NCBI GenBank assembly: GCA_944391225.1
Contig: CALXSS010000006.1
Span: 1-64,000, forward strand
Direction of reading: 5' to 3'
DNA from: an uncultured Clostridia bacterium
GTDB lineage: Bacteria; Bacillota; Clostridia; UBA1381
Length of the DNA stretch: 64,000 nt
Under the pieces are notes generated by a model, which made no database searches, had not been told where the DNA came from, and saw only the letters and a program-made list of their open reading frames with translations. Positions 1 through 64,000 of the stretch are shown here, piece after piece; within the stretch, counting starts at the first letter, position 1; each line of letters opens with the position of its first letter. A program made the translations under genes and the position numbers.

Positions 1-220
1 ATAAATTATATCATATTCAAGGCAATTTTTATTTTAAATTTTGTTTACAATTTGTTTACTCATTCAAAAACCGTGTTATACTTTGTACGTTCCGATATTA
101 AATATTTTAATGTGATCTGTCCTCGCTGCATACTCCAGGGTTTTTGCCGCCCCGCCGAATGAATGATCTACACAGGCGATAAGAAAAGCAGAGTGTTCAA
201 CCATATATTGATCGTATTTA

Positions 221-263
221 AGTGATATATCACTAACAAAAATATTTATAGTGATATATCATT
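221..263 (+). promoter_or_regulatory. Paired palindromic operators upstream of XRE gene
   Basis: A perfect 14-bp palindrome AGTGATATATCACT lies at 221-234, and a second copy with one mismatch (AGTGATATATCATT) at 250-263, 29 bp apart centre to centre. Both sit directly upstream of the small XRE gene that starts at 286, so an autoregulatory repressor site is the obvious inference. No clean sigma-A promoter can be placed with confidence. The rest of 1-220 is AT-rich and I see no gene in it; a possible isolated -10 (TATACT, 77-82) has no gene behind it. Confidence 0.6.
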
Positions 264-285
264 ATATAAAAAACAGGAGGGTGCT

Positions 286-528
286 ATGGGAATATATGAT
301 GTAGTAGTGGACAGGATCATAACGCTGTGCAGGGAGCGGGGCATCACGCCGAATGGATTGAGCTATATATCAGGAGTGTCACAGTCAACAATAAAAAGCA
401 TACTGAACGGCGAAAGCAAAAATCCAGGTATAGTGACCATTAAAAAGATGTGCGACGGATTCAATATAAGCATAGCTGACTTTTTTAACACTGCCGAATT
501 TATCGGTCTGGAACAGGAGATAGAATAA
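286..528 (+). CDS. Small XRE-family helix-turn-helix regulator
   Basis: 80 residues, essentially one Cro/C1-type HTH domain (about residues 7-68) and nothing else. The recognition-helix region reads ISGVSQSTIKSILNG, followed by the typical NPGIVTIKKMCDGF and ADFF helices. A strong AGGAGG lies six bases before the ATG. Stand-alone XRE proteins of this size are usually DNA-binding repressors of themselves and neighbours; the twin palindromes at 221-263 are its likely targets. It has no linked toxin or phage gene; the next gene downstream is a hydrolase with its own promoter. The target genes other than itself are unknown. Confidence 0.85.
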   Translation: MGIYDVVVDRIITLCRERGITPNGLSYISGVSQSTIKSILNGESKNPGIVTIKKMCDGFNISIADFFNTAEFIGLEQEIE

Positions 529-634
529 AAGGATCTGCTCAGTATTTTTACAGCATTACAAGCTGTCGTGAAAATAATTTTTTTATAGTCCGGCATAATG
601 CTTTTCAGGCATAGATATGTATATCGTATAAGTA

Positions 635-664
635 TTAGACATCGGAGCGGAAGTGTGGTATACT
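635..664 (+). promoter_or_regulatory. Sigma-A promoter of the alpha/beta hydrolase
   Basis: TTAGAC (635-640), an 18-bp spacer ending in TGTGG, and TATACT (659-664). The hydrolase start codon is 44 bases further on, with an AAAGGAG ribosome binding site. Confidence 0.55.
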
Positions 665-707
665 GGAATAAACAAACGGAAAGGCATATGCGCGAAAGGA
701 GTCAGAC

Positions 708-1715
708 ATGAAAACTACAGTAAATTTTGATGATACGGCTGTGATAGAAGAAAAACTCAGGCTTACAGAGGAATGGGACAAGGTGTTCCCTGAGATCGGC
801 GGGGTGAAACACAGAAAGGTGACGTTTGTAAATCATTTCGGCATAACACTGGCGGCAGACCTTTACGAGCCTGCGGAGTATACGGGAAGGCTGTCGGCAA
901 TAGCGGTATGCGGACCGTTCGGAGCGGTAAAGGAGCAGAGCTCCGGACTGTATGCGCAGGAGATGGCAAGGCGGGGGTTTCTAACGATCGCGTTTGACCC
1001 GTCATATACAGGCGAGAGCGGCGGGCATCCGCGGTACTTTAATTCTCCCGATATAAATGTGGAGGATTATCAGGCGGCGGTGGATCTTCTTTCTGTGCAG
1101 GAAAATGTTGATCCTGACAGGATAGGGCTCATAGGCATATGCGGCTGGGGCGGCATGGCGGTTCAGGCTGCCGCGCTCGACACGAGAGTAAAGGCGACGG
1201 CGGCAATGACAATGTATGATATGAGCAGGAACACTGCTCTCGGGTATTTTGATTCGATAGACGAGGACGGACGTTATGACGCCCGCGTGAGCTATAACCG
1301 GCAGAGGACTGAGGACTACAGAAATGGTCGGTATACTCTTGCCGGAGCGCTCCCCGAAACGGCTCCGGACGATGCGCCACAGTTCCTGAAGGATTATGTG
1401 GCTTATTACAAGACGGAGCGCGGCTATCATCCGCGGTCACTGAACTCGAATAACGGCTGGACCTCTACGGCGTGCGGCTCGCTTATGAATATGCGCATGT
1501 TTGAATACGCGCCGGAGATAAGGAGCGCCGTCCTGCTTGTGCACGGAGAAAACGCGCATTCGCTGATGTACAGCCGCGATACGTTCAAGCTGCTGAAGGG
1601 AGAGAACAAGGAATTGATGATAATCCCGGGCGCGTCGCATACTGATCTCTACGATCAAATGGAGATAATACCGTTTGACAAGCTGGAATCATTTTTTAAA
1701 AAATATTTTAACTGA
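708..1715 (+). CDS. Alpha/beta hydrolase with atypical nucleophile elbow
   Basis: 335 residues with an alpha/beta-hydrolase fold: DLYEPAEYTG strand, AFDPSYTGESGG oxyanion region, nucleophile-elbow region G143-I-C145-G-W147-G-G, and a late catalytic-type histidine in GASHTDLYD (H311). Dienelactone-hydrolase/COG1073-like proteins normally carry Ser or Cys in a G-x-(S/C)-x-G elbow. Here the position that best fits the pattern is Trp147, with Cys145 two residues earlier, so it is unclear which residue, if any, is the nucleophile. I recall close Bacillota homologues having the same GICGWGG motif, so this may be a family trait rather than a defect. Cytoplasmic, no signal peptide. The substrate is unknown. 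Monocistronic, with its own promoter and a hairpin downstream. Confidence 0.8.
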   Translation: MKTTVNFDDTAVIEEKLRLTEEWDKVFPEIGGVKHRKVTFVNHFGITLAADLYEPAEYTGRLSAIAVCGPFGAVKEQSSGLYAQEMARRGFLTIAFDPSYTGESGGHPRYFNSPDINVEDYQAAVDLLSVQENVDPDRIGLIGICGWGGMAVQAAALDTRVKATAAMTMYDMSRNTALGYFDSIDEDGRYDARVSYNRQRTEDYRNGRYTLAGALPETAPDDAPQFLKDYVAYYKTERGYHPRSLNSNNGWTSTACGSLMNMRMFEYAPEIRSAVLLVHGENAHSLMYSRDTFKLLKGENKELMIIPGASHTDLYDQMEIIPFDKLESFFKKYFN

Positions 1716-1768
1716 TATGGGGCTGTGACCTTGGATCATCAGTTCTGAGCGGTTTTTCAAAAGCGCGT

Positions 1769-1816
1769 GAGGCGGTCGAAAGCTCGTTGAGCTTTGTGGC
1801 CGCCTCATATTTTTAG
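1769..1816 (+). terminator. Hairpin-repeat terminator, copy A
   Basis: Arms GAGGCGG (1769-1775) and CCGCCTC (1800-1806) with an inner AAAGCT/AGCTTT stem around a CGTTG loop, followed by ATATTTTTAG. It ends the hydrolase unit. It is the most diverged member of the hairpin family also found at 6153, 17399, 35797 and 45483. Confidence 0.6.
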
Positions 1817-2004
1817 CTGTTTTCTGCACTGCCCTCTTTCAGAGCCTCCGCGAAAACAGAGAGCAGATCCTTTGCAAAACTCTTTTTCGCGACAGGTATG
1901 GAATTTATAATATCAGCAAGAAACTGTGTAGATATTTCCGCCTTTTCTGCGAGTCTTTCACGTGTGAGCGCACTTATTATATCATGAGTTTGTCGAAATA
2001 ACAA
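1813..2004 (-). pseudogene. Decayed XRE-type HTH remnant
   Basis: The open stretch encodes LTRERLAEKAEISTQFLADI, which looks like the first helices of an XRE/HTH domain, then runs into sequence that no longer matches the family and stops after 63 codons. The only upstream initiator in frame is the TTG that is also the -35 box of the promoter at 1976-2004, so a transcript from that promoter lacks a start codon for this frame. It is best read as the transcribed remnant of a regulator gene. A short non-coding transcript of about 200 nt is an alternative reading. Confidence 0.45.
1976..2004 (-). promoter_or_regulatory. Promoter driving the XRE remnant
   Basis: On the minus strand TTGTTA (2004-1999), 17-bp spacer, TATAAT (1981-1976). 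A near-consensus promoter kept in front of a gene that seems broken. Confidence 0.55.
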
Positions 2005-2018
2005 ACATGTTTCGGTTT

Positions 2019-2064
2019 AAAGCAAAAACGGCAGTATCACTCACGATACCACCGTTTTTGCTTT
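2019..2064. terminator. Strong inverted repeat with A/T flanks
   Basis: AAAGCAAAAACGG (2019-2031) and CCGTTTTTGCTTT (2052-2064) form a perfect 13-bp stem, extended inside by partial GTATC/GATAC pairing. The sequence can work as an intrinsic terminator on either strand. It lies between the tRNA-Leu unit and the promoter of the XRE remnant, so it probably isolates the two. Confidence 0.6.
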
Positions 2065-2081
2065 AGCACTCAAAATACACT

Positions 2082-2122
2082 AAAAATCCAAAGCCATCCC
2101 CGATTGGGATCGGGTTCGGATT
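2082..2122 (-). terminator. tRNA-Leu terminator
   Basis: Downstream of the tRNA on the minus strand: outer stem AATCC/GGATT, inner stem CCCGAT/ATCGGG with a four-base loop, then TTTTTAG. Confidence 0.6.
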
Positions 2123-2131
2123 ATCATTATC

Positions 2132-2215
2132 TGGTGCAGATGACAGGACTTGAACCTGCACGTCGGGGACACTAGATCCTAAGTCTAGCGCGTCTGCCAA
2201 TTCCGCCACATCTGC
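2132..2215 (-). tRNA. tRNA-Leu (anticodon UAG)
   Basis: 84 nt including an encoded CCA. The acceptor stem is GCAGATG paired with CATCTGC; the anticodon stem is CTAGA/TCTAG around loop CTTAGGA, giving anticodon TAG, which reads CUA leucine codons. The long variable arm (TGTCCCCGACG region) is as expected for a class II leucine tRNA, and the T-loop GGTTCAAGTCC is canonical. Its own consensus promoter lies at 2232-2260 and a terminator at 2082-2122, so it is transcribed alone. Confidence 0.95.
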
Positions 2216-2231
2216 ATATGCAACAATAGAT

Positions 2232-2260
2232 ATTATAGCAAAATAAATTAAGTTTGTCAA
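2232..2260 (-). promoter_or_regulatory. Consensus promoter of tRNA-Leu
   Basis: Minus strand TTGACA (2260-2255), exactly 17 bp, TATAAT (2237-2232): perfect sigma-A consensus, as expected for a stable RNA gene. Confidence 0.85.
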
Positions 2261-2357
2261 GCCCTAAATAAAAATAATTACATAATTGTATTTAAGTTGA
2301 AATAGTAAAAAAATCAGATTTTTTTTGTTAAAAAAGTTGCAAGTTTCACAAAAACTA

Positions 2358-2385
2358 TGTACAAAATTATATTTTATGATATAAT
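2358..2385 (+). promoter_or_regulatory. Probable promoter of the secreted esterase
   Basis: TGTACA (2358-2363), 16-bp spacer, TATAAT (2380-2385), followed by an AT-rich leader and AAGGAGGAG before the ATG at 2441. The -35 is imperfect. Confidence 0.5.
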
Positions 2386-2440
2386 ATAAACAACATATTA
2401 TGTTTAATTGCGGACTAAACTTTTTTAAGGAGGAGAGAGA

Positions 2441-5400
2441 ATGAAAGTGACAAAGAAAGTTATTGCTTTGATCTCAGCTGCCGCTATGGTGACCCAGCTC
2501 GGGTTTGTCATACCGGCAAGCGCTGAAATAATTCAGACGGAGTTATCAAACCAGGATTTTGAAGGTACTTATGCCGCGGCAGAGAACACAGAGGTTGTGG
2601 CTGATCCTAAAGACAGCGGAAATAAGGTTCTGAAAATATCAAATGGTGCAACGAAGGTATCATTTGACGGCATTTTCAATGAAATACCGTCAACAGGAGT
2701 AGGCTATCTCACAATGGATGTTTATTTTGAGTTACCTGTAACAGGAACGGATGATAAGAATTATTCAGGAGCTTATTTTGCTTTTGCTGAATCAACATCT
2801 AAGCTCGGCACAGCAATGAAGATCTACGGAGCATCGACTGCCAGCACAGTGCCGGTAGGCTATGTATACGGCGGAGGAAACGGTCAGTACGGTAAATCAT
2901 TAGATGCTGTGATAGGAACATGGTATACTATCAGAGCAGAAATAAACAAAAAGGATGCAACCTTGTCATACGCAATTTATGATAAAGCAGAGTATGCAGA
3001 ATCGGCAACCGAAGCCACTCCAAAGGCTGCAATGAATGGTATGGGCTACAGAAATGGAAACATACCTAACAGCCTTATAATAGACATGAGTACGAAAAGC
3101 GGAGAGTATTTCTACATAGATAATGTAAGGACATTCCTTGAAGAGGATACAGAAGCTGTAGAAGTGCTTGACAGCGTTACATTCTCAAAAACACCGGGTA
3201 AAATAATTTACGGACCTGAAGAAGCGGAAGCCTCAGAGTCATATCCGGTAGAGCTTTCTATTTTAGGTGATAAGGGCTCAGATTTTTCAGGCGCTGACGG
3301 CTTATCTATAACATGGGATGTAAAGGGACTTGAAGGCGATGATGATGATTATATAGGCGAGACATTTGAAGAAAACAATCCAAATGGTTCGCTGAGCGTC
3401 AAAAATGGTGTCGGCAATTTCTTGGGTATCATAACAGCTACAGTACAGTTGGGAGACATCACAAAGACAGCACAGTATAAGTTCCTCATAGCAGGCTCAA
3501 CAACGGCTGATGAAAATCAGATATATCCTCCGGCTGGATATCCTATAGATCTGAATGATTATGCCGATTCACTTGTGGGATATTCTATAGTTGGAACAGC
3601 TCAGGACTATGCTGACGAGATTTTGCCAAACTGGTCAATATACGGCTCAAACGCAAGCAGAACATTGTCGCTTAATAAAGATGAAAACGGCGATAAGTAT
3701 ATGGAGTTTTCAACCGGAGGAGGAACGTCAGGAACGACTCTGGGAGTAAATAGAATTGGTTCTGTAACAAGTCAGTTCATAATCGACATGGAGATCAAGC
3801 CTTCAGTTGGAACAGAGATCGTGTATTCAGACAGAGTTCCTAATGACGAAAAGACACAGAGAGTGTTCACTGTAAAGGCAGACAGCGGAACAAGCTATAC
3901 AATCGGCGACCAGACGCTTTCCGGATTTACATCCGGCGAGTGGAACAGACTGATTATTTCCTGCGATATTACAACAGGAGAGGGCTGGATAGCAGGATAT
4001 GATGCCGAAGGCAGTTATGTTGGAAAGACAGAGGCAACTGCGATCAATTCAAACGTTGCGCCGGCATTCTTCAGCATTTACGGAACATTACCGGCATCGA
4101 TCAAAAATCTTAAGATATATAAGCCGGTAGTTGATTCAATGTCGATAAGCTCGCAGGATTCAATAAGAGTACCGGAGGAGGGCGAAGAAGTCCAGACTCT
4201 TGATCTCAAGGCTACTATCCTTAGTGATGAAGGACTTGAGATGAGCGGTGACGTTGAGTGGTCGCTCGAAAACTATTCCGGTGAAGCTATAGTGATCGAA
4301 AAGACAGGAACACAGACAGCAGTTCTCAAGGCAAGCCCGGGCGCTGGCTCAGGTGATCTTACTATAGTTGCTAAGGCAGCGGGCGCAGAGTCAAGAAAGA
4401 CCATACGCCGCATTTCAAGCTCAAATAATGTTTCCTTTATATCTGGTTCAACAAGCATAACTATACCGTTTGCCGGCGAGGAGGATGTAGTAGATCATTA
4501 TGTGGCTACGACTATGACAGGAGATGGAGAGCCTGTAGAAGATATAATCACATACAAGCTATGCGACAAGACCGGTGTTACAGAAACAACAGTAAAGGGT
4601 GTGACATTTGATAATGGTACTCTTACAGTAACATCTGATGCGGTACCGGCAGTTGTAACTATTGTTGCAACAAATACCGAGGGATTATACGCTACAGTAA
4701 AGGTAAACATTCACGGATTGAATTTTGCTTTTGGTTCAGCTGAGGCAGCTGAGGGCTATACACAGGTAACAGACACTCTGTATACTGATACTCTTGGATT
4801 TGGTTTCAGCAATACAGGTTCAATATCTGTAAATGAGAACAATGTAACAGGAACGGCGGCATATACATTCAAGGCAAAGGTACCGAATGGTAACTACAAT
4901 GTATCGGTTGATACAACAAGCGCTTCAATGACATCAGAAGTTGTTGAAACAGTTTCGGCTACTACAGGAATAGCTAAATCAGGATCAAGCTTCCAGGTAG
5001 CGGTATGTGACGGCGTACTTGATCTTAAATTTGAAGCGGGCTCAACATTAAGCTCACTTACAATATCGCAGATCCCGGCAAAGAGTGCGAATACAAAGCC
5101 GATGATCTATTCAATAGGCGATTCAACAACCAAGAACTCTGGTCACTACAGCAATTATAACAGTGACAAGGCGGCTCAGGCGGTGGATCCGAGCAAGTGG
5201 GTAGATGAAAGAGAGTATTCAAGCTGGGGCAATAATGTAACAGATGAAATGCTTCCTGAGGTATTTTCAGGATATGCAAATCATGGTATGGCAGGACGAG
5301 ATTCTGTTAATTACTATAACCAGGCTCGAGTAGAGGCGGTTCTGCTTGCTATATGTCCGGGCGACTATGTAACAGTAAACATGGGAATTAACTCAAAAGA

Positions 5401-6133
5401 AGCTAACGAAGGATCTGCATTTGAAACATTGCTTGACAACTATTATGTTAAGGCTATAATGGACAGAGGCGCGATACCTGTAATACTCACAGCAACACCT
5501 GATGGTCCTTTGAGCGGATACGGTACATATGATGAAGCAACAAATACATTCAATGTTTCCAGAAAAGACGGTGCAAGGAATCCGGTGCTTAGAAGCATAG
5601 CTGAAAAGTATGGTCTTAATGTTATAGATGTAGGACAGTGGGGCGAGGATTACTTTAATGAGCTTGCAGCAGCAAACCTTACAGAGGATGAGATACTGGA
5701 GCTTGCAAATACTGCAAACAGCATTAATCAGGGTTATGTAGCTCCTAAGACAGTTCTTGAGCTTGTACAGAGCTGGTATCCTGATCATAACCACTATACA
5801 ACAGAGCTTGGTTCAAAGATAGCAGAATATATTCTGGGCGAGCTTGAAAAGATATATCTTGCGGATAACGAGCCGATTACGATAGAGATGACAAAATCAG
5901 ATGACAACGTTGTTGTAAACGCAAGTGAAGCAGTTGCAGCTGTAAAGCTGCTCAAGGCTGTTTATAATGCCGATGGCACTATCAATAGCGTATCAATAGT
6001 AGCAGAGTCACTTAATGCAGGAGCAAATACGATAGCTATAGGCGAGGGCGCTCCGGAAGGCGGAAAGATCAAGTACATACTTCTTGATTCAGATGCTTCA
6101 ATGAAGCCGCTTTGCAATGCTCTTAATATCTGA
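2441..6133 (+). CDS. Secreted multidomain SGNH (rhamnogalacturonan acetylesterase-like) enzyme
   Basis: 1230 residues, secreted: signal peptide to about residue 28 (KVTKKVIAL... ending ASA). Residues about 30-240 and 360-560 look like LamG/concanavalin-like beta-sandwich modules, about 565-760 are Ig-like repeats, and about 765-885 resemble the beta-sandwich preceding many rhamnogalacturonan acetylesterases (FGSAEAAEGY...). The catalytic SGNH domain has block I GDST (Ser895), the NHGMAGRDS glycine block, block III GIN (G982, N984) and block V DHNH (D1115, H1118), the pattern of CE12 pectin deacetylases. The last 75 residues form a small beta domain often seen at C-termini of clostridial secreted proteins. 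It probably removes acetyl groups from pectic polysaccharide. There is no SLH, sortase or dockerin module, so its attachment to the cell is unclear. Monocistronic. Confidence 0.85.
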   Translation: MKVTKKVIALISAAAMVTQLGFVIPASAEIIQTELSNQDFEGTYAAAENTEVVADPKDSGNKVLKISNGATKVSFDGIFNEIPSTGVGYLTMDVYFELPVTGTDDKNYSGAYFAFAESTSKLGTAMKIYGASTASTVPVGYVYGGGNGQYGKSLDAVIGTWYTIRAEINKKDATLSYAIYDKAEYAESATEATPKAAMNGMGYRNGNIPNSLIIDMSTKSGEYFYIDNVRTFLEEDTEAVEVLDSVTFSKTPGKIIYGPEEAEASESYPVELSILGDKGSDFSGADGLSITWDVKGLEGDDDDYIGETFEENNPNGSLSVKNGVGNFLGIITATVQLGDITKTAQYKFLIAGSTTADENQIYPPAGYPIDLNDYADSLVGYSIVGTAQDYADEILPNWSIYGSNASRTLSLNKDENGDKYMEFSTGGGTSGTTLGVNRIGSVTSQFIIDMEIKPSVGTEIVYSDRVPNDEKTQRVFTVKADSGTSYTIGDQTLSGFTSGEWNRLIISCDITTGEGWIAGYDAEGSYVGKTEATAINSNVAPAFFSIYGTLPASIKNLKIYKPVVDSMSISSQDSIRVPEEGEEVQTLDLKATILSDEGLEMSGDVEWSLENYSGEAIVIEKTGTQTAVLKASPGAGSGDLTIVAKAAGAESRKTIRRISSSNNVSFISGSTSITIPFAGEEDVVDHYVATTMTGDGEPVEDIITYKLCDKTGVTETTVKGVTFDNGTLTVTSDAVPAVVTIVATNTEGLYATVKVNIHGLNFAFGSAEAAEGYTQVTDTLYTDTLGFGFSNTGSISVNENNVTGTAAYTFKAKVPNGNYNVSVDTTSASMTSEVVETVSATTGIAKSGSSFQVAVCDGVLDLKFEAGSTLSSLTISQIPAKSANTKPMIYSIGDSTTKNSGHYSNYNSDKAAQAVDPSKWVDEREYSSWGNNVTDEMLPEVFSGYANHGMAGRDSVNYYNQARVEAVLLAICPGDYVTVNMGINSKEANEGSAFETLLDNYYVKAIMDRGAIPVILTATPDGPLSGYGTYDEATNTFNVSRKDGARNPVLRSIAEKYGLNVIDVGQWGEDYFNELAAANLTEDEILELANTANSINQGYVAPKTVLELVQSWYPDHNHYTTELGSKIAEYILGELEKIYLADNEPITIEMTKSDDNVVVNASEAVAAVKLLKAVYNADGTINSVSIVAESLNAGANTIAIGEGAPEGGKIKYILLDSDASMKPLCNALNI

Positions 6134-6152
6134 TAAAATCTAATACTTAATT

Positions 6153-6180
6153 GGGGCTGTAGCAAACTACAGCCTCTTTT
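6153..6180 (+). terminator. Hairpin-repeat terminator, copy B
   Basis: GGGGCTGTAG / CTACAGCCTC (6153-6176) followed by TTTTAG, directly after the esterase. It is the shortest member of the dispersed hairpin family. Confidence 0.8.
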
Positions 6181-6223
6181 AGTATATTCACAAATATTTT
6201 TCAATATTTCATACATGTAACTA

Positions 6224-6252
6224 TTGAAAACCTATCGGGTTTGTAGTATAAT
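6224..6252 (+). promoter_or_regulatory. Promoter with embedded palindrome, Rrf2 gene
   Basis: TTGAAA (6224-6229), 17-bp spacer, TATAAT (6247-6252). The palindrome AAACC-TATCG-GGTTT (6228-6242) overlaps the -35 and fills the spacer. A dimeric regulator bound there would block RNA polymerase; Rrf2 proteins commonly autoregulate, so this is a likely self-operator. Confidence 0.7.
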
Positions 6253-6285
6253 TATTCATATACAAGAGATCGGAGGGAATAGAGT

Positions 6286-6723
6286 ATGAAAATAACAACA
6301 AAGGGAAGATATGCGTTGCATGTTATGATAGATCTTGCGGAGAATGATACAGGAAGACCCGATGAATATATAAGGCTGAGTGATATAGCTGAAAGGCAGG
6401 GGCTTTCAGAAAAATATCTTGAAAGCATAATAGCTCTTTTGAATCGCGGCGGTTTTGTTATGGGGGTGCGCGGCAAGGGAGGCGGCTATAAGCTGGCGCG
6501 TCCGGCGTCGGAATGCACAGTTGCCGGAGTGCTGCGCTGCACTGAAGGATCTTTGCAGCCGGTGCCTTGTCTTGATGTGAAGCCTATTTCATGCCCGAAA
6601 GCTGAGGGATGCAAAACTTTGCCTGTGTGGGAAGGGTTAGGCATGGTAATAAATGAATATCTTGAAAGTGTTACAGTAGAGTTCCTTGTAAACAGCGAAG
6701 GATACAAAAGCGGCACAAAATAA
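6286..6723 (+). CDS. Rrf2-family transcriptional regulator, probable Fe-S sensor
   Basis: 145 residues. It has an N-terminal winged helix starting MKITTKGRYALHVMIDLA, the Rrf2 wing GVRGKGGGYKLARP (60-73), and three cysteines C95, C103 and C109 spaced like the [2Fe-2S] ligands of IscR (there Cys92/98/104), followed by LPVWEGL. CymR, the cysteine regulator of Bacillus, lacks these cysteines, so an IscR-type cluster sensor is more likely. Iron-sulfur, redox or nitrosative stress are the usual signals. No isc/suf gene is adjacent; the next genes are hisH-hisF behind a separate promoter, and the gene before is an esterase. The embedded operator supports autoregulation. Confidence 0.88.
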   Translation: MKITTKGRYALHVMIDLAENDTGRPDEYIRLSDIAERQGLSEKYLESIIALLNRGGFVMGVRGKGGGYKLARPASECTVAGVLRCTEGSLQPVPCLDVKPISCPKAEGCKTLPVWEGLGMVINEYLESVTVEFLVNSEGYKSGTK

Positions 6724-6740
6724 AAAATTTGCGTATTGTA

Positions 6741-6769
6741 TTGAATTATTATTCAATTTATGATACAAT
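6741..6769 (+). promoter_or_regulatory. Promoter of the hisHF unit
   Basis: TTGAAT (6741-6746), 17-bp spacer, TACAAT (6764-6769). An inverted repeat TTGAAT-TATT-ATTCAA (6741-6756) overlaps the -35 and may be an operator. Confidence 0.65.
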
Positions 6770-6821
6770 AATTACATTGTTACCGTGTAATAAGTATAAA
6801 TCAATATAAGAGGTAAATGTA

Positions 6822-7424
6822 ATGATCGCAGTTATAGATTATGGTGCGGGAAACCTGCACAGTGTAAAGAATGCTCTTGATTATCTGGGTGCGGAGTCTA
6901 TTATCACAAGCAGCAGTGATGAGATACTGCGCTCCGATAAAGTGATACTTCCCGGCGTGGGATCATTCGGTGATGCCATGCGCAGTCTAAAGGAAAAAAA
7001 TCTTGTGGAGAGTATCAAGCGCGCGGCAGACGGAACAAAGCCGTTCCTTGGCATATGCCTGGGTTTGCAGCTGCTGTTTGGATCAAGTGAGGAAAGTCCC
7101 GGCGTTGAAGGGCTGGGAGTATTCAAGGGCAGTGTTGTAAAGATACCGGAGCATGGACTTAAGATACCGCATATGGGCTGGAATAACATTTTGCTCGCTA
7201 AGGAAAGCAGGATATTGCCGGATGATAAGCCGTATGTGTATTTTGTGCATTCGTATTACATAAAGGCTGAGGATAGGACAGATGTCAGCGCATATACTGA
7301 GTACGGCGAGAGGCTTGATGTGGCAGTAGAGAGGGGCAATGTGTTTGCGACCCAGTTCCATCCGGAAAAGAGCGGCAAAGCCGGGCTGGACATATTAAAG
7401 AGATTTTTGGACTTAAAGGAGTAA
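6822..7424 (+). CDS. hisH: Imidazole glycerol phosphate synthase, glutaminase subunit HisH
   Basis: 200 residues, full length. Class I glutamine amidotransferase: the nucleophile is Cys79 in GICLGLQ, and His180 and Glu182 in QFHPEKS complete the triad. It begins [14 protein letters not shown] like all HisH proteins. It supplies ammonia to HisF, which converts PRFAR to imidazole glycerol phosphate plus AICAR in histidine synthesis. hisF follows after six bases. No other histidine gene is in this window, so hisHF is split from the rest of the pathway here, or the rest lies elsewhere. Confidence 0.95.
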
Positions 7425-7430
7425 TCGTGT

Positions 7431-8192
7431 ATGTATGCAAAAAGAATAATCCCTTGTCTTGATGTAAACTGCGGACGAGTGGTCAAGGGTGTTAATTTTG
7501 TAAATCTTATAGATGCGGGAGACCCGGTAGAATGCGCGGCTGTATATGATAAGGCAGGGGCGGATGAGCTGGTTTTTCTGGATATTACTGCTTCATCAGA
7601 CGCGCGTGATACGGTCGTGGATATGGTCGAGGCTGTGGCAAAACGGGTGTTTATCCCGTTCACGGTCGGCGGCGGTATAAGAACGGTAGATGATTTCAGA
7701 AAGATATTGAATGCTGGAGCGGATAAGGTAAGTGTAAACAGCGCGGCGGTAAGGAATCCTGAGCTGATAAGAGAGGCTGCCGAGCGGTTCGGAAGTCAGT
7801 GCGTGGTGTGTGCAATAGACGCTAAACGGCGCGAGGATGGCAGCGGCTGGGAGGTATATCTTAACGGCGGACGCGTAAACACCGGTATTGACGCTGTAGA
7901 ATGGGCAAAGCGCGCCGCTGAGCTGGGCGCAGGCGAGATACTGCTTACAAGCATGGATTGCGATGGTACAAAGGCGGGATACGATATTGAGCTTACAAGA
8001 GCTGTATCCGAAAGCGTAAGCATACCTGTTATAGCCTCCGGCGGGGCAGGGAACTTGGAACATTTTCTGGATGCGTTTAGAGATGGAAAGGCAGACGCGG
8101 TACTTGCGGCGAGTCTGTTCCATTTTAAAGAAATAGAAATTAATGAGCTTAAGCGTTATCTTGCTGAGAATGGTGAGAGCGTTAGGCTGTAG
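7431..8192 (+). CDS. hisF: Imidazole glycerol phosphate synthase, cyclase subunit HisF
   Basis: 253 residues, a complete (beta/alpha)8 barrel. The catalytic aspartates are Asp11 (IIPCLDV) and Asp130 (CAIDAKR). Phosphate-binding loops GGGIRT and ASGGAGN are intact. It forms the HisH-HisF heterodimer. The ATG lies six bases after the hisH stop, so the two are co-translated. It is followed after 17 bases by a small membrane protein gene, which probably shares the transcript. Confidence 0.96.
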
Positions 8193-8209
8193 CTGACAGG
8201 AGAGAGTTT

Positions 8210-8659
8210 ATGAGTAAAAGTAAGAATAAATATAAAGCGCCTAAAAGCAATTTGAAGGATAGCTCGATGATAGCGCGCAGTGAATTTGCGTTTGAAACAT
8301 CAAAATGGTTCTTGGCGGCGGTTATAGTGGCATTTCATATATTGCCTCTTGCGTTTCTGGCGTTTGGGGAAACGGGCAGGCAGGCGTTAAATACTATTTG
8401 TATGCTTTATCTTAATCCTATATTGATTTTTGTTATCATGCTGCTGTATGGGGTTCGTATAGGTTTTAATTTCAAAATGCCAATAGTTTGCGCTTTGATA
8501 GAGGCGGCGTCAATCGCGATGTATTATACATCAGCAGCTCAGGAGGATTATCTGTTCTATACAATACAGTCAACTATTGTAATGTTTATAGTCTATGCGA
8601 TAATATCGTATATTTCAACAGCGATAGGCGCGTTTATAAAGCATTATCTTATAGCCTGA
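8210..8659 (+). CDS. Small polytopic membrane protein, unknown function
   Basis: 149 residues. A basic lysine-rich N-terminus (about 1-18) is followed by four predicted membrane spans: about 33-52, 60-82, 87-106 and 115-145. I recognise no family. An AGGAGAG site precedes the ATG. It sits 17 bases behind hisF and 23 bases before the YcxB-like gene, so it is probably a passenger of the same operon. No catalytic motif or charged residue inside the spans suggests a transporter. Confidence 0.75.
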   Translation: MSKSKNKYKAPKSNLKDSSMIARSEFAFETSKWFLAAVIVAFHILPLAFLAFGETGRQALNTICMLYLNPILIFVIMLLYGVRIGFNFKMPIVCALIEAASIAMYYTSAAQEDYLFYTIQSTIVMFIVYAIISYISTAIGAFIKHYLIA

Positions 8660-8682
8660 CTGATAAAAGGGGATGGAATTGA

Positions 8683-9186
8683 ATGAGACTAATTGCAAAA
8701 GCTAAAACAGTAACGACACCGGAGCTTTATAAAGAGTTTTTTAAAATATATTATAAAGAAAAGACCAAGGCGCTTGTTATGATAACTATGGTAATAGGGA
8801 TCGTACTTGTTCTTTTGGGATTATACGCTGGTGCGCAGCAATGGAACATATTTTCTGTTGCAATATTGATCGGCGGAGGAGTTATGCTTATAATATATCC
8901 GCGCTTCATATATAAAAGACCGTATAATGCTGTGAAAAATAATAAAATAACAACATGGTTTGAGTTTTTTGAGGACAGAATGGTCGAGATCAATGATGCC
9001 TCTCATGATGAATATGAATATGGCGAGATTAAAAATGTAATAGAAACAATGAATTACTTTTTTATCTATCATACAAAGGAAAAGGCTTCAGTGGTTGATA
9101 AGGATAACTTCACAAAGGGAACTCCTGACGAGCTTAGAAAGCTGCTTCAGGAGAATGTACCATACAAAAGATTAAAAAATATATGA
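8683..9186 (+). CDS. YcxB-like membrane protein
   Basis: 167 residues. Two adjacent membrane spans (about 31-50 and 55-74) with a following KRPYNAVKNN segment, then a soluble C-terminal part with the pattern FEDRMVEINDASHDEYEYGEIKNVIE and a YFFIYHTKEKASVVDKDNF strand pair, as in the YcxB-like C-terminal domain of Bacillota. The function of that family is not established. Last gene before a terminator, in the same direction as hisHF and the preceding membrane gene. Confidence 0.72.
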   Translation: MRLIAKAKTVTTPELYKEFFKIYYKEKTKALVMITMVIGIVLVLLGLYAGAQQWNIFSVAILIGGGVMLIIYPRFIYKRPYNAVKNNKITTWFEFFEDRMVEINDASHDEYEYGEIKNVIETMNYFFIYHTKEKASVVDKDNFTKGTPDELRKLLQENVPYKRLKNI

Positions 9187-9189
9187 TCG

Positions 9190-9245
9190 TTCATACGGGA
9201 CAGTACAAAACTTTATGTTTAGGTGCTGTCCTGTATTTGTATGAA
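9190..9245 (+). terminator. Terminator of the hisHF-ycxB-like unit
   Basis: TTCATACGGGACAG (9190-9203) pairs imperfectly with CTGTCCTGTATTTGTATGAA (9226-9245). The T-tract is poor, so termination may be weak. Confidence 0.5.
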
Positions 9246-9273
9246 TATTATATAAAAAACACTAATTTTATAC

Positions 9274-9302
9274 TTGTATATTATGAATATTTGTGATAAA
9301 AT
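9274..9302 (+). promoter_or_regulatory. Promoter of the GltD-like gene
   Basis: TTGTAT (9274-9279), 17-bp spacer, TAAAAT (9297-9302). The transcript would begin near 9309, before both possible TTG start codons. Confidence 0.55.
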
Positions 9303-9376
9303 AATAAAAAGAGAGTGAACAATTGGAAATCGATAGTTTACAATTGAACAAAATAAAAAGATGTGGAGGGATCATA

Positions 9377-10609
9377 TTGGCATATCATGTACTTAACGAG
9401 GCAAAGAGGTGTTTGAATTGCAAGAAGCCTATGTGTGTGCAGGGCTGTCCTATACATACTCCGATACCGAATATGATAAGGACGCTTTTAGATGGTGATA
9501 TTGATGCGGCTGGAAAGATGTTGTTTGAAAACAACCCGCTGTCATTAATATGTTCGTTGATATGTAATCACGAGAACCAATGCGAAGGGCATTGTGTTCT
9601 GAACAGGAAGGGCTCGCCTGTTCATGCGTCGTACATAGAGAACTATGTGTCGAATTATTATTTTGACAGGCTTGAGTTTGGAGATATAGAGAAAAACGGC
9701 AAAAAAGTCGCTATTATTGGTTCCGGACCAGCCGGAATAACAATAGCTATTATTCTTGCACGCCGCGGGTATGATATAACGATATTTGAGGGCAAGGAGC
9801 ATATAGGCGGTGTCCTGCGGTATGGTATCCCGGAATTCAGACTTCCCAAATCAATACTTGATCGGTATAAAGACAGGCTTTACGAGCTGGGTATAAAAAT
9901 CAGACCAAATACTCTTGTTGGCGGCGGAATAAAGATCGATGATCTTTTCCGCGATGGGTATCTCGCAGTATTTATAGGTATAGGCGTATGGAGGCCAAAT
10001 ACTCTCCATATCAAGGGTGAATCCTTAGGCAATGTTCATTATGCTATAAATTATCTTACTAATCCTGAGGTATATAGACTTGGCGAGCGTGTAAACATAA
10101 TAGGAGCCGGAAATTCGGCGATGGATGTTGCCAGAACGGCTTTAAGGCATGGAGCAAGAGAGGTAACTATATTCTCGCGTCATGATTATTTCGCTGCGAG
10201 CGAGCATGAGGTCAATTACGCAAAGCTTGAGGGCGTAAAGTTCAAAATGCACATAGAGCCTGTAGAAATAGTCGATGATGGCGTTATTTTTGCTGAACTC
10301 GAATGTGATGGTAAAGGAAACTTGTCAAGAATACCGGGTACAGAGCATCTTGAAAAGGCTGACAGCACAATTATTGCTATCAGTCAGGGCGCGGATAACA
10401 TGCTTGTGGCAAATACAGGCGGACTTAATGTAACAGACCGCGGACTGCTTGTCACTAATACCTTTGGACAGACTACAAGAGAGGGTATATTCGCGTCAGG
10501 AGATGTTGTTAACGGCGCGCGCACGGTTGTTGAGGCTGTTAAGTATTCAAAGCTTGTGGCAGACGCCATAGATGAATACATACAGGGACTTGACAAAAAA
10601 GATGAATGA
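9377..10609 (+). CDS. GltD-like NAD(P)-dependent flavoprotein (stand-alone)
   Basis: Homologue of the small subunit of glutamate synthase. The N-terminal cysteine motifs CLNCKKPMCVQGC and CSLICNHENQCEGHC bind two Fe-S clusters. FAD motif VAIIGSGPAG follows at about residue 112, the NAD(P) motif NIIGAGNSAMDVAR near 245, and the C-terminal FAD signature is GIFASGDVVNGARTV. I place the start at TTG 9377, six bases after GGAGGG, giving 410 residues that begin MAYHVLNEAKRC as in the family; a further-upstream TTG at 9323 has no good ribosome site. There is no gltB large subunit beside it. Such orphans may be NADH-dependent ferredoxin:NADP-type oxidoreductases or partners of unlinked enzymes. The exact electron acceptor is not known. 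Confidence 0.85.
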   Translation: MAYHVLNEAKRCLNCKKPMCVQGCPIHTPIPNMIRTLLDGDIDAAGKMLFENNPLSLICSLICNHENQCEGHCVLNRKGSPVHASYIENYVSNYYFDRLEFGDIEKNGKKVAIIGSGPAGITIAIILARRGYDITIFEGKEHIGGVLRYGIPEFRLPKSILDRYKDRLYELGIKIRPNTLVGGGIKIDDLFRDGYLAVFIGIGVWRPNTLHIKGESLGNVHYAINYLTNPEVYRLGERVNIIGAGNSAMDVARTALRHGAREVTIFSRHDYFAASEHEVNYAKLEGVKFKMHIEPVEIVDDGVIFAELECDGKGNLSRIPGTEHLEKADSTIIAISQGADNMLVANTGGLNVTDRGLLVTNTFGQTTREGIFASGDVVNGARTVVEAVKYSKLVADAIDEYIQGLDKKDE

Positions 10610-10638
10610 TCCGCATTTAAGTTAGTTATATTAGCTGT

Positions 10639-10684
10639 AAAAAGGCAGACCGGCATCGGAACAGATGTCAGGTCTGTCCTTTTT
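10639..10684 (+). terminator. Terminator after the GltD-like gene
   Basis: AAAAAGGCAGACC (10639-10651) pairs with GGTCTGTCCTTTTT (10671-10684): long stem with a T-run on the plus strand. Confidence 0.85.
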
Positions 10685-10848
10685 ATGGTTTAAATTATTA
10701 AATTTAAATAAAATGTTAATGATTTATAAATAATGACTTTATGTGCTTGAATAATATATAAAATAGTTGTATAATTAAATCAGGTTTTATTTATGGTATG
10801 ATATGTGCAAACGAGTATAATGATTTTGAGTTGCTGTTTGAATAAAGA

Positions 10849-10959
10849 ATATGTATATTATACATATAAATATGGCAGCTTTTTATAATGCAATAAAAGG
10901 CTTTTGTTTGTACAGAAAAACCGTTATGGTGAGCGTATCGGCTGTAATTAATGTATAAT
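10849..10959 (+). promoter_or_regulatory. Regulatory region of the MacAB-like export operon
   Basis: In the 330-base AT-rich gap 10685-11014, two signals stand out: a 19-bp palindrome with 9-bp arms (ATATGTATA / TATACATAT, 10849-10867) and a TATAAT (10954-10959) with no convincing -35. The palindrome could be an operator for a drug- or envelope-responsive regulator. I see no gene here. Confidence 0.4.
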
Positions 10960-11014
10960 TATGCTGATCAGTCTGCGTGTATGCACAGCCATTTCAATTG
11001 AAGGAGGCAATATG

Positions 11015-13057
11015 ATGGGAAAAGACACCGTTTTGGAAAAAGAAACAGTGCAGGAGAAAAATGATGAGTTAGGATTCAGTGATGATCATGATGATGCTGA
11101 CGAGTTCAACGAAAAGGGCAAGAAAAAGTTTTTGAAAAAATTGAAAGGTATGAAGAAGCCCTCAAAAAAGACAGTGATCCTGCTTATTATTGTGCTGCTT
11201 GCTCTGATTGTGGCAGTAGTATTTACAATACGCAAAAAGAATGCGATAGAAAATACTGCTGTGGAATATAATACTGCAACAGTAGAAAAAAGAAGTATTA
11301 CAAGAACGGTGGATGGCTCATCAACTGTAGAGGCAAACGATACATATGATGTAACAGCTCTTGTGACAGGCGAGATACTCAGCGATCATTTCAGCGAAGG
11401 AGATACTGTTGAGAAGGATCAGCTTTTGTATACGATAGATTCATCTGATGCTGAAAAGCAGGTCCAGACGGCGCAGAATTCGCTTACAAAGGCACAGCAA
11501 TCATATGCAGACGCAGTTAGGAAAAAGACAGACACAATACAGACTAATTCAACAAGCGAGGAAAAACAGCGCAACAGTATAATCAAGGCTGTTGACGCGG
11601 TGGAATCTGCTATCAGAAAGCTGAATGATCTTCAGGAGGATTATGCGGATCTGACGATAGTATCCGATTATACCGGAACTATATCAGAGGTGCTTGTCAA
11701 GATCGGAGACAATGTAAACGATGGAACGCAGCTGGCAAAGATATACGATTCATCAAAGCTTAAGGTTGACATTCCTTTCAATGAGGCTGATGCAGAGGCA
11801 ATATCAGTCGGGGATACAGCCGCGGTGACGATCGCCGCATCAGGCGATACGATAAGCGGAACGGTAGAGCGCGTAGCGTCGTCGTCATCAGCGACACCGG
11901 CACATGCTATAGTTAAATACGTAACGATAGTTGTAGATAATCCTGGAGGATTGACAACTTCAGATAAGGCATCGGCGGTTGTGAACGGTGTTGCATGCAA
12001 TGATCTGGGGACATTCCAGTACTATGATGAGGGATACATAACCTCTAAGGGCAGCGGTAAAATAGGTGATATATATCTTGAAGTAAACGATCAGATAACA
12101 GCTGGTCAGACCGTAGGATATATTGTATCTGATACAATAGACAATGATATAACCGATGCGCAGACAAATGTGAAAAATGCGGAGATGTCCAGAGATGAGG
12201 CGTATGCAGCTCTTGAGGATCTGATATTACAAAATGATACATATTCTCTTGACTCGTCAATACAGTCAGCAGCGCTCAGTCTTGACGATGCGCAAACGCA
12301 GCTTGAGGAGGCTAAGGAAAATCTGGAGGATTATCAGATAAAGGCGCCTATAGCGGGAACGATAATAACAAAGAACAGCAAGGCGGGCGATAAGCTTGAG
12401 AACAACAACTCGTCCTCAAACGAGCCGATGGCAGTTATTTACGATATGTCAACACTTAAAGTGCAGCTGTCGATAGATGAAAGCGATATTCATGATATTT
12501 CAGTTGGGCAGGAGGTAACCATAACTGCGGATGCTGTGGAAGGAATATTTACAGGAACAGTAGAAAAGGTAGGAGTAAACGGTACCTCAACAAACGGTGT
12601 AACAATTTATCCGGTTGATATTGTGATCGAGGAATACGGCGATCTGCTTCCGGGTATGAATGTAGACTGTGTAATAACGGTAGAAAGCGCAGAGGATGTA
12701 CTTGCAGTACCGGTAGAGTCACTGCAGCGCGGCAACATTGTGTATGTTGAGGGCGAAAAGCAGGACGAGAATGACAGAGCGCCTGAGGGCTATTACAGTG
12801 CAGATGTAGAGACAGGCGTATCAGATGCGCAGTATATTGAGATCAAATCAGGTCTTAATGAAGGCGATACTATATGCGGTTCAATAAAGGCGAGCGGAAA
12901 TGAGGCTCAGGGCTCAACTGAAAGCCAGACTCAGACTCAGATGCAAGGCGGCATGGGCGGCATGGGCGGTATGTCCGGCGGCATGGGCGGCGGTCCGAGC
13001 GGCGGCGGCATGGGCGGTGGCCCAAGCGGCGGCGGTATGGGCGGCGGCCCGAGATAA
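11015..13057 (+). CDS. Periplasmic-adaptor-like (MacA/HlyD-type) efflux subunit with Gly/Met-rich tail
   Basis: About 680 residues. Acidic then basic cytoplasmic N-terminus, one membrane span (about 53-72), then an extracellular HlyD-type adaptor. The adaptor looks duplicated: two lipoyl/coiled-coil/beta-barrel sets, the first around GEILSDHFSEGDTVEKDQ and GTISEVLVKIGDNVNDG, the second around GKIGDIYLEVNDQITAG and GTIITKNSKAGDKLEN. The C-terminus is a low-complexity tail of GGMGG/GGGPSGG repeats (about 45 residues) containing many methionines. AAGGAGG sits seven bases before ATG 11015 (ATG 11012 is also possible). With the ATPase and permease behind it, it forms a MacAB-like exporter; the substrate (peptide, drug or envelope molecule) is unknown. 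Confidence 0.82.
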   Translation: MGKDTVLEKETVQEKNDELGFSDDHDDADEFNEKGKKKFLKKLKGMKKPSKKTVILLIIVLLALIVAVVFTIRKKNAIENTAVEYNTATVEKRSITRTVDGSSTVEANDTYDVTALVTGEILSDHFSEGDTVEKDQLLYTIDSSDAEKQVQTAQNSLTKAQQSYADAVRKKTDTIQTNSTSEEKQRNSIIKAVDAVESAIRKLNDLQEDYADLTIVSDYTGTISEVLVKIGDNVNDGTQLAKIYDSSKLKVDIPFNEADAEAISVGDTAAVTIAASGDTISGTVERVASSSSATPAHAIVKYVTIVVDNPGGLTTSDKASAVVNGVACNDLGTFQYYDEGYITSKGSGKIGDIYLEVNDQITAGQTVGYIVSDTIDNDITDAQTNVKNAEMSRDEAYAALEDLILQNDTYSLDSSIQSAALSLDDAQTQLEEAKENLEDYQIKAPIAGTIITKNSKAGDKLENNNSSSNEPMAVIYDMSTLKVQLSIDESDIHDISVGQEVTITADAVEGIFTGTVEKVGVNGTSTNGVTIYPVDIVIEEYGDLLPGMNVDCVITVESAEDVLAVPVESLQRGNIVYVEGEKQDENDRAPEGYYSADVETGVSDAQYIEIKSGLNEGDTICGSIKASGNEAQGSTESQTQTQMQGGMGGMGGMSGGMGGGPSGGGMGGGPSGGGMGGGPR

Positions 13058-13070
13058 GGAGGTATAGAGG

Positions 13071-13808
13071 ATGCCTCATTTAGTAGAGTTAAAGGATATA
13101 TATAAGATATATCATATGGGCGACAGCGATGTTCATGCTCTTGACGGGATATCTCTTACTATAGACAAGGGTGAATTTGTGGCTATAGTAGGCTCGTCAG
13201 GCTCAGGAAAGTCAACCTGTATGAATATAATCGGCTGTCTTGATGTACCTACGAGCGGAACATATAAGCTCAATGGCAAGGATATAACAAATTACACTGA
13301 TAATGAGCTTGCAGAGGTAAGGAATAAGATGTTGGGATTCATATTCCAGCAGTATAACCTGATACCCAAGCTCACGGTGATAGAGAATGTGCAGCTGCCG
13401 CTGTTATACGGTGGTGTCAGCGATAGGGAGCAGAGGCAGCGAGCGATGGCTGCCTTGCGCCGTGTAGGCTTAGAGTCAAAGGCAAAGAATCTTCCGGCAC
13501 AGCTTTCCGGAGGACAGCAGCAGAGGGTGTCTATCGCAAGAGCTCTTGCGGGTGATCCATCAGTAATACTTGCTGACGAGCCCACCGGAGCGCTGGATTC
13601 TAAGACCGGGCGCGAAGTAATGAGATTTCTTCAGCAGCTCAACCGCGAGGGCAATACAATAATACTTATCACTCATGATAATTCCATAGCAGCCCGTGCA
13701 TCAAGAATAGTGCGTGTGACTGATGGTAAGATAGTCTATGATGGACCGGTTGAGGGTGATAAAAATGTTGCATTGCAGGCGGCGGCAGGCAGAGACGAAG
13801 AGGGGTGA
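13071..13808 (+). CDS. ABC transporter ATPase, MacB/LolD type
   Basis: 245 residues. Walker A GSSGSGKST, Q-loop FQQYNL, signature LSGGQQQR, Walker B VILADEPTGALD and the H-loop THD are all present. The DSKTGREVMRFLQQLNREGNT stretch is typical of the MacB/LolD/FtsE class. A perfect AGGAGG precedes the ATG, 13 bases after the adaptor gene. It powers the permease that follows after six bases. In Bacillota these three-part systems drive mechanotransmission or export of toxic molecules rather than uptake. Confidence 0.93.
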   Translation: MPHLVELKDIYKIYHMGDSDVHALDGISLTIDKGEFVAIVGSSGSGKSTCMNIIGCLDVPTSGTYKLNGKDITNYTDNELAEVRNKMLGFIFQQYNLIPKLTVIENVQLPLLYGGVSDREQRQRAMAALRRVGLESKAKNLPAQLSGGQQQRVSIARALAGDPSVILADEPTGALDSKTGREVMRFLQQLNREGNTIILITHDNSIAARASRIVRVTDGKIVYDGPVEGDKNVALQAAAGRDEEG

Positions 13809-13814
13809 TGCGGC

Positions 13815-14999
13815 GTGGGTTTGACAAAAAGCTTTATGATGGCTCTGTCGAGCATAATCAATAATAAGGTCAGGTCGCTGCTCACAATGCTGGGTATAAT
13901 CATAGGTATTGCATCGGTAATAATCCTTGTGTCACTGATGAATGGACTGACATCTGAAATAACGTCAATATTTGACGATTTTGGAACAACTTCTCTTACA
14001 ACTACAATAACGCCGCGTTCAACAAAGGAATTGAAACCGGAGGAGCTATACGATTTTGTTGAGCAGAATCCGGGGCTGTATGCAAATGTATCGCCAAGCG
14101 TATCGGTTTCCGGCGAGGTGAAAACACCAGATTCAGGCGATGACACAATAACATCATCAGCTACAGGAGTTTCGGAAGGATATTATGATATAAAAAGGGT
14201 GGAGATGAGCTTTGGAAGATTTATTTCCTATGCCGACTGTGAGAACAAATCTAAAGTTGCGGTTATTGGTTCATACGAGGCTACATATTTTTTTGGTCTT
14301 TCATCAAAGGCTGTTGATGAGACGATAAGAATAAATGGCACACCCTATACTGTAATAGGCGTTATGGAGGAAAAAGAGGATTCTACAGAAGGATCATCAG
14401 ATGATGCGATATATATCCCTTATACGACTGCGCTGCAGGCAACAGGTACAAATATTATAAGTACGTATGTAGTAGATGCCGCTGCGGACGAGGTTGTTGA
14501 TGAGGCGAAAGAGGCTCTTGAAAATTTTCTGCTTGGTGTTATAGGTGATTCTGATTACTACAATGTTTCATCAATGAAAGCAATAATCGATGAAATGCTT
14601 GAAATGCTTGATACAATGGAGCTTATGCTTGTGGCAATAGCGGGAATATCGTTGCTTGTAGGCGGAATAGGAATTATGAATATCATGCTTGTTTCAGTAA
14701 GTGAGCGAACGAGAGAAATAGGTATAAGAAAATCTCTGGGAGCAAAACACAAGCATATAATGACGCAGTTTGTAATGGAGTCGGGAACGGTAAGCTGCAT
14801 AGGCGGTGTTATAGGGATAGTGCTTGGCTCATCAATGGCATATGTAGCAGGAAAGCTGTTGGGTATGGAGGTTGCGCCATCTACAGGCGCGATAGTTGTA
14901 GCATTTTGTGTATCTGTAGGTATAGGAATTATATTTGGTTTCCTGCCGGCGAGAAAAGCGGCAAAGCTCAATCCTATCGACGCGCTGCGCAGCGACTGA
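13815..14999 (+). CDS. MacB-like ABC permease (FtsX fold)
   Basis: 394 residues, GTG start. One N-terminal span (about 17-43: VRSLLTMLGIIIGIASVIILVSL), a large extracellular MacB-type domain (about 45-265), then three C-terminal spans (about 270-300, 325-350, 358-382). The motif GIMNIMLVSVSERTREIGIRKSLGA and the terminal PARKAAKLNPIDALR are signatures of MacB/FtsX permeases. It follows the ATPase by six bases. Together with the adaptor and ATPase it forms the export complex; the SLH gene 44 bases later may be co-transcribed. Confidence 0.92.
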   Translation: MGLTKSFMMALSSIINNKVRSLLTMLGIIIGIASVIILVSLMNGLTSEITSIFDDFGTTSLTTTITPRSTKELKPEELYDFVEQNPGLYANVSPSVSVSGEVKTPDSGDDTITSSATGVSEGYYDIKRVEMSFGRFISYADCENKSKVAVIGSYEATYFFGLSSKAVDETIRINGTPYTVIGVMEEKEDSTEGSSDDAIYIPYTTALQATGTNIISTYVVDAAADEVVDEAKEALENFLLGVIGDSDYYNVSSMKAIIDEMLEMLDTMELMLVAIAGISLLVGGIGIMNIMLVSVSERTREIGIRKSLGAKHKHIMTQFVMESGTVSCIGGVIGIVLGSSMAYVAGKLLGMEVAPSTGAIVVAFCVSVGIGIIFGFLPARKAAKLNPIDALRSD

Positions 15000-15043
15000 T
15001 AAACAGCATATAGACCAGATGATTTGAAAGGAGAAAAATAATT

Positions 15044-17329
15044 ATGAGGAAAATAATATCAGCGCTGCTGGCGGTCGCGGTTGCCGTACCAATGACGGTG
15101 TGTATGCCTGTTTCGGCTGCAAATTCGGCATGGCAGTCAGATAATGAAATGATTACACTTCTGTCAGAGCTGAACATTATGACCGGTGATGATAACGGGG
15201 ATTTTTATCTTGATTCATATGTAACAAGGGCAGAGATGGCAAAAATAGCTGTTGCTTCGTCAAGCTATAAAAATACGGTAGCAGCAGGCTTGCAGTTCTC
15301 TCCGTTCTCGGACGTAAAGGGTTCATATTGGGCGGCGCCGTATATACAGGCGGCTGTTTCAGCAGGTATTGTTGAAGGGTATATAGATGGTACTTTCAAT
15401 CCGGGCGGAGCGGTCACATATGAAGAGGCAATAACAATGATGCTAAAGGTGCTCGGCTATACAAACGATGATTTTGGCGCGTCATATCCGTATGGGCAGG
15501 TGGGAATGGCTCAGAATCTTGAGATGACCGACGGAATGAATGCTGCAATAGGCGAACAGCTTACAAGGCGTCAAGTGGCATTGCTCGTATGCAACACGCT
15601 TGATACGGCTATGAAAGAAAGCGGTCAGGATCTTATAACCGTGCATAACTGTCAGATACTTGATGATGTTACTATTATAGCGTCACAGAACGAGGATTCA
15701 ACTTTGTCATCAGATGAGATATCAACCACATCTGGAAAGTACAGGATAGACGAATCCTTCGACATGTCATATGTAGGTCTTACAGGCGATATGGTAGTAA
15801 AGGACGGGAAGTATTTTGTGGCGTTCTCGTCAGGCGATGAAAATCTTTCTGAAAAATATGTCATCTATTCAATACTTAACAATGCTCTGCTTTGCTATGC
15901 TGAGGGTGACAACACAACAATACATCAGTTTGATATAAGTTCATCTACTGTGTGCTATCAGGGCTCAACAGCGACAACATATGCTGCTCTCAGCTCGTCT
16001 ATGGAAATGGGAGATGTTATTAGAGTCAAATACAAAACAAATGGTGAGATAGACTATATCAATTACAGCGAGGGTAATGTTGAAGGACCTATCAAGGTAA
16101 CATCTGATTCGTGGATCAACAGCTTTGATACAAATTCTTCTACAAAATTTGTAAGAGAGGGCGTTCAGGTCGATTCTGACAGCATACAGACAAACGACAT
16201 CATCTATTACAGCAATGAACTCAACATGGTGCTTGCGTATACAACAAAGGTCACAGGCGTTTATGAAAGTGCCACACCGTCAAAGGATGTTCCGCAGAGC
16301 GTTACTATCTCGGGCGTGACATATGAGCTTGAGGGTGTCGAGGCATTCAATGACCTGTCATCAAACGGCAGCTTCAATTATGGCGATACTGTAACAGTGC
16401 TGCTGGGCAGAGATGGAACAAAGATCGCCGGTGTTGTAACTGCATCATCTGCTATAACATCACAGGCGGGATATGTAATTGATACAGGCAGAAAAGAATT
16501 TTCAAATGCAGATGGAACAACATACACAAGCTATTATGTAACGATCGTAACACCTGATTCTACCACATATACATATCCTACTACATATAATGTTTCATCA
16601 AGTGAAGGAAAGGCAGTAAGAGTACAGCTCAAGGACGGTAAGGCGACAGTAGGCGTTATCAATAGCTCATCTGAGCTGTCGGGATATGTAAGCTATGAGA
16701 ACATGAGGATAGGCAGCTACAATATATCAAAGGATGTAAAGATCCTGGATATAGCAGATACTCCAACTGTCAGTGTTCCGCTCTATACAAAGACATACAT
16801 GCAGAGAATAGACGGACTTACTCTTACCGGTTCTCAGGTAGCATATTTCGATACTGATTCAAATGGAGAGGTATCGGAGATCATTCTTAAGAATGTGACG
16901 GGAGATATGTATTCATATGGCTTGGTAACCTCAAGTAAGGTAACCTATAGTGAGGATGGAACAGAAACTTCATCAACTATGACAATCAACGATGGCACCA
17001 ACGCATATACTATAACTAACAGCGGAGCTATCGCTTACGGCAACGGTGTACAGTTCGTCGTAGAAAACGGAGCAGTAAGCAGCAAGATCAAGCTGTCAGC
17101 TTACAGCGGAGCGGTTTCAGAGCTTACAAGCGCATATGCGACAATAGGCGGAAATGATTATAAGCTCAGTGATAAGGTGATTGTGTTTGAGCAGATAGAT
17201 ATTTCACATTATGAAAAAATCTCAATGAATACCGCTATGAGCGGTGATTACAGCTATACTTGTTATTATGACAAGGCTGAAAACAAAGGCGGAAGAATAA
17301 GAGTTATAGTAGCAAAAAAGAACAGCTGA
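15044..17329 (+). CDS. SLH-domain surface protein
   Basis: 761 residues, secreted. Signal peptide about 1-25 (MRKIISALLAVAVAVPM...VSA). Residues about 30-190 hold three SLH repeats (VTRAEMAKIAV; YWAAPYIQAAVSAGIVEGYIDGTFNPGGAVTYEEA; LTRRQVALLV), which anchor proteins to pyruvylated wall polymer. The remaining 570 residues are Ser/Thr/Tyr-rich beta-strand repeats with no recognised enzyme motif. An AAAGGAG site is in place. It lies 44 bases behind the exporter genes on the same strand with no terminator between, so a link between export and surface layer is possible but unproven. Confidence 0.85.
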   Translation: MRKIISALLAVAVAVPMTVCMPVSAANSAWQSDNEMITLLSELNIMTGDDNGDFYLDSYVTRAEMAKIAVASSSYKNTVAAGLQFSPFSDVKGSYWAAPYIQAAVSAGIVEGYIDGTFNPGGAVTYEEAITMMLKVLGYTNDDFGASYPYGQVGMAQNLEMTDGMNAAIGEQLTRRQVALLVCNTLDTAMKESGQDLITVHNCQILDDVTIIASQNEDSTLSSDEISTTSGKYRIDESFDMSYVGLTGDMVVKDGKYFVAFSSGDENLSEKYVIYSILNNALLCYAEGDNTTIHQFDISSSTVCYQGSTATTYAALSSSMEMGDVIRVKYKTNGEIDYINYSEGNVEGPIKVTSDSWINSFDTNSSTKFVREGVQVDSDSIQTNDIIYYSNELNMVLAYTTKVTGVYESATPSKDVPQSVTISGVTYELEGVEAFNDLSSNGSFNYGDTVTVLLGRDGTKIAGVVTASSAITSQAGYVIDTGRKEFSNADGTTYTSYYVTIVTPDSTTYTYPTTYNVSSSEGKAVRVQLKDGKATVGVINSSSELSGYVSYENMRIGSYNISKDVKILDIADTPTVSVPLYTKTYMQRIDGLTLTGSQVAYFDTDSNGEVSEIILKNVTGDMYSYGLVTSSKVTYSEDGTETSSTMTINDGTNAYTITNSGAIAYGNGVQFVVENGAVSSKIKLSAYSGAVSELTSAYATIGGNDYKLSDKVIVFEQIDISHYEKISMNTAMSGDYSYTCYYDKAENKGGRIRVIVAKKNS

Positions 17330-17334
17330 TAATA

Positions 17335-17370
17335 AACGCCCGTTCCGGCAGCGCCGGAGCGGGCGTTTTG
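17335..17370 (+). terminator. Terminator of the export/SLH operon
   Basis: AACGCCCG-TTCCGGC-AGC-GCCGGAG-CGGGCGTT with TTTTG following (17335-17369), directly after the SLH gene. Confidence 0.85.
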
Positions 17371-17387
17371 CTGTTGAGGCAGCAAAC

Positions 17388-17437
17388 AAAAAAAATAAGA
17401 GGCTGTTGCCGAAACTCAACGAGTTTGCCGCAGCCTC
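17388..17437 (-). terminator. Hairpin-repeat terminator, copy C
   Basis: Hairpin 17399-17437 (plus strand GAGGCTGTTGCCGAAACTC / GAGTTTGCCGCAGCCTC). On the minus strand it is followed by TTATTTTTTTTG, so it ends the alcohol dehydrogenase operon. Member of the dispersed hairpin family. Confidence 0.8.
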
Positions 17438-17447
17438 TATAGATAAT

Positions 17448-18560
17448 TCAAAGCAGACACTTTTTATAGATCTCTATTTCAAGATCTCTTGTCACATCAA
17501 ACGGGCATACTGCCACGTTCTTAGACTGTATAGTGGTCTTGGTCCATTCAGATATTTCTTCTTCTGTGAACTTTACATCACAGGGTAATATCTCCTTGAG
17601 CAGCTGCTGAATATCATCAATTGAATCCATTTCCAAAGCCTCAAGATAAAGATCAGTCTTCCAAGGCATCTCCTTGTGTGCAAGAGCTATATATTCGCCC
17701 AGTAGCAGACCATTTGCCATTCCATGCGGGATATTCTTATAATATGTGAGCGGATATCCCATGGAGTGAACAATAGTCGTTCCTGTCTGAGCTATTACCA
17801 TTCCCCCGAGCGTGGCGCCCCAGAGCAGCTCTGTGCATGCTTCAACCGTAGGGTTTCCGTTCCTTAGTATATCAAGATTGCTGCCTATAACGCGCAGTCC
17901 CTCAAGTGCTATGTAGTCGGAAGCAGGAGTAGAACGCTTGTTTGTAAAGCCCTCCAAAAGATGGCACATAGCGTCAACTGCTGTGTTTCGAGCTATTTGC
18001 AGCGGCAGCTCCACGGTGTAGCGTCCGTCAAGAAAAGCTGTTTTATAGAATACATCAGGTGATGAAAAGCTTTTCTTATTATGTATGCTGTGCAGGGTAA
18101 GAATGGAATAAGGGGTGGTCTCAGAGCCTGTTCCTGCCGTAGTCGGTATAGCGACCATTGGAAGAGGTTTGTTTTTGTAGCTGCCCTTATATATATCCAT
18201 CATCTCGAAATCAGAACCATCAATAGGCTCGTTCGCCGTATAGACTGCGACTGCCTTAGCGGCGTCAAGCGGTGATCCTCCGCCTATACCGATAATGAAA
18301 TCTGCGCCAAATTCGCGTGCTGCCTTAGCAGCTTCGACTGTGCATTCTATCGATGGATTGTTTTCTATCCTGTCATACACAAGATAAGGTATAGAATTTT
18401 CAGTGAGCACAGCTGTGACGTCGCCGAGCGCGCCGGAACGCTTACCGGAGGTACTGCCCGTTATTATAACAGCTTTTGTACCAATTATAAGCTCCTGTGC
18501 ATTTTCTATAACCGCATTTTCACCAGCTATCAGCTTTGTAGGCATGAAATAAGTAAACAT
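17448..18560 (-). CDS. Iron-containing alcohol dehydrogenase
   Basis: 370 residues from ATG 18560 (GGGAGG seven bases upstream; an ATG at 18578 would overlap that site). The NAD(P) loop GIGGGSPLDAAK and the PTTAGTGSE motif are typical. The metal site shows D and H in NTAVDAMCHLLEGF and two H in IVHSMGYPLTYYKNIPHGMANG. These group III dehydrogenases oxidise or reduce short alcohols and aldehydes (ethanol, butanol, 1,3-propanediol, glycerol); the substrate cannot be read from sequence. It lies 32 bases behind a second, only distantly related iron dehydrogenase, sharing one promoter. Both probably serve fermentative redox balance. Confidence 0.88.
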   Translation of the reverse strand: MFTYFMPTKLIAGENAVIENAQELIIGTKAVIITGSTSGKRSGALGDVTAVLTENSIPYLVYDRIENNPSIECTVEAAKAAREFGADFIIGIGGGSPLDAAKAVAVYTANEPIDGSDFEMMDIYKGSYKNKPLPMVAIPTTAGTGSETTPYSILTLHSIHNKKSFSSPDVFYKTAFLDGRYTVELPLQIARNTAVDAMCHLLEGFTNKRSTPASDYIALEGLRVIGSNLDILRNGNPTVEACTELLWGATLGGMVIAQTGTTIVHSMGYPLTYYKNIPHGMANGLLLGEYIALAHKEMPWKTDLYLEALEMDSIDDIQQLLKEILPCDVKFTEEEISEWTKTTIQSKNVAVCPFDVTRDLEIEIYKKCLL

Positions 18561-18592
18561 AACATTACCTCCCGGCATCTAAGTGCCTTAGA

Positions 18593-19735
18593 TCAATCAT
18601 ACATATGCTCAAGGATCAGGCATACCTCAGCTTTTGACGGCACACGAGGATTGGTCGCGGTGCAGGCATCAGCTATAGCTTTTTCTGCCATGCTCTCCAC
18701 AGCATTCATATATTCTCTCTTATCTATCCCGCACTGTGAAAGTGAAAGCGGAATATTCATTTCCTTGTTCATAAACTGTATCCATCCAACAAGCGCGCGG
18801 ATAGTTGTTATCTCATTAAAGTTGTTAACGCCAAGAAGCTTAGCAACATTGCAGTATTTTTCAACGCACTTCGGATATTCCTTTTTGCTCTTTGAGTGCT
18901 TGTTTATACCTGAGTTGAACTCAATAACATGCGGAAGAACTATAGCGTTAGCTCTGCCGTGCGGTATATGGAATTTTGCGCCGATAGCGTGAGCAATACC
19001 ATGGTTGAGTCCGAGCGACGCGCTGTTGAACGCAAGTCCGGCAAGACATGATGCTACGTGCATCTTTTTGCGTGCGTGCGTGTCGCTGTTGTCAAGGTAC
19101 GAGCGCAGCAGGAATGTTCCGCAGATCTCTATTGCTTTTTCAGCGAGAGCTGCCGAGAACTCATTGTTGTTTATGCTGACGTATGCCTCGATAGCGTGTG
19201 TAAGCACGTCCATACCTGTGTCAGCTGTTACTGATGCGGGAACGCTCTTTACAAGCTCTGCATCAAGTATAGCCTCTGTAGGAAGCATCGAATCGGATAC
19301 GAGCGGGTATTTGATGTTTTTCTCAACATCTGTTACTACCGCAAAGCTTGTTACCTCTGAGCCTGTGCCGGAGGTGGTAGGTATTGCGATAAGCGCTATT
19401 TCCTTATTTGTGGCGCGCTTGCCAAATTCTCTTATCGATTTGGCTGAGTCTATAGCGCTGCCTCCGCCTATAGTGATGATGCAGTCAGGATCTGACTTTA
19501 TAAGATATTCAACTCCTGCCGTGATCTTCTCGAGCGGTGGATCCGGAACAACGTCCGAAAAAATATCAAAGTCGATAAATGCCTGCTGCAATCTGTCTGT
19601 TACAAGTGTAAGCAGACCGCTTTTTTCTATAAACGGGTCGGTTATGATAAGTATTTTCTTGTAGGAAAGCTCCAGTATCCTGTCAAGAGCATTATCACCG
19701 AAGTATATTTTTGTGCGAATATCAAAGCTCTTCAT
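18593..19735 (-). CDS. Iron-containing alcohol dehydrogenase, PduQ/EutG-like
   Basis: 380 residues. NAD(P) loop TIGGGSAIDSAK, PTTSGTGSEVTSFAVVTD, metal ligands in ADTGMDVLTHAIEAYVS and GLNHGIAHAIGAKFHIPHGRANA. The last pair with its LNHGIAHALG-like start is typical of PduQ-type propanol dehydrogenases and ethanolamine EutG. No microcompartment shell gene is near, so a role in ordinary fermentation is more likely. AGGAGAG precedes the ATG. First gene of the two-gene dehydrogenase operon, with a consensus promoter and a long inverted repeat upstream. Confidence 0.9.
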   Translation of the reverse strand: MKSFDIRTKIYFGDNALDRILELSYKKILIITDPFIEKSGLLTLVTDRLQQAFIDFDIFSDVVPDPPLEKITAGVEYLIKSDPDCIITIGGGSAIDSAKSIREFGKRATNKEIALIAIPTTSGTGSEVTSFAVVTDVEKNIKYPLVSDSMLPTEAILDAELVKSVPASVTADTGMDVLTHAIEAYVSINNNEFSAALAEKAIEICGTFLLRSYLDNSDTHARKKMHVASCLAGLAFNSASLGLNHGIAHAIGAKFHIPHGRANAIVLPHVIEFNSGINKHSKSKKEYPKCVEKYCNVAKLLGVNNFNEITTIRALVGWIQFMNKEMNIPLSLSQCGIDKREYMNAVESMAEKAIADACTATNPRVPSKAEVCLILEHMYD

Positions 19736-19804
19736 AATATATTCTCTCCTGATATGTAAGTTTTTGGGCGATCGCGAAACACTGTTCTCAGATCACCTAT
19801 GATC

Positions 19805-19883
19805 GTTTTGTAGTATCCGTATAAACTGTGTCAATACAGTTCATTATATGATATATTATACTACAAAACAGAGCATATTTCAA
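19805..19883 (-). promoter_or_regulatory. Promoter and inverted repeats of the dehydrogenase operon
   Basis: Minus strand TTGAAA (19883-19878), 17 bp, TATAAT (19860-19855). The 12-mer GTTTTGTAGTAT overlapping spacer and -10 (19869-19858) is repeated inverted, perfectly, at 19816-19805, 41 bp away, and between them lies a second perfect repeat AACTGT-N6-ACAGTT (19824-19841). It looks like a two-site operator for a regulator of alcohol metabolism, or a structured leader. It is not a Rex site. Confidence 0.6.
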
Positions 19884-19899
19884 TATGATTTGATCGATT

Positions 19900-20883
19900 T
19901 TATGCTAATATTTTATCAATTTCCGCAAGCTCCTCCGCTGTGAGGTCAGGACCATCGAGAGCCTTAACATTTTCAGCTATCTGCTGAGGTCTTGATGCGC
20001 CTATGAGCACGCTTGTGAGTTTTCCTCCGCGCAGGTTCCATCTTACAGCCATCTGCGCAAGAGTTTGACCGCGTCGCTGAGCTATTTCGTTGAGCGCGGC
20101 TATTTTGTCGAGTGCGGCATTCTTTACGCTGTCCTCTGTGAGGAATCTTGATTTAGTGGCGCGTGAATCCTTTGGTATACCGTGCAGGTATTTATCCGTG
20201 AGCAAGCCTTGCGCGAGTGGACAGAAGGAGATAGAGCCTATACCCTCGTGTTCAAGCACGGTTTGAAGTCCCCTTTATATTTGTCTTTCAAGCATATTGT
20301 AGCGGGGCTGATGTATAAGCAACGGCGTGCCGAGCGCGCGCAGCGCCTGCGACATCTTCATTGTCTGCTCCGGATTGTAATTGGAAACTCCAACATACAA
20401 GGCTCTGCCGCTTTTTACGATAAAGTCGAGTGCTGCCGCCGTTTCTTCTATCGGTGTTTCAGGATCAGGTCTGTGATGATAGAAAATATCAAAATAGTCA
20501 AGCCCGGTGCGTTTAAGGCTTTGATCGCAGCTTGCTACAAGATATTTCCGTGAGCCGTGATCGCCGTATGGACCATCCCACATTTCATAGCCTGCTTTTG
20601 TTGAGATTATAAGCTCATCGCGGTATGGCGCCAAATCATTTTTTAATATTTTGCCGAAATTTTCTTCAGCACAGCCGGCATAAGGACCATAGTTGTTTGC
20701 TATGTCAAAATGAGTTATTCCAAGGTCGAATGCAGTTGTGACCATGTTTGTCATGTTCTCAAAGCTGTCTCGAAAACCAAAGTTATGCCACAACCCGAGA
20801 GAAAGCGCGCTGAGCTTGAGTCCGCTTCTTCCGCATCTGTTATAATTCATACTGTCATATCTTTTACCATCTGCAACGTACAT
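19900..20883 (-). pseudogene. Aldo/keto reductase split by one in-frame stop
   Basis: The two halves form one AKR of the YghZ type in the same reading frame: MNYNRCGRSGLKLSALSLGL, catalytic D-x3-Y region FDIANNYGP, Lys in ISTKAG, His in DIFYHHRPD, HQPRYNMLERQI, then a TAA (20277-20275), then RGLQTVLEHEGIGSISFCPLAQGLL and IGASRPQQIAENVKAL. The family normally has an acidic residue where the stop is, so a single GAA to TAA change explains it. All other parts are intact, so the lesion is recent, or is a sequencing error. Start at ATG 20883, ten bases after AAAGGAG. Intact relatives reduce L-glyceraldehyde-3-phosphate or methylglyoxal-like carbonyls. Confidence 0.8.
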
Positions 20884-20929
20884 AAAGATCACGCTCCTTT
20901 TGCTTTATATAATGTATATATTTTTTTTA

Positions 20930-20958
20930 ATTATATCATAACGCCGATTGTTTTTCTA
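20930..20958 (-). promoter_or_regulatory. Promoter of the aldo/keto reductase
   Basis: Minus strand TAGAAA (20958-20953), 17 bp, TATAAT (20935-20930). The -10 is perfect and the -35 is weak. Confidence 0.5.
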
Positions 20959-20985
20959 TATAAAAAATAGTGTATTTAATTTCAA

Positions 20986-21020
20986 CAAAAAAGCTGACAA
21001 AGCTCTGAGCAGTGTCAGCT
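20986..21020 (-). terminator. Terminator of the ligase/ATP-grasp operon
   Basis: Minus strand AGCTGACA / TGTCAGCT stem (21020-21013 with 20999-20992) with a partly pairing loop, followed by TTTTTTG. Located just after the stop of the ATP-grasp gene. Confidence 0.8.
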
Positions 21021-21027
21021 GTTATTG

Positions 21028-22356
21028 CTATTTTTCATCAACTATCATGGTCGGGAGCGTCATCTCACTGTATTGAGTAGATATAACACCCGATTTGGCT
21101 ATTCTCGAATACAGCCCCTTGAGCTTGCCGCCATAAACAAAAAGTCCTGTTATGTTTGCAAAGCCGCGGAAATCCGCCGAGCTGTCCCAGATAAGATCAA
21201 TGTTTTCTGTTTCATATGGAGTGACGTATTCCTGAAGTAGATAATCCGTATCCGCGTGGTCATTAAGGAATGACCTCCATTGATCTGTTGTCTTTGCCTC
21301 TATACCGGCAAGAACTCCCTTTGAGGCGTATGAATCCTCCGGTTTTACGATCCATTTGTTTTTGTTTTCTATTACCTTGTGATCGGTTATGCTGCCGCGT
21401 GTAAGAGCATAGGTGGCGGGTATATGCTTTTCTATAAATTCATTTTCTTCATCAGTGAGGATCATTTTTGTCATTTCGTGGCGCATTATCTTGAATATCA
21501 GCTTGTTGTGCGCTATCTGTGTCCGGAAATCGCCTATAAGCACGACCTCATTATTGAGCGCGGCATCGACAAAAGCCCTCACCTTATCATAATTGCTCAT
21601 GACATCGCAGGTAACAGCGCGGCGGTAAACAACGTCTATTTTTCTTCCGGAGGGAGATATAAGAGCACCGTTTTCGCGTCGCAGCTTGTAAATATCGCAT
21701 ATTTCGCAGTCGTAACCGGCGCGGATAAATGCTCGCCTGAATTCCTCAAATTCTTCGTTTGATGCGCTGGACATAAAATCGACTATTGCAGCATATGGGC
21801 GTTCAGGCGTACTGCCGCTCGAGCGGTATATCTGGTCGAATTCCTTTATCCATGAATCAAAAAGCTCAAAAGTCTTTATGCTGTGGTTTTTGGCAAAGCG
21901 TCTGAATGTATCTGATTTGGCAAAAACGTTGTTGAGCTCCCTATCCTCGTTCATACCGCTTGAGCCGTCGGTGTTGAATTCACAGAATTTAAAATCCTTT
22001 GTTTCTGGATTGTAAAATATATCTATACGCGCGATCGGCAAAAGACATTTATATGGCACCGGGCGCAATATAAGCTCCTCAAGCCGTTTTTCAAACCCGA
22101 AAAGCCTTCTGTATTCAGGGTCGTCAATATAATGCTGTATCAGCTTTTCAAGGATGCGATGCGTTTTGACGGCTGCTTCATTGAATACCTTAAGATCCTC
22201 CTCGGTATACATTTTGGGGATATACAGTGAGTGCACGGTGTATCCGTGATAGTGTGCGGATGAGCTTTCTATAGCTGAGCGCATCATTGCGGCGTCGTCT
22301 TTGCAGGAGTCAAAGGACTCTGTTATGATATTTTTATATTCCTGTTGAAATTTCAT
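21028..22356 (-). CDS. Glutathionylspermidine-synthase-like ATP-grasp ligase
   Basis: 442 residues from ATG 22356 (an AAAGGA lies nine bases upstream; TTG 22362 is too close). It resembles the circularly permuted ATP-grasp enzymes of the glutathionylspermidine synthase group: FKFCEFNTDGSSGMNED (Mg/ATP carboxylates), KIDVVYRRAVTCDV, KWIVKPEDSYASKGVLAG (ATP lysine) and DYLLQEYVTPYETE. Such enzymes join a carboxylate to an amine through an acyl phosphate. The neighbour upstream is a glutamate-cysteine-ligase-like enzyme and the pair share a promoter, so this gene may perform the second step on a gamma-glutamyl product (a GshB-like role). No amidase domain is fused. The amine partner is unknown. 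Confidence 0.78.
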   Translation of the reverse strand: MKFQQEYKNIITESFDSCKDDAAMMRSAIESSSAHYHGYTVHSLYIPKMYTEEDLKVFNEAAVKTHRILEKLIQHYIDDPEYRRLFGFEKRLEELILRPVPYKCLLPIARIDIFYNPETKDFKFCEFNTDGSSGMNEDRELNNVFAKSDTFRRFAKNHSIKTFELFDSWIKEFDQIYRSSGSTPERPYAAIVDFMSSASNEEFEEFRRAFIRAGYDCEICDIYKLRRENGALISPSGRKIDVVYRRAVTCDVMSNYDKVRAFVDAALNNEVVLIGDFRTQIAHNKLIFKIMRHEMTKMILTDEENEFIEKHIPATYALTRGSITDHKVIENKNKWIVKPEDSYASKGVLAGIEAKTTDQWRSFLNDHADTDYLLQEYVTPYETENIDLIWDSSADFRGFANITGLFVYGGKLKGLYSRIAKSGVISTQYSEMTLPTMIVDEK

Positions 22357-22391
22357 TGTCAATTTTCCTTTCCATCCATCGGCTGAGGCTT

Positions 22392-23576
22392 TTATAATGT
22401 TTTTTCCATTGACGTGTAGATCCTCTCGTACAGCGGAATAAGCAGAGCGGCTTCCTTTGTGCCAAGCGATGCCTCTGCTGTTTCAAAAAGCATCTGGACA
22501 AAGTCCTTTGCAGCTATTCCGTATATTTTGCCGTTATAGCCATGTTCCATCAGCTCTGTTTTTGCCGCGGCTATATCTGCAGCTGTATACCCGGACGTAT
22601 CCGGAACAGTGTTATTAATGAACAGGGCTTTTATAAGCGCCGTATATGCGGCGGCAAACTCGCCCGGCATAGAGTCTGCAGGGCGCAGCTCTATATACTG
22701 CTTTAGTCTTACGTCGGGGAAAAACATAGAGAGCAGATGCTCAATTTCGTGTTCAGCGAGCGGTTTGTTTTTGTACAGCTCCGATATCGGCGTTTCGCCT
22801 GTATATATCGGCTCGTTGTTCTCTGTGATAAGTATAGCGGGCGAGTTATAGATATATTCTGCATATTTCAGAAATCCGAAATCTCTGTCAAAAAGATTCG
22901 GAACGGTTCCGCAGCGGTCTGAGTCAACGTTGTTCCATATATGCGTTCGCAGCATCCTGCCTTTATAGGGTTTTCCCTCAAAAACAGGGGAGTTATCGGT
23001 TATCAGCGCAAATATCGGCGTCAGTATATTGGCGTAGCGCAGTTTGTCGATGCAGTCTCTTTCATCAGCAAAGTCAAACGAGAGCTGAGTTGATGCGGTG
23101 GCGCGCATCATATTAATACCGCAGCTGCCCGTCTTTTTGAAGTATCTGTCCATGAACTCGTAGCGCTTTTTGGGGATAAGCTCCATTTCGGCAGCGGGCG
23201 TTCGTGGAGAATATCCGGAATTAATGATGATAAAACCAAATTCGTCAAGGATAGGTTTTAGCCTGTCGAGAAAACGAGAGTATATCTTCATTATATTATT
23301 CACATCAGAACAGGGCATGATGCTTATTTCAAGCTGACCTGCCGGTTCGATGGTTATTGAAGCTTCACCGCTGTAAAGAGCTATAAGATCATCACCGCTG
23401 TATTCCCTTTCAGGATAAAAGGCGGAAAGTCTTTCAAGTATATTTTTTACACCGCCGTGATATGAAACGTGAGTGAGATCTCTGCGAACTATAAAGTGTT
23501 CGAGCTCCAGTCCCAGCTTCCCGGGCTTTTTGCAGCCCTTTGCAATGTATTCAGCTATTCTTTCGGTATTAGTCAT
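22392..23576 (-). CDS. Glutamate-cysteine-ligase-like enzyme (GCS2 / plant GshA type)
   Basis: 394 residues. Motifs of the GCS2/EgtA group: KLGLELEHFIV (metal-binding glutamates), SITIEPAGQLEISIMPC (substrate-binding EPAGQ-E), MMRATASTQLSFDF (the M-x-x-T-x-x-x-Q-x-x-x-D pattern) and YIELRPADSMPGEFAAAYTALIKALF (R-x-x-D). The family makes gamma-glutamylcysteine from glutamate and cysteine with ATP; some members accept other amines. It is the first gene of a two-gene operon with the ATP-grasp ligase 35 bases on. Classical clostridial glutathione makers use the fused GshF, which this is not. The ribosome site is GAGGTGA. Confidence 0.85.
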   Translation of the reverse strand: MTNTERIAEYIAKGCKKPGKLGLELEHFIVRRDLTHVSYHGGVKNILERLSAFYPEREYSGDDLIALYSGEASITIEPAGQLEISIMPCSDVNNIMKIYSRFLDRLKPILDEFGFIIINSGYSPRTPAAEMELIPKKRYEFMDRYFKKTGSCGINMMRATASTQLSFDFADERDCIDKLRYANILTPIFALITDNSPVFEGKPYKGRMLRTHIWNNVDSDRCGTVPNLFDRDFGFLKYAEYIYNSPAILITENNEPIYTGETPISELYKNKPLAEHEIEHLLSMFFPDVRLKQYIELRPADSMPGEFAAAYTALIKALFINNTVPDTSGYTAADIAAAKTELMEHGYNGKIYGIAAKDFVQMLFETAEASLGTKEAALLIPLYERIYTSMEKTL

Positions 23577-23654
23577 AATATCACCTCGGTGTGTTTACCA
23601 TACATTATGCAGCGCTTTTTGCCGGCTGCGCGGATAAACACATTCATGCTGTTT

Positions 23655-23683
23655 ATTATACCATGTTCGTATAAAAAATACAA
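23655..23683 (-). promoter_or_regulatory. Promoter of the GCL-like/ATP-grasp operon
   Basis: Minus strand TTGTAT (23683-23678), 17-bp spacer ending ATGG, TATAAT (23660-23655). It fires away from the promoter at 23811. Confidence 0.8.
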
Positions 23684-23810
23684 GCGTCATAATGATGAGT
23701 ATACCTGCTGAAGAGGTATGTTTTTTTGTATATTTTCGCGGAGCGAAAGCGGCGCGGCAGCCATACGCAAAAGAAATGTAAAGTTTCCGTGAATACGTTT
23801 TTTATAGAGA

Positions 23811-23839
23811 TTGACAAAGCGGGATCAGTGTGCTATAAT
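23811..23839 (+). promoter_or_regulatory. Consensus promoter of the PLP lyase gene
   Basis: TTGACA (23811-23816), 17 bp, TATAAT (23834-23839): perfect consensus. The 127 bp between it and the divergent promoter at 23655-23683 show no other feature. Confidence 0.85.
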
Positions 23840-23897
23840 ACTAAGGTGATTATTACGGTAAAAAATGCCGTGTTTGCTGAAAGGGCTGTTAAACTTA

Positions 23898-25181
23898 ATG
23901 GATAAAACCGAATTTATAGTAAAGAATTTTGGTATAAGCCGACGCGCTGTTGAGCTTATAAATGAGGCGGAGCGCAGGGTAAAGGACAGGTTTGAGCGTA
24001 TAGAGGAAAAGGCAGAAATAAATCAGCTAAAGGTGATGAAAGCATTTTCGGATCATCACGTGTCGGAAAGACATTTTATGCCTACAACAGGATATGGGTA
24101 TGATGATGACGGACGAGATACACTCGACAGGATATATGCCCAGGTGTTCGGCAGCGAGGACGCGCTTGTTAGGCTGAACTGGGTAAACGGCTCGCATACG
24201 CTTGCCACTATGATGTATGCAGTGTTGCGTCCGGGGGATACTCTGTTGGCTGTGACGGGGAAACCGTATGATACGCTTGAGGAGGTCATAGGTATAGCCG
24301 GTGAGGACGGCAATGGATCACTTAAGGATTTTGGCATTAAATATAAAGAAATAGAGCTGAAATCTGATGGCATGCCTGATCACGAGGCTATAGAAGCAGC
24401 TCTTAAAAATGAAAGTATCAAGGCTGTTATGATACAGCGTTCAAAGGGCTATGGTTGGAGACCAACATACAGCGCAGAGCTGATAGGGGAGATAGTCAGA
24501 TTTGTGAAAAAAATATCTCCCGATACTATATGTATGGTCGATAACTGCTATGGCGAGTTTGTGGATACGGAGGAACCGTGTGATTTCGGCGCGGATCTAA
24601 TGGCGGGATCTCTTATAAAAAATCCGGGAGGCGGAATAGCGCCTACGGGAGGCTATATTGCAGGACGGCATGAGCTTATAGAGCTTTGTGCATACAGACT
24701 CACATGCGTTGGCATAGGCAGAGAGTGCGGCGCGACAATGGGATTTAACCGCTATGCGTACCAGGGACTTTTTCTTGCGCCGCATATAGTGTCTCAGGCG
24801 CTTAAAGCGTCGGTGCTGTGTTCTGAAGTTTTTTCAATGCTGGGATATGAATCGGATCCGGCTCCTGATGAAGAACGGCATGATATAATACAATCGGTCA
24901 AATTTGGCGATAAGGATAAGATGCTGGCATTTATACGCGGAATACAGCGCGGCGCGCCGGTAGATAGCTTTGTATCACCGGAGCCTTGGGATATGCCGGG
25001 ATATCAGGATCAGGTGATAATGGCTGCTGGAGCCTTTGTCCAGGGATCATCGATAGAGCTTTCTGCAGACGCACCTGTTAAGGAGCCGTATATTGCATAT
25101 ATGCAGGGAGGACTGACATACGAGTCGGCAAAGCTGGGAATAATGGCGGCGCTTGATAATCTGCTTGCGCTTGAGGCATAA
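23898..25181 (+). CDS. Methionine-gamma-lyase-like PLP enzyme (YnbB / aluminium-resistance family)
   Basis: 427 residues from ATG 23898; an ATG at 23865 in frame would add 11 residues (CCLLKGLLNL-type, unlike the family), and neither start has a strong ribosome site. Cys/Met-metabolism PLP fold: HFMPTTGYGYDDDGRDTLDRIYA, substrate loop GSHTLATMMYAVLRPGD, VDNCYGEF (PLP aspartate) and the Schiff-base lysine K241 in GSLIKNPGGGIAPTGGY. This family (PF06838-like) is annotated as aluminium resistance or methionine gamma-lyase, but its reaction is not well established. It has its own perfect promoter and is divergent from the GCL-like operon, so a shared link to sulfur amino acids is tempting but only inferred. 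Confidence 0.87.
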   Translation: MDKTEFIVKNFGISRRAVELINEAERRVKDRFERIEEKAEINQLKVMKAFSDHHVSERHFMPTTGYGYDDDGRDTLDRIYAQVFGSEDALVRLNWVNGSHTLATMMYAVLRPGDTLLAVTGKPYDTLEEVIGIAGEDGNGSLKDFGIKYKEIELKSDGMPDHEAIEAALKNESIKAVMIQRSKGYGWRPTYSAELIGEIVRFVKKISPDTICMVDNCYGEFVDTEEPCDFGADLMAGSLIKNPGGGIAPTGGYIAGRHELIELCAYRLTCVGIGRECGATMGFNRYAYQGLFLAPHIVSQALKASVLCSEVFSMLGYESDPAPDEERHDIIQSVKFGDKDKMLAFIRGIQRGAPVDSFVSPEPWDMPGYQDQVIMAAGAFVQGSSIELSADAPVKEPYIAYMQGGLTYESAKLGIMAALDNLLALEA

Positions 25182-25293
25182 AGGTGGACAGCTGTAATTG
25201 AAAACTGATTTTTTGGAAATATTATTGTGGTATACTTAATTTGATAAGAAGTTTAAAAACTATGGACCAAACCGGGTATGAGGTAGATTAACA

Positions 25294-26487
25294 GTGAGTA
25301 TGAAATTTAGTGTAAAAAAATATTTTCAGGTGCTTGGCACTGCTTTGGGAGTAATATTTCTCGCGTTTATGGTATGCATGGGCTTTGATTTTACTGGCGG
25401 CGCAAATATAGATACTGATGTCGATGATGGAACGGTAGCTGTAGAGCACGGCGGAACGATAAATGTGCTGCTTATGTGTACAGATGAGGATGGACTGAGA
25501 ACGGATGCTATAATGCTTGCATCGTATAACACAAAGGAAAACACGGTAAATATGCTGTCGATACCGCGAGATCTGAGAATGTATGTGGGTAATAGATATC
25601 AGAAGGTAAATGCCGCGCATGCGTTTGAGATGGACGGTGTTATTGGAGGACCTACCGCGACGTGCGAGGTCGTAACGCGTCTTACAGGTGTGCCGATAAA
25701 TTATTATATAGATTTTTCGTTTGACGCTGTAGCGCATGTTATAAATGAGCTTGGCCCGGTCACATTTACAATACCTGATCTATACGGGGACGGTGTGGGA
25801 ATGGTTTATGATGATCCTGTGCAGGGACTTCATATAAACCTGCCTCCGGGCACATATGAGCTTGATGGAACTCAGGTCGTTCATCTTCTGCGCTACAGAA
25901 AAGGAAATCCGGATGAAAACGGTATAAGAAAGACGTATGCAAATGGTGATGAGGACAGGATCAAAGTTCAGCAGGATTTCTTAAAAGCGCTTGTGGATCA
26001 GAAGCTCAACATATCGCTCATACAGAAGCTGCCGGCAATATTTACAGACGTAAAGAATGAGCTGAAAACTAATTTGACGGTAAAGGACGTATTGAAGTAT
26101 TCAAAATACCTTAAGGATTTCACGTCCGCCGGTATAAGATCCGAAACAGTCCCGGGAGATGCGACAACAGATTCATCTAACGGTGACGTATTTGTGCCGA
26201 ACATGCACAAGCTTCAGACGCTGGTTCAGGATATGTTCGACGTCAGCGGTGAAAACATGTCATATGCAGATCCGAACGCTCAGCCAAAGCTGTATGACAG
26301 CGGATATATGACGCTTGGCGGATATGTGCGTTCGACAGATCCGGATATACTCGCTCAGTACAAAGCATCAGATGTTACTAATGATGAGCTTTGTCTTATA
26401 CGCGGGATAGATCAGTCTGATGACACGGAGTCTACCGAGTCTGCGGATGGATACGCTACAGAGAGCGGAGAAGAAGCGGACGGATAA
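25294..26487 (+). CDS. LytR-CpsA-Psr (LCP) family wall-polymer ligase
   Basis: 397 residues, GTG start with GAGGT nine bases upstream. One N-terminal span (about 12-30), then the extracellular LCP domain: INVLLMCTDEDGLRTDAIMLASYN, VNMLSIPRDLRMYVGNRYQKVNAAHAF (catalytic arginine region), GPVTFTIPDLYGDG, and HLLRYRKGN...GDEDRIKVQQDFLKAL (second arginine pair). LCP enzymes move lipid-linked teichoic acid, capsule or glycan precursors onto peptidoglycan outside the membrane. The C-terminal 30 residues are acidic and Ser/Thr-rich. The TGGTATACT at about 25228-25236 could be an extended -10. Monocistronic, between the PLP enzyme and the rimP operon. Confidence 0.92.
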   Translation: MSMKFSVKKYFQVLGTALGVIFLAFMVCMGFDFTGGANIDTDVDDGTVAVEHGGTINVLLMCTDEDGLRTDAIMLASYNTKENTVNMLSIPRDLRMYVGNRYQKVNAAHAFEMDGVIGGPTATCEVVTRLTGVPINYYIDFSFDAVAHVINELGPVTFTIPDLYGDGVGMVYDDPVQGLHINLPPGTYELDGTQVVHLLRYRKGNPDENGIRKTYANGDEDRIKVQQDFLKALVDQKLNISLIQKLPAIFTDVKNELKTNLTVKDVLKYSKYLKDFTSAGIRSETVPGDATTDSSNGDVFVPNMHKLQTLVQDMFDVSGENMSYADPNAQPKLYDSGYMTLGGYVRSTDPDILAQYKASDVTNDELCLIRGIDQSDDTESTESADGYATESGEEADG

Positions 26488-26566
26488 ATGACTGCTTGAT
26501 TATATAATGGTTGTATGAATACAGCGGATAAAAATTGTATAAAATAACGATATATATATATGTCGC

Positions 26567-26595
26567 TTGACAAAACAGCTGTTTTATGATATTAT
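26567..26595 (+). promoter_or_regulatory. Promoter of the rimP-nusA-infB operon
   Basis: TTGACA (26567-26572), 17 bp, TATTAT (26590-26595). The likely transcription start is near 26602, ahead of the hairpin at 26622. Confidence 0.8.
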
Positions 26596-26621
26596 ATGTA
26601 TGTTTGGAATATGATTATTCT

Positions 26622-26650
26622 AAGAGTGCGTTTTACGCACTCTTTAATTA
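26622..26650 (+). promoter_or_regulatory. Leader hairpin / possible attenuator before rimP
   Basis: AAGAGTGCG-TTTTA-CGCACTCTT (26622-26644) followed by TAATTAT. It lies within the 5-prime leader, between the promoter and the rimP ATG, and has the shape of an intrinsic terminator with a short U-tract. It could attenuate the operon, with NusA as the natural effector. Confidence 0.6.
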
Positions 26651-26674
26651 TGCGAATGAAAAGCGGGTGCGGAT

Positions 26675-27130
26675 ATGGCAGAGAAATCAAAGAAGACAGA
26701 GGAAAAAGCTCTTGAGCTTGGCGAGAGTGTCGCAAAGGATCAGGGCGTATATATAGTAGATACCTCCTATGCGGACGGGGTTTTGTGCTATTACATTGAC
26801 AAACCCGGCGGCGTTGGCATAGACGAATGCGAAAGCTTTTCGCGCGCTGTGGAGCCGATACTTGATGAGGCAGATATAATAGATAAGGAATATTCTCTTG
26901 ATGTGTCATCTCCGGGCGTGGATAGAAAGCTTAAAAAGGAACGCGAATTTCTTTATTATATAGGACGCGAGGTCGAGGTAAAGCTCTATGCTCCGCGCAA
27001 CGGAAAAAAGGAATTTGACGGTATCCTAAAGGGGTATCATGAAAAAACGGCTTCAATAGAAACTGATGGTGAGATCGTTGAGATTCCGCTCAAGGAAGCT
27101 GTATATATAAGGCTGAAATTTATATTTTAA
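26675..27130 (+). CDS. rimP: Ribosome maturation factor RimP
   Basis: 151 residues. N-terminal alpha/beta domain with YIDKPGGVGIDECESFSRAVEPILDEADIIDKEYSLDVSSPGVDRKL, the signature of RimP (YlxS), and a C-terminal SH3-like beta domain (GREVEVKLY...). RimP helps assemble the 30S head by binding near S12 and S19. First gene of the operon, behind a consensus promoter and a leader hairpin; nusA follows after 18 bases. The order rimP-nusA-ylxR-ylxQ-infB-rbfA is the standard Bacillota arrangement. Confidence 0.95.
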   Translation: MAEKSKKTEEKALELGESVAKDQGVYIVDTSYADGVLCYYIDKPGGVGIDECESFSRAVEPILDEADIIDKEYSLDVSSPGVDRKLKKEREFLYYIGREVEVKLYAPRNGKKEFDGILKGYHEKTASIETDGEIVEIPLKEAVYIRLKFIF

Positions 27131-27148
27131 GAACAGGAGCGCACTGTG

Positions 27149-28189
27149 ATGAACGAGTTGTTTGTGGCAATAAGAGATTTATGTAAGGAACGCGGTTTGG
27201 ATGAGGAGGTAATAGTCGAGGCGCTTGAAGCGGCGCTTGTGGCTGCCTATAAGAAGAATTATTATAAGGGCAAGAATGATTCTCCGAACGTGCTTGTAAC
27301 GCTGGACAGATTTACCGGCAATATACATGTATATGCCAAAAAGAAGGTAGTGGAGCTGGTAGAGGACAGCCGTGAAGAAATATCGCTTGAGGATGCAAAG
27401 AAAATATCCGCTGAATATGAGCTTGACGATATAGTTAATATAGAAGTAACTCCGAAGGATTTCGGAAGAGTGAGCGCAATGACCGCTAAGCAGGTAGTGA
27501 CTCAGCGCATACGCGAGGCGGAGCGCGGCATAGTATATGGCGACAGAAATGAGCGCTCAATAGGTATGGTTACCGGAACTGTAATGCTTGTAGACGAGGA
27601 TAAGGTGTATGTAAGCGTTGATCAGTTTGACCAGACAGAGGCTGTACTGCCTAAAAAGGAACAGCCTGCCGGTGAGACATATACTCCGGGCGATGTGCTC
27701 AGATTTTATGTGAGCGATGTCAAGACAGATCATAAGAGCACGCATCTAATACTTTCAAGAACTCATCCGGGACTTGTAAAGAAGCTGTTTGAAAAAGAGG
27801 TGCCTGAAATAGCCGATGGAACAGTTGAGATAAAGGGTATCGCGCGCGAAGGCGGCTCAAGAACAAAGATCGCGGTATATTCCAATGATCCTGATGTGGA
27901 CGCGCAGGGCGCATGTATAGGACCTAAGGGTATGAGAGTCCAGAATATAAATGACGAGCTTAAAACAGAAAAGATCGATATAATCAAGTGGAGCGAGGAT
28001 CCGGCAGAGTATATAACCGCGGCTCTTTCACCGTCAAAGGTCGTATCATGTACGATCAACGAGGAGGAGAAGAGCGCAAGAGTGGTAGTTCCGGAGTATC
28101 AGCTGTCGTTGGCTATAGGCAAGGCGGGACAGAATGTAAGGCTTGCCGCAAAGCTCACTGGCTGGAAGATAGATATCAGCGCTGAATAA
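27149..28189 (+). CDS. nusA: Transcription termination/antitermination factor NusA
   Basis: 346 residues from ATG 27149 (GTG at 27146 is also usable; AGGAG lies six to nine bases upstream). N-terminal RNA-polymerase-binding domain (about 1-125, including EALEAALVAAYKKNY), an S1 domain (about 130-200), then two KH domains with GGSRTKIAVYSNDPDVDAQGACIGPKGMRVQNI and YQLSLAIGKAGQNVRLAAKLTGWKIDI. Like the Bacillus protein it lacks the C-terminal acidic repeats of E. coli NusA. It controls pausing and termination, and may act on the leader hairpin of its own operon. Confidence 0.96.
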   Translation: MNELFVAIRDLCKERGLDEEVIVEALEAALVAAYKKNYYKGKNDSPNVLVTLDRFTGNIHVYAKKKVVELVEDSREEISLEDAKKISAEYELDDIVNIEVTPKDFGRVSAMTAKQVVTQRIREAERGIVYGDRNERSIGMVTGTVMLVDEDKVYVSVDQFDQTEAVLPKKEQPAGETYTPGDVLRFYVSDVKTDHKSTHLILSRTHPGLVKKLFEKEVPEIADGTVEIKGIAREGGSRTKIAVYSNDPDVDAQGACIGPKGMRVQNINDELKTEKIDIIKWSEDPAEYITAALSPSKVVSCTINEEEKSARVVVPEYQLSLAIGKAGQNVRLAAKLTGWKIDISAE

Positions 28190-28229
28190 GCCGTTTGTAA
28201 TCTTATACTGAAAAGAAAAAGGTGATTGT

Positions 28230-28484
28230 ATGGCTCATATACCGCTCAGAATGTGCGTTGCGTGCCGGGAAATGAAACCGGCAAAGGAGCTTATCCGTAT
28301 AGTTATGGATAAGGAGACCGGCAGAGCAGAAATAGACATAGGCAAAAAGAGATCAGGCAGAGGTGCATATATCTGCCGTGATATGGAATGTATAAAAAAG
28401 GCAGTCAAAAGACGGAGTCTTGAAAGACAGCTTGGATGCGTGAATGCTGCTGAGATCTATGCGCAGGCGGAGGAAATGGTATGA
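28230..28484 (+). CDS. ylxR: YlxR family RNA-binding protein
   Basis: 84 residues. It starts MAHIPLRMCVACREMKPAKELIRIV with the conserved R-x-C-V-x-C-R motif, and carries GRGAYICRD before a basic C-terminus. YlxR proteins bind RNA or act as nucleoid-associated regulators in Bacillota; the reported roles vary by species. It overlaps the next gene by four bases (ATGA), so the two are translationally coupled. Always found between nusA and infB. Confidence 0.93.
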   Translation: MAHIPLRMCVACREMKPAKELIRIVMDKETGRAEIDIGKKRSGRGAYICRDMECIKKAVKRRSLERQLGCVNAAEIYAQAEEMV

Positions 28485-28798
28485 ATAAGTTTTTCGGGAT
28501 GCTCGGACTGGCAAAACGGGCGGGCAAGGTATCGACCGGGGCGTTTATATGCACAAAGATGATAAAATCAGGACGCGCCAAGCTGATCATACTTGCCGGG
28601 GATGCTTCCGAAAATACAAAAAAGGCTATTTCGGATTCATGCAGGTTTTATAATGTAAGGCTTATAGAATATTCTGATATGGCGGAGCTGGGACACGCAG
28701 CGGGCGGCGGCGAAAGAGCTGTTGTTTCCGTAAATGACTACAATTTTGCTAAAGCAATTTTAGATATATTTATCTCATGCGAAACAGAGAAAGGGTGA
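28481..28798 (+). CDS. ylxQ: L7Ae/L30e-family ribosomal-like protein YlxQ
   Basis: 105 residues, a single L7Ae/L30e/Gadd45 fold: MLGLAKRAGKVSTGAFICTKMIKSGRAKLIILAGDASENTKK, then LIEYSDMAELGHAAGGGERAVVSVNDYNFAKAI. The family binds kink-turn RNA. It is coupled to ylxR by a four-base overlap and followed after six bases by infB. The exact target RNA of YlxQ is not established. Confidence 0.92.
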   Translation: MNKFFGMLGLAKRAGKVSTGAFICTKMIKSGRAKLIILAGDASENTKKAISDSCRFYNVRLIEYSDMAELGHAAGGGERAVVSVNDYNFAKAILDIFISCETEKG

Positions 28799-28804
28799 TG
28801 TGGT

Positions 28805-31273
28805 ATGGCAGAAACATCAACAACTAAACTTGGAGAAATCACAAAGAAATTTAAGGCTGTAAATAAGGATGTAATAACAAAGCTTTCAGAATGCGGCGAG
28901 AATGTAAAGAGTTCTGCAAGCAGCGTTACTGACGATCAGGCTGCACTTGTTGTGGAGCTGCTTACGAAGGAAAGCGAGATAACTCCTGATGAGCTGAACG
29001 AGCTTCGCAGCAGTGCGATACAGGCAGTTCGCGACAAGGAGGAGGCAGCAAGGCGCGAGGCGGAGGAAAAGGCTAAGGCTGAGGCTGAGGCGCGCAAGGC
29101 GGAGGAAAAAGCTAAGGCTGAGGCAAAGAAAGCAGCGCGTGAAAAGGCTGAGGCAGAGCAGCGCGCAAAGCGCAAGGCAGAGGAAAAGGCTAAGAAGGAA
29201 AAGCAGAAAAAGCATCATAATCAGGCTAAAAAGCAAAGCGGAGTAAGAGTAGATCTGTCTAATGTTGACCACACCGACACATCAGAGGAATATATTATAA
29301 AGAGCGAAAAGAAGAGCAGAACTGTAGACACAAGAACATCAAACGTTGACCTTGAAAAGCTTGAAAAGAGTGAGCGTCTTGAAAAATTCGCAGATGATGT
29401 GCGTATGGGCAGACGCGACAAGGGCAAGAATAAAAAGGCAGATAAAAAGCAGGGCAAGGGTCAGTTCCGCAAAAACGAGCAGGAGCAGAAGAAGAACAAC
29501 AAGCCTAAGCCCAAGGTAATAACCGAGATAGAGGTGCCTGATGTAATAACTGTAGGCGAGTTTGCTTCAAGAATGGGCAAAGGTGCGGCAGAGGTCGTTA
29601 AAAAGCTCATGCTGCTTGGAATAATGGCTACAGTTAACCAGACGATAGATTTTGACACTGCTGAGCTTATCGCAAGCGAATTTGGAATAACGGTAAATAA
29701 GGAAATAGTTCTTTCAAAGGAAGATAAGCTGCTTATGGAGGCAGATGAGGAGGATAAGCCGGAGGATCTCGTTGAACGCCCGCCGGTAGTCGTTGTAATG
29801 GGTCACGTTGACCACGGTAAAACATCGCTGCTTGACGCTATCCGTCATACAAGCGTGATCTCGACCGAGGCCGGCGGAATCACACAGCACATCGGCGCAT
29901 ACAGCGTAAAGCTTAACGACAGGCTCATAACGTTCCTTGATACTCCCGGTCACGAGGCATTCACAACGATGCGCGCGCGCGGAGCTCAGGTAACAGACGT
30001 GGCTATACTTGTCGTGGCAGCTGACGACGGCATAATGCCGCAGACTGTTGAGGCAATAAATCACGCCAAGGCAGCAAATATTGAAATAATAGTAGCAATC
30101 AATAAGATAGATAAGGAAAACGCGAACGTAGAGAGAGTAAAGCAGTCGCTTATGGAATACGGCCTTGTTCCGGAGGAATGGGGCGGTGACACCATCTGCG
30201 TGGAAATAAGCGCTAAGAAGAAGATAAATATAGACGGACTTCTTGAGATGGTATTGCTTGTGGCTGATATGAAGGAGCTAAAGGCTAATCCGAATCGTCC
30301 GGCAAAGGGCACGGTCATTGAGGCTCGCGTAGATAAGGGAAAGGGTCCTGTAGCAACAGTGCTTGTTCAGAATGGAACATTGCGTCAGGGCGACGTCGTG
30401 ATATGCGGAACATCTGTAGGTCACGTAAGAGCCATGACTAACGATAAGGGCAGACGCGTAAAGGAAGCCGGTCCATCTACACCGGTTGAGATACAGGGAC
30501 TTAACGAGGCTCCGTCAGGCGGCGACGAGCTTATAGTTGTAAAGGATGAAAAGCTTGCGCGTGAAGTTGCCGAGCAGAGAAAGCAGGAGATACAGGAGGA
30601 TAAGTTCAATTCTGTAGTAAAGGTATCTCTTGATAATCTGTTCAGTCAGATAGACGAGGGTAATATGAAAGAGCTTGCAATAATCGTAAAGGCTGATGTT
30701 CAAGGCTCAGTGGAAGCTGTAAGGCAGAGTCTTGAAAAGCTTTCAAACGATGAGGTTCGTGTAAGAGTTATCCATGGCGGCGTAGGTGCTGTAAATGAAT
30801 CTGATGTAATGCTTGCAAACGCATCAAACGCGATCATAGTAGGCTTTAATGTCCGTCCCGATGCAGGCGCAATGGCAATGAGCCAGCAGAATGAGGTGGA
30901 TATACGTCTTTACAGGGTTATCTATCAGGCGATAGAGGAGATAGAGGCTGCAATGAAGGGTATGCTTGATCCGGAGTTCAAGGAGGTAGTCCTTGGCTAT
31001 GCAGAGGTAAGGCAGACATTCAGAGTGCCGAACATCGGCGTTATCGCAGGCTGCTATGTAAAGCAGGGTAAGATCACAAGAAATGCGTCTGTGCGTGTTG
31101 TGCGTGACGGAATAATAATCCATGAGGGCAAGATCTCAAGCTTGAAGCGTTTTAAGGACGATGCCAAGGAGGTCACGGAACGCTTTGAGTGCGGTCTCGG
31201 AATAGAGAACTTTAATGATATTAAGGAGAATGACACTATAGAGTGTTTTGAAATGCAGGAGATCGAAAGATAA
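28805..31273 (+). CDS. infB: Translation initiation factor IF-2
   Basis: 822 residues. The N-terminal third is highly charged, with Lys/Glu/Ala-rich repeats ([19 protein letters not shown] type, about 75-140), probably a coiled or extended region. The IF2 N2 domain (about 240-300) precedes the GTPase: G1 GHVDHGKT (333-340), G3 DTPGH, G4 NKID, G5 SAK. Domains II-IV follow, ending in the C-terminal initiator-tRNA-binding domain ([26 protein letters not shown]). It delivers fMet-tRNA to the 30S subunit. The stop codon shares a base with the rbfA start. Confidence 0.97.
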
Positions 31274-31605
31274 TGGCAAGAATTGATAAGATCAACGGCG
31301 AGGTAATGCGTGAGCTGGCAATGATAATACGCGAGCTCAAGGATTCGAGGATACCGCTGATGACGAGTGTCGTAGCGGTAAATGTGACCAATGATCTCAG
31401 ATATGCCAAGGCATATATATCGGTAATGGGCGATGAGGATGTCCAGCGCAAGGCGATGGAGGGACTCAAGAGCGCAGCGGGATATATAAGGCGTGAGATA
31501 GGCAAAAGAATAGATCTGAGATACACGCCGGAATTTATATTTATACTTGATAAGTCGATAGAGCATGGCTCGCATATCGACAAGCTTCTGAAAAATATAA
31601 AGTAA
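31273..31605 (+). CDS. rbfA: Ribosome-binding factor A
   Basis: 110 residues, KH-like fold: RIDKINGEVMRELAMIIRELKDSRIPLMTSVVAVNVTNDLRYAKAYISVMGD and RREIGKRIDLRYTPEFIFILDKSIEHG are family signatures. It helps late 16S 5-prime-end maturation. The ATG overlaps the infB stop (TAATG). A modest hairpin follows at 31612. Confidence 0.96.
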   Translation: MARIDKINGEVMRELAMIIRELKDSRIPLMTSVVAVNVTNDLRYAKAYISVMGDEDVQRKAMEGLKSAAGYIRREIGKRIDLRYTPEFIFILDKSIEHGSHIDKLLKNIK

Positions 31606-31611
31606 AGGGAT

Positions 31612-31642
31612 AAAGCGGCGTAGATCATATATGCCGCTTTTC
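31612..31642 (+). terminator. Intra-operon hairpin after rbfA
   Basis: AAAGCGGC (31612-31619) pairs with GCCGCTTT (31633-31640), followed by TCTTGG. With a poor U-tract it is probably a partial terminator or an RNA stabiliser in the 82-base gap before nrnA. Confidence 0.5.
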
Positions 31643-31687
31643 TTGGAGTGTTGGAAAAAACAGAAGTATATACAATAGAGAGGGAAA

Positions 31688-32635
31688 ATGGAAAGAATAA
31701 TAGAAATACTGCGTTCTGCAAAGAGCGCGGCGATAATACCGCATATAAGCGCCGATGGCGATGCTGTCGGATCATGCAAGGCTATGGCGGAGATGCTCCG
31801 CTCAATGGGCGCAGATGCGGCTGTATATCTTGAGGAACCGCTTGAGCAAAGGCTGAGCTTTCTTGACGGAGGAATGGAGCTGTATAATGGCTCCGATACG
31901 GAGCATGATGTATGTATAGTGCTCGACTGCGGAGATGAAGGACGCATAGGCAGCAGGATGCCAATAGTGAGCAGGGCAGAAAAGGTAATAAACATAGACC
32001 ATCACAGGACCAACACATATTTCGGCGATGAGAATTATGTTGACGCAGACGCCTCTGCAACCGGCGAGCTGCTCGTGCGACTGTTCAAGGCGATGGGGGC
32101 GGAGCTTACCGATAAGGCGGCAGAATATCTGTATACCGCAATATGCTCAGATACCGGTTGCTTTGCATATTCAAACACATCACCCGCGACCATGCGAGCC
32201 GCCGCAGAGCTGATGGAGCATGCTTTTGATCACGCTGAGATCGCAAGGCTGCTGTTTGACTGTGTTTCTATAAACACAGCTCTTATGCGAGCCGAGCTTA
32301 CAAGCCGCATACATTCATATTACGGCGGAAAGCTCAGGATAGTTACAGCGGATGAGGAGTTTGCGGCTAAATACGGTGTGGAGCCAAATGATATACAGGG
32401 GCTTGTGGATATACCGCGCAGCATTGAGGGAACAGAGGTGGCAGTTTCAATAAAGCAGATGGAGGGAAAGATCAAGGCGAGCCTGCGCTCGAATGGCAGC
32501 GCGGACGTTGCGTCGGCAGCCCAGGAGCTGGGCGGCGGCGGGCATACACGCGCGGCGGGCTGCACGGTAGATGCGCCTGACCTTGAAACAGCCGAGAGTA
32601 TAATAGTAAGGGCTTTTGAGAGGAGTCTGTCATGA
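31688..32635 (+). CDS. nrnA: DHH-family nanoRNase / pAp phosphatase NrnA
   Basis: 315 residues. DHH domain: H19 and D23/D25 in IIPHISADGDAVGS, the VLDCGDEGRIG aspartate, and the DHH motif itself (D104-H105-H106, NIDHHRTN) bind two Mn ions. The DHHA1 domain ends with LGGGGHTRAAGCTV. NrnA degrades short oligoribonucleotides and dephosphorylates pAp to AMP. In Bacillota it often lies between rbfA and truB, as here. It overlaps truB by four bases. Confidence 0.93.
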   Translation: MERIIEILRSAKSAAIIPHISADGDAVGSCKAMAEMLRSMGADAAVYLEEPLEQRLSFLDGGMELYNGSDTEHDVCIVLDCGDEGRIGSRMPIVSRAEKVINIDHHRTNTYFGDENYVDADASATGELLVRLFKAMGAELTDKAAEYLYTAICSDTGCFAYSNTSPATMRAAAELMEHAFDHAEIARLLFDCVSINTALMRAELTSRIHSYYGGKLRIVTADEEFAAKYGVEPNDIQGLVDIPRSIEGTEVAVSIKQMEGKIKASLRSNGSADVASAAQELGGGGHTRAAGCTVDAPDLETAESIIVRAFERSLS

Positions 32636-33495
32636 ACGGTGTTGTTATAGTAGACAAGCCGGCGGGAATAACATCTCATGATGTAGTGTCGCGGCTCAGG
32701 CGTATATATAAAACAAGGCGCGTAGGGCATACCGGCACGCTTGATCCTATGGCAACAGGCGTTCTGCCAGTGTGTATAGGCAGCGCGACAAAGGCGGCGG
32801 ATATGCTTGTGAGCAGCATAAAACGCTACAGCGCCGAGCTCATGCTGGGAAAGAGGACTGATACTCTTGATATTGAGGGTACTGTCATAGAGGAGTGTCC
32901 TGTGGAGGTGAGCGCGGAGGATATAAGGAATGCAATATTATCTTTTGTCGGCGAGCAGGAGCAGCTGCCGCCCATGTACAGCGCGATAAAGCAGAACGGC
33001 AAAAAGCTCTATGAGCTTGCGCGTATGGGAGTGGAAACAGAACGCGACAAACGGAGGATAATCATTCATTCAATAGAGATACAAAGTATCGATATACCGT
33101 ATGTGAAGATAGATGTGCGCTGTTCAAAGGGCACATATATACGCAGCCTGTGCGATGACATAGGCAGAAAGCTTGGCTGCGGCGCGGTCATGACAGCGCT
33201 GCGCAGAACTGAGACGGCAGGCTTTACAGCCGAGGAGGCTCGCGCTATAGATGAGCTTGAGGCGATGGAGAACGCATTTGACGCGGTTATCCCCACAGAC
33301 CGTCTTTTTGATAAGCTGCCAAGGATAGATCTAAACGAGAAGCAGGAAAAGAGCATAAAAAACGGCGTGAGAATGACGTGGAGAACAGGTAAAGAGGGAG
33401 AGGTCTACAGACTTTACGGAAACGACGGGAGTTTTTTGTGCGTATCAAAACTGAGCGATTCAAGGCTGGTGCTGGTGAAATCGTTCTGGAGCTAA
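32632..33495 (+). CDS. truB: tRNA pseudouridine-55 synthase
   Basis: 287 residues. Catalytic Asp38 in GHTGTLDPMATGVLPV; start GVVIVDKPAGITSHDVVSRLRR; the RCSKGTYIRSLCDDIG motif is present. A short C-terminal PUA-like extension follows. It isomerises U55 in the T-loop of tRNAs, including the tRNA-Leu of this window, whose T-loop is GGTTCAAGTCC. It is coupled to nrnA by an ATGA overlap, and ribF follows 15 bases later. Confidence 0.96.
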   Translation: MNGVVIVDKPAGITSHDVVSRLRRIYKTRRVGHTGTLDPMATGVLPVCIGSATKAADMLVSSIKRYSAELMLGKRTDTLDIEGTVIEECPVEVSAEDIRNAILSFVGEQEQLPPMYSAIKQNGKKLYELARMGVETERDKRRIIIHSIEIQSIDIPYVKIDVRCSKGTYIRSLCDDIGRKLGCGAVMTALRRTETAGFTAEEARAIDELEAMENAFDAVIPTDRLFDKLPRIDLNEKQEKSIKNGVRMTWRTGKEGEVYRLYGNDGSFLCVSKLSDSRLVLVKSFWS

Positions 33496-33510
33496 GGGGG
33501 GGAAGTCATC

Positions 33511-34422
33511 ATGGAAGTAATACGTCAGACCGGAAATGTGCCGTTTAAAAAAACGGCTGTGGCATTGGGTAATTTTGACGGTCTGCATACGGCGCATATG
33601 ACTATAATGCGCAGCTGCCGCGAATATGCGCATAGTCACGGTTTGGCAGCGGGCGTCTTGCTTTTTTCAGAGCATACGCTTAAGGTGATAGCAAACGCAG
33701 AGGTAAAGATACTTACACCGGAGCGACAGAAGCTCAAGCTCCTTGAGGAGTCAGGAATGGATTTTGTGTATATTCGTGATTTTGACAAGGAATTTATGCT
33801 GCTTGAGCCGGAGGAGTTTGCAAAGCGTCTCGTATCAGTTTTGAACGCGTCAGCGGTATGCGTAGGCTATGATTACCGTTTTGGTCATAAGGCTAAGGGA
33901 GATACAGTGCTTCTTAAGCAGTTGGGGGAAAAATATGGGTTTGATGTCATAGTCATAAGCGAGATAGATTTTGAGGGTAAGGCTGTAAAGAGCACATTCA
34001 TAAGACAGCTCATAAGAGAGGGGAATGTTGAGCATGCCGCAGTGTTGCTTGGCAGACCGTTTATGCTTGAGGGAGCTGTTGCCAAAGGGCTCAGAAATGG
34101 CACTAAAATGGGTATACCTACAGCGAATCTGGATTATGACAGCAATATGATACTTCCACTCAATGGCGTTTATGCAGGCTATACATATGTTGAGGGAAGA
34201 AAGTATAAAAGTGTTATAAATGTGGGGAACAACCCTACGTTTAACGCCGATAAAATAACGGTCGAGAGTCATATTCTCGGCTTTGACGGCGATATATATG
34301 GAAAGATGATAAAGGTAGAGTTTATAAAGCGCCTTAGGGGCGATATTAAGTTTGATGGTGTGGAGGCTCTGGTAAAGCAGATAAGGGCTGACATAGAACG
34401 AGCAGGAAAGGATCTGATCTAA
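33511..34422 (+). CDS. ribF: Bifunctional riboflavin kinase / FAD synthetase
   Basis: 303 residues. The N-terminal nucleotidyltransferase starts ALGNFDGLHTAHMTIM; the usual H-x-G-H nucleotide motif reads H-T-A-H here, a conservative Gly to Ala change. It also has VGYDYRFGHKAKGD and ISSTFIRQLIREGNVEHA-like elements. The C-terminal flavokinase has GLRNGTKMGIPTANL and VINVGNNPTF. It makes FMN and FAD from riboflavin. GGGGGGA precedes the ATG. The stop shares one base with the glmU start. Confidence 0.94.
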   Translation: MEVIRQTGNVPFKKTAVALGNFDGLHTAHMTIMRSCREYAHSHGLAAGVLLFSEHTLKVIANAEVKILTPERQKLKLLEESGMDFVYIRDFDKEFMLLEPEEFAKRLVSVLNASAVCVGYDYRFGHKAKGDTVLLKQLGEKYGFDVIVISEIDFEGKAVKSTFIRQLIREGNVEHAAVLLGRPFMLEGAVAKGLRNGTKMGIPTANLDYDSNMILPLNGVYAGYTYVEGRKYKSVINVGNNPTFNADKITVESHILGFDGDIYGKMIKVEFIKRLRGDIKFDGVEALVKQIRADIERAGKDLI

Positions 34423-35789
34423 TGTTTACAAGTGTTATTTTAGCAGCCGGAATGGGCACAAGAATGAAATCGGAAATGCCGAAGGTGATACATAAGGTGT
34501 GCGGCAAGGAGCTTGTCAGATGGGTAATAGACGCATCGCGCAAGGCGGGGGCTGATTCTGTAGTAGCAATAATCGGTCATAAGGCGGAGATGGTAAGACC
34601 GCTTATAGAGGATGAGGCAAAGATAGCGATACAGGCGGAGCAGCTCGGAACAGGTCACGCTGTGATGCAGGCAGTTGAATATATAAAGCAGGCAAAGGGA
34701 GCTGTGGTAGTATTGAACGGCGATACGCCTCTCATCACAGCCGATACGATAGAGGCGGCGATCAAGTACCACAACGAGCAGGGCAACAGCGCTACAGTAA
34801 TAACAGCTGAGCTTGAGGATGCAACAGGCTACGGCAGGATAGTCCGCGGCGAGGACGGCTCTGTGCTCAGGATAGTAGAGCAGAAGGATGCGAGCGAGGA
34901 GGAAAAAAAGATCCGCGAGATCAATTCAGGCATGTATGTATTTGATAGCGAGTCTCTTGTCGGCGCTCTTGCAAAGCTGACACCGAATAATGCGCAGGGC
35001 GAATATTATCTTACGGATACTCTTGAGATACTCCGCGGCGAGGGCAAAAAGATTGGCGGATACACAATAGAGGATAACGATGAGATCCGCGGCATCAATA
35101 ACCGTGTACAGCTCAGCGAGGCTGAGGATATAATGCAGCGCAGAATAAATACAGCGCATATGCTCAATGGTGTTACGATAGTAAATCCGTCAAGCGTGTT
35201 TATAGGCGCTGATGTAGAGATAGGAATGGATACTGTTATAGCGTCGAATGTAACATTGTCAGGAAAGACGAGAATAGGCAAGGGCTGTACTGTAGAGATG
35301 GGCTGCCGTATAGAGGATTCAGAGCTTTCAGACGGAGTAAGCGTTTTGAACTCAGTTATACTCAAGAGCAGCATAGGCGAGGGAACAAATGTAGGTCCGT
35401 TCGCTTATGTGCGCCCGGGCTGCAAGGTAGGCAAAAATGTCAAGGTAGGCGATTTTGTTGAGATAAAGAATGTCACAATAGATGATGGAACGAAGATATC
35501 GCATCTCACATATCTTGGCGATACCGATATCGGCAGTAATGTAAATTTCGGATGCGGAACAGTTACCTGTAACTATGACGGAAAGGATAAGTTCCGTTCA
35601 AAGATAGGCGATGATGTGTTTGTCGGCTGCAACACAAACCTTGTATCACCTGTAACTGTGGGCGATGGGGCGTATATAGCGGCAGGCTCCACGATAACAG
35701 ATGATATACCTGAAAGCAATCTGGCAATAGCGAGATCAAGGCAGGTAAACAAGGACAACTGGAAGGGAAATAAGTATACAGGAAAATAA
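34422..35789 (+). CDS. glmU: Bifunctional UDP-GlcNAc pyrophosphorylase / GlcN-1-P acetyltransferase
   Basis: 455 residues, the full two-domain length. The N-terminal pyrophosphorylase shows LAAGMGTRMKSEMPKVIHKVCGKEL and LNGDTPLI. The C-terminal left-handed beta-helix has many hexapeptide repeats (IGADVEIG, IGKGCTVEMG, VGPFAYVRPGCKVGKNVKVG) ending VTVGDGAYIAAGSTI. It makes UDP-GlcNAc for peptidoglycan and wall glycans. Overlaps ribF (TAATG), so it is part of the long operon. A hairpin follows at 35797. Confidence 0.96.
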   Translation: MFTSVILAAGMGTRMKSEMPKVIHKVCGKELVRWVIDASRKAGADSVVAIIGHKAEMVRPLIEDEAKIAIQAEQLGTGHAVMQAVEYIKQAKGAVVVLNGDTPLITADTIEAAIKYHNEQGNSATVITAELEDATGYGRIVRGEDGSVLRIVEQKDASEEEKKIREINSGMYVFDSESLVGALAKLTPNNAQGEYYLTDTLEILRGEGKKIGGYTIEDNDEIRGINNRVQLSEAEDIMQRRINTAHMLNGVTIVNPSSVFIGADVEIGMDTVIASNVTLSGKTRIGKGCTVEMGCRIEDSELSDGVSVLNSVILKSSIGEGTNVGPFAYVRPGCKVGKNVKVGDFVEIKNVTIDDGTKISHLTYLGDTDIGSNVNFGCGTVTCNYDGKDKFRSKIGDDVFVGCNTNLVSPVTVGDGAYIAAGSTITDDIPESNLAIARSRQVNKDNWKGNKYTGK

Positions 35790-35796
35790 AGAGAAC

Positions 35797-35836
35797 GGGG
35801 CTGTAGCAAAACTCGCTGAGCTTTTGCAGCAGCCTC
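35797..35836 (+). terminator. Hairpin-repeat, copy D
   Basis: GGGGCTGTAGCAAAACTC / GAGCTTTTGCAGCAGCCTC (35797-35836) with loop GCT. It lacks a good T-run (TTGCTG), so it probably slows or partly terminates transcription between glmU and pth. Close to copies C and E in sequence. Confidence 0.6.
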
Positions 35837-35882
35837 TTGCTGTCTGCGTGTATGCGCAGGAATAGAGCGAGGAGGAATGCAG

Positions 35883-36449
35883 ATGTATCTTGTGGCAGGG
35901 TTAGGAAATCCGGGAAGCCGTTATGAAATGACAAGGCATAATATAGGCTTCCACACAATAGACTATATAGCAGATGAACAGGGAGTGAAGATAAAAAAGC
36001 TAAAGTACAAGGCGCTGTACGGCGAGACGGAAATAGCCGGTGAAAAGGTGCTGCTTGTGAAGCCGCAGACGTATATGAATCTGAGCGGCGAGAGCATCAT
36101 AGATTTTGTTAATTTTTTTAAGATACCTGTTGAAAATGTGATAGTAATAAGCGATGATATTTCGCTGCCTACAGGCAGGATAAGAGTGCGCGCAAAGGGC
36201 AGCGCCGGCGGGCATAACGGACTTAAGTCGATAATATATCAGCTGCAGTCTGAAAGCTTTCCGCGCGTGCGCATAGGCGTGGGAGAGCCGGAGCATAAGG
36301 ATCATGATCTGGCGGATTATGTCCTTGGCAGATTCGGGAAGGATGAGATACCCGTGCTGGAGGAGTCTATAAAGCGCGCATACAGTGCGGTATGCGAGAT
36401 AATCAGACGCGGACCGGAGTCGGCAATGAATCGTTATAACGGCAAGTAA
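35883..36449 (+). CDS. pth: Peptidyl-tRNA hydrolase
   Basis: 188 residues from ATG 35883 (seven bases after GGAGG; an ATG at 35877 touches the site). MYLVAGLGNPGSRYEMTRHNIGFHTID holds the catalytic N and H; later KPQTYMNLSGES, SDDISLPTGRIRVRAKGSAGGHNGLKSI and FPRVRIGVG are all conserved. It recycles stalled peptidyl-tRNAs. mfd follows; the pth-mfd order is common in Bacillota. Confidence 0.96.
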   Translation: MYLVAGLGNPGSRYEMTRHNIGFHTIDYIADEQGVKIKKLKYKALYGETEIAGEKVLLVKPQTYMNLSGESIIDFVNFFKIPVENVIVISDDISLPTGRIRVRAKGSAGGHNGLKSIIYQLQSESFPRVRIGVGEPEHKDHDLADYVLGRFGKDEIPVLEESIKRAYSAVCEIIRRGPESAMNRYNGK

Positions 36450-36479
36450 TTGCCGCCTGATAAAGAAAGGAATGGGTAT

Positions 36480-39400
36480 ATGGAGCTTTCGGAGCTGTTA
36501 AAGGGATACCGTCCGTATGACGGACTTATAAAAAATCTGAACAACACGCCCGTTTCGGTGGCAGGAATAGTGGATTCGGCACAGCCGCAGCTTATTGCGG
36601 CGGTGGCAAAGGAGCGAGGGGGAGCTGCGCTTGTAGTGACATATTCAGACATGGAGGCGCGGGCTCTGGCAGAGGATCTGAGACTTTACACAGATGACGT
36701 AATGGTGTTCCCGTCAAAGGAGTACGTGTTTTACAATATCGAGACAATGGGGCACGAGAATGAAAGCAAGCGGCTGAGTGTGCTTGATGCGCTTACCTCA
36801 GGCAGAGCAGTGACGGTAGTGTCATCAGTAGATGCGCTTATGACTTATACTGCTGATAAGGATATGTTTTGCGGAGGGGCGATGGAGTTTTCTGTCGGCG
36901 GTATCTATACCCCGTCAGAGCTGGCAGAAAAGCTGACAGCTATCGGCTATAGGCGCGAGGATATGATAGAGGGACCGGGACAGTTTGCTATCCGCGGCGG
37001 AATAGCGGATATATATTCTCCGAACTGCGAAATGCCTGTACGAATAGAGTTCTGGGATGATGAAGTGGATTCCATACGCAGCTTTGATCCGGACACGCAG
37101 AGAACAGTGGAGAATATCGACTCAGTGCGCATCATACCGGTAACTGAGGCTATATATTCACCGCGCCGCCGCGAGGAGATAATACTGGAGCTGGAGCGCA
37201 GGCTTAAAAGCGCGCAGCGCAAGGGCGCCGAGAGCGAGTACGCTGTTCAGCTCCGCGGGGATATAGAAGCGTTTAGGGAGAGATATTATTTCCCGTCAGT
37301 AGACAAATATATATCGCTCATATATGGAAGGATACCGTCGCTGCTCGACTATTTCACAGCCGACAGCACCGCATTTGTCATAGATCCTAAGCGTATTTCA
37401 GAGCGAGGCAGAACTTTTGCGTGGGAGCGCGGCGAGATAGTGGCAGATCTGCGCGAAAAAGGGATACTTGGCGAGGGCAGGGCGGAGTATTACCGCAGCG
37501 GCACGGAGGTTACGGCAGCTCTTTCAAAGATGAGGCTTATCGCGCTTGAAATGCTGTCGCATACTAAAAATGATTTCACGTTCCGCCATCTTGAAATGTT
37601 CACAACAAAGACGACCGTTTCATTCCATGGCAAGATCGAGTATCTGTTTGAGGATCTGCAAAAATGGCAGGAGGCGGGCTATACCGTTATTGTGCTTGCC
37701 GCGACTCGCGGCAGGGCTGAGAATCTGAACGGCGTGTTCAACGAGCGCGGCATAAGGTCAAAAATATCCGAGGACGGCAGCTTTGAGCGCGGAGGTATAT
37801 ATATAATCCGCGGCAGTCAGTCAAAGGGCTTTGAGTATCCGGAGATAAAGTTTGCGCTTGTGTCGGAGCGGGAGATATTCGAGTCTAAGCGCTCGCGCGA
37901 AAAGCGTAGGCAGGAAAACGCCAACAGGATAAAATCATATAATGATATAAGACCGGGCGATTATGTTGTTCATTCGGCTCACGGCATAGGAGAGTATATG
38001 GGAACGCAGAAGATCACGGTCAACAATATATCAAAGGATTATCTGAAGATAAAGTATAAGGGTACAGATGTGCTGTATGTGCCTGTGGATCAGCTTAACC
38101 AGCTGTATAAGTACAGCGGCGGCAGCGATGACAAGGTGATAAAGCTCAATAAGCTTGGAGGTCATGAGTGGAACCGCACAAAGCAGAAGGTAAAATCATC
38201 TACGGATAAGCTGGCAAAGGAGCTTATAAAGCTCTATGCTGAGCGTGAAAAGGCTGAGGGCTATGCTTTTTCGGAGGATACGCCATGGCAGCGCGATTTT
38301 GAGGATACTTTTCAGTTTAATGAAACAGCCGACCAGCTGAGATCAATAGAGGAGGTCAAAGCTGATATGGAGAAAAAGCAGCCAATGGACAGACTGCTTT
38401 GCGGCGATGTAGGTTTCGGAAAGACGGAAGTTGCGCTGCGCGCGGCATTCAAAGCTGTATGCGATTCAAAGCAGGTGGTGTATCTTTGCCCAACAACGAT
38501 CCTTGCTATGCAGCATTACGAGACCTTTTTGAACAGAATGGCTGATTTTCCTGTAACTGTAGAGATGCTCTCCAGATTCAGGACAGCCAAGCAGCAGGAA
38601 AATATTATCAAGGGAATAAAGGACGGGCGGATTGACATAGTTATCGGAACGCACAGAGTGCTGTCAAAGGACGTGAAGTTCAAGGATCTCGGACTGCTTA
38701 TAATAGACGAGGAGCAGCGTTTCGGTGTCGCGCACAAGGAGCGGCTCAAGGAGCTGAAAACCAATGTAGACGTGCTCACAATGACAGCCACTCCTATACC
38801 GCGTACGCTGCATATGGCGATGACCTCAGTAAGGGATATGAGCGTGCTTTCCCAGCCGCCTATGAATAGGTATCCCGTCCAGACCTATGTGCTTGAATTT
38901 AATCCTATGATAATACTTGACGCTATACGAAACGAGCTTGCCCGCGGCGGGCAGGTGTTCTATTTATATAATCGTGTTCAGGGCATATACAGCAAGGCGG
39001 AATGGATACGCGAGAATTTCCCTGATGTAAAGGTAGCGGTGGGGCATGGAAAAATGAGTGAATCCGAGCTTGAGGACATTATGTATGATATGGTAAACGG
39101 CACAACTCAGATACTTGTATGTACCACAATAATAGAAACGGGACTGGATATACCCAACGCGAACACGATAATAATTGAGAACGCTGACAGGATGGGGCTT
39201 GCGCAGCTCTATCAGTTGCGCGGCAGAGTGGGCAGATCAAACAGGGCAGCATACGCGTATCTGACATATCAGCGCGATAAGGTGCTTTCAACAGTGGCGC
39301 AGAGCCGTCTGAGCGCGATAAGAGATTTTACTGAGTTCGGTTCGGGCTTTAAAATAGCAATGCGTGATCTGGAGATACGCGGAGCGGGAAATATTTTAGG

Positions 39401-39959
39401 AGCAGAGCAGCATGGGCATATGGACAATGTAGGCTATGACATGTACTGCCGTATACTTCGCGAGAGTATAGACGAGGCAAAGGGAATAACAGGCGGAACA
39501 GAAACAGATGTTTCGATAGATATAAATATAAACGCGTATATCCCGGAAACATATATAACCTCAGCAAATCAGCGAATAGACATGTACAAAAAGATAGCGT
39601 CGATAGAGTCTGAGGAGGATGAATTTGAGATACGCGACGAGCTTATCGATCGTTACGGCGAGCCGCCGCGCGCTGTTCTGAACATAATAGCTGTAGCGGC
39701 TGTAAAAATACCTGCTCGCGAGGTGGGCTGCGTGGAGATTGCAGAGAAAAACAGGGTAGTAACGCTTCGCTTTGCAAACGGCAGGATAACGCCTGAGGTC
39801 GTGTTCGGACTGGATAAAAAATATCCGGCGCGTGTTAAGCTGCTCTCAGATGAAACGCCGTCAATAAGAATAATTATGCGGGAAAATGACAAAAAAACTA
39901 TAGAATTTATTAATAATTTGTTAAATTTAATAAAAGAATTGCAAAATGCAAAAAAATGA
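36480..39959 (+). CDS. mfd: Transcription-repair coupling factor Mfd
   Basis: 1159 residues from ATG 36480 (GAAAGGA eight bases upstream). UvrB-like N-terminal part (about 1-330), an RNA-polymerase-interacting CarD-like domain (RPGDYVVHSAHGIGEYMGTQKI, about 490-560), then a RecG-like translocase: Walker A GDVGFGKTE (Lys648), motif II DEEQRFGV, motif III MTATPIPRTLH, and motif VI QLRGRVGRSNR. The C-terminal TRCF domain follows. It pushes stalled RNA polymerase off damage and recruits UvrA. Full length with no visible defect. The promoter of the next gene overlaps its last codons. Confidence 0.96.
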   Translation: MELSELLKGYRPYDGLIKNLNNTPVSVAGIVDSAQPQLIAAVAKERGGAALVVTYSDMEARALAEDLRLYTDDVMVFPSKEYVFYNIETMGHENESKRLSVLDALTSGRAVTVVSSVDALMTYTADKDMFCGGAMEFSVGGIYTPSELAEKLTAIGYRREDMIEGPGQFAIRGGIADIYSPNCEMPVRIEFWDDEVDSIRSFDPDTQRTVENIDSVRIIPVTEAIYSPRRREEIILELERRLKSAQRKGAESEYAVQLRGDIEAFRERYYFPSVDKYISLIYGRIPSLLDYFTADSTAFVIDPKRISERGRTFAWERGEIVADLREKGILGEGRAEYYRSGTEVTAALSKMRLIALEMLSHTKNDFTFRHLEMFTTKTTVSFHGKIEYLFEDLQKWQEAGYTVIVLAATRGRAENLNGVFNERGIRSKISEDGSFERGGIYIIRGSQSKGFEYPEIKFALVSEREIFESKRSREKRRQENANRIKSYNDIRPGDYVVHSAHGIGEYMGTQKITVNNISKDYLKIKYKGTDVLYVPVDQLNQLYKYSGGSDDKVIKLNKLGGHEWNRTKQKVKSSTDKLAKELIKLYAEREKAEGYAFSEDTPWQRDFEDTFQFNETADQLRSIEEVKADMEKKQPMDRLLCGDVGFGKTEVALRAAFKAVCDSKQVVYLCPTTILAMQHYETFLNRMADFPVTVEMLSRFRTAKQQENIIKGIKDGRIDIVIGTHRVLSKDVKFKDLGLLIIDEEQRFGVAHKERLKELKTNVDVLTMTATPIPRTLHMAMTSVRDMSVLSQPPMNRYPVQTYVLEFNPMIILDAIRNELARGGQVFYLYNRVQGIYSKAEWIRENFPDVKVAVGHGKMSESELEDIMYDMVNGTTQILVCTTIIETGLDIPNANTIIIENADRMGLAQLYQLRGRVGRSNRAAYAYLTYQRDKVLSTVAQSRLSAIRDFTEFGSGFKIAMRDLEIRGAGNILGAEQHGHMDNVGYDMYCRILRESIDEAKGITGGTETDVSIDININAYIPETYITSANQRIDMYKKIASIESEEDEFEIRDELIDRYGEPPRAVLNIIAVAAVKIPAREVGCVEIAEKNRVVTLRFANGRITPEVVFGLDKKYPARVKLLSDETPSIRIIMRENDKKTIEFINNLLNLIKELQNAKK

Positions 39960-39967
39960 TGTATAAT
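39939..39967 (+). promoter_or_regulatory. Promoter of the PrsA-like gene
   Basis: TTGCAA (39939-39944), 17 bp, TATAAT (39962-39967), starting inside the mfd 3-prime end. In the leader a perfect 7-bp-arm palindrome TGCGTCT-C-AGACGCA (40000-40014) follows, possibly an operator or short hairpin. Confidence 0.7.
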
Positions 39968-40085
39968 AGTAACTGTTATAATTATTTATATAATAATTCT
40001 GCGTCTCAGACGCAATAAAATAAAGGATAGCTGTGAAATATGTTTTGCAGCTGCCTGTATAAAAAGTAAAGGAAGGATAATTGAA

Positions 40086-41126
40086 ATGAAGAAAACATAT
40101 TTGTTCGCGATCATGACAGCCGGAGCTGTTATGCTCTCATCTTGCGGAGGCTCAAATAATTCCGCTGTAGCGATAGAGGTGGGGGATGCAAAGGTAACTG
40201 TAGGAGACATATCGGTGCTTGCAGCACAGTATACAAGCTATGGTTATGATTTTGAAACAGCAAAGGACATGCTCGCGGAGCAGATAGAGGAAACACTTAA
40301 ATACGGCGCTGTAGGCGAGGCTATGGGAATAGAGCTTACAGATGAGGACAGAGACAGCGTTATCCAGATGAAGGCTTCATACGCATCATCAGGCGGCGGT
40401 CTCAGCGCGTACAAGGATTACCTTAAGAAGGCAGGCTCAAGCATGGATTTCCTTGACACACTGTTTACAGCAAGCGCATATCAGAGCGCTGTAATGGAGC
40501 AGCTTGAGAGCGAGCAGACAGAGCCGACAGATGATGAGCTTAAGGCATTCTTTACAGAGAATTATTACCGTGCAAAGCATATCCTGATCGAAAAGTCAGA
40601 GGATACAGATTCAGAGGCAGCGACAGAATCAGCTGACGCAACAGAGGCGGCTGCAACAGAGGCAGCAGAGGAAACAAAGAGCGGTAAAGAGCTTGCCGAT
40701 GAGCTCTTGGAGCGCGCTAAGAGCGGCGAAGATTTTGACGCTATGATCGCTGAGTATTCAACAGATCCTGGTTCAGAATCAAATCCGGACGGATATATAT
40801 TCACAGACGGCGACATGGTCCAGGAATTTGAGGATTGCGTAAAGAGCCTGCAGCCTGGTGAGTTCGGTATATGTGAATCAGATTACGGCTATCACATCAT
40901 AGAAAGACTTCCGCTTTCGGCAGATGAAGCTCAGTTTGAAACATGGTTCAGCGACAACAAGAGCGCGGTATCATCGGCATACAGCACAAAGCAGATGGAT
41001 GATAAGCTCAATGCGCTTTGCGAGGAAAACAATATAACTGTAGTTGTAAACGAAGAAGTTCTTGATGCTTTCACAGAGGATCAGATGGTAACACCTGAGC
41101 CGACAGACAGCACAACAACAGGTTGA
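40086..41126 (+). CDS. PrsA-like parvulin foldase lipoprotein
   Basis: 346 residues. Lipoprotein signal: the lipobox MLSSC puts the lipidated cysteine at position 20. An alpha-helical chaperone part (about 30-150) follows, then a parvulin prolyl-isomerase domain (YRAKHILIEKS...; ...SGEDFDAMIAEYSTDPGSESNPDGYIFTDGDMVQEFEDCVKSLQPGEFGICESDYGYHIIERL). An acidic Ala/Thr/Glu-rich stretch of about 35 residues is inserted between the first strand and helix of this domain, an unusual place. It folds secreted proteins outside the membrane, fitting the many large exported proteins here. Confidence 0.9.
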   Translation: MKKTYLFAIMTAGAVMLSSCGGSNNSAVAIEVGDAKVTVGDISVLAAQYTSYGYDFETAKDMLAEQIEETLKYGAVGEAMGIELTDEDRDSVIQMKASYASSGGGLSAYKDYLKKAGSSMDFLDTLFTASAYQSAVMEQLESEQTEPTDDELKAFFTENYYRAKHILIEKSEDTDSEAATESADATEAAATEAAEETKSGKELADELLERAKSGEDFDAMIAEYSTDPGSESNPDGYIFTDGDMVQEFEDCVKSLQPGEFGICESDYGYHIIERLPLSADEAQFETWFSDNKSAVSSAYSTKQMDDKLNALCEENNITVVVNEEVLDAFTEDQMVTPEPTDSTTTG

Positions 41127-41133
41127 CAGATCG

Positions 41134-41163
41134 GACGCCGCAAAAACCGCGGCGTCTTTTTTT
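41134..41163 (+). terminator. Terminator of the PrsA-like gene
   Basis: GACGCCGC-AAAAACC-GCGGCGTC followed by seven T (41134-41163): textbook intrinsic terminator. Confidence 0.92.
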
Positions 41164-41230
41164 AGGTTCATTAATAAATATTGGGGGTCTGCATATCTGT
41201 TATATAGGCAATTGATAGCTTTCCGATTTC

Positions 41231-41302
41231 TTGTAGGGGCAGATATTATCTGCCCGCATTCCCGCCGCGCTAATGACCGGCGGATACTATCCGCCCCTAC
41301 AA
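41231..41302. repeat. REP/MITE-like palindromic element
   Basis: The ends TTGTAGGGGC (41231-41240) and GCCCCTACAA (41293-41302) are perfect inverted repeats. Each end carries its own hairpin: GGGCAGATA-T-TATCTGCCC (41237-41255) and GGCGGATA-C-TATCCGCC (41279-41295). This GTAGGGGCGGATA... architecture is one I have met as an intergenic dispersed element in many clostridial genomes, so it is probably a non-autonomous or REP-type repeat. The 300 bases around it (41164-41450) hold no gene. Confidence 0.75.
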
Positions 41303-41453
41303 CCCCAACATTTTAATATGAACCTTTTTTTGGATAAAAAGCCTCTCAGGCTTGTAATTTATCCATGCTTTGCAACGTAATATCTGCGTAATAAAATACC
41401 GCTTTAAAAGATGCTGTAAAATGCCGCAAATTTTCAAAAATCCGCATAATTGC

Positions 41454-41558
41454 TTGCATTTTTGAGCGTTTTGTGATATAATTAATATATGCGCTAAAAC
41501 AGTGTAAGCTCGGTTTTAGCACTCTTGTGAAGTTATCTGGGCAGCGCGGCGGGCGCTG
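41454..41558 (+). promoter_or_regulatory. gyrA promoter and structured leader
   Basis: TTGCAT (41454-41459), 17 bp, TATAAT (41477-41482). The 160-base leader has two hairpins: GCTAAAAC/GTTTTAGC (41493-41520) and CAGCGC/GCGCTG (41542-41558). This suggests post-initiation control of gyrA, or simply supercoiling-sensitive expression; the structure gives no direct proof. Confidence 0.6.
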
Positions 41559-41652
41559 TATCTATGATACAATAAAAGAATTTTGATTTGATAATGTAAA
41601 ACAGCGTGCAGGACTGTAAAACCAATATTTCTTGCAGTTCAAGGAGGCATTT

Positions 41653-44154
41653 ATGGCAAAAAAATCGAAAGAACAACCGTTTGATATGTCAGTGCTTGAG
41701 AACCAGAAGGTTGTCGGCGTTGAGTTGAATAACGAAATGAAAAGGGCATATATAGACTATGCCATGAGCGTTATTGTGAGCAGAGCTCTGCCCGATGTGC
41801 GCGATGGACTGAAGCCCGTTCACAGAAGAATATTGTATGATATGTATGACGCAGGACTGCTGTACGAGGCTGATTTCAGGAAGTCGGCAACGACAGTCGG
41901 CGACGTGCTTGGTAAATACCATCCGCACGGAGACTCGTCTGTGTATGATGCGATGGTTCGTTTGGGACAGGATTTTTCGCTCAGATATCCTCTTGTTCAG
42001 GGTAAGGGAAATTTCGGTTCAATAGACGGCGACCCTCCTGCCGCATACAGATATACTGAGGCGAAGATGTCGAAGATCTCCGCGTCAATGCTTACGGATA
42101 TTGAAAAGGACACAGTTGATTTTGTATCGAATTTTGACGATAAGCTTAAGGAACCTGATGTGCTTCCGTCAAGATTCCCGAACCTGCTTGTAAACGGAAG
42201 CGCGGGTATAGCGGTAGGTATGGCTACCAATATACCTCCGCACAACCTTACTGAAACAATAGACGCCGTTATTGCCTGTATAGATGATCCTATGATAACG
42301 GTAGACGAGCTCATGGAGTATCTGCCCGGACCTGATTTTCCTACAGGCGGTATAATAATGGGCAAACGCGGCATACGCAAGGCGTATACTACCGGACGCG
42401 GAAAAATTATATTGAGAGCTAAGGCTGAGATAGAGGAGCTTGAAAACGGCAGACAGAGGATAGTTGTTACAGAGATACCGTACAAGGTCAATAAGGCTCA
42501 GATGGAAAAGCATATAAATGAGCTTGTGCGCGATAAGAAGATAGAGGGTATCTCGGGCACGAGAGATGAATCCTCAGAGGATATAAGATTTATTATAGAG
42601 CTTAAGCATGACGCGAACGCGAATGTTGTGCTCAATAACCTTTATAAGTATACACAGATGCAGGACAGTTTCAGCATCATACTGATAGCTCTTGTGGACA
42701 AGGTCCCGAAGGTCCTCAATCTAAAGCAGCTTATAGATTATTATATAGCGCATCAGGAAAGCGTTATAAGGCGCAGAACAGAATTTGAGCTTAAGAAGGC
42801 TCGTGAAAGAGCTCATCTTCTTGAGGGTTACAAGGTAGTAATAGATAATGTTGACGAGGTAATCAAGATAATCCGCGCGTCAAGATCTGTTTCAGACGCC
42901 AAGGAAAAGCTGTGCGAAAGATTTACTCTTGATGATATCCAGGCAACAGCTATTGTGCAGATGCAGCTGGGAAGACTGTCCGGACTTGAGCGTGAAAAGA
43001 TAGAGGAAGAATATAACGGAGTGCTCGAGAAGATAAGCGAGTACGAGGGCATACTTGCAGACGAAACAAAGATATGCGCGATAATCAAGGAGGATCTTAC
43101 AAAGCTTAAGGATAAATTCGGCGATGCGCGCAGGACAGAGATCGCTATGGATATAAGCGATTTTGAAGATGAAGATCTGATAGACGAGGAGGAGTGTATA
43201 GTAACTCTAACTCATAACGGATATGTAAAGCGTATGCCTGTAAACACGTATAAATCACAGCGCCGCGGCGGACGAGGAATAACGGGAATGACGACCCGCG
43301 AGGAGGATTTTGTTGAGCATATGTTCACGTCCTCCACTCATGACTATATACTGTTCTTTACTACACATGGAATGGTATATCAGCTCAAGGGCTATCAGAT
43401 AGCCGAGTCAGGCAGAACGGCAAAAGGCACGGCGATAGTAAATCTACTACAGCTCGATCAGGGTGAGAAAATAAGCGCCATGATACCGGTAAGGTCTTTC
43501 AGCGATGGAGATTATCTCACATTCGTTACTAAGAATGGTATTATCAAGAGAACCGATATGATGGACTATTCAAGAATACGAGCAAGAGGCTTGCGCGCTA
43601 TAGAGCTGGCTGATGGCGACGAGCTGATAAGCGTAAACCTTACAGACGGCACAAAGGATATGATCGTGGCAACAAATCAGGGTATGTCTATCAGGTTTAA
43701 GGAGACGGATGCGCGTGCTATGGGCAGAACTGCTCACGGAGTAAAGGCTGTAGCTCTTAACAGGGGCGATTATGTAGTATCGGCAGTCATAGCCGATGAA
43801 GCTCAGGATCTGCTTGCAGTTACCGAAAACGGATACGGAAAGAGAACGGCTCTAAGCGAATACAGAATGCAGACACGCGGCGGAAAAGGAATATTCACGT
43901 ATAAGATAACTGAAAAGACAGGAAATCTTATAGGAATGCTCTCAGCGTCAGAGGAAAGCGATGTAATGCTTATAACGTCGGAGGGTGTTGTAATAAGAAT
44001 GCACGCTGATGAAATAAGCCGTCTTGGCAGACAGACTCAGGGTGTGCACCTTATGAGGCTTGCAGATGATGTAAAGGTAGTGAGCATGGCTCTGACTGAG
44101 CGCGATGATGAGGAAGCCCAGGAAACCGAGAATGACGAAGATACGGCAGAATGA
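41653..44154 (+). CDS. gyrA: DNA gyrase subunit A
   Basis: 833 residues from ATG 41653 (AAGGAGG five bases upstream; an earlier ATG at 41632 lacks one). The winged-helix/breakage domain has the active tyrosine in [12 protein letters not shown] (Tyr134). The quinolone region [17 protein letters not shown] keeps the susceptible-type Ser and Asp. The C-terminal beta-pinwheel carries the GyrA box QRRGGRGI, which separates it from ParC. The acidic tail ([16 protein letters not shown]) is typical of Bacillota GyrA. It introduces negative supercoils together with GyrB. gyrB is not beside it, unlike many bacteria, so the pair is split or gyrB is out of view. Confidence 0.96.
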
Positions 44155-44183
44155 TATGCTGCCGCTGAAACGAGGAGTAATAT

Positions 44184-44957
44184 ATGAGGAAAACTATTGC
44201 ATTTTTGATGGCAGCCGTGATCGCCGGAATGTTGGCGGGTTGCAAAGACGGAACGGTAGAGGAACCCGTTATAACTGACGAGCCGGCGAGAGAGACTAAG
44301 GCGGCAGAACAGGACGAGGAGCTTAAGGAGCTTACGGAGAACACCATAGATGCCGTTATAACTCTTACTGACGGCAGTGAGATACAGATCGAGCTCTATC
44401 CTGATATTGCGCCAAAGACAGTTGCTAATTTTGTCAAGAACGTTCAGGAGGGATTTTACACCGATACCATCTTCCACAGGGCGATAAAGGATTTTGTTGT
44501 TCAGGGCGGCGGATATGATACGGAGTATAAGCTCAAAAGCGTATCTGAGACGGTAGAGGGTGAATTTGAGGAAAACGGAATAGAAAACCCTCTTTCACAT
44601 ACGCGCGGAGTTATTTCAATGGCGCGTGTTCCGTCAGAGTATAACAGCGCGTCAACTCAGTTCTTTATAGTCCAGGGTGACAGCACCTACCTTGACGGTC
44701 AGTATGCCGCGTTCGGCAGGGTCACAGATGGAATGGATATTGTAGACGAGATAGCCGACTGTCCGTCAATGGAAGATCCCCCATCAGGACTCAGCGATGT
44801 GCCTGAAACACAGTATGTTATAGAGTCTATCACGATCAGCTCGGATACTGAGCTTGATATGGAGGATAGCAGCGAGGAGCCGGAGACAACCGAAAAAGTC
44901 AAATCAACAGAGAAAGCTGAGGAGACTTCAACGCCGGAAAGAACGTTGATACAGTAA
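44184..44957 (+). CDS. Cyclophilin-type prolyl isomerase lipoprotein
   Basis: 257 residues. Lipobox MLAGC (Cys20), an acidic linker, then a cyclophilin domain (about 57-225): IQIELYPDIAPKTVANFVKNVQEGFYTDTIFHRAIKDFVVQGG, GVISMARVPSEYNSASTQFFIVQGDSTYLDGQYAAFGRVTDGMDIV. The C-terminal 30 residues are Glu/Thr/Ser-rich. It probably folds proteins at the outer face of the membrane. It lies 29 bases after gyrA and 36 bases before a cytosolic cyclophilin, to which it is clearly related. Confidence 0.9.
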   Translation: MRKTIAFLMAAVIAGMLAGCKDGTVEEPVITDEPARETKAAEQDEELKELTENTIDAVITLTDGSEIQIELYPDIAPKTVANFVKNVQEGFYTDTIFHRAIKDFVVQGGGYDTEYKLKSVSETVEGEFEENGIENPLSHTRGVISMARVPSEYNSASTQFFIVQGDSTYLDGQYAAFGRVTDGMDIVDEIADCPSMEDPPSGLSDVPETQYVIESITISSDTELDMEDSSEEPETTEKVKSTEKAEETSTPERTLIQ

Positions 44958-44993
44958 ATATATTTGCGGCTTTGCCGCGGAAAGGTATAAGAT

Positions 44994-45467
44994 ATGAATA
45001 TAGAAATAGAAATGAAGGACGGCGGAATTATTAAAGCAGAGCTTTATCCTGAAACCGCTCCTATAACAGTTGATAATTTTGTAAAGCTCATTAACGAGAA
45101 CTTTTTTGACGGACTTGTATTCCACCGCATAATCTCAGGCTTTATGATCCAGGGCGGAGGCTTTGACGTAAAGGGCGAGCAGAAAAAGGCTGACTCAATA
45201 AAGGGCGAGTTTGACGCAAACGGTGTTAAAAACGATCTCAAGCATACACGCGGAGTTCTTTCGATGGCAAGGACTATGTTCCCGAACAGCGCGTCAAGCC
45301 AGTTCTTTATAATGCACCAGGACGCGCCGCACCTTGACGGTCAGTATGCGGCGTTCGGAAAGGTCACCGAGGGCATGGAGGTAGTCGATAAGATAGCCAA
45401 TACAAAGACATATCATAACGATCAGCCTGTGGTGCCGCAGGTCATAAAGACTATACGTCTTGTATAA
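44994..45467 (+). CDS. Cytosolic cyclophilin-type prolyl isomerase
   Basis: 157 residues with no signal peptide, one cyclophilin domain: IKAELYPETAPITVDNFVKLINENFFDGLVFHRIISGFMIQGGGF, RGVLSMARTMFPNSASSQFFIMH and LDGQYAAFGKVTEGMEVVDKI. It has the substrate-binding arginine (FHRI), and Phe and Gln of the active site are kept. Its similarity to the lipoprotein just upstream suggests tandem duplication with one copy gaining a lipoprotein signal. General prolyl cis-trans isomerase. Confidence 0.93.
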   Translation: MNIEIEMKDGGIIKAELYPETAPITVDNFVKLINENFFDGLVFHRIISGFMIQGGGFDVKGEQKKADSIKGEFDANGVKNDLKHTRGVLSMARTMFPNSASSQFFIMHQDAPHLDGQYAAFGKVTEGMEVVDKIANTKTYHNDQPVVPQVIKTIRLV

Positions 45468-45482
45468 TAATTCGATATTTAA

Positions 45483-45523
45483 GGGGCTGCTGCGAACTCG
45501 TTGAGTTTGCGGCAGCTTTTTTT
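45483..45523 (+). terminator. Hairpin-repeat terminator, copy E
   Basis: GGGGCTGCTGCGAACTCG / GAGTTTGCGGCAGC (45483-45516) followed by TTTTTTTAG: ends the gyrA-cyclophilin unit. It has the best T-run of the family. Confidence 0.85.
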
Positions 45524-45812
45524 AGTGGTTCAGCAGGCAGCAAGACAATATGAAGCTGCTTTTGATGCTTTATAAAGCTCAATACGCCATAAAAATCCTT
45601 TAACCGTGCAGTGTTTATCAGGTTTTCGGCATGTAAAGAAATACCGACACTTGTGCATTTTATACAAAAAATATCATATAAATTCATATGTGTGCCAAAA
45701 ACAGCTCAGTGCACAGAAAATATATTGACAATGACTAAATTTTTGTTTGTAATAATTAGTATAATATACAATATATTCAGAGGTGGGTATATGTGGAGAG
45801 AGGAGAATTTTT
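45524..45812. other. Intergenic region before the mosaic secreted protein
   Basis: No gene seen. A TTGACA at 45725-45730 and a TATAAT at 45760-45765 are 29 bp apart, too far for one promoter, so the TATAAT probably works as a regulated or alternative promoter. GAGAGGAG (about 45796-45803) is the ribosome site for the ATG at 45813. Confidence 0.5.
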
Positions 45813-47168
45813 ATGAAACTAAAAAGAATGGTCAGCGTGATGGCTGCGCTGGCAGTGTCGGCAACGACGTTTGCAGGTATGGTGGTAACCGCAAATGCTG
45901 AAGAAGTCAAATATTCGGATAATTTTGAAACAGGACAAGCAAGTTATACGTGGTTTGGAAATGCCGATCAACGCATAATTGCAGACAATGCAACAAAGAA
46001 CAATAAAAATGGTTTTGCATATTCAATTAGAGGAGCTTCAAACGGACGAACAAGACCAGCATGGACTGTTGTCTCTGAAGAAGGACTTATTGGAAAGATC
46101 CATGTTAATTTTAATTTTAGAATGGATACTACATATAATAATACTAGTCCACAAGCGACCATTAAGCTGTTAGGAGCAATCCCGTCAGATGCAAATAATG
46201 ATATTGCAGCTGGCTCAAGTATATTGGAATTTCAGCAGGAATCGTCAAATAACGGTTATGATGCAGTATATAGGTTAAATGGTGAAACAATTACGGGAAT
46301 TTCAAATTACGGAAGCGACTATAGTAGTTCTAGAAATTCAAGCGGTTGGTTGAATATGGATGTTGTAATAGATACAACAGATAAAGTGTTCAATATTAGT
46401 ATTTGTGAAATTGAAAATACAACAGATGGATTTGCAGTAAATGAAATACCAATTTTCTATAAAGATGATGTGGCCTTTTATAGTAATACGGTAGAAAATC
46501 TTAAGAGCTTATATGTATTTTCATCAAGATATCCAACCTATGATGGTGGTATTGTTTGGTTAGATGATATAAATATCAGCACATTGCAAGCACCTAAATT
46601 TACAATGTCTACTGATAATGTTGTAATAGAAGAAGAAGAGGCTTCAACAGTAAGTTTGACAGATGTTTTTGCTAAAACAATAACAGCAAGTTCAAATGAT
46701 ACAGACATTGCTGTTGCTGAATACGATAAAGAGAGCAATGTAATTACAATAACAGGTGTTAGTAAAGGTGAAACAAAAGTATTAGTAAGTGCTGAAAATG
46801 ATGGATTAGTACAACAAGAGTATATTCAAGTGACAGTAAATGAGAAACAGATTGTTTCGACGATCCCATCAGCAGTATCAGCAACACACGTACTGGATTA
46901 TACTGATGAATCTGCAGAGGATGCGGCTACAGGCGCATCACTGTGGGAGGCTCTGATAGAGGGAACAGGCACAGCATACAACGCTTTTGATATTGCAGGC
47001 ACAATAATGAATGCAGAAGGTGTAGTAAAGACAAGTAATCAACAGTATGACATGGGAACGACTATCAGCACAGGTGATGTATATATCTATATAGCTGTAA
47101 ATCAGGCTAAAGCAAAGCTTGCGGATGGACAGACTATGGAGCTGACTGTTACGCCGGTTAGTAAATAA
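45813..47168 (+). CDS. Secreted LamG-/Ig-like protein, compositionally mosaic
   Basis: 451 residues from ATG 45813. Signal peptide 1-29 (MKLKRMVSVMAALAV... ANA). Residues about 30-270 form a LamG/concanavalin-like sandwich (GNADQRIIADNATKNN..., VWLDDINIS), about 280-345 a Big_2-type Ig-like repeat (VVIEEEEASTVSLTDVF...ITGVSKGETKVLVSAENDG), then about 100 residues of unknown beta structure. No enzyme motif. Base composition is abruptly different inside: the signal peptide and the last 100 codons are host-like, but the middle 950 bp is very AT-rich. This suggests the mature N-terminal domains were replaced by acquired DNA. A 55-residue gene follows after 14 bases. Confidence 0.8.
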   Translation: MKLKRMVSVMAALAVSATTFAGMVVTANAEEVKYSDNFETGQASYTWFGNADQRIIADNATKNNKNGFAYSIRGASNGRTRPAWTVVSEEGLIGKIHVNFNFRMDTTYNNTSPQATIKLLGAIPSDANNDIAAGSSILEFQQESSNNGYDAVYRLNGETITGISNYGSDYSSSRNSSGWLNMDVVIDTTDKVFNISICEIENTTDGFAVNEIPIFYKDDVAFYSNTVENLKSLYVFSSRYPTYDGGIVWLDDINISTLQAPKFTMSTDNVVIEEEEASTVSLTDVFAKTITASSNDTDIAVAEYDKESNVITITGVSKGETKVLVSAENDGLVQQEYIQVTVNEKQIVSTIPSAVSATHVLDYTDESAEDAATGASLWEALIEGTGTAYNAFDIAGTIMNAEGVVKTSNQQYDMGTTISTGDVYIYIAVNQAKAKLADGQTMELTVTPVSK

Positions 47169-47182
47169 GGAGGTATATTGAG

Positions 47183-47350
47183 ATGAAGTTTGAAAAACCT
47201 ATTATAAATATTGCTATGTTTGAGATGGAAAGCGTTGCGACACAGGCGAGCACAGGTGTTACAGGACAGTCTAATCTGGATAGTGCAGAGCAGGCTGCAG
47301 CATCAAGCTTGAACGGAAAGAACGGTAAGGCTGTGACATTTGAGTTCTGA
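47183..47350 (+). CDS. Small 55-residue protein, unknown
   Basis: Open frame ATG 47183 to TGA 47350. It starts MKFEKPIINIAMFEMESVAT and ends in a Ser/Gly/Lys-rich tail closing with KAVTFEF. An AGGAGG (47169-47173 region) sits in the right place, directly overlapping the stop of the secreted protein gene upstream, so the two are probably co-translated. No signal peptide, no cysteine, no transmembrane segment. I recall many short clostridial proteins beginning M(K)(F/Y)xKPxIxxxxFxxxxVxT; they have no known function, though some look like leader peptides. Base composition is host-like. A terminator follows at 47397. Confidence 0.7.
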   Translation: MKFEKPIINIAMFEMESVATQASTGVTGQSNLDSAEQAAASSLNGKNGKAVTFEF

Positions 47351-47396
47351 TGCTTTTACAGCAGCGGAAATCACTTATATAAGCTTAGAAATATTA

Positions 47397-47440
47397 AAAG
47401 AGGTATGCGCTGATCTATTGCGTATACCTCTTTGATTATG
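47397..47440 (+). terminator. Terminator after the 55-residue gene
   Basis: AAAGAGGTATGCG (47398-47410) pairs with CGTATACCTCTTT (47421-47433), then TTTGATTATG. Ends the secreted protein unit. Confidence 0.75.
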
Positions 47441-47445
47441 CAAAA

Positions 47446-47479
47446 ACAAAATAAAAGGAACCCTCAGATCAAGGGTTCC
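47446..47479 (-). terminator. Minus-strand terminator of the candidate RNA
   Basis: Minus strand GGAACCCT-TGATCTG-AGGGTTCC (47479-47457) followed by TTTTATTTTGTTTTTG. On the plus strand there is no T-run, so it works for transcription coming from lexA or from the promoter at 47771-47799. Confidence 0.8.
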
Positions 47480-47764
47480 TGTGTCCTAATATTCAGCAAA
47501 AAATATGAATACAGCTAAACGATGAAGTCTGTTACACCAAACAGTGGGGCAAGAACTTCAGCGTTTTATGACCTGCACTTCCATCCGCATATAAGAGCAA
47601 GCCTATCGCCATGTTTTATACGCATCATCCTCTCTGCCGCAGATTAATACACACATACATTAACTTATTTACTTCTACGGCATATCAAGCGCGATGCTTA
47701 GATAATATACCATTTATCTCCATTAGTATGCCGTGTATCTTGCATGAGGCATCATACATACCTC
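47450..47764 (-). ncRNA. Candidate structured non-coding RNA (about 315 nt)
   Basis: A unit with its own promoter (47771-47799) and intrinsic terminator (47446-47479) but no intact ORF over 21 codons. In transcript order it has hairpins ATGAGG/CCTCAT, CGGCATA/TATGCCG, GCGTATA/TATATGC (one G-U pair), TGAAGT/ACTTCA and the terminator. I do not recognise tmRNA, RNase P, SRP or 6S signatures. A tiny frame at 47628-47515 begins MMRIKHGDRLALICGWKCRS, hits a TAA, and reads on as NAEVLAPLFGVTDFIV before a stop, so a broken mini-gene is the main alternative. lexA lies just upstream on the same strand, so part of this RNA may be the lexA 3-prime tail. Confidence 0.45.
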
Positions 47765-47770
47765 ATCATA

Positions 47771-47799
47771 ATTATATCATAGGCAGAATCAAAAATCAA
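47771..47799 (-). promoter_or_regulatory. Promoter of the candidate RNA
   Basis: Minus strand TTGATT (47799-47794), 17 bp, TATAAT (47776-47771), only 39 bp after the lexA stop codon. The likely start is near 47764. Confidence 0.65.
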
Positions 47800-47837
47800 T
47801 ATATAGAATATTACAATTTAATTACATTTATTTCGAG

Positions 47838-48461
47838 CTATTTCAGCATTCTGAACACTCCGACGACCTTTCCGAGTATAGAAACATCATCTGAGATTAT
47901 CGGCTCCATAAAGTCGTTTTCAGGCTGTAGACGGTAATGTCCGTTTTCTTTGTAAAAGGTTTTTACCGTAGCGTCGCTGCCATCTACAAGAGCGGCTACT
48001 ATGTCGCCGTTGTTGGCTGTTGAGCATTTCTCAACGATTATGTGATCGCCGTCGAGAATAGCGGCGTTCACCATAGAATCGCCTGAGACCTTAAGCATGA
48101 ACACCTCTCTGCCGTGAATATAGGAGGCGGGAATGGGGAACTGCTCGCCGCGCTGCTCAACAGCAGTTATCGGCATACCGGCAGTGATCTTGCCGTAAAC
48201 CGGAACATTAACGTATTCCTCTTGCTGTGCTTTATCTTCTTCCATGGGATAATTGATAAGCCTGAGACTTCTGTTTTTTGTAGATTGACGCTCTATATAC
48301 CCGGCGCGCTCAAGCTTGTTCAGTCTTGCGTGAACGGTAGCCGGAGAATTTAAGCTCACTGCTGAGCATATCTCACGTATTGTAGGAGGATACCCGTTTT
48401 CACGGCTCTGCTCATATATATAATCAAGTATTTCATAGTCTTTTTCTGTAAGAACTGACAT
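47838..48461 (-). CDS. lexA: LexA repressor
   Basis: 207 residues. N-terminal winged helix (ILDYIYEQSRENGYPPTIREICSAVSLNSPATVHARLNKLERAGYI), self-cleavage site Ala94-Gly95 (KITAGMPI), catalytic Ser129 (GDSM) and Lys167 (ATVKTF). RecA-stimulated self-cleavage releases SOS genes. AAAGGATGTGG is a usable ribosome site. The promoter at 48522-48550 overlaps a palindromic SOS box, so it represses itself. Monocistronic; the adjacent candidate RNA starts just after it. Confidence 0.96.
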   Translation of the reverse strand: MSVLTEKDYEILDYIYEQSRENGYPPTIREICSAVSLNSPATVHARLNKLERAGYIERQSTKNRSLRLINYPMEEDKAQQEEYVNVPVYGKITAGMPITAVEQRGEQFPIPASYIHGREVFMLKVSGDSMVNAAILDGDHIIVEKCSTANNGDIVAALVDGSDATVKTFYKENGHYRLQPENDFMEPIISDDVSILGKVVGVFRMLK

Positions 48462-48521
48462 AATTCCACATCCTTTCGATCAGCCCGGCATGCACAAATA
48501 TGTTATTAGCTGATCATGATA

Positions 48522-48560
48522 AGTATATCATAAAAAATGCGAAAAGTCAAACATATGTTT
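48522..48560 (-). promoter_or_regulatory. lexA promoter with SOS box
   Basis: Minus strand TTGACT (48550-48545), 17 bp, TATACT (48527-48522). The palindrome AAACATATGTTT (48549-48560) overlaps the -35; it fits the Bacillota SOS box GAAC-N4-GTTC with outer G/C changed to A/T, so LexA autoregulation is clear. Confidence 0.85.
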
Positions 48561-48609
48561 TGTTAAAAATGACGTAAAGAATTTTGCGCAAAAATGGTGA
48601 AAAAAATAT

Positions 48610-48631
48610 GTATTTATAGTATAATAAATAC
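48610..48631 (+). promoter_or_regulatory. Promoter and palindrome of the DUF5107 gene
   Basis: TATAAT (48620-48625) lies in the centre of GTATTTAT-AGTATA-ATAAATAC (8-bp perfect arms, 48610-48631), with a weak -35 GTGAAA (48597-48602). A regulator bound at the palindrome would cover the -10. Confidence 0.5.
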
Positions 48632-48707
48632 ATACGGCGCGGCTGTATAATATGACAGTGCATGATTACTATATTCCATGCAGCGGTATACGAAAGGAGA
48701 GATAATT

Positions 48708-51700
48708 ATGGAAAAGGTAAAGGCAGAGCAAAGGCTTGTCAAAATACCCACGTATGAGCCGGATACAGCATGTGTTCACCCCATGTTCCTTGATAAGCGC
48801 GTTTATCAGGGCAGCTCCGGCAGAGTATATCCGCACACCGTTACAGAGCAAATAAGCGATGAAAAGCATGAAAAGGAATATACTGCGATATTTCTTGAAA
48901 ATGAATATCTGCTTGTAATGATCCTGCCGGAGCTGGGCGGGAAAATTCAGAGGATATATGATAAAACAAACGGCTGTGATGCCGTATATTATAATGAGGT
49001 CATAAAGCCTGCGCTGGTAGGTCTGGCAGGGCCATGGACAGCGGGAGGCATAGAGGTCAACTGGCCGCAGAATCACCGTCCTTCAACATTTGAGCCGGTG
49101 GATCATAAGATAGAAAACGGCGAGGACGGCTCCGTAACAGTCTGGTGCGGAGAGGTAGAAAAGCTGCAGCATACAAAGGGGATGGCAGGATTTACATTGT
49201 ATCCCGGAAAAGCATACCTTGAGGTCAAGGGGCAGATATATAATCCGACTGAAATTCCTCAGACATTTCTGTGGTGGGTCAATCCGGCAGTGCCGGTAAA
49301 TGAAAACACGCGCGCTGTGTTTCCACCTGATGTGCATACTGTTACGGATCATGCGAAACGTGAAATATCAAAGTTTCCTGTTTCCACAGGTGAATACTGC
49401 GGAGTGGACTACAGCTCCGGAGTGGATATATCAAAGGTGCAAAATATACCTGTACCAACCTCGTATATAGCAAGTCATTCTGACTATGATTTTATGGGAA
49501 GCTATGATTTGGGCAAGGAAGCCGGACTTCTGCATGTAGCAGATCACCATATTTCACCCGGTAAAAAGCTGTGGACATGGGGCAGCGGCGATTTTGGCAA
49601 GGCGTGGTATAGAAACCTTACCGATAACAGCGGAGAGTATGCAGAGCTTATGGCAGGCGTATTTTCAGATAATCAGCCCGGGTTCTCGTTCCTGATGCCA
49701 TATGAGGAAAAGACGTTCAAGCAGTATTTTATGCCGTATAAAAAGATAGGCATGGTCAAAAATGCGTCAAAAGAAGTTGCGGTAAATCTTGAAACTGACG
49801 GCGGCAAAGCGCATATAATGATTTATGCTCCGGCTGAAATAAAGATAACCGTGCTTCTTTCCGGTTCATCAGCGGTTTCATATCTGAAAAAGACGGCTGT
49901 TGTTTCTCCGGAAAAAATTTTTGATGAGGAGATAGAGCTTGATGATGATGAGATAGAAACAAGCCTTAAGCTGGTTATACGTAATTCGGACGGCGAGGAG
50001 CTGTTAAGATACACACCGGAGGCTGAGTTTCATGGAAAGCTGCCGGAGCCGGCAAAGGAGGTAAAGCCGGCAAAGGAGATAGCATCGAATGAGGAGCTGT
50101 ATCTTACGGCAGTGCATCTGGAGCAATATAGGATCACATCAAAGAGGGCTGAGGAATACTATTTGGAGGGCTTGAAACGTGATCCGTTAGATATTCGCCT
50201 TAACAACGGATATGGCAAGCTTGTTTATAAAAAGGGATTATTTGATGAGGCTGAGCGCAGATTCCGCGCAGCTATCAAGCGCTCGGTAAGCCTGAACCCT
50301 AATCCGTACGACTGTGAGCCGTATTACAATCTGGGTCTTGCTCTAAAAATGCAGAAGAGATATGATGAGGCATACGACGCGTTCTTTAAATCTGTATGGG
50401 ACGGAAAGATGCAGGCGAAGGGATATTATCAGTTAGCATGTGTTTCTGCAAAAATGAACAGGTTTGATGAGGCTCTGGAATTTGTGGATCAGTCGCTTGT
50501 GAGAGGCTCGCACAATATGCGCGCGCGCACCTTGAAATGCGCTCTGCTCCGCCACGAGGGCAGAAAAGAGGAGGGCATATGCTTTGCTAAAGAGTCAATA
50601 AAAATAGATCCGCTTGATTTTGGGGGCAGATATGAGCTGTTCTTGATGACTGGAGATTTTGGCGTGCTCAATGAGCTGACTACGATCATGCGCGGAGACC
50701 TGCAAAATTATATAGAGCTGTCCATAAGCTATGCCGAGGCCAACCTGTATAATGATGCGGCAAATGTGCTCGCGTTGATAGCCGAGTCTGATAAGCCAAT
50801 GCTTCACTATTATATGGCTTATTATTCAAAGAGTGATGTGGAGCTTGAGGTTGCGGAAAAATGCGAGAAGGACAGCACATTCCCTAACAGGCTTCAGGAG
50901 ATGTTTGTGCTTTCATATGCTATCGAGCATAATCCGGGGGATTGGTTTGCAAGGTACTGTCTTGGAAATCTGTACTATGACAGAGGTGTATGGTTCAAGG
51001 CAATAAAATGCTGGAAAGAGGCTTTGAAGATAGCTCCGCGCAGCGGAAAGCTTATGCGTAACCTGGCAATAGCAAGCTATAACAAGCTGAAGGACTCAAA
51101 AGAGGCTTTGAGGCTGATGGAGCGCGCAGCGCTGTTTGAGCCTGAGGATGCAAGGCTATATTATGAGCTTGATCTTCTTAGGCAGTTAACCAATTATCCT
51201 GTAAAAAAGCGTCTTAAGGATATGGCAGACAAAATTGAGATGATAGAAAGCCGTGATGATCTGTTTACAGAGTATATCACTCTGCTCAACAGCGAGGGAT
51301 ATTATAAGCATGCTCTGCGTGCCATAAAGCGTCATAATTTTACCCCTTGGGAGGGAAGCGAGGGGAAGATATCAATGCAGTATAAAACCGCTCATATGGG
51401 TTGCGCAAAGGAATGTATTGCCGATGGCGACTATGAGGAAGCGGTAAATCATCTTGAAAAAGCCTTGGTATATCCTGAGAATCTCGGTGAGGGAAAGCTG
51501 CTTGGCAGCAGGGATAATGATATTTACTATATGCTGGGCTGTGCTTACGAAAAAACAGATAAGATAAAATCCATAGAGTATTTCCAAAAAGCTGTTGAGG
51601 GTGAGTTTTCGCTTGAGCTTCCTCGAAATTTCAAGGATATACCGGCGGATATGTATTTCTTCCGTTCTCTGGCTCTTGATAAGCTCGGAGATAAAAAGGC

Positions 51701-52037
51701 TGCTGCCGGAGGCTTCAATACGCTTATAAACTATTGTGAGGAGCATATTGACGAGGTGCCTGAGATCGACTATTTTGCTTTGTCAATGCCGGAGTTTGCT
51801 TTGTTTGATGATGATCTCAAACGAGATAATTATGTCCACTGCTGCTATCTTGCGGCTTTGGGATATTACGGCAAGGGTATGATGGAAAAGTCAGCGGAAT
51901 ATCTTGAAAAGGGATTGGAGCAAAACTGCTCTCATCAGGGACTTCTAAAGCTTAAGAATGCCGATAAGCGCGCGCCTAAAGAAAAGGCGGAGGATAAAAC
52001 GCTCCTGCGTGCCGCTAAATGGGATGCAAAGGCGTGA
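48708..52037 (+). CDS. DUF5107 / tetratricopeptide-repeat protein
   Basis: 1109 residues from ATG 48708 (AAAGGAG upstream; an ATG at 48678 lacks one). Residues about 20-360 match the DUF5107 pattern (LVMILPELGGKIQRIYDKTNGCDAVYYNEVIKPALVGLAGPWTAGGIEVNWPQNHRP), a beta-rich domain resembling aldose epimerase or glycosidase sandwich folds. From about 470 to the end runs a long series of TPR helices. No signal peptide, so it is cytoplasmic. The family is associated with carbohydrate use in gut bacteria but has no proven reaction. Alone between lexA and a terminator; the promoter palindrome suggests regulation. Confidence 0.85.
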   Translation: MEKVKAEQRLVKIPTYEPDTACVHPMFLDKRVYQGSSGRVYPHTVTEQISDEKHEKEYTAIFLENEYLLVMILPELGGKIQRIYDKTNGCDAVYYNEVIKPALVGLAGPWTAGGIEVNWPQNHRPSTFEPVDHKIENGEDGSVTVWCGEVEKLQHTKGMAGFTLYPGKAYLEVKGQIYNPTEIPQTFLWWVNPAVPVNENTRAVFPPDVHTVTDHAKREISKFPVSTGEYCGVDYSSGVDISKVQNIPVPTSYIASHSDYDFMGSYDLGKEAGLLHVADHHISPGKKLWTWGSGDFGKAWYRNLTDNSGEYAELMAGVFSDNQPGFSFLMPYEEKTFKQYFMPYKKIGMVKNASKEVAVNLETDGGKAHIMIYAPAEIKITVLLSGSSAVSYLKKTAVVSPEKIFDEEIELDDDEIETSLKLVIRNSDGEELLRYTPEAEFHGKLPEPAKEVKPAKEIASNEELYLTAVHLEQYRITSKRAEEYYLEGLKRDPLDIRLNNGYGKLVYKKGLFDEAERRFRAAIKRSVSLNPNPYDCEPYYNLGLALKMQKRYDEAYDAFFKSVWDGKMQAKGYYQLACVSAKMNRFDEALEFVDQSLVRGSHNMRARTLKCALLRHEGRKEEGICFAKESIKIDPLDFGGRYELFLMTGDFGVLNELTTIMRGDLQNYIELSISYAEANLYNDAANVLALIAESDKPMLHYYMAYYSKSDVELEVAEKCEKDSTFPNRLQEMFVLSYAIEHNPGDWFARYCLGNLYYDRGVWFKAIKCWKEALKIAPRSGKLMRNLAIASYNKLKDSKEALRLMERAALFEPEDARLYYELDLLRQLTNYPVKKRLKDMADKIEMIESRDDLFTEYITLLNSEGYYKHALRAIKRHNFTPWEGSEGKISMQYKTAHMGCAKECIADGDYEEAVNHLEKALVYPENLGEGKLLGSRDNDIYYMLGCAYEKTDKIKSIEYFQKAVEGEFSLELPRNFKDIPADMYFFRSLALDKLGDKKAAAGGFNTLINYCEEHIDEVPEIDYFALSMPEFALFDDDLKRDNYVHCCYLAALGYYGKGMMEKSAEYLEKGLEQNCSHQGLLKLKNADKRAPKEKAEDKTLLRAAKWDAKA

Positions 52038-52051
52038 TGAAACAGAATAAC

Positions 52052-52093
52052 AAAAAGCCGCGTGAAAACAATCGTTTCTGCGCGGTTTTTCTG
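52052..52093 (+). terminator. Terminator of the DUF5107 gene
   Basis: AAAAAGCCGCG (52052-52062) pairs with CGCGGTTTTT (52081-52090); A and T flanks make it usable on both strands. Confidence 0.8.
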
Positions 52094-52100
52094 TAGTCAT

Positions 52101-52142
52101 ACAAAAAGAGCTTTCAGCGTGAATTGTATGCTGAAAGCTCTT
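52101..52142 (-). terminator. Terminator of the D,D-carboxypeptidase gene
   Basis: Minus strand AAGAGCTTTCAGC / GCTGAAAGCTCTT stem (52142-52106) followed by TTTTTGTATG, directly after the stop. Confidence 0.85.
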
Positions 52143-52146
52143 ATTA

Positions 52147-53673
52147 TTATCTTCTGGTCCTGTCTCCGGAATATCTGGAGTTGGAGCCTTTTGCGCTTGT
52201 TCGGTGCATTTCTGAGTTTCTGATCCGTCTGTCAGGAGCGTTGGTCCTGATCTGACCTTCTTCAAGCCCCTTACGCTTTTTCAGCTGCTGGATCCTGCGC
52301 TTGCGCTCGCGGCGTTTCTTTCTGGAACGGGCTACAGCAGCGATTATGATTATCAGTATAACAGGTATGAATACAAGCGGATTTAGTACGATGCCTATAA
52401 CTATGTGGAAAACATGCAGCACCATATTCTGCTCAACGTCGTTTGCGGCTACAAGATTAGCGCTGCCTATCTCTGTTCCGCGGTACTGATATGATACTGT
52501 TCCGAGTATATCGCCTTTGGAAATAGGAGCATCTATTCTTTCGGGCAGAGAGGTAACAGTCTGAACGTCTGCTGAAATATCATCGCCCGACGGTATGAGA
52601 CCGCTTACCTCACGGTCAACTGTAAGAGTTACTCGTTTGTTTGATTTTGCCTCATATACTGCTGAATCAGACACTATATTTCCAGGGGAAGCGAGAACTC
52701 CGGAATAATAATTATTGAAACCGAAATCCATAAGGTTCTGTGTAACTATATATGAGTAAGCATTTTCCTTTGTGTCAAGATCTTCACACTTAAGGACAAC
52801 CGACAAAAGATTCATGCCGTTGTACTCAGCTGAGGCTACAAGACAATGTCCTGCCTGGCTTGTAGTACCTGTCTTTATCCCCGTATACTGCTTGGAATAA
52901 TAATATGATGAGCGTGACGTGCCAAGGAAAAGATTAGTGCTCGAAAGGTACCTGTCCTGCGAGTATTTGTTTGTCGGCGCGATATGGTATGTTGGCTGCT
53001 TGACTATTTCTCTAAAGGTCTCGTTCTGCATGCAGTATTTTGCAAGTATCGCAAGGTCGCGCGCTGTGGTGTAATGATCGTCATTCTGTGTACCGCAGGC
53101 GTTTACAAAATGAGTGCCCGTCATTCCAAGCTCCTGCGCTTTTGCGTTCATCATATCCACAAATGCCTGCATAGAGCCTGCAACATGAACGGCTATTACG
53201 TTTGCGGCATCATTTGCGCTGTAAACGAGCATTCCGTTCACAAGATCTGTCATGGTCAGCTCTTCGCCTATAAGTATTCCCATGTGAGAATCCTCAAGAG
53301 TTATTGTTTGCAGCGCTTCATAGGTCGCTGTTGTTGTATCGCCCATTTTGCCGCTTTCAATGGCGAGTATGCCGGTCATCATCTTTGTTGTGCTGGCAGG
53401 AAATAGTCTTTCATCAATATTTTTTCCGTAAATTATCCTGCCGGAATTCATATCCATAAGGAGAGCAGCCTCGGCTTTTTCGGTGTTTGGCGGAGTGAGA
53501 GTATCATCTTCCATATATATGGATGATGAATCTGAGACTGCGACAGATTCTGTTGCCGCAGGTTCGGCGGTAGCTGCCGTATCGTCCTCAGGCTCTGCAA
53601 ATACAGGGCAGACAGATGAGAACGCTATCACGGCAGCTGAAAGCAGCGCCGCAAATTTTTTCTTCTTTGACAT
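52147..53673 (-). CDS. D-alanyl-D-alanine carboxypeptidase (low-mass PBP)
   Basis: 508 residues. Signal peptide about 1-26, a Glu/Ala/Thr-rich linker to about 60, then the serine-type carboxypeptidase domain with S94-T-T-K97, S152-A-N154 and K267-T-G269. A C-terminal PBP5-like beta domain (about 300-405) precedes a membrane span (about 420-445) and a very basic tail (RSRKKRRERKRRIQQLKKRK), unusual since DacA-type proteins mostly end in an amphipathic anchor. It trims the terminal D-Ala of peptidoglycan stems outside the cell. GGAGG eight bases before ATG. Monocistronic. Confidence 0.9.
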   Translation of the reverse strand: MSKKKKFAALLSAAVIAFSSVCPVFAEPEDDTAATAEPAATESVAVSDSSSIYMEDDTLTPPNTEKAEAALLMDMNSGRIIYGKNIDERLFPASTTKMMTGILAIESGKMGDTTTATYEALQTITLEDSHMGILIGEELTMTDLVNGMLVYSANDAANVIAVHVAGSMQAFVDMMNAKAQELGMTGTHFVNACGTQNDDHYTTARDLAILAKYCMQNETFREIVKQPTYHIAPTNKYSQDRYLSSTNLFLGTSRSSYYYSKQYTGIKTGTTSQAGHCLVASAEYNGMNLLSVVLKCEDLDTKENAYSYIVTQNLMDFGFNNYYSGVLASPGNIVSDSAVYEAKSNKRVTLTVDREVSGLIPSGDDISADVQTVTSLPERIDAPISKGDILGTVSYQYRGTEIGSANLVAANDVEQNMVLHVFHIVIGIVLNPLVFIPVILIIIIAAVARSRKKRRERKRRIQQLKKRKGLEEGQIRTNAPDRRIRNSEMHRTSAKGSNSRYSGDRTRR

Positions 53674-53779
53674 AAATCAAGCCTCCATCTTTAATCAATA
53701 CGCTCACGCGATCAGGATTATGCGGTCTGTACCGCCGTCTGTGCGCGAAAAAAATATTATATACTTATCACAATTCTAT

Positions 53780-53808
53780 ATTATACAAAAAACGACATGA
53801 AATTTCAA
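53780..53808 (-). promoter_or_regulatory. Promoter of the carboxypeptidase gene
   Basis: Minus strand TTGAAA (53808-53803), 17 bp, TATAAT (53785-53780). A second TATAAT-like run lies nearer the gene. Confidence 0.7.
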
Positions 53809-53867
53809 TACAAATAATATGTTTTTTAAAAATTTTATGAAAATAACAAAAATTTTTAAAAAAGGTA

Positions 53868-53896
53868 TGGAAATTTATTTGTTTTATTGATATAAT
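53868..53896 (+). promoter_or_regulatory. Promoter of the two-component operon
   Basis: TGGAAA (53868-53873), 17 bp, TATAAT (53891-53896). The -10 is perfect; the -35 matches in four to five positions. The leader is about 100 bases long. Confidence 0.6.
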
Positions 53897-54003
53897 TAAT
53901 TATAGCTGCGCGGTGATATTATCCTGTGCCGCGAGCTGTGGATAATGATATTATTTTACCCTTTAATTGAGCAAGTACAAGCACGGGAAGGAATTGATAT
54001 AAA

Positions 54004-54687
54004 ATGAAGATATTGGTTGTTGATGATGAAAAGCTTTTGGTAAAAGGTATAAAATTCAATCTTGAGCAGGACGGCTATCAGGTTATTACAGCGTTTGACG
54101 GTGAGGAGGCTATTAAGCTCGCGCATGATGACAGTATAGACCTTATTTTGTTGGATCTTATGCTGCCTAAGGTCGATGGCTTCACTGTTTGCCGTACTAT
54201 ACGCGGATTTTCAAATGTACCAATAATAATGCTTACCGCAAAAAGCGAGGATATAGACAAGATACTTGGCTTGGAATACGGCGCTGACGATTATATTACA
54301 AAGCCGTTTAATATACGTGAGGTGACCGCGAGGATAAAGGCGATCTTAAGACGCGTAAATCCGGCGCCTAAGGGAGATAAAAGCAAGGTCCTTGTATCGG
54401 GAGATATAACTCTTGATTATAATTTCAGACGTGCTGTTATAGGCGAAAAAACAATTGAGCTTACAAGCAAGGAATTTGATCTGCTTGAGCTGTTTCTGAA
54501 AAACCCGGGAAAGGTGTACACTCGTGAAAATCTGCTCGATACTGCTTGGGGGATAGGTTATCCGAGCGAGGAGCGCACTATAGATGTGCACATGCGCCGC
54601 CTCAGAGAAAAGATTGAGGAAAACCCGGCAGAGCCGAAATATCTTAAAACAAAATGGGGTGTAGGCTATTACTATAAAAAGGATTAA
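54004..54687 (+). CDS. OmpR/PhoB-family response regulator
   Basis: 227 residues. Receiver domain with phospho-acceptor Asp51 (LILLDLMLPKVDGF), acidic pocket near D7-D8 and Lys in YITKPFN. The C-terminal OmpR winged helix has ELTSKEFDLLELFLKNPGKVYTRENLLDTAWG and ERTIDVHMRRLREKI...WGVGYYY. The first residues MKILVVDDEK are canonical. It is followed after seven bases by the sensor kinase. The target genes are unknown; the trio architecture (regulator, kinase, GerMN lipoprotein-like) is like actinobacterial MtrA-MtrB-LpqB, which controls cell wall and division. Confidence 0.95.
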   Translation: MKILVVDDEKLLVKGIKFNLEQDGYQVITAFDGEEAIKLAHDDSIDLILLDLMLPKVDGFTVCRTIRGFSNVPIIMLTAKSEDIDKILGLEYGADDYITKPFNIREVTARIKAILRRVNPAPKGDKSKVLVSGDITLDYNFRRAVIGEKTIELTSKEFDLLELFLKNPGKVYTRENLLDTAWGIGYPSEERTIDVHMRRLREKIEENPAEPKYLKTKWGVGYYYKKD

Positions 54688-54694
54688 TACCGGG

Positions 54695-56164
54695 ATGAAG
54701 ATATTAAGATCGGCGCCAGTAAAATCGGCGCTGAACAAGCTGCGAGAGAGCATAAGCACAATAAGATTTGCAATGCTTTCGACTTATATAGCAGTAACGC
54801 TGATAACGCTTATTCTTATGTGCGTTTATATTATAGGCATCCTTTCAGAGAACCTGTATTCTGAAAAAAATACTATGCTGTTTGCGAAAGCTAATATAAT
54901 ATCTCAGACGGTCGCAAACGTATGGAATGACGAGGAGGATGCAAATGTTTTATATTTGCGGATAGAGGATATTGTCGAACGCTCTCTGGCAGGAACAAAT
55001 ATTCGCGGCGTTGTAACTAACACCTCGTATATCGTGCTTTATGACAATAACAGCGAGGCTGATATGGTGGGTAAAGTATTTATGCGCGATGTTCTGAAAC
55101 GGGCGATTGACGGTGAGCAGGCCGATTCGATGTTTGATTCTGACAGCGGAAGAACATCTACCGTTTCAGTACCGGTGGAAAAGGACGGCATAATAATTGG
55201 CGGCGTATATCTGGCAGAGAATGTGTCGTCAATAAGCGATACAATAAGTACAATAAAAACAAGTCTTATTATATTCAGTGTGCTCATAATATTTATCATA
55301 GGTATGCTGAGCATAGGGATAAGTTATATTGTGACTCAGCCTATGTCGGAGTTTATAGCGGCGGCAAAGGCTATATCAAAGGGAGATTTCAGCCACCGCG
55401 TATCTGTAAGGGGCGTAAGCGAGATGGCTCAGATGGGCAGAACCCTGAATTATATGTGCGATGAGCTAAACGCATTGGATGAAAAACGAAAGAATTTCGT
55501 CTCCGATGTATCCCATGAATTGAAAACACCTATGGCAGGGATCAAGCTTTTATGTGACAGTCTTGTTGAAGCTGATGATCCTGATATGGATACAATACGT
55601 GAATTTCTCGGCGATATGTCCGAGGAGATAGACAGGCTTACAAGGCTTATTAACCGTCTGCTGACGCTTACTCGTCTTGATGCCGGAACAAACATCAATT
55701 TATCGGAAACAGATATAACTGCATTGACTGCCTCGGTCATGCGTAGCCTTAAGAATCTTGCAAGTGAAAAGGGAATATCTATGGAGTACACCTTCAAGGG
55801 CTGTAATGAACGTTCCTTGATGATAGATTATGATAAGATATATGAGGCTCTTTATAATATTATTGATAATGCGATAAAGTATACGCCCGAGGACGGCGCC
55901 ATTAAGGTGCGGATAGGCAGCGCGGATGGCTTTTGTGTTATTGAGGTGGAGGATAACGGACCGGGCATACCGGATGCTGAAAAGACTAAGATATTCGATA
56001 GGTTTTATCGCCTTGATGATTCTCGTGCGCGCGATACCGGCGGCACCGGGCTTGGATTGGCTATTTCAAGAGAAGCTATACTGCTGCATGGCGGCGATGT
56101 AGAGGTCGAGGACGCGCCAGATGGCGGAAGTATATTCAGGATAAGGCTTCCGCTTGTGAAATAA
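54695..56164 (+). CDS. Sensor histidine kinase
   Basis: 489 residues. Two membrane spans (about 27-52 and 186-208) flank a 130-residue extracellular sensor with no recognised fold. HAMP (about 210-262), then HisKA with the phosphorylated H274 (FVSDVSHELKTPMAGIKLL), and HATPase_c with N-box NIIDNAIKYTPEDGAI, G1 VEDNGPGIPD, G2 GGTGLGLAIS. Kinase of the regulator just upstream, by operon linkage (seven-base gap). The next gene, a GerMN protein, may modulate it as LpqB does MtrB; that last point is inference. Confidence 0.93.
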   Translation: MKILRSAPVKSALNKLRESISTIRFAMLSTYIAVTLITLILMCVYIIGILSENLYSEKNTMLFAKANIISQTVANVWNDEEDANVLYLRIEDIVERSLAGTNIRGVVTNTSYIVLYDNNSEADMVGKVFMRDVLKRAIDGEQADSMFDSDSGRTSTVSVPVEKDGIIIGGVYLAENVSSISDTISTIKTSLIIFSVLIIFIIGMLSIGISYIVTQPMSEFIAAAKAISKGDFSHRVSVRGVSEMAQMGRTLNYMCDELNALDEKRKNFVSDVSHELKTPMAGIKLLCDSLVEADDPDMDTIREFLGDMSEEIDRLTRLINRLLTLTRLDAGTNINLSETDITALTASVMRSLKNLASEKGISMEYTFKGCNERSLMIDYDKIYEALYNIIDNAIKYTPEDGAIKVRIGSADGFCVIEVEDNGPGIPDAEKTKIFDRFYRLDDSRARDTGGTGLGLAISREAILLHGGDVEVEDAPDGGSIFRIRLPLVK

Positions 56165-56176
56165 CGGAGGTGCTGA

Positions 56177-57169
56177 ATGAAGAAAAAAAGAATAGCAATA
56201 GCGATTTCTGCTGCATTGGCAGTCATAGCGGCTATAGCTGCGGTGTTATTCATAAATCTGGATTTCAACGCACAGAAAATATCGGCAGATCTGTATTTTA
56301 TGAACGAGCGCGGCACCGGAATAATAGCGGAAACACACGAGATAAAATACAGAAGCAACTATGATTTTGTTGAAAAAATAATGGAGCGGCTGCGCAAGGG
56401 ACCGTCAGTGTCAAAGCACGGCAGGATAATGCCGCGCGATACTCTGGTCCTGAATATAGAGTTCAGCGCAGATGAGCCTGGCAGCGTAGCGGTGGATCTT
56501 TCTCAGGATTATCTAACAGATAATCCGTCAAGGAATGTACTAAATACCTATGCGGTGGTAAAATCACTTTGTTCTGTAAGCTGGATCTCAAAGGTGAGGG
56601 TAACGGTGAACGGAAATGATATAACCGATGCTGACGGAAATGCGCTTGGATTTGTAACAGCCTCGGATATTAATCTTGAAACTGAGGAATATTCAAGCGA
56701 AATGCGCGATGTGGTTTTGTATTTTGGCGATCATTCAGAAAAAATGCTTGTGCGTGAGGAACGAACTATCAAGATCACCGATCAGCAGCCTATTGAGCAG
56801 TATATAATAAACGAGCTTATAAAGGGACCGGAGAATAAGAATCTTAAATCCGTCCTGTCTCCCGACACGGTGTTGATGTCGGTGGATGTTGAGGACAACA
56901 TATGCTATCTGAATTTTAAAAGCAGCTTTATAAGTGAAAATTCAGGCGACGCCGATCATGAGCGGCTTGTTATATATTCAATAGTAAATTCATTGACTGA
57001 GCTGAAAACTATAAGCCGTGTGCAGTTCTATATGGACGGTAAACGGATAGAATCGTTTGGAAGCTTCAACATAAAGAATTATATTTCGAGAGATATTTCA
57101 ATAATACAGCAGCAAAGCGGCAGCGCGGCGTCATTATTTGACAGCGGCGCTGTTTTTTTTGAAAATTAA
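56177..57169 (+). CDS. Membrane-anchored double-GerMN-domain protein
   Basis: 330 residues. Basic N-terminus with one span (about 5-27); no lipobox cysteine. Two GerMN domains follow: about 35-165 (ADLYFMNERGTGIIAETHEIKY...FVEKIMERLRKGP...TLVLNIEFSADEPGSVAVDLSQDYL...) and about 178-305 (VVLYFGDHSEKMLVREERTI...YIINELIKGPENKNLKSVLSP...NICYLNFKSSFI). In Bacillus, GerM takes part in spore assembly; in actinobacteria LpqB with two GerMN domains binds the MtrB kinase. Co-transcribed with the two-component pair (12-base gap). The last codons overlap the terminator. Confidence 0.85.
   Translation: MKKKRIAIAISAALAVIAAIAAVLFINLDFNAQKISADLYFMNERGTGIIAETHEIKYRSNYDFVEKIMERLRKGPSVSKHGRIMPRDTLVLNIEFSADEPGSVAVDLSQDYLTDNPSRNVLNTYAVVKSLCSVSWISKVRVTVNGNDITDADGNALGFVTASDINLETEEYSSEMRDVVLYFGDHSEKMLVREERTIKITDQQPIEQYIINELIKGPENKNLKSVLSPDTVLMSVDVEDNICYLNFKSSFISENSGDADHERLVIYSIVNSLTELKTISRVQFYMDGKRIESFGSFNIKNYISRDISIIQQQSGSAASLFDSGAVFFEN
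57121..57160 (+). terminator. Terminator inside the GerMN gene 3-prime end
   Basis: CAGCGC (57121-57126) and GCGCTG (57147-57152) form the stem, followed by eight T. The T-run is the codons for the C-terminal Phe-Phe, nine bases before the stop, so termination inside the coding sequence would remove the stop codon from the mRNA. Confidence 0.6.
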
Positions 57170-57272
57170 AAAAATATTAAAAAAAGGTCTGTTCATTTTA
57201 AAAAAAATATTGTATAATAAAATAGAATAGGATATATATACACTTTTACATAGAATGAAAGGAACAAATGAT

Positions 57273-57755
57273 ATGGTAAACAAAATATCCATAAGCATAA
57301 ATTCAAGGATATACACGGTTGTGGCAAATGAAGATCCTGAGTATTTAAAAAGTCTTTGTGATTATGTGAACGAAAAGGTAAATCTTGTTTTGAGCGAGGG
57401 CAATCATGTGATGGGAGAAAAGCCTTTATTGCTTGCGGCATTGAATATATGTGATGAATATTTCAAGCTGCTCGATAAGAGCGAGCCGGCAGAAAAGCTC
57501 TCTGATCTGCTTACCGAAAACAAGCGTCTTGAGGCTGAGATACGCGATATGAAGAAAGCTGAACAGGAAAGCGGCAGCAAGGCTGAGGCAGTTGCTGACG
57601 AGCTTGATATAACAAAAAAGGTGTTGGAAGAAACAGAGGAAAAGGTGAAATTCCTTGAAGGACAGATAAAGCTGAAGGAAACACAGATAAAAAAGCAGCG
57701 CAGTGAATTTGCTATCAGAGAAAAGGAATTACTTGATATGCTTGAGAGCAAATAG
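57273..57755 (+). CDS. zapA: Cell division protein ZapA
   Basis: 160 residues from ATG 57273 (AAAGGA nine bases upstream; ATG 57255 is before the site). ZapA domain (about 1-75): ISINSRIYTVVANEDPEYLKSLCDYVNEKVN and LLLAALNICDEYFKL. Then a coiled coil of about 85 residues, KRLEAEIRDMKK...EEKVKFLEGQIKLKETQIKKQ, longer than in most ZapA proteins. It bundles FtsZ filaments at the division site. A TATAAT (57213-57218) lies just upstream. The U32 gene follows after 30 bases. Confidence 0.9.
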   Translation: MVNKISISINSRIYTVVANEDPEYLKSLCDYVNEKVNLVLSEGNHVMGEKPLLLAALNICDEYFKLLDKSEPAEKLSDLLTENKRLEAEIRDMKKAEQESGSKAEAVADELDITKKVLEETEEKVKFLEGQIKLKETQIKKQRSEFAIREKELLDMLESK

Positions 57756-57785
57756 AATACAATCTGAAAGGAACGACAGCATTAT

Positions 57786-59849
57786 ATGGATAAAATGGAA
57801 TTGCTTGCGCCTGCCGGAGGAATGGAGCAGCTTAGAGCTGCCGTGCAGTCAGGTGCTGATGCGGTATACCTTGGCGCGGGCAGCTTTTCCGCAAGAGCGG
57901 GAGCGGCGAATTTTTCGTATGATGAGCTTAAGGAGGCTGTGCGATACTGCCATGTGTACGGAGTAAAGGTACACTGCGCTGTAAATACCCTTATAAAGGA
58001 GAAAGAGTTTGAGCTTGCGGCTGCTACGGCTGCCGCGGTAAACGAATGCGGAGCCGATGCGGTAATAGTGCAGGATATTGGTTTGGCAGCATATATAAGA
58101 AAAGCATTTCCCGACCTGGAGCTTCATGCAAGCACGCAGATGACGGTAACCTCTCTTGAAGGCGTAAGATTCCTGGAGGAGAAAGGGTTTGACAGAGTTG
58201 TGCTTGCGCGCGAGCTTTCTCTTGACGAGATAAGAGCTATAGCCTCGGAGGCAAGGGCGGAGATAGAAGTGTTTGTGCATGGAGCGATATGTATGAGCTA
58301 TTCTGGTCAGTGCCTTATGTCGAGCATGCTCGGAGGAAGAAGCGGAAACAGAGGTCGCTGTGCGCAGCCGTGCCGACAGTTTTATGAGCTTGATGGAGGC
58401 GGGAAAAAACATGGCGCGTACGTGCTAAGTCCAAAGGATATGGCGCTTATAGAGCATCTTGATGAGCTGCGGCGCGCAGGAGTGGCGTCGCTTAAGATAG
58501 AGGGCAGGCTCAAAAGCCCTGAATATGTCAGCACGGTAACGGGAGTGTACAGAAAATACCTTGATGCTCCGCATAGGGTGGAAAAAAACGATATGGAGGA
58601 GCTTAAAAACGCGTTTTCGCGTTCCGGGTTTACCGATGGCTATTTGACCGGAAGGCTTGGCTCAGCCATGATGTCGCACAGCAATCCCGCAAACAATTCC
58701 GGCAGTACCTATACAAATGCGGCGAAAGAGCGGGCGTCAGGAAAGACAGTAAGAAGGATACCTATAAATATATTTGCGTCGTTGGCGGCTGATAGTGTTC
58801 TTAAGGTGACTGCATATGACGGCGACAATAACTATGTATACTGCGAGGGAGCAGCAGCTGCCGAGGTTGCGAAAAACAAGCCGTTGACAGCTGAGAGGCT
58901 CACAGAACAGCTTTCAAAGCTTGGTTCCACTCCGTTTGAGGCGGTGGATGTGAGCGCGGAGGTAGAGGGGGCTCTTACAGTACCGGTAAAAGAGATAAAC
59001 GAGGTGCGGCGCAGTGTCTGCGCGGAGCTTGAGGCGATTCGCGCCGAGCGTCCGGTAAAGCGAGTTAAAGAAACGGAGCTGGTTTATTCAAAAAGAGAAC
59101 GCGGCGGTATATATCTGACAGCGGAGGTTTCAAATATTGAGCAGGGACTGGCAGTGCTCTCCGCTGGCGGCATAAAGCGAATATATGCTCCTGCTGAAAC
59201 GGCAAAGGAGCTTTTGAAAGTTGCGGGTGATGTGGAAATTGTCACAAAAACAGCTGATATTTTTGAGCCGGAAAAAATATACACAAAGCATGTCAGCGTA
59301 TCGTCATCGGCGGCTTTGCGCTATTATGGTGAAAAGGCTATATATGGCGATTTCAGGCTCAATATCTATAATTCTCAGACAGCGGCGGAGCTTTCGGCTC
59401 TTAAGAGCATAACGGTCTCTCCGGAGCTGAATCTGCATGAGATCGCAGACATAACAAGGAATTTCGGTGCGTCTGAAATAGAGGTAATAGGATATGGCTA
59501 TATACCGCTCATGATAATGAAAAATTGTCCGGTCAAAGCGATGGGTGAGTGCGCTCACGGAAAAAACAGCTATATCCTGCGCGATAAGAAAGGCATGGAG
59601 TTTAGGGTGATGTGCGCCAATGGCTGCCGTGCAATACTGTTGAATTCAAAACCAATTTTTATTGCTGATATTATTGAAAGCGTAAAAAAATGTGGTGCGG
59701 ACAGTATAAGATTGAACTTTACTGTTGAAAAATCCGGACAATGTGGTAAAATAGTAAGTGTATACCGCGCGGCGCTTGATGGAGAAGAAATAGAGCCGAT
59801 GGCGGAGAACACTTTTACAAGAGGTCATTTAAAACGCGGAGTTATGTAG
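57786..59849 (+). CDS. U32-family protein, RlhA-like (23S rRNA C2501 hydroxylation)
   Basis: 687 residues. U32 domain MELLAPAGGMEQLRAAVQSGADAVYLGAGSFSARAGAANFS, STQMTVTSLEGVRFLEEKGFDRVVLARELSLDEI, and the cysteine-rich signature HGAICMSYSGQCLMSSMLGGRSGNRGRCAQPCR, which ligates an Fe-S cluster. The C-terminal 370 residues match the DUF3656-type region found with U32 in RlhA. Although called peptidases, long members act on RNA: E. coli RlhA hydroxylates C2501 of 23S rRNA. It starts 30 bases after zapA and may share its promoter. RlhA or a related RNA-modifying role is the best guess. Confidence 0.85.
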   Translation: MDKMELLAPAGGMEQLRAAVQSGADAVYLGAGSFSARAGAANFSYDELKEAVRYCHVYGVKVHCAVNTLIKEKEFELAAATAAAVNECGADAVIVQDIGLAAYIRKAFPDLELHASTQMTVTSLEGVRFLEEKGFDRVVLARELSLDEIRAIASEARAEIEVFVHGAICMSYSGQCLMSSMLGGRSGNRGRCAQPCRQFYELDGGGKKHGAYVLSPKDMALIEHLDELRRAGVASLKIEGRLKSPEYVSTVTGVYRKYLDAPHRVEKNDMEELKNAFSRSGFTDGYLTGRLGSAMMSHSNPANNSGSTYTNAAKERASGKTVRRIPINIFASLAADSVLKVTAYDGDNNYVYCEGAAAAEVAKNKPLTAERLTEQLSKLGSTPFEAVDVSAEVEGALTVPVKEINEVRRSVCAELEAIRAERPVKRVKETELVYSKRERGGIYLTAEVSNIEQGLAVLSAGGIKRIYAPAETAKELLKVAGDVEIVTKTADIFEPEKIYTKHVSVSSSAALRYYGEKAIYGDFRLNIYNSQTAAELSALKSITVSPELNLHEIADITRNFGASEIEVIGYGYIPLMIMKNCPVKAMGECAHGKNSYILRDKKGMEFRVMCANGCRAILLNSKPIFIADIIESVKKCGADSIRLNFTVEKSGQCGKIVSVYRAALDGEEIEPMAENTFTRGHLKRGVM

Positions 59850-59925
59850 AATAATGCCCGGTATGCGGCATATATGGCTCCGTCGTTTTTAGTCAGTGCC
59901 GCTGTGCGGCGGAACGGAGAATAGA

Positions 59926-60516
59926 ATGAGTAAAATAATACTTGCATCTGCGTCGCCAAGACGCAGGGAATTGCTCGGCAATATGGGACTTGATTTTGAA
60001 ATAGCGGTTTCTGACGCTGATGAGACCGCAGTATCGCGAGATGTTCCGCCATATATGTATGTTCAGGAGCTTGCTTTATTAAAGGCGGCTGCGGCAGCAA
60101 AGCAGTTTGTTAATGATAAGGAGGCTATAATAATCGGAGCGGACACGATAGTTGTAAGAGGAGGGAAAATACTCGGAAAGCCGCACGATGAGAGTGAAGC
60201 ATTTTCTATGCTCAAAGAGCTTTCCGGAAACACGCATCAGGTATACACAGGTTATTGCGTGATGCGTATATCAGATGCGTATACTGTATGTGAGAATGTT
60301 TGCACAGACGTTACGTTCAAGAGGCTTACAGATGAAAGAATAAGCAGCTATATCGCTACCGGTGAACCGATGGATAAAGCCGGAGCTTATGGAATACAGG
60401 GCTTGGGCGCTATGCTTATAGAAAAAATAAATGGTGATTATTTTAATGTGGTAGGACTGCCTGTAAGTATGCTTGCAGATACTCTTGAAAAGGATTTTGG
60501 ATTTAAGCTTATTTGA
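59926..60516 (+). CDS. maf: Maf-family nucleotide pyrophosphatase
   Basis: 196 residues from ATG 59926 (CGGAG in place; ATG 59896 is not preceded by one). It shows KIILASASPRRRELLGNMGL, the dUTP/UTP-pyrophosphatase-type motifs EAIIIGADTIVVRGGKILGKPHDESEA and GEPMDKAGAYGIQGLGAMLIEKINGDYFNVVGLPV. Maf proteins hydrolyse dTTP, UTP or modified nucleotides and link to septum inhibition in Bacillus. It sits directly before mreB, as in many Bacillota (maf-mreB-mreC-mreD order). Confidence 0.95.
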   Translation: MSKIILASASPRRRELLGNMGLDFEIAVSDADETAVSRDVPPYMYVQELALLKAAAAAKQFVNDKEAIIIGADTIVVRGGKILGKPHDESEAFSMLKELSGNTHQVYTGYCVMRISDAYTVCENVCTDVTFKRLTDERISSYIATGEPMDKAGAYGIQGLGAMLIEKINGDYFNVVGLPVSMLADTLEKDFGFKLI

Positions 60517-60589
60517 TCGGTGTAATAAAATTGAGCGGTAAAGTAAGCAAAATATTAACAGGAGCCGTAAAACGGTATGGAGGAATAAA

Positions 60590-61597
60590 ATGGGATTTTT
60601 TTCTAAAGATGTGGCTATAGATCTGGGTACAGCAAATACAATTATATATGTAAAAGGAAAGGGAATAGTAGTTCGAGAACCGTCTGTTGTTGCAATAGAC
60701 AGATATACAGGCAAGGTAGTGGCAGTGGGAAATGCCGCAAATGAGATGATAGGCAGAACTCCGGAAAATATTACAGCTGTGCGTCCTATGAAGGATGGAG
60801 TTATCGCTGAATTTGACATAACTCAGGCTATGATAAAGCATTTTATACATCAGGCAAAGGTGGTAAGCGTACTCAAGCCGCGTGTTGTTGTTTCAATACC
60901 GTCAGGGATCACAGAGGTAGAACGCCGCGCTGTGGAGGAGGCAGTGATACAGGCGGGCGCAAAGGAAGTGGCGCTTATAGAAGAACCTATGGCGGCAGCT
61001 CTGGGCGCAGGTCTGCCTGTTGATAGACCTACAGGCTCTATGGTGGTAGACATAGGTGGAGGAACTACAGAGGTAGCAGTCATAGCTATGGGTGGAATAG
61101 TGTCATCTCGTTCAATAAGGATCGCCGGCGATGCTCTCGACAGCGCTATAATCAATTATCTTAAAAAGAATATCGGTATAAACATCGGTGATAAAATGGC
61201 AGAGGAGATAAAAATAGCTATCGGCTCAGCTTATGAGGATAACGAGGAGGGCGTATATGACGTGCGCGGCAGAGACGTGACTACGGGTCTGCCAAGAACA
61301 GTGCAGATACGCGAGTCTCAGATACGCGAGGCAATAATAGACAATATCAATGAAATGATTGAGGCTGTAAAGATGACCTTAGAGCATACTCCACCGGAGC
61401 TTGCAGCTGACGTTATGGAGCGCGGCATAACCCTGACAGGCGGCGGAGCGCTTATAAAGGGTATTGACAGGCTTATTGCAGACGTGACAAAGATACCAAC
61501 GCTTGTGGCGGAATATCCTCTTGACTGCGTGGCGGTAGGAACAGGAAAGGCTCTTGATGACATCAAGAAACTGCTTGCCAAGAACAAGGTCAGATAA
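60590..61597 (+). CDS. mreB: Rod shape-determining protein MreB
   Basis: 335 residues, actin fold. Phosphate-1 loop AIDLGTANTIIYVKGKGIVV, MVVDIGGGTTEVAVIAMGGIV, IRIAGDALDSAI, and GITLTGGGALIKGIDRLI. It polymerises under the membrane to steer wall synthesis for rod shape. GGAGG lies before the ATG; maf ends 73 bases upstream. mreC, mreD and PBP2 follow, forming the elongasome genes. Confidence 0.97.
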   Translation: MGFFSKDVAIDLGTANTIIYVKGKGIVVREPSVVAIDRYTGKVVAVGNAANEMIGRTPENITAVRPMKDGVIAEFDITQAMIKHFIHQAKVVSVLKPRVVVSIPSGITEVERRAVEEAVIQAGAKEVALIEEPMAAALGAGLPVDRPTGSMVVDIGGGTTEVAVIAMGGIVSSRSIRIAGDALDSAIINYLKKNIGINIGDKMAEEIKIAIGSAYEDNEEGVYDVRGRDVTTGLPRTVQIRESQIREAIIDNINEMIEAVKMTLEHTPPELAADVMERGITLTGGGALIKGIDRLIADVTKIPTLVAEYPLDCVAVGTGKALDDIKKLLAKNKVR

Positions 61598-61636
61598 TAT
61601 AGAAAACAATTAAGAGCAAAGGAATGTAATCTAATT

Positions 61637-62458
61637 ATGTCTTTTTTTTCTAAAAAGTGGAGAATAACTCTTATAGCTGTAGCGGTAGTGGCGGCAGCGG
61701 GCTTTGCAATAGAGCATTTTGCTGGCTCTAATCCAGTCGGAACAGCTGTTAAAACCATAATGGCGCCGGTGCAGACGGGATTTTCATATATTGCACATTC
61801 AATAACCAATGCGCGGGATTTTATATGGGAGATGCGCGCTTATAAGGCTGATAATGAGAGGCTTGAACAGGAAAATATGAAGCTTAAGCAGCAGAACCGC
61901 GATACTGCATCTTACAGGGAGGAGAATGAGCGTCTTGAAAGCTTGCTTGAACTGTCAGAGTCGATAACCGGATACTCTACTGTGGCGGCGCGTGTTATAT
62001 CCTATTCGCCGAACAATTGGTATGAGAGCGTAGAGATAAACAAGGGCTCGCTCAATGGACTTAGCGTAGGCAATGCTGTCATAACAGCAGATGGCGTGGT
62101 TGGAAAAATAACGGATATAGGACCTAATTATGCTATAGTGACAACTATTCTTGATGAATCCTCGGCTGTGGGCATTCGCGTGTCGCGTACAGGCGGCAGC
62201 GGCCTTGTTGAGGGAGATGATGAGCTGGCGCAGAATACGCAGTGTAAGCTCTCGTTCCTTGACAGGAGTACGCCCATCATCGTTGGCGATATTGTTGAGA
62301 CCTCCGGCAGCGGCGGAGTTTATCCGGCAGGGTTTATACTGGGAAGTATAATAAGTGTATCCGCTGACAGCACCGGAAGTCTTAAGTATGCGGTAATAGA
62401 TCCGGCAGTAGACTTTGAGAATCTGCAGGAAGTGCTTGTTATAAACGGCGTACGTTAA
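61637..62458 (+). CDS. mreC: Rod shape-determining protein MreC
   Basis: 273 residues. Membrane span about 9-27, a coiled coil about 60-105 (NERLEQENMKLKQQNRDTASYREENERLESLLEL), then the extracellular beta-barrel domain with ARVISYSPNNWYESVEINKGS, NAVITADGVVGKITDIGPNYAIVTTILDESSAVGI and VYPAGFILGSI. It links MreB to the periplasmic/outer-face wall synthases. mreD follows after ten bases. Confidence 0.95.
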   Translation: MSFFSKKWRITLIAVAVVAAAGFAIEHFAGSNPVGTAVKTIMAPVQTGFSYIAHSITNARDFIWEMRAYKADNERLEQENMKLKQQNRDTASYREENERLESLLELSESITGYSTVAARVISYSPNNWYESVEINKGSLNGLSVGNAVITADGVVGKITDIGPNYAIVTTILDESSAVGIRVSRTGGSGLVEGDDELAQNTQCKLSFLDRSTPIIVGDIVETSGSGGVYPAGFILGSIISVSADSTGSLKYAVIDPAVDFENLQEVLVINGVR

Positions 62459-62468
62459 CGGAGGAGCT

Positions 62469-62969
62469 ATGAGAGTTGTAAAAATAGTATTATGGATATT
62501 GCTTATGCTTATAGTGAAAACTGTATTTGTAAAGGTTATAGGCATAGGCGGCGCAATGCCTGAGCTGCTTTTGGCGTTCGCAGTGATATTTTCTTTTCAT
62601 GAGCTGCGCCTTTTGACAACATCGTATGTGATCATAGCCTGCGGCATTGCAGCAGGCTCATGTATGGGCGAGAATTTTCCGGCAGCTGTGCTTGTAACAG
62701 GCGCAGCAGGACTTGTTGCCCGCGGAGCTTCGTATTATTTCAGATTTATACCTAAATATATACGCTGTCTGTTCATAACAGCGGCGGCGGCATTTGTATA
62801 CAGCTTTATTATATATTTTATTCATTCTGCTGCGGTTGTGCCGATGGAGCTGCTTTCATGCGTGCTGCCGTATGTTATATATACAACAGCAGCGGCGGCT
62901 GTGATATATCCTCTTATAATAAGGACGCTGTTCCATGAGGATAAGAATAAAAAGCTTTTAATGATATGA
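62469..62969 (+). CDS. mreD: Rod shape-determining protein MreD
   Basis: 166 residues, five predicted spans covering most of the protein, and a short basic C-terminus (HEDKNKKLLM). The order mreBCD and the topology define it; sequence conservation in MreD is always weak. It partners with MreC in the elongation complex. Confidence 0.88.
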   Translation: MRVVKIVLWILLMLIVKTVFVKVIGIGGAMPELLLAFAVIFSFHELRLLTTSYVIIACGIAAGSCMGENFPAAVLVTGAAGLVARGASYYFRFIPKYIRCLFITAAAAFVYSFIIYFIHSAAVVPMELLSCVLPYVIYTTAAAAVIYPLIIRTLFHEDKNKKLLMI

Positions 62970-63020
62970 TCTGTCCGCTACCAGCGTTCAGTCAGAGTTT
63001 ACAGAAGAAAGGAAATTGAT

Positions 63021-64000
63021 ATGCCCGACAGCAAATACAGATTTCTTATAGTGAAAATAGTTATGTTTATCATGCTTGTTGCAATTGCTGCGCGTCTTTT
63101 TAATCTGCAGATTATAAATGGAAGCGAGTATCTTAAAACAGCTACCTCGCGTCTCAGCTCAAGTGTGGTAAATAAAGCGGCAAGGGGCGATATTCTCGAT
63201 AAATACGGAAATGTGCTTGTTACAAATAAAACTGGTTATTCCGTGGTGCTTCAGAATAAGGGTCTTGATGATGAGGAGCTCAATAATTCTATTAGTAAGG
63301 TAATAGAAATACTGTATACTACAGGAAATACAGCAGAGGATACTCTGCCTATTTCATTGAGCGCTCCCTATACGTTTGTGTTTGAGGATAAAAACAACAA
63401 CGGAAGCACAGAGGATGAAAAACAGGAGTGGTTTGAAAATAATGAGTATAACGGAAAATATATAAGTGAAAATATGCGCGCAGAAGATGTGCTGTTTGCG
63501 TATCAGCAGGTGTATAAGGTGGATGGAGATCTGTTCAGCGAGCATACTCGTCATATAATCGGAACGAGATATGAGGCTGAAATAAAAGAGTTTTCAGTCG
63601 TGAATCCTGTAACGATAGCCACTGATGTAAGTGTGGACGCTGTTACGCAGATAAAGGAGCTTCAGGACACCCTTAAATGTGTATCTGTTACAGAGGACTA
63701 TGTCCGGACTTATAATTACCCAGGTCTGGCTACACATATACTCGGACGCGTGGGCAAGATATCAAGTGAAGAATATGCTGAAAATTCCGGCAAGGGCTAT
63801 GGTGTGAACGATATTATAGGCAAACAGGGTATTGAGCGCTGGGCGGAGCAGTATCTGCGCGGCGTGGACGGAAAAACAGGAGCTACTGCAACTATTGATG
63901 GTAACGAGGTAGTCTTGTCTGAGGATGTTGACCCTGTGCCTGGCAATTACGTTATGCTAACTATCGATAAGGAGCTTCAGGAAACTGCTGAAACATCTCT
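63021..64000 (+). CDS. mrdA: Penicillin-binding protein 2 (MrdA-like), 5-prime part
   Basis: The frame opens at ATG 63021 (GAAAGGAAATTGAT upstream) and runs off the window after 326 codons. One N-terminal span (about 8-27: IVKIVMFIMLVAIAARLF), then the pedestal: LQIINGSEYLKTATSRLSS, ARGDILDKYGNVL, YPGLATHILGRVGKIS...GKQGIERWAEQYLRGVDGKTG and YVMLTIDKELQ. These are the PBP2/FtsI dimerisation-domain motifs; the transpeptidase SxxK domain lies beyond the window. Its place after mreD supports the elongation PBP2 rather than the division PBP3. Confidence 0.92.
   Translation, partial: MPDSKYRFLIVKIVMFIMLVAIAARLFNLQIINGSEYLKTATSRLSSSVVNKAARGDILDKYGNVLVTNKTGYSVVLQNKGLDDEELNNSISKVIEILYTTGNTAEDTLPISLSAPYTFVFEDKNNNGSTEDEKQEWFENNEYNGKYISENMRAEDVLFAYQQVYKVDGDLFSEHTRHIIGTRYEAEIKEFSVVNPVTIATDVSVDAVTQIKELQDTLKCVSVTEDYVRTYNYPGLATHILGRVGKISSEEYAENSGKGYGVNDIIGKQGIERWAEQYLRGVDGKTGATATIDGNEVVLSEDVDPVPGNYVMLTIDKELQETAETS

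Follow-up and report, generated by a model that had tools for sequence, protein, structure and literature searches.

The CiaR-dependent csRNAs of streptococci are small RNAs controlled by an OmpR-family two-component regulator. For the WalR regulon, the Bacillus subtilis consensus TGTWAH-N5-TGTWAH has been used for Clostridioides difficile (PMC9210968), and in Staphylococcus aureus a WalR site located upstream of the −35 element is associated with activation (PMC10746227). The lexA antisense RNA of S. aureus is a read-through transcript antisense to lexA (PMC8745188). In the literature searched, including work on WalR and lexA, we found no description of the RNA reported here.

In the window (the whole 64,000-nucleotide stretch of DNA analysed), the minus-strand unit at positions 47450–47826 is, judging from sequence comparison, almost certainly a conserved gene for a structured non-coding RNA of ~310 nt. 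The gene was previously uncatalogued and is specific to one lineage, a group of uncultured gut Clostridia. Following lexA are 38 nt to the RNA promoter, ~310 nt free of long reading frames, and a terminator:

47838–48461, minus strand: lexA (207 aa; Pfam LexA_DNA_bind and Peptidase_S24), directly upstream of the RNA in 6/6 carriers
47810–47826, minus strand: direct repeat TGTAAT-TAAAT-TGTAAT, an exact match to the WalR consensus TGTWAH-N5-TGTWAH
47771–47799, minus strand: sigma-A-type promoter TTGATT-N17-TATAAT with TG before the −10 (promoter scan)
47489–47764, minus strand: conserved RNA core used for alignment A6
47456–47480, minus strand: intrinsic terminator, then a T tail (terminator scan)

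The preliminary description had proposed a complete minus-strand transcription unit at 47450–47799 with its own promoter and terminator. Both elements were found by the scans (47799–47771, and 47480–47456 plus the T tail), but the upstream limit moves to ~47826, the edge of the conserved direct repeat, and the unit is not closed by a terminator towards lexA. The TTGATTTTT of the RNA promoter is identical in 6/6 carriers, and the 5 other species keep both promoter and RNA as well as the position of the terminator; transcription of the RNA is very likely driven by this sigma-A promoter of its own. Elsewhere in the vicinity, positions 45783–47350 encode a secreted-type protein of ~450 aa without a Pfam match and then a 55-aa ORF, convergent with the RNA at its end, that may be terminated by a hairpin at ~47402–47433.

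The RNA had been said to fit no family that could be named, and the covariance searches agreed for the window and for 4 relatives. At the gathering threshold, the sole Rfam 15 match in the whole window was a tRNA elsewhere, and permissive searches (E up to 10 for the RNA region and up to 1 for the 4 relatives) gave nothing near a cut-off. 6S RNA (RF00013) was rejected, with no match at the locus and a separate 6S gene in 4 carriers (G001, G003, G006, and G014); 6S genes above the Rfam cut-off lie elsewhere in 12/16 genomes of the genus. Although 12/15 other genus members have a 6S gene, the window's own genome (G000, 81% complete) yielded none, probably because of an assembly gap. A CsrA sponge of the CsrB type, prompted by 3 GGA motifs, was also rejected, as CsrA (PF02599) is absent from 16/16 genus genomes while the control genomes match.

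The RNA is located directly downstream of lexA in 6/16 genomes of the genus Candidatus Ornithomonoglobus (Clostridia), in 3 different downstream contexts. When 60 relatives were searched at the DNA level, 5 other genomes of this genus proved to carry the unit, 68–73% identical, in the same orientation and directly behind lexA. The covariance model R1, built on the RNA core, matched the same 6 carriers only when run across 70 genomes of the family and 95 of the order, that is to say, no relative of the RNA was found by this model in other genera of either. An exact-pattern scan of ~85,000 genomes returned 5 carriers and 5 scattered matches; one of the latter (L044) gave a weak partial R1 match (20.8 bits, E 0.012), which was judged to be chance. 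A mobile or phage-borne RNA was rejected: the genome holds a single full copy (other matches are short and partial), and at the sensitivities used the RNA was found neither in viral contigs (exact pattern) nor in plasmids and phages (blastn).

In the LexA tree, the carriers fall in 3 places (a clade of four, G000, and G001), and the RNA is missing beside lexA in at least 5 genus members in which the gene is present and its flank can be read. RNA identity between the 3 carrier groups is uniformly 64–71%, with no sign of recent transfer; ancestral presence and repeated loss is therefore the simplest reading. The genus ancestor probably had the gene, with several losses since, which would make the RNA useful but dispensable. 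G001 has the order lexA-RNA-terminator-metK and its close relative G005 the order lexA-terminator-metK, and the terminator sequence is common to G001 (with the RNA) and G005 (without it), as seen at loci L018 and L036. With the same flanking genes, these 2 genomes offer a clean natural presence/absence comparison.

Across the 6 carriers, pairwise identity is 64–89% for the RNA versus 21–45% for the lexA four-fold degenerate sites of the same pairs (Fisher p 1e-5 to 1e-20 in every pair, window species included). The lexA sites are close to saturation, and the difference indicates strong purifying selection on the RNA, also in the window species. The window RNA folds better than 100/100 dinucleotide shuffles (z −3.1), and RNAalifold on A6 gave −40.6 kcal/mol versus −17.9 for column shuffles (z −6.0; 0/200 as low). 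When the alignment was taken by block, P3-PK was significant alone (z −5.8), as was P4-P5, and P6 was not (z −1.0). The consensus structure, written by hand, has 8 helices and a pseudoknot, and its predicted elements are as follows:

47745–47765, minus strand: helix P1, at the predicted 5′ end
47646–47739, minus strand: helix P2 (47739–47726 with 47658–47646), enclosing the 5′ strand of PK
47636–47681, minus strand: pseudoknot helix PK, GCCGTAGA (47681–47674) with TCTGCGGC (47643–47636)
47622–47697, minus strand: helix P3 (GCATC 47697–47693 with GATGC 47626–47622), continuing the PK stack
47570–47603, minus strand: hairpin P4, with the invariant loop motif TGCGGAT
47545–47563, minus strand: hairpin P5, weak in the window and strong in relatives
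47490–47511, minus strand: hairpin P6 (TATTCA/TGAATA), with a near-invariant outer stem and a variable apical stem that is absent in the window

In this structure, 90% of the cells are paired versus 22–48% with the partners slid, and the covariation score lies above 500/500 shuffles. Counted on hand-aligned strands, 5/6 pairs of P1 are changed on both sides between species, as are 4/10 pairs of P4, which 0/2000 shuffles pair as well; in P2, 95.7% of the cells are paired and one pair is changed on both sides. These compensatory changes in P1, P2, and P4 support the predicted consensus fold. The PK helix (GCCGUAGA/UCUGCGGC) pairs in 6/6 carriers with 2 one-sided consistent changes; given only 6 sequences, 4 of them from one clade, it is conserved but lacks proof by double compensation. 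By inspection, 5/6 sequences form P3 (GCAUC/GAUGC), and the pair count scores P3 of the window as unpaired because the window row of A6 is one column out of register there. The conserved unpaired segments are GGAGAUAAAUGG, AGAGAGGAUGAUGC, and UGCGGAU, and the invariant unpaired motifs include 3 conserved GGA motifs. Of the 4 hairpins originally described, the folded RNA as such was retained, and its architecture is better given as P1, a pseudoknotted P2/PK/P3 domain, P4, P5, and P6 plus the terminator. The comparative alignment that had been proposed thus revealed a conserved structure with compensatory changes in 6 carriers, and both marks of a conserved structured non-coding RNA, selection above neutral and compensatory change, were found. 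The reading as a candidate new RNA held in the Rfam, comparative-structure, and mini-ORF (described below) analyses.

The direct repeat sits 10 bp upstream of the −35 element and is the single exact TGTWAH-N5-TGTWAH match in the 64 kb window, where 0.4 is expected; the window thus has the box of the WalR regulon in its position upstream of −35. A GTAA-N7-GTAA direct repeat stands upstream of −35 in 6/6 carriers. Together with a sigma-A promoter pattern, this repeat gave 31 matches in the 16 genus genomes versus 1 for the reversed pattern. Because reversal breaks up the order of the promoter elements too, some of the 31:1 enrichment may be due to promoters in general. Repeat and promoter recur upstream of orthologous DUF348-G5-3D protein genes in 4 genomes and of orthologous zinc-ribbon YARHG membrane protein genes in 7. 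The loci at which they precede these G5-3D and YARHG envelope genes (L064, L065, L066, L072, L077, L079, L081, L083, L084, L085, and L087) form a candidate regulon. If the box is functional, the structured RNA would be tied to a WalR-type envelope system.

Located 6 kb from the RNA gene is an operon that could supply the regulator:

54004–57169, plus strand: candidate regulator operon (response regulator, histidine kinase, and Germane-domain protein)
54004–54687, plus strand: WalR/YycF-like response regulator (best NCBIfam match YycF, 258 bits, below the cut-off of 340)
54695–56164, plus strand: histidine kinase (weak Cache_WalK match, below cut-off)
56177–57169, plus strand: Germane-domain protein (Germane match)

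This operon is probably the WalRK locus of the genus. A D-Ala-D-Ala carboxypeptidase gene (52147–53673) adjoins it. Neither of the YycF-like candidates tested reaches the family cut-off, at least 13 OmpR-family regulators are encoded in the genome, and PhoP sites resemble the WalR box; the operon is therefore a candidate source of the regulator. As to class, we lean slightly towards a WalR-type response regulator. The direct repeat may well be bound by a WalR- (or PhoP-) type response regulator of the OmpR family, which would activate the RNA together with the envelope genes.

The position next to lexA had raised a possible SOS linkage. One element of the lexA upstream region bears on it:

48549–48560, no strand assigned: LexA-box-like palindrome AAACATATGTTT, overlapping the lexA −35 (from sequence)

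A similar palindrome, CAAACATATGTTTG, is found upstream of lexA in several relatives and is degenerate in the four-genome clade. By inspection, no LexA box, the mark of direct LexA regulation, was seen at the RNA promoter or in its upstream region. The direct form of the linkage is not borne out; the motif at the promoter points to a WalR/PhoP-type envelope regulator instead, and what survives is the indirect route by read-through. Between lexA and the RNA there is no terminator; lexA transcripts are therefore expected to continue through the RNA, which very likely doubles as the lexA 3′ UTR and would thereby gain a secondary SOS input. Because the RNA always sits behind lexA, a connection between envelope control and DNA-damage control can be tested directly. 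On the other side of lexA, a divergent gene for a DUF5107-TPR protein (48678–52037) is a neighbour kept in the four-genome clade and G002.

Taking these observations together, we somewhat favour overall a gene in its own right for a structured, non-coding RNA restricted to this lineage, under WalR-type control and with lexA read-through. A WalR/PhoP-type regulator would bind the repeat upstream of −35 and activate the RNA alongside the envelope genes; the RNA would start from its own sigma-A promoter and end at the intrinsic terminator, with lexA read-through as a secondary input to its level. The stable folded RNA might then act post-transcriptionally in envelope homeostasis, conceivably by protein binding or by display of the unpaired GGAGAUAAAUGG, AGAGAGGAUGAUGC, and UGCGGAU rather than by long antisense pairing. 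A crude pairing scan against the start regions of lexA, the YARHG genes, and the G5-3D genes found 13/14 no better than shuffled targets and no shared site.

Some of the same evidence could be read from the lexA side. The element might be primarily a structured lexA 3′ UTR that stabilises or processes the lexA message, with SOS-induced release as a small RNA being the functional event. The RNA is always directly behind lexA in all 3 downstream contexts, no terminator intervenes, and in G005, which lacks the RNA, lexA ends at the same terminator. However, a strongly conserved promoter of its own and the upstream box would be needless for a pure 3′ UTR, and most lexA genes of the genus do without the RNA; we consider this reading unlikely. 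A similarly small chance is given to a sponge or scaffold RNA that binds a protein, like the 6S or CsrB RNAs, or to a catalytic RNA, for which the compact conserved fold with its pseudoknot and invariant unpaired motifs, including the 3 GGA, would be suitable. By contrast, the 6S genes are separate, CsrA is missing from 16/16 genomes, and no mimicry of RNA polymerase is apparent. A pseudoknotted RNA of a new class, serving as a ribonucleoprotein or ribozyme-like element in an envelope-stress circuit and SOS-coupled by lexA read-through, is a long shot; if true, one RNA would integrate cell-wall and DNA-damage signals.

It is also quite improbable that the transcript is a small mRNA, in which translation from the conserved GAGAGGATGATG would yield a short peptide, membrane or leader, from an ORF that is broken or shortened in the window species. 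The frame concerned is the mini-gene of the preliminary description:

47566–47628, minus strand: mini-ORF MMRIKHGDRLALICGWKCRS, 20 codons from 47628 and then TAA; judged not a gene

The 20 codons and the TAA are as described, but the frame is not conserved among relatives. The ORF is open for at least 47 codons in G003, G006, and G007, and a purine-rich SD-like stretch lies immediately 5′ of the ATGATG. In the four-genome clade, 6/10 variable columns over 19 codons fall at third positions (p 0.077), a bias too weak to claim coding, and a leader peptide is possible there. Against a small mRNA, the ORFs from the conserved ATGATG in the 6 carriers have 17, 20, 22, 47, 47, and >70 codons with unlike ends, every other carrier has frame-breaking indels relative to G003, the SD spacing of 0–3 nt is poor, and the sequence upstream of the ORF is equally strongly conserved. 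A search for intact homologues in the sister genomes thus ended in broken frames and 6 different, unrelated C-termini, and the mini-ORF was rejected as a small protein-coding gene. Finally, a decaying intergenic remnant without function, conserved by chance or drift, is scarcely credible: the RNA is missing from at least 5 relatives with a fully readable lexA flank, and P5 and P6 are reduced in the window species, but identity far above the neutral lexA sites in every pair (window species included) and significant fold and covariation speak against it, and the neutral-site and RNAalifold tests already contradict chance or drift.

The gene for a structured RNA with WalR-type control and lexA read-through, our preferred reading, would give a gut lineage that has been little studied a further RNA family, one whose fold is well supported. 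Compared with the systems described so far, (i) it resembles 6S RNA as an abundant-type structured RNA gene in Clostridia with its own promoter and terminator, whereas the fold and sequence of 6S RNA are unlike those of the RNA beside lexA; (ii) it shares with the CiaR csRNAs a response-regulator direct repeat upstream of −35 at a small RNA gene, whereas the csRNAs are short and pair with start sites, and the lexA-side RNA is ~310 nt long, pseudoknotted, and without a pairing target found; (iii) it adjoins lexA as does the S. aureus antisense RNA (PMC8745188), whereas here the RNA lies downstream, in the sense direction, and has its own promoter; and (iv) it has in common with the WalR regulon of Bacillota the exact box in an activating position, also at a G5-3D wall protein gene, whereas the regulator in this genus is a candidate by sequence and the WalR literature consulted describes no RNA like it.
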